Assembly (NCBI GenBank): GCA_026785785.1 | Contig: JAJAZI010000171.1 | Coordinates: 1-10,700, forward strand | From: Microbacteriaceae bacterium | GTDB lineage: Bacteria; Actinomycetota; Actinomycetes; Actinomycetales; Microbacteriaceae | DNA: 10,700 nt | Direction: 5' to 3' | Shown here: in pieces, positions 1-10,700 of the stretch | Layout: the number at the start of each line of letters is the position of its first letter | How positions within the stretch are numbered: position 1 is the first letter of the stretch | Notes under the pieces: model-generated | Databases searched by the model: none | The model's input: only the letters and a program-made list of their open reading frames with translations | What the model was told of the DNA's origin: nothing | Translations under genes and position numbers: made by a program

Positions 1-2721
1 CTCATCTTCGTCGGTCGCGCCGACGACCAGGTCAAGCTCGGCGGGCGCCGGATCGAGCTCGGCGAGGTCGAGGCCGCCCTGCAGGGTCTCGACGGAGTGG
101 CCGGCGCGGCGGCGGCCGTGCAGGTCTCGGCATCCGGCAACCACCTCCTCGTCGGCTATCTCGCCCTCACCGAGCCCACGATGCTGTTCGACCGGGTCGC
201 CGCCGTCGAGCGCCTCCGCGCCGAGCTCCCGGCCGCGCTCGTGCCGCTGCTCGCGATCGTCGACTCGATGCCGACGAAGACCTCGGGCAAGGTCGACCGC
301 GCGGCCCTGCCCTGGCCGCTCCCGACCACGGTGGGGGAGCCGGCGGATGCGGGATTGACCGCGACTGCGAGCTGGCTCGCCGACAAATGGACCGCGATCC
401 TCGGCGTTCCCGTCGCCGGTCCCGACGACGACTTCTTCGCCCAGGGAGGTGGCTCCCTCTCCGCGGCCCAGCTGGTCTCCGCCATCCGCGAGCGCTTCGC
501 CGACACCCGCGTCTCGGACATCTACGACCACCCGCGGATCGGCTCCCTGGCCGACGAGCTCGACGGACGGGTGCCCCTCGCGCGGGCGAAGTCCCGCGAG
601 GTGCTGCCGACTCCACGCTCGAGCCGGATCGCGCAGACGCTGCTCGGCATCCCGCTGCACATCCTCGCCGGGGCCAGGTGGCTCGTCTACCTCGCCGCCG
701 CCAACAACCTGCTCGCGCTCTGGGGGCAACTCGCGGTGCTGCCGCAGCTGTCCTGGTGGTGGATCGGCGTCGGATTCCTGATCTTCGTCACCCCGCCCGG
801 CAAGATGGCGCTCACGGTCGTCGCCGCCCGGCTGCTGCTGCGCGGACTCGTGCCCGGAAACTACCGGCGCGGCGGGTCGGTGCACCTGCGGCTGTGGCTC
901 GCCGAACAGGTCGCGCTGCTCGTGAACCCCGCGAGCGCCGCTGGCGCCCCCTGGATCAGCTACTACGCGCGGGCGCTCGGCGCCCGCATCGGCGTCGGCG
1001 TCGACCTGCACACGCTACCGCCGGTCACGGGGATGCTGTCGATCGGGCAGGGGGCGTCGGTCGAACCGGAGGCCGACCTGTCCGGATACTGGATCGACGG
1101 CGACGTCCTCCGTCTCGGCCACGTTCACATCGGCGCCGAGTCCAGGGTCGGCTCGCGCAGCACCCTGCTCGGCGGGACGAGCATCGGCCGCGGCTCCGAG
1201 GTCGAGCCCGGCTCCGCCGTCTCCGGGCGGGTGCCGGCGGGGGAGCGCTGGGCGGGTTCCCCCGCGGGGCGCGTCGGCTCCGCGAAGAAGTCCTGGCCGG
1301 CGGAGCGCCCGCCCCGCGGCACCCGCTGGCTCATCGCCTACGCGGTCGGTTCGGTCGCGATGGCCGCAATGCCGGCATCCGCGGCCCTGCTCGGCGTGGT
1401 CATCGTCGGAGCCGCGATCGGCCAGGCCGAGACTCCGGTCGAGGCGGTCACCCGCGCTGCTCTGGCCACCCCGCTCGCGACTGTCGTCGCGGGGCTGGCC
1501 TTCGCGCTCACGGTGATCGCGGTCGTGCGCCTGCTCGGAATCGGCCTCGTGGACGGGCACTTCCCGGTGCGCAGCCGCATCGGCTGCCAGGTCTGGATGA
1601 CCGAGCGCATCCTCGACAGCGCGAGGACCCTGCTGTTCCCGCTCTACGCGAGTCTCATCACGCCGTTCTGGCTGCGTGCCCTCGGTGCGAAGGTCGGCGC
1701 GAACGTCGAGGCGTCTACCGTGCTGCTTATCCCGTCGCTCACCACAATTGCGCCCGGCGCCTTCCTCGCCGACGACACCATGGTCGCCACCTACGAGCTC
1801 GGCGGCGGCTGGCTGCGCATCGGCCGCGCCAAGATCGGCCGGCGCGCGTTCCTCGGCAACAGCGGGATGATCGGGCCGGGCCGCACCGTGCCGCGCAACG
1901 GCCTCGTCGCGGTGCTGTCCGCGACCCCGCGCAAGGCCAAGCGCGGCTCAAGCTGGCTCGGCAACCCGCCCGTGCGGCTGCGACGCACCGTTACCGACTT
2001 CGACGAGGCGCGCACCTTCCACCCGCCGACGCGCCTCCGCGTGGCGCGCGCCCTCTGGGAGGTGCTGCGGATCGTGCCGGTCATCGTGACGGCGCTCATC
2101 GCGCTCGGCGTGCTCGTCACCCTCGGCGTGCTCTGGTCAGTGCTCGGGCTCGGCGCCACCGTCGCGCTGTCGGGAGTGGTCATGCTCGCGGCTGGCGCGG
2201 TCGCGGCAGGGGCGACCACGTGCGCGAAGTGGCTCTTCGTGGGCCGGATCACGGTCTCCGAGCATCCGCTCTGGTCGTCGTTCATCTGGCGCAACGAGGT
2301 CGCCGACACCTTCGTCGAGATGGTCGCCCGCCCCTGGTTCGCCTCGGCCGCCACCGGCACTCCCGCGCTCGCGTTCTGGCTACGCACCCTCGGCGCGCGC
2401 GTGGGCCGCGGCGTGTGGTGCGAGTCGTACTGGTTGCCGGAGGCAGACCTCGTCACGATCGCGGACGGGGCAACCGTGAACCGCGGATGCGTCGTGCAGA
2501 CGCACCTGTTCCACGACCGGGTCATGCAGCTCGACACTGTTGAGCTGCGTGCCGGATCGACCCTCGGGCCGCACACGGTCATCCTTCCGGCCGCATCGCT
2601 CGACGAGAACGCGACCGTCGGACCAGCCTCGCTCGTGATGCGCGGTGAGCGGGTGCCGGGCGGATCGCTCTGGGCGGGCAACCCGATCGCGCCGTGGCAA
2701 TCGCCGCCGTGGAATACTTGA
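1..2721 (+). CDS. Pls/PosA-family non-ribosomal peptide synthetase, 3' part (5' end outside window)
   Basis: The frame is open from base 1, so the gene starts upstream; 906 residues are visible. Seen: the end of an adenylation domain, with A8-like GRADDQVKLGGRRIELGEVE (residues 6-25) and the A10 lysine in TKTSGKVDR (Lys97). A carrier domain follows, DDDFFAQGGGSLSAAQL, with the phosphopantetheine serine at Ser152. Then come three blocks of membrane helices (about 210-275, 441-510, 684-748), each followed by a glycine-rich hexapeptide-like domain (about 327-425, 561-665, 796-900). This is the architecture of poly-epsilon-lysine synthetase (Pls) and PosA relatives (TIGR02353-type C-terminus), which make isopeptide-linked amino acid polymers at the membrane. 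Pls is about 1300 residues, so roughly 400 are missing here. The substrate cannot be read because the specificity pocket lies upstream. The next gene follows at once and a phosphopantetheinyl transferase is nearby. Family assignment is firm; the product is unknown. Confidence 0.92.
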   Translation, partial: LIFVGRADDQVKLGGRRIELGEVEAALQGLDGVAGAAAAVQVSASGNHLLVGYLALTEPTMLFDRVAAVERLRAELPAALVPLLAIVDSMPTKTSGKVDRAALPWPLPTTVGEPADAGLTATASWLADKWTAILGVPVAGPDDDFFAQGGGSLSAAQLVSAIRERFADTRVSDIYDHPRIGSLADELDGRVPLARAKSREVLPTPRSSRIAQTLLGIPLHILAGARWLVYLAAANNLLALWGQLAVLPQLSWWWIGVGFLIFVTPPGKMALTVVAARLLLRGLVPGNYRRGGSVHLRLWLAEQVALLVNPASAAGAPWISYYARALGARIGVGVDLHTLPPVTGMLSIGQGASVEPEADLSGYWIDGDVLRLGHVHIGAESRVGSRSTLLGGTSIGRGSEVEPGSAVSGRVPAGERWAGSPAGRVGSAKKSWPAERPPRGTRWLIAYAVGSVAMAAMPASAALLGVVIVGAAIGQAETPVEAVTRAALATPLATVVAGLAFALTVIAVVRLLGIGLVDGHFPVRSRIGCQVWMTERILDSARTLLFPLYASLITPFWLRALGAKVGANVEASTVLLIPSLTTIAPGAFLADDTMVATYELGGGWLRIGRAKIGRRAFLGNSGMIGPGRTVPRNGLVAVLSATPRKAKRGSSWLGNPPVRLRRTVTDFDEARTFHPPTRLRVARALWEVLRIVPVIVTALIALGVLVTLGVLWSVLGLGATVALSGVVMLAAGAVAAGATTCAKWLFVGRITVSEHPLWSSFIWRNEVADTFVEMVARPWFASAATGTPALAFWLRTLGARVGRGVWCESYWLPEADLVTIADGATVNRGCVVQTHLFHDRVMQLDTVELRAGSTLGPHTVILPAASLDENATVGPASLVMRGERVPGGSLWAGNPIAPWQSPPWNT

Positions 2722-2726
2722 CCACC

Positions 2727-4052
2727 GTGCCGTCCAGATCATCGAGCTACGGCTCCGCGTCACTCGGAGACGAGTACCTGCCGGCGACCGGCAACGGCGG
2801 ATACACCGTCGAGCACTACGACCTCGACCTCGACTACCGCGTCGCGACGAACCGGCTCTCGGCGACGGCCGTCATTACGGCTCGCGCCACCATGCGGCTG
2901 GAGCGCTTCAGCCTCGACTTCGCCAGCCTGAGCGTCGAGAAGGTCACCGTCAACGGGGCGAGGCCGCGCAAGACGACCCACGCCAGTCGCAAGCTCACCG
3001 TCATGCTCGACACCGCGATCGAGAACGGGGACGAGTTCGAGATCGTCGTGCGTTATCGTGGGGCGCCGCGCCCGATCCGCGGCCGCTGGGGCGACCTCGG
3101 CTGGGAGGAGCTCACCGACGGGGTGCTGGTCGCGAGCCAGCCGAACGGCGCGGCATCCTGGTTCCCCAGCAACGATCACCCGAGCGACAAGGCGACCTAC
3201 CGCATCTCACTCGCCTGCGAGTCGCCCTACCTCGTCGTCGCCAACGGCGGCCTCGTCTCCCGCACGGCGCGGTCGGGCCGCACGACGTGGGTGTACGAGT
3301 CGGCCGAACCGATGGCGAGCTACCTGGCGACGATCCAGATCGGCCGGTACGTCTCCACGCAGCTCGGCACCGAGCCCGTGGTCCAGACGGCCTACTTTCC
3401 GCCTAGCCTCGCGCGCGTCGTGAAGGTCGACTTCGAGCGCCTCGGTGACATGTTCGCGCTGTTCTGCGACCGGTTCGGGCCGTACCCGTTCTCGTCGTAC
3501 TCCGTCGTGGTCACCGCCGACGAGCTGGAGATCCCGCTCGAGGCGCAGGGCCTCGCCGTCTTCGGACGCAACCACATCGACGGCGCCCACGGCAGCGACC
3601 GGCTCATCGCGCACGAGCTCGCCCACCAGTGGTTCGGCAACAGCCTCACGATCACCCGGTGGCGCGACATCTGGCTGCACGAGGGCTTTGCCTGCTATTC
3701 GGAATGGTTGTGGGCGCAGGAGAGCGGCGGCCCGGCGATCGGGACGAGCGCCGCGGAGCACTACCGCATGATCGACGCGCTGCCCCAGGACATCGTCGTC
3801 GGCGACCCGGGGCCGGGGGCGATGTTCGACGACCGGATCTACAAGCGCGGGGCGCTCGCCGTGCATGCCGTGCGGGTGCAGTTGGGCGACCGGAGATTCT
3901 TCGAGGCGCTCCGGGCGTTCGTTGCCGCGCACCGCCACGCCGGCATCTCCGCCGCCGGATTCGTGAGTTTCTTCGCTGGCTACGCGGACGACGGCGTCAT
4001 CGAGCAGCTCGTTGACCGCTGGGTGTTCAGCGCGGCGCTGCCGCCGCTCTGA
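2727..4052 (+). CDS. M1-family zinc metallopeptidase (short actinobacterial type)
   Basis: A predicted zinc aminopeptidase-like enzyme of 441 residues, about half the length of classical PepN because the C-terminal helical domain is absent. Seen: the zinc site HELAH (His296, Glu297, His300), then exactly 18 residues to the third ligand Glu319 in WLHEGFA, i.e. HExxH-x18-E, and the conserved tyrosine in IYKRGA (Tyr372). Where most M1 exopeptidases have GAMEN, this protein has LEAQG (residues 271-275). The N-terminal GGYTVEHYDLDLDYRV is the usual start of the M1 beta-sheet domain. No signal peptide is evident, so it is probably cytoplasmic. The start is uncertain: in-frame GTG codons lie at 2694, 2709 and 2727, and none has a strong ribosome site. 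I chose 2727, which begins 5 bases after the NRPS stop with a weak GGAA at 2711-2714; the others would overlap the NRPS. Tight spacing implies co-transcription and perhaps translational coupling. A role in processing the NRPS product is only a guess. Confidence 0.9.
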   Translation: MPSRSSSYGSASLGDEYLPATGNGGYTVEHYDLDLDYRVATNRLSATAVITARATMRLERFSLDFASLSVEKVTVNGARPRKTTHASRKLTVMLDTAIENGDEFEIVVRYRGAPRPIRGRWGDLGWEELTDGVLVASQPNGAASWFPSNDHPSDKATYRISLACESPYLVVANGGLVSRTARSGRTTWVYESAEPMASYLATIQIGRYVSTQLGTEPVVQTAYFPPSLARVVKVDFERLGDMFALFCDRFGPYPFSSYSVVVTADELEIPLEAQGLAVFGRNHIDGAHGSDRLIAHELAHQWFGNSLTITRWRDIWLHEGFACYSEWLWAQESGGPAIGTSAAEHYRMIDALPQDIVVGDPGPGAMFDDRIYKRGALAVHAVRVQLGDRRFFEALRAFVAAHRHAGISAAGFVSFFAGYADDGVIEQLVDRWVFSAALPPL

Positions 4053-4053
4053 T

Positions 4054-4731
4054 TCAGGGAGCCGCGGACTGGTGCGCGGCAGGCGCGAGCTGTCGGATGT
4101 CCGGCCGCGCGGGTGCGATCACCGCGATCGTGCCGACCAGGCCGGGCGCGACATCGAGTGCACTGAGGTGAAACGACCCGACGGGGACCGGCGCTCCCGG
4201 CCAACCGGCGAGGGCGGGGCGGGGCGGCGAGCCTCGCATCGGTCCCACGAACGACACCTCGAGTTCGCGCGGGTCCACGCGCAAGCCGTCGCCCGTCGCC
4301 TTCAGCACGGCCTCCTTCGCGGTCCACATTGCGGTGCGGAGGGCGGGGGAGCCGTCCGCGCTGGCCAGCCGTTCGCGCTCGGGCGGTCCGAACGCGACGT
4401 CGTCGAGTCCCGCATGCGATGCCGCGGCGACACTCTCGATGTCGATGCCGACGGGCCCGGCGAACGATACCGCGATCGCCACGGATCGCCCGGCACGGCT
4501 CAGGCTCAGATCGATGCCCTCCACGCCGCGCTCGCCGCAGCGGACGAGAACCGGACGGCCGTGGTCGCCCCCGCACCGTGCACATCGCCGTGAGACCACC
4601 ACCTCGGCCCGGGGCACGCCCGTGACCTCGGCCACGACGCCCACCAGCAGCATTCGGTCACCGGCGGTCGTCGTCGCGCGCTCGCACACCAGGACCACGA
4701 CGTGCGGGGCGGATGCCGCGGGCACAGTCAT
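4054..4731 (-). CDS. 4'-phosphopantetheinyl transferase, Sfp type
   Basis: Predicted to transfer the phosphopantetheine arm of coenzyme A to a carrier-protein serine. The protein is 225 residues, typical for the Sfp superfamily. Seen: a CARCGGDHGRP segment near the N-terminus, as in many Sfp-type enzymes; the metal-binding GIDIE (Asp97, Glu99); and WTAKEAVLKATGDGL (Trp136, Lys139, Glu140), matching the family WxxKEA signature. The histidine often found in the SxSHS motif is absent, where the sequence reads DLSLSRAG. An upstream in-frame start at 4800 would overlap the neighbouring gene. I prefer ATG 4731, which has AGGG eight bases upstream. Its stop lies one base from the stop of the convergent peptidase gene, leaving no room for a terminator. 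It sits 34 bases downstream of the coiled-coil gene on the same strand. The likely substrate is the carrier domain of the nearby NRPS, by proximity; it could also serve other synthases in the cell. Confidence 0.9.
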   Translation of the reverse strand: MTVPAASAPHVVVLVCERATTTAGDRMLLVGVVAEVTGVPRAEVVVSRRCARCGGDHGRPVLVRCGERGVEGIDLSLSRAGRSVAIAVSFAGPVGIDIESVAAASHAGLDDVAFGPPERERLASADGSPALRTAMWTAKEAVLKATGDGLRVDPRELEVSFVGPMRGSPPRPALAGWPGAPVPVGSFHLSALDVAPGLVGTIAVIAPARPDIRQLAPAAHQSAAP

Positions 4732-4739
4732 CGACGGGT

Positions 4740-4743
4740 CCCT
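4740..4743 (-). promoter_or_regulatory. Ribosome binding site deciding the transferase start
   Basis: On the minus strand AGGG precedes ATG 4731 with an eight-base gap. This favours 4731 over the in-frame upstream codon at 4800, which would extend the gene into the 3' end of the coiled-coil gene. Confidence 0.45.
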
Positions 4744-4765
4744 GTGGCGCTCGTCCAAGGCGCTC

Positions 4766-6070
4766 TCACAGGAGGTCGTAGCGCGCGAGCGCGTCGGCAT
4801 CCCGCGAATAAGTGGCTGAGCCGCGCGCAGTGTCGAGCGCGATGACGGGGTCGGATTCCGCCTCGGCGAGCGCGAGCAGTCGCTCGGCCTCGGCCAGCCG
4901 GGTGCGCGCCTCGGCGCCCGCCCGCCGTCCGGACATGTAGGCGCGGGTCGTGTCGATCTGGCTCCGCGCGGTGAGAAGCGCGCCGTCGAGCGCCTCGCGG
5001 GCGTGTGTCAGCCGCTGCTGCTGGTTACGCGCCCCCGCGAGGGCGGTGTCGAGCGCGTCGGCCGTCGCCCGGATGCGCGCGATCGCGGCATCCGGATCCG
5101 CGGCGCCGTTCGTCGCCACCTCCGCGAGGGTGCGCTCGACCCAGGCGATCGCCTCGGCGATGGCCGAACCGGTGGCCGGATCGGGTGGGGAGTCGCGCAC
5201 TGCCCTGGCCGCGGCGGCCTCGGAGCGTGCTTCGTCGATAAGCGACGCGAGCCGCCCGCTCGCCGACTCGATCGCGGCGGCGTGCCGCTCGATCTCGTCC
5301 AGCAGCTGCGCCGCGCGGCGGGCGTGCTGCTCGCTCGAGCGGATCGACGCCGACACCGCGGTCGCTCCCGATTCATCGAGGTTCTCCGCGGCGCTGTCGG
5401 CGCTGGTCCGGGCGGCGTCGAGCAGCCGCTCCGCCTCGTCGGGGCTCTCGCGCACCGGCGCGATGGCGGCCGGCGCGTACCGGGAGCGCAGACGCGTGAG
5501 CAGCTCGCGGGCCCCGGGAAGCCGGCCCTGCTCCCGGTCGATGAGCTCGCGCACCGCCTGGAGGTCGTGCGGGGCGTCGCGCTCGGAGCCGCGCAGGGAG
5601 TCGAAGACTGCACGCTCGGCCGCGAGACGCTCGCTCGCCGTCTCGCAGAGCATTAAGATCTGCCCGTTCCACTCGCGCTGCTGGGCCGGGGTGTCGGGAA
5701 CGGAGTCATCGAGCTGCTGTTTGAGCGCGAAGGCGCTCGCGAGGTTCGCGCTCGCGCTCGCCAGCGCCGCAGCGAGCGCGGAGGCGCGCGCGTCGCCGAA
5801 CTGCGCGACGGCGAAGCCCAGCTCGTCGTGCATCGAGGCGACTTCATCGTCCAGACGCACGAGCGCGATATTCCCGCGGCGGCCGATCTCATCCCGCTTC
5901 GGGGCGGTGCGGGCGGCTCGGCCGCGGCGGATGAGCACGGTGAAACCGACCGCGAGCGCGGCCGCGAACAGCAGCCCGATCGTGATCGCGCCGATCCCGG
6001 CACCGACGACCGCGCTCGAGTCGCCGACCGCGGTCAGCTCGAGAACGGTGAGGGCTGGCATGTCGAGCAT
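4766..6070 (-). CDS. Membrane-anchored coiled-coil protein, homologous to the C-terminal half of TPM-domain proteins (TPM domain absent)
   Basis: Predicted 434-residue protein with one membrane helix (residues about 20-47), followed by RRGRAARTAPKR and then a long Ala/Glu/Arg-rich helical region to the end. The positive residues after the helix suggest a short outer N-terminus and a cytoplasmic coiled coil. The segment RRGNIALVRLDDEV, then ELGFAVAQFGD, LKQQLDD and FDSLRGSERDAP, resembles the cytoplasmic part of actinobacterial TPM-domain (YgcG-like) proteins. Those normally carry a signal peptide and a TPM domain of roughly 150 residues before the membrane helix; here only about 20 residues precede it. 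The divergent helicase-like gene begins 148 bases away, so there is no room for a missing domain. Start chosen at ATG 6070 because AGGA lies eight bases upstream; GTG 6094 and ATG 6061 are alternatives. Probably co-transcribed with the transferase downstream. Function unknown. Confidence 0.82.
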   Translation of the reverse strand: MLDMPALTVLELTAVGDSSAVVGAGIGAITIGLLFAAALAVGFTVLIRRGRAARTAPKRDEIGRRGNIALVRLDDEVASMHDELGFAVAQFGDARASALAAALASASANLASAFALKQQLDDSVPDTPAQQREWNGQILMLCETASERLAAERAVFDSLRGSERDAPHDLQAVRELIDREQGRLPGARELLTRLRSRYAPAAIAPVRESPDEAERLLDAARTSADSAAENLDESGATAVSASIRSSEQHARRAAQLLDEIERHAAAIESASGRLASLIDEARSEAAAARAVRDSPPDPATGSAIAEAIAWVERTLAEVATNGAADPDAAIARIRATADALDTALAGARNQQQRLTHAREALDGALLTARSQIDTTRAYMSGRRAGAEARTRLAEAERLLALAEAESDPVIALDTARGSATYSRDADALARYDLL

Positions 6071-6218
6071 TTTACGTGTCCTGTGAAACTCCACGCCTTC
6101 TCCCAGCGGATTCAGCGTTCCCGCTTATGGTGTCGATGTGTGGCGTGCTGAGAAACGAGAAGAGACCGGGGACTCCCTGTCCGAATCCGACGAGAACCCC
6201 ACCCATGCGGAGAGACAA
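6071..6218. promoter_or_regulatory. Divergent intergenic region with both ribosome binding sites
   Basis: This 148-base gap separates two divergently transcribed genes and must hold both promoters, unless the helicase-like gene starts at the alternative GTG 6138. On the minus strand AGGA at 6079-6082 serves ATG 6070. A TATGGT at 6126-6131 could be a plus-strand -10 element, but I see no convincing -35 at the right spacing. No operator-like palindrome stands out. Confidence 0.4.
6209..6214 (+). promoter_or_regulatory. Ribosome binding site deciding the helicase-like start
   Basis: GGAGAG lies at 6209-6214, so its GGAG core is six bases before GTG 6219. The upstream in-frame GTG at 6138 has no comparable site, and the 27 extra residues it would add look low in complexity and unlike a conserved N-terminus. 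Confidence 0.6.
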
Positions 6219-9200
6219 GTGACCAGTCCCTACTCCCTCGTGTCGGGCGACCCGTCGTACCGGCTCGGAAACGTTGCCGAACCGACCTGGACGGGCTGGC
6301 GCGACGAGCTGTCCCGCGGCGGCGGCCGCTCGCCGCTGCTCCACTTCGTCGATGCCCCCCGCACCCGCATCGAGTTGAGCACGACCCATCCGGGCGGGCT
6401 CGCGCAGTTCATCACCGGCAAGACGACCCTGCTGTCCAGCCTCATCCGTGACGACCTCGCCCTCCGCGCGGCCAAGATGGCCGCCAGCGCGATCGCAACC
6501 AAGGGCGTCGAGCTCGCCACCGCACGGGGGATCGATTCCGTGCATCTCGGCATCGGCATCGCCGACTGGCAATTCGAGTCACAGGACTTCTGCGCGCCCA
6601 TCCTGCTGCGCCCGCTCGCCATCCGCCGCTACGGCCGCGACTTCGAGCTGCGACTGCGCGGTGTCGCCGTCCTGAACCCCGAGCTCGAGCGCGCTCTCAA
6701 GACCCAGTTCGACATCCAGCTCGACGCCGCCGCGTTCGCGGCCCTCGCCGAGTCCGACGGCTCGTTCAAGCCCAACCCGGTCATCGACCGGCTGCGCGGA
6801 CTCACCTCGCATCTCGAATGGTTCAACGTGCAGCCGAGGCTCGTCGTCTCGTCGTTCGCCGACGTGCAGAACCGCATGGTGCTGGATGCCGCCGAGCTCG
6901 AGCATCCGATTCTCGACGCGCTCGCCAGCAACGCCAATGCCCGCTGGAGTGTGAAGGAGGGCTTCGCGCCGGTCGAGCCCCAGCACCAGGACCTCCGCTC
7001 GCCCGAGACCGACACGCTGCTGCTCGACGCCGACGCGGAGCAGGAGAATGTCGTCGCGCAGATCGCCGCCGGCAACTCCGTCGTTGTCAAGACGCTCCCC
7101 GGCACCGGCGGCACTCAGACGATCGTCAACGCGATCGGCAGCCTGGTCGCCCAGAACAAGCGCGTGCTCATCGTGAGCCCGCGCCGCTCGAGCCTGTCCG
7201 GCATCCGAGCGCGCCTCGGCGAGATAGGGCTTGCCGGCCTCGCGGTCGCACCGTCGACGCTCCGGCGCGACCTGATCAAGTCGATCGGGCGCAACGAGAA
7301 GGCGAAGCAGCCGCAGATCGGCGAGGTCGACGAGGCGCTCGTGCGACTGCGCCGCGTGCTGCTCGACTACCGGGGCGCGATCGCCAAGGACGACGACGTG
7401 CTCGGAATCTCGGTGCTCGACTGCCTGAGCGAGCTGTCCCGGCTCGCCCTCCTGCCCGAGCCGCCGTCGACGACGGTGCGTCTCAGTCGCAGCTCAGTCG
7501 AGGCCCTCGCGAGCGACCGCGTCGAGGCCGCGAACGCGATGGTGCACGCCGCGCAGCTCGGTGAGTTCAAGTACGGGCCTGGCGACTCGCCCTGGTACGG
7601 GGCGACCTTCGTGACGAGCAAGGAGGCGAGCGGCGCCCACGCCCTCGCCAAGCGGTTGCACCAGACCGACCTGCCCAGGCTGCTCGTGCGCGCCGGCGAG
7701 CTCATCGGTGCGACCCGAATGCGCCCGTTCGAGAACATCTCGCAGCTCGGCGTCTACCTGCGCCTGCTCATCGAGATCCGCGACACCCTCGACCGGTTCC
7801 TGCCCGTCGTGTTCGACCGCTCGCTGAGCGAGCTGATCACCGCCACCGCGGCGCGTCGGGATTCGCCCGAGATGTCCGGTGCGAACCGTCGCCGGCTGAA
7901 GAAGCTCGCCCGCGAGTACGCGCGGCCCGGAGTGCACGTCAGCGACCTCCACGACAACCTCGTGCGTATCCAGCAGCAGAGGCTGCTCTGGCAGCGCTTC
8001 GTCGCCGCGGGGGCGCCGCCGGAGATCCCCGTGGGCATCGCCGACGTGCAGGCCGCCTGGCAGCGCGTCGAGCAGGACCTCGCGTCGCTGAACCGGCAGC
8101 TCAAGGTCACCGCGCCGAGCGAACAGCTCGTCAACCTGCCCATCGCAGAGCTCGGCGACCGGCTGACTGCCCTCGCCGCGGAGTCCGATGTTCTGAACAA
8201 CCTGCAGGAGCGAGTGGAGATTCGCCAGCGCCTGCGGATGCTCGAGCTGGACGGCCTCATCGCCGACCTCGCGTCGCGGCACGTGCCGGCCGACGAGGTC
8301 GCGTCCGAACTCGAATTGTCGTGGTGGCAGTCGGCCCTGGAGTCGCTGCTCGAATCCGATCGCGCCCTGCTCGGCGCGAACACGTCGGTGCTCGACCGGC
8401 TCGAGGCGGACTTCCGCCTCGTCGACGAGGCGCACGCCGCGGGCAGCGCCCAACTACTCGGCTGGCAGCTCGCGGAGAACTGGAAAATCGGGCTCGTCGA
8501 CTGGCCGGACGAGGCCGCCGCGCTCAAGATGGCGCTGCGCCGGCCGGCGATCTCGTCGTCGATCCTGCAGGCTGTCGCGCCGCACCTCGCCCGCGCCATC
8601 GCGCCCGTCTGGCTCGCCTCGCCGTACGAGGTCGACAGCATCACCGACGCGATGTCGATCGACACCGTGATCCTCGTGGATGCCGGCGCGATGACCCTCG
8701 CCGAGAGCGTCGGGTCGATCAGGCGGGCGAAGCAGGCCGTCGCGTTCGGCGACCCCGTCACGCAGACCCCGGTACCGTTCCGCATCTCGATCGCGGACGA
8801 CTTCGAGCAGGCCGAGCCGCCCCCGGCCGAACCCGACCTCGACGCGGCACACGCCGACTCCGCGCTTGCGCGCCTGGGCACCCTGCTGCCGACCCTCTCG
8901 CTCACCCGCAGCTACCGGGCCGGCGGTGAGGACCTCGCCGAGCTCGTCAACCGACGGTTCTACGCGGGCAAGATCGACTCGCTTCCGTGGGCGGGATCGT
9001 TCCTCGGCCATCCGAGCCTGCGACTCGACTTCGTGCCCAACGGCCACGGCATGCCCGATCCCGACTCAGGGGCGGTCGAGAGCGTCGACGCCGAGGTCGA
9101 GCGCGTCGTCGAGCTCGTGCTCGAGCACGCCGCCATCCGCCCCCGCGAATCCCTCATGGTGATCACCGCGAGCGCCAAGCACGTCGTGCGGGTTCAGCAG

Positions 9201-9923
9201 GCCGTGCTGACTGCCGTCGCGACCCGTCCGGAGTACAACGAGTTCCTGCTCGGCGACTCCGAGGAGCCGTTCACCGTCACGACGATCGACCAGGCGGTGG
9301 CCGAGAGCCGCGACCGGGTGATCTTCTCGATCGGCTACGGACGAACCCCCCACGGACGGATGCTGTCGGACTTCGGCGCCCTCGGGCATCCGGGTGGCGA
9401 GCGCCTGCTCGCCGTCGCGATGACCCGTGCCCGGCGTTCAATGGTGATCGTGACCTGCTTCGAGCCATCCGACATCGATGAATCGCGCATGAACTACGGC
9501 GCGGTCGCCCTCGCCGAGATCCTCGCGGATGCGTCCGCGCGCCGACTCGATGAGGTCGCGACCCCGAGCACCGACCCGATGCTCGTCGACCTCGCTCGCC
9601 GACTCCGCCTTCGCGGCCTCCGCGTGGCCGTCGGGCACCGCGGCAAGCTCGGACTCGTCGCGTCGCACGGAGGCATGTGCCTCACGATCGAGACCGACTC
9701 GCGGCTCATGAGTGGATCGGGCGGCCAGGCGTCGAGCCTGCGCGAGTCGCTGCGCCTGCGCCCCGAGATGCTCCGCCGGCTGGGCTGGCACTACCTGCGC
9801 GTGCATTCGTTCGAGCTCTTCAGCAACCCGGACGCCGTCGCCGACCACATCGCGACGATGCTCGGTGTGAGTGAGGCGCCGCGCACCGAGCCGATCCGGA
9901 TCATTGACCGCTTACTCCAGTAG
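6219..9923 (+). CDS. DUF4011 / SF1 helicase-like / nuclease-fold protein with substituted catalytic motifs (Hhe-like)
   Basis: A 1234-residue protein in three parts. Residues about 10-180 resemble DUF4011 (WRDEL, SPLLHF, FCAPILLRPLAI, LNPELERALKTQFDIQL). An SF1 (UPF1/DNA2-like) helicase core follows: motif I as LPGTGGTQTI, where Gly298 replaces the Walker A lysine of GPPGTGKSQTI; a long helical insert; motif II as VILVDAGAM, where Ala822 replaces the glutamate of DEAS; GDPVTQTP in place of GDPKQLPP; LTRSYRAGGEDLAELVNRRFY as motif IV region; and VAMTRARR (Arg1070) as motif VI. The C-terminus matches a Vsr/DUF559-type nuclease fold (LRRLGWHYLRVHSFELFSNP), but Gly1145 stands at the first acidic position while Glu1158 and Asp1160 remain. 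DUF4011-helicase-Vsr proteins include the Hhe anti-phage system. The frame is intact and codon use matches the neighbours, so this is not decay. I infer no ATP hydrolysis or DNA cutting, but possibly nucleic-acid or partner binding. The small gene downstream is probably co-transcribed. Confidence 0.87.
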   Translation: MTSPYSLVSGDPSYRLGNVAEPTWTGWRDELSRGGGRSPLLHFVDAPRTRIELSTTHPGGLAQFITGKTTLLSSLIRDDLALRAAKMAASAIATKGVELATARGIDSVHLGIGIADWQFESQDFCAPILLRPLAIRRYGRDFELRLRGVAVLNPELERALKTQFDIQLDAAAFAALAESDGSFKPNPVIDRLRGLTSHLEWFNVQPRLVVSSFADVQNRMVLDAAELEHPILDALASNANARWSVKEGFAPVEPQHQDLRSPETDTLLLDADAEQENVVAQIAAGNSVVVKTLPGTGGTQTIVNAIGSLVAQNKRVLIVSPRRSSLSGIRARLGEIGLAGLAVAPSTLRRDLIKSIGRNEKAKQPQIGEVDEALVRLRRVLLDYRGAIAKDDDVLGISVLDCLSELSRLALLPEPPSTTVRLSRSSVEALASDRVEAANAMVHAAQLGEFKYGPGDSPWYGATFVTSKEASGAHALAKRLHQTDLPRLLVRAGELIGATRMRPFENISQLGVYLRLLIEIRDTLDRFLPVVFDRSLSELITATAARRDSPEMSGANRRRLKKLAREYARPGVHVSDLHDNLVRIQQQRLLWQRFVAAGAPPEIPVGIADVQAAWQRVEQDLASLNRQLKVTAPSEQLVNLPIAELGDRLTALAAESDVLNNLQERVEIRQRLRMLELDGLIADLASRHVPADEVASELELSWWQSALESLLESDRALLGANTSVLDRLEADFRLVDEAHAAGSAQLLGWQLAENWKIGLVDWPDEAAALKMALRRPAISSSILQAVAPHLARAIAPVWLASPYEVDSITDAMSIDTVILVDAGAMTLAESVGSIRRAKQAVAFGDPVTQTPVPFRISIADDFEQAEPPPAEPDLDAAHADSALARLGTLLPTLSLTRSYRAGGEDLAELVNRRFYAGKIDSLPWAGSFLGHPSLRLDFVPNGHGMPDPDSGAVESVDAEVERVVELVLEHAAIRPRESLMVITASAKHVVRVQQAVLTAVATRPEYNEFLLGDSEEPFTVTTIDQAVAESRDRVIFSIGYGRTPHGRMLSDFGALGHPGGERLLAVAMTRARRSMVIVTCFEPSDIDESRMNYGAVALAEILADASARRLDEVATPSTDPMLVDLARRLRLRGLRVAVGHRGKLGLVASHGGMCLTIETDSRLMSGSGGQASSLRESLRLRPEMLRRLGWHYLRVHSFELFSNPDAVADHIATMLGVSEAPRTEPIRIIDRLLQ

Positions 9924-9962
9924 CGACCTAACGGGGTCGGAGGCCGCGTCCGGTGGGGCTCC

Positions 9963-9969
9963 GGAGGAG
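9963..9969 (+). promoter_or_regulatory. Strong ribosome binding site of the small downstream gene
   Basis: GGAGGAG lies six bases before GTG 9976, a near-ideal Shine-Dalgarno sequence and spacing. It decides the start over the in-frame GTG 9871, which lies inside the upstream gene and has no such site. Confidence 0.65.
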
Positions 9970-9975
9970 TTCGGG

Positions 9976-10308
9976 GTGGGCGACGCGGCGACCGGCGAGG
10001 CCCCGCAACCCGATGTGGCGGTCGGCGAGGCCACGCGACGGGACGAGGTGGCCGGCGAGGCCACGCGACCCGATGAGGCGGCTGGCGAGGCCCCGCGACC
10101 CGATGTGGCGGCTGGCGAGGCCCCGCGACCCGATGTGGCGGCCGGCGAGGAAGTTGGCTCACGAGCAGCGGGCACGCGTCGGCGTCGGCGCGTCACGACA
10201 CAGGCCGTGCCGGGGAGCGATCCGACACCGCAGAAGGAGCCCGCGAGTCACGCCGAAAACGAGAACGACGAGCGACTGAAGGCCGACAAGCCGCCCCACT
10301 GGGGCTGA
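9976..10308 (+). CDS. Small disordered protein with 10-residue tandem repeats, unknown function
   Basis: I do not recognise the family with certainty. The protein is 110 residues with no membrane segment or signal peptide. Its first half is five 10-residue repeats of the form GEAPRPDVAA, low in complexity, acidic and Pro/Ala-rich, so probably unstructured. Next comes a basic patch, TRRRRRVTTQ, and the end is a charged tail, ENENDERLKADKPPHWG. That tail looks like a conserved short motif rather than random coding, which with the strong ribosome site is the main reason to call the gene real. The gap to the helicase-like stop is 52 bases, so the two are likely co-transcribed and may act together. 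A frame from GTG 9871 would add 35 residues and overlap the upstream gene, which I judge less likely. The basic patch could contact nucleic acid or an acidic partner; this is inference. Confidence 0.65.
   Translation: MGDAATGEAPQPDVAVGEATRRDEVAGEATRPDEAAGEAPRPDVAAGEAPRPDVAAGEEVGSRAAGTRRRRRVTTQAVPGSDPTPQKEPASHAENENDERLKADKPPHWG
9991..10150 (+). repeat. In-frame 30-bp tandem repeat, five units plus a 10-base partial
   Basis: Units begin at 9991, 10021, 10051, 10081 and 10111, each exactly 30 bases, with a partial sixth at 10141-10150. Every unit contains GGCGAGGCC. The units at 10081 and 10111 are identical over all 30 bases, which suggests recent duplication. The period is a multiple of three, so copy number can change without breaking the frame. 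There are no spacers, so it is not a CRISPR array. Confidence 0.92.
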
Positions 10309-10362
10309 CACGCGGTGCGTTGAGGAATAGGTGCGACCGCGAATGCGCGTTGTACCCGCGCG

Positions 10363-10392
10363 GAGCCGAAACCCGTACTCTCGGCGTGCGCG
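10363..10392 (+). repeat. 30-bp direct repeat, copy 1
   Basis: This 30-base sequence beginning GAGCCGAAACCCGTACTCTC recurs without mismatch at 10488-10517, 125 bases downstream; the flanking bases on both sides differ. Its first 24 bases are also nearly complementary to 10447-10470, so copy 1 can compete with copy 2 for the same pairing partner. Confidence 0.9.
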
Positions 10393-10430
10393 GCGTCGTC
10401 GGGCCCGGGCGCTGCGGTTGTGACTGCCAT

Positions 10431-10541
10431 TGGTGTCGGCCTTCGGCGCTGAGAGTACGGAAATCGGTTCTTCCCTGAGTCGGGTAAGAGCCGAAACCCG
10501 TACTCTCGGCGTGCGCGAGCGCGCGATTGGGGCCGACACCA
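10431..10541. repeat. 111-bp nested palindromic element
   Basis: The outer arms are perfect 11-base inverted repeats: TGGTGTCGGCC at 10431-10441 and GGCCGACACCA at 10531-10541. The inner arms at 10447-10470 and 10488-10511 are 24 bases each, pair at 19 positions plus two possible G-U pairs, and enclose a 17-base loop. The inner-arm mismatches form one three-base internal loop. The spacers between outer and inner arms are unequal (5 and 19 bases). There is no coding content and no T-run after it. It could be a REP-like or MITE-like element, or an RNA hairpin after the small gene. Confidence 0.75.
10488..10517 (+). repeat. 30-bp direct repeat, copy 2
   Basis: Identical over 30 bases to 10363-10392. 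Its first 24 bases form the right inner arm of the nested palindrome. Confidence 0.9.
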
Positions 10542-10573
10542 GGATCGTTGCACCTCGCCTGGGCACGCATATG

Positions 10574-10655
10574 CCCGCGAGGGCGCGTTCTACCCGCCAT
10601 GCTGCGTTTCACCCGCGATGGCGCGTTCTACCCGCCATACTGCGTTTCACCCGCG
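10574..10655 (+). repeat. 38-bp tandem repeat, two units plus a 6-base partial
   Basis: Units at 10574-10611 and 10612-10649 begin with CCCGCGA and share GCGCGTTCTACCCGCCAT, then CTGCGTTTCACC. Bases 10650-10655 repeat the first six bases of a third unit. Within the aligned units I find few differences, including G 10601 versus A 10639 and G 10581 versus T 10619. The motifs TACCCGCC and TTTCACCCGCG alternate along the array. There is no CRISPR-like spacer. Confidence 0.8.
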
Positions 10656-10700
10656 CGAGCCCGCGATGTGGGCGGGTATTTCTTGATTCGCGGGTGAAGC
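10644..10700. repeat. Inverted half-unit of the 38-bp repeat, reaching the window end
   Basis: GTTTCACCCGCG at 10644-10655 is matched on the opposite strand by CGCGGGTGAAGC at 10689-10700 (11 of 12 pair). A smaller inverted repeat, CCCGC at 10660-10664 with GCGGG at 10672-10676, lies between them and is followed by TATTTCTT. That inner hairpin could act as a weak plus-strand terminator, but the stem is only five or six pairs and the T-run is broken. The element probably continues beyond the window. Confidence 0.55.

Follow-up and report, generated by a model that had tools for sequence, protein, structure and literature searches.

Within the window, the whole 10,700-nucleotide stretch of DNA that was analysed, a forward-strand reading frame with a GTG start (6138..9923) encodes a 1261-residue, DUF4011-type SF1B helicase/nuclease-like protein with degenerate ATPase motifs. 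The preliminary description had correctly reported this frame as uninterrupted but gave it 1234 codons; the start lies 27 codons further upstream, and a majority consensus built from 121 homologues includes the additional N-terminus. At least one homologue (P0003) is on record with 1234 residues. All features of the protein lie on the forward strand. A DUF4011-like stretch (residues 110–184, 6465..6689; E 0.0075, below the Pfam cut-off) is followed by a degenerate P-loop, TLPGTGGTQT (residues 319–328, 7092..7121), and by a middle helical region (residues 401–760, 7338..8417) whose conservation in families without the P-loop lysine equals that in intact relatives. Beyond these are a degenerate Walker B motif, DTVILVDAGAMT (residues 842–853, 8661..8696), a degenerate motif III, FGDPVTQTP (residues 870–878, 8745..8771), an AAA_12 (RecA2) region (residues 919–1106, 8892..9455) and an MTES_1575/Vsr-like nuclease region (residues 1171–1240, 9648..9857). 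A small open reading frame on the same strand (9976..10308) encodes 110 residues from the GTG at 9976, or 145 from the GTG at 9871, and has the conserved C-terminus NDERLKADKPPHWG; its family profile matches 10162–10305.

The position of the catalytic P-loop lysine is occupied by Gly325 (7110–7112) in the sequence LPGTGGTQTI. Lysine is missing here from each of the best-listed 120 of 1742 homologues and from an aligned set of 121 sequences (74 glycine, 42 alanine, 5 serine), and its loss goes beyond chance, since P321, G322, T323, G324, T326, Q327 and T328 are all invariant in the same set. A private mutation of the ATPase motifs is rejected on this basis, and the lysine is likewise missing from all 42 Microbacteriaceae copies read. 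With the Walker B register set by alignment to intact orthologues (FDVVVFDEASQ), the aspartate position is Val847 (8676–8678) and that of the catalytic glutamate is Asp848 (8679–8681). The degeneracy of VILVDAGAM had been recognised at the outset but one residue out of register, with the glutamate site placed at Ala849 (8682–8684), which is the ordinary alanine of DEAS. The earlier reading of GDPVTQTP as a departure from GDPxQLPP stands, in that the motif III glutamine is replaced by Thr875 (the GD being retained), and the motif V glutamine is Val1054. The protein has the SF1B fold of an active SF1 helicase and neither the Walker A lysine nor the Walker B Asp-Glu pair. Motif IV Arg927 and motif VI Arg1097 and Arg1099 are present as in an active enzyme, in line with the earlier view that these regions remain; such arginines persist in the window's family, and nucleotide may be bound without the lysine.

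It is improbable that ATP is still hydrolysed by a relocated lysine, such as Lys318 just before the loop, or by some unusual chemistry. Position 318 is lysine in 113 and arginine in five of the 121 close homologues, which favours such a site, as do the invariance of P321–G324 and T326–T328 and the retained arginines. However, deeper members of the same family carry glutamate (L109), alanine (L110) or histidine (L111) at this position, and lysine is also found there in some intact enzymes (VVKGPPGTGKS), so a new catalytic role for Lys318 is disfavoured. Moreover, the changes extend beyond the P-loop lysine to both Walker B residues and the motif III and V glutamines.

The nuclease end is also incomplete. 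The first aspartate of the Asp-Glu-Asp set of intact copies is Gly1172, Glu1185 and Asp1187 are present, and the MTES_1575/Vsr-like Pfam score (22.8) falls below the cut-off of 38.2. This aspartate has been lost from the window protein and 40 others of the 42 Microbacteriaceae copies and is retained in one, while families f3, f4, f9 and f14 lack both the aspartate and the glutamate. The first aspartate is nevertheless retained in 3 of 4, 9 of 10 and 2 of 4 copies of f7, f6 and f16, respectively, all without the P-loop lysine, and the glutamate is present in 3, 5 and 2 of these. A nuclease that survives as the active end in some families, with the dead motor as only its DNA-binding platform, would account for these copies; given the losses elsewhere, we regard this as distinctly improbable. 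Some out-of-order copies with an intact ATPase (cl22, ph45b and ph47) have altered nuclease residues, so decay of the nuclease does not go hand in hand with decay of the motor.

Across the order, the P-loop lysine is retained in 8 of 119 judgeable copies (2/2 in f5 and 6/10 in f18), compared with 12/12 out-of-order copies. The 111 copies without lysine are 113 rows less L066 and L159, and f13 is therefore unjudged at the P-loop; the loop was not assessable in L066, L156, L159 and L161, and the counts leave out L099 (split), L107 and L162 (paralogues) and L005 (the window itself). Among the copies read, canonical motifs occur in no close relative of the window protein, only in f5, part of f18 and the out-of-order copies. 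The lysine is also absent from all 80 Bifidobacteriaceae frames, two of which are short. A DEA string occurs somewhere in 8 of these 80 frames, its position at the motif not being implied. Trees were built using FastTree with SH-like supports. At least four changes at the P-loop lysine are required on a tree with a lysine-bearing root; the in-order clade without lysine has a support of 0.776 in one tree and 0.992 in another, and the grouping of f90 with f102 is supported at 0.667 only.

Active-site erosion is deeper in f3, f4, f9, f14 and f20 and, with so many catalytic residues gone, might suggest a pseudogene in slow decay, a reading we reject as highly improbable. Among the matches listed in the family search, seven rows have one stop each, with frames still open over at least 1260 residues, and the remaining rows have none. 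The ratio dN/dS lies between 0.03 and 0.28 in 11 of 12 pairs (one pair being from the intact f5), supporting purifying selection on the gene as judged from sequence comparison and bearing out the expectation of the preliminary description. Furthermore, invariant residues are dispersed over the whole protein, and the gene is retained in reduced genomes of 0.8–0.9 Mb. Conservation also drops in the N-terminal part (0.40 versus 0.65 for residues 41–80 and 0.49 versus 0.68 for residues 121–160), and this drop thus extends beyond the motor alone.

Of the genomes sampled, 297 of 299 in the Microbacteriaceae and 292 of 297 in the window's order carry the gene. The lineage-wide nature of the change, suspected at the outset, is supported. 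The mscL gene lies nearby in 12 of the 17 families with a neighbourhood read (23 of 31 neighbourhoods); it was not found in the other 8 neighbourhoods, and is absent from the 4-kb flanks at 69 of 80 Bifidobacteriaceae loci. The patchy distribution and variable location of a mobile defence gene are therefore not seen. Searches of phage records gave one match, at 35% coverage, and those of plasmid records gave 299, all below 60% identity and none covering 80% of the protein, and a phage or plasmid gene was rejected. Unlike a typical defence gene, this is a core gene with mostly vertical descent. It could still serve defence as a core protein that detects foreign nucleic acid independently of ATP, and its homology to ProA, PDC-S37 and Hhe speaks for this, as does a core DUF4011 gene that, in excerpts of one study of P. 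aeruginosa, borders a defence hotspot in every isolate (PMC10250203). We consider a present defence role unlikely, however: near-universality, vertical descent and retention in reduced genomes are unusual for defence, and both of the catalytic ends expected in ProA-type defence are degenerate. The suggestion of a repurposed relative of a defence ATPase is supported in part, with the corrections that the gene is core and that its nuclease end is degenerate too.

A small gene ending in PPHW lies directly behind the helicase-like gene at 94 of 123 in-order loci and is fused to it in 13; in relatives, the small frame overlaps or is fused to the larger one. A programmed frameshift into the small frame is disfavoured because its reading frame differs among relatives. 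By pattern count, 29 of the 123 loci have no PPHW frame, six of them with at least 300 bases downstream (L071, L072, L083, L087, L137 and L156). The small gene was found in this way at the f15 locus L157 but not in f20 (4/4 loci, with 489–880 bases downstream) or L137 (1506 bases), and the partnership is thus not universal. Outside the order, the pattern matched at one of 12 loci (L100), and the small gene is also found without the helicase-like gene. Coupling and fusion make the PPHW protein a likely partner of the helicase-like protein; adjacent overlapping genes can also fuse without joint function.

Since the motor residues have been lost while the middle domain and the frame are kept, the protein most likely works without ATP-driven translocation. 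We propose, with a probability of roughly 0.55 and from sequence comparisons, that it is a defence-type helicase-nuclease which has been domesticated and retained as a scaffold or sensor, binding nucleic acid without hydrolysing ATP. Its forerunner, a DUF4011-helicase-Vsr nuclease resembling ProA/PDC-S37 and with functional motifs, would have been fixed beside mscL in an ancestor of the window's order and of family f102 and become a core gene, as distribution, synteny and the tree support. The Walker A lysine, Walker B Asp/Glu and motif III glutamine have since been lost from most of the descendants sampled, among them every Microbacteriaceae copy read, and nuclease residues from many, with the middle helical domain and long open frame observed to be retained. 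The protein would bind DNA or RNA through an Upf1/IGHMBP2/Dna2-like clamp, and the PPHW protein, encoded behind or fused, would act as its partner. Database labels for such proteins (AAA-family ATPase, DEAD/DEAH-box helicase, DNA helicase) and matches to anti-phage models contrast with most in-order copies read, which lack the ATPase residues and suggest that an ancient enzyme has been preserved in inactive form, as a scaffold or sensor. Because intact and disarmed orthologues share one locus, they offer a natural series for following the conversion of a molecular motor into a scaffold, and the role of the gene is directly testable because nearly all sampled genomes of a large order, to which Bifidobacterium belongs, carry it. 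The gene was not identifiable in excerpts of a B. breve essential-gene study (PMC5514069), and among the matches listed from the open PMC literature on DUF4011, Hhe, ProA and inactive SF1 helicases no title names the family.

The nearest known systems are the anti-phage helicase-nucleases, as had been suspected, although ProA (NF058533) and PDC-S37 (PADLOC) are closer than the Hhe first proposed (307 versus 132 bits and 315 versus 129 bits in two profile searches). The best stretches (residues 601–1242 and 629–1242) span the middle domain, RecA2 and nuclease, with residues 601–1242 aligning to ProA 1056–1703 (E 2.4e-91). The ProA equivalog score of 307.1 bits is nevertheless below the required 1500, as is that of an intact f5 copy (777 bits). 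The ProA model has 1903 positions, compared with 1261 residues here, the best stretch stops at position 1703, and our protein differs from ProA/PDC-S37 in lacking the catalytic motifs and being encoded by a core gene. More distant is Hhe (NF042953, PADLOC Hhe), which matches the same C-terminal half with a low score (132.1 bits against a cut-off of 2000). The SF1B proteins IGHMBP2, Upf1, Dna2, senataxin and Aquarius are entered as helicases, whereas the protein described here is set apart from them by its missing ATPase residues and by an extended helical region in its middle. The scaffold role is suggested by analogy with RecC and AddB as comparable outcomes, a functional likeness set by description and not a claim of sequence relation. 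In excerpts of the published accounts, RecC of RecBCD carries a nuclease-like domain that lacks catalytic features and steers ssDNA, and in AddAB Chi is recognised by a helicase-like region of AddB (PMC1185551, PMC4824097). Both belong to complexes with helicase-nuclease partners, whereas the one gene linked to the helicase-like gene here is that of the small PPHW protein. More tentatively, and short of an even chance, the two genes may form an actinobacterial core module, in which a helicase-nuclease of defence origin, disarmed independently at least four times under purifying selection, and a class-wide PPHW protein make up an ATP-independent clamp for nucleic-acid surveillance or genome maintenance; if so, a second lineage of helicases would have arrived repeatedly at a state like that of RecC.

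The large gene at 6138–9923 (+) is a near-universal, mostly vertically inherited and selected relative of the helicase-nucleases, and it has lost its own catalytic residues more than once. Its 1261-residue product adjoins the anti-phage helicase-nucleases in searches of the NCBIfam and PADLOC models, scoring 307 bits against NCBIfam ProA (cut-off 1500), 132 bits against NCBIfam Hhe (cut-off 2000), and 315 and 129 bits against PADLOC PDC-S37 and Hhe, respectively. The Pfam models AAA_12, MTES_1575 and DUF4011 are all matched below cut-off only. The profile search against DUF4011 suggested in the preliminary description thus gives a match at this sub-threshold level; the protein, described there as Hhe-like, scores higher against ProA and PDC-S37.

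Alignment of the window protein places Gly325 at the position of the catalytic P-loop Lys, as the preliminary description had recognised, and Thr875 at the motif III Gln, in the motif seen there to depart from GDPxQLPP. In Walker B, Asp and Glu are replaced by Val847 and Asp848; the register given for this motif in the preliminary description was one residue off. In motif V, Gln is replaced by Val1054. The motif IV and VI regions do remain, with Arg927 and Arg1097/1099 retained, and at the nuclease-like end the first Asp has become Gly1172 while Glu1185 and Asp1187 are kept.

The loss of the P-loop Lys is not private to the window, a point for which a comparison of orthologues had been suggested at the outset. 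Across the window protein and the best 120 of 1742 homologues, position 325 carries Gly in 74 sequences, Ala in 42 and Ser in 5, and never Lys (0/121), within an invariant flanking loop. A motif census took in 123 in-order copies, drawn from 20 families: eight keep the Lys (two of two in family f5, six of ten in f18), the P-loop could not be judged in four (L066, L156, L159 and L161) and the remaining 111 are without it. In Microbacteriaceae, the Lys is missing from all 42 copies and the motif IV Arg is present in every one of them; in 41 the first Asp of the nuclease is gone. Of 108 named Bifidobacteriaceae loci 80 were retained, and the Lys occurs in none of these; one copy of this family (f4) is 100% identical to a Bifidobacterium criceti locus. 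Outside the order, 12 of 12 census copies have the Lys together with Asp-Glu and the Gln of motif III, and one copy from family f24 is intact. Arg replaces the Lys, and Walker B is altered, in nine copies from the out-of-order family f102 and one from f90; the loci listed for f102 are L280, L283, L300, L302, L304 and L307–L312.

In a gene tree built with four motif stretches removed, the order forms a single clade (support 1.0), as do 13 of the 15 families with at least two rows, f3 and f14 being mixed. The Lys-keeping f5 and f18 share one clade (support 0.977 and 0.994 in two trees), all other in-order families form a second (0.776 and 0.992), and f102 and f90 branch outside both. At minimum, the distribution of the Lys requires four changes from a Lys-bearing root: in f102/f90, in the large in-order clade and twice within f18.

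The dN/dS comparison proposed in the preliminary description falls in the purifying range: 0.096 between the window gene and its nearest relative, and 0.03–0.28 in 11 of 12 pairs (ten lacking the Lys and one intact f5 pair), the twelfth being saturated (NG86). Modal conservation, compared as plain means between sets of different make-up (12 families lacking the Lys versus 11 intact copies), is lower across the motor in the former (residues 321–360, 0.49 versus 0.85; 841–880, 0.50 versus 0.80; 921–960, 0.36 versus 0.65) and also in N-terminal parts (41–80, 0.40 versus 0.65), whereas the middle region (401–760) shows no drop (about 0.50 versus 0.52).

The gene is present in 297/299 sampled Microbacteriaceae genomes, covering 85/85 genera, and in 292/297 sampled genomes of the order. 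It is retained in reduced genomes of about 0.8–0.9 Mb, including one assembled as a single 927,303-base contig. A phylum-wide draw gave matches in 29/296 genomes, eight of them in-order and several of the other 21 partial. A separate search, whose listing of genomes without a match is incomplete, gave near full-length copies in ten f102 genomes and one of f90. In 23/31 neighbourhoods (12/17 families) mscL follows on the 3' side at a distance of no more than 1.3 kb, convergent with the gene in 20 of the 23, and the shared block includes what we take from translations to be SAF, FmdB, 5-formyltetrahydrofolate cyclo-ligase and GalU-like genes. mscL was not found in eight of the 31 neighbourhoods, among which other block genes persist at two f6 loci and an f20 locus; it was found in 11/80 Bifidobacteriaceae loci (4-kb flanks). 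Two f102 genomes examined have the matching arrangement. The window contig stops at 10700, ahead of the expected mscL, which its collinear relative L115 does carry. Tree and synteny agree, and descent is mostly vertical.

Directly downstream lies a small open reading frame (9976–10308, +) with a conserved C-terminal tail, [ND]DxRLxxDxPPHWG (10162–10305); a 30-bp tandem repeat (5.5 copies, 9987–10150) sits within it. On a pattern recount this PPHW tail occurs at 94/123 in-order loci from 15 families, 81 times in a separate frame and 13 times as the C-terminal end of the large protein (L035, L037–L040, L044, L051, L085, L088, L138–L140 and L159). It was not found at the other 29, six of which have at least 300 bases downstream (four f20 loci, L137 and L156). 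The small-gene start overlaps the large-gene stop as [AG]TGA in 5 of 17 loci examined, including the Lys-keeping f5 and f18; the window lacks this overlap, and its candidate starts are 9871 and 9976. A profile of the tail matches 84/118 genomes of the class (E ≤0.01), and the tail gene adjoins mscL at 11/18 out-of-order loci, two with the large gene behind. Five tail sequences gave zero model matches in Pfam and NCBIfam.

The window opens with the C-terminal part of a Pls/PosA-type non-ribosomal peptide synthetase (1–2721, +; TIGR02353, 711 bits), truncated by the contig start, followed by a short M1-family peptidase of 452 residues (2694–4052, +) and a 4'-phosphopantetheinyl transferase (4054–4800, −) which, lying near the synthetase, is perhaps its activator. 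Divergent from the large gene is what reads as a membrane-anchored coiled coil (4766–6094, −; weak family matches only).

Judged from its sequence, the large protein has probably ceased to hydrolyse ATP, and it would be expected to bind nucleic acid and to work together with the PPHW protein. RecC and AddB (PMC1185551 and PMC4824097) show that modules resembling nucleases and helicases can be put to new uses in DNA processing; we draw on them for comparison and do not claim membership. In P. aeruginosa, according to PMC10250203, a defence hotspot is flanked by a core DUF4011 gene that all isolates of that study carry.
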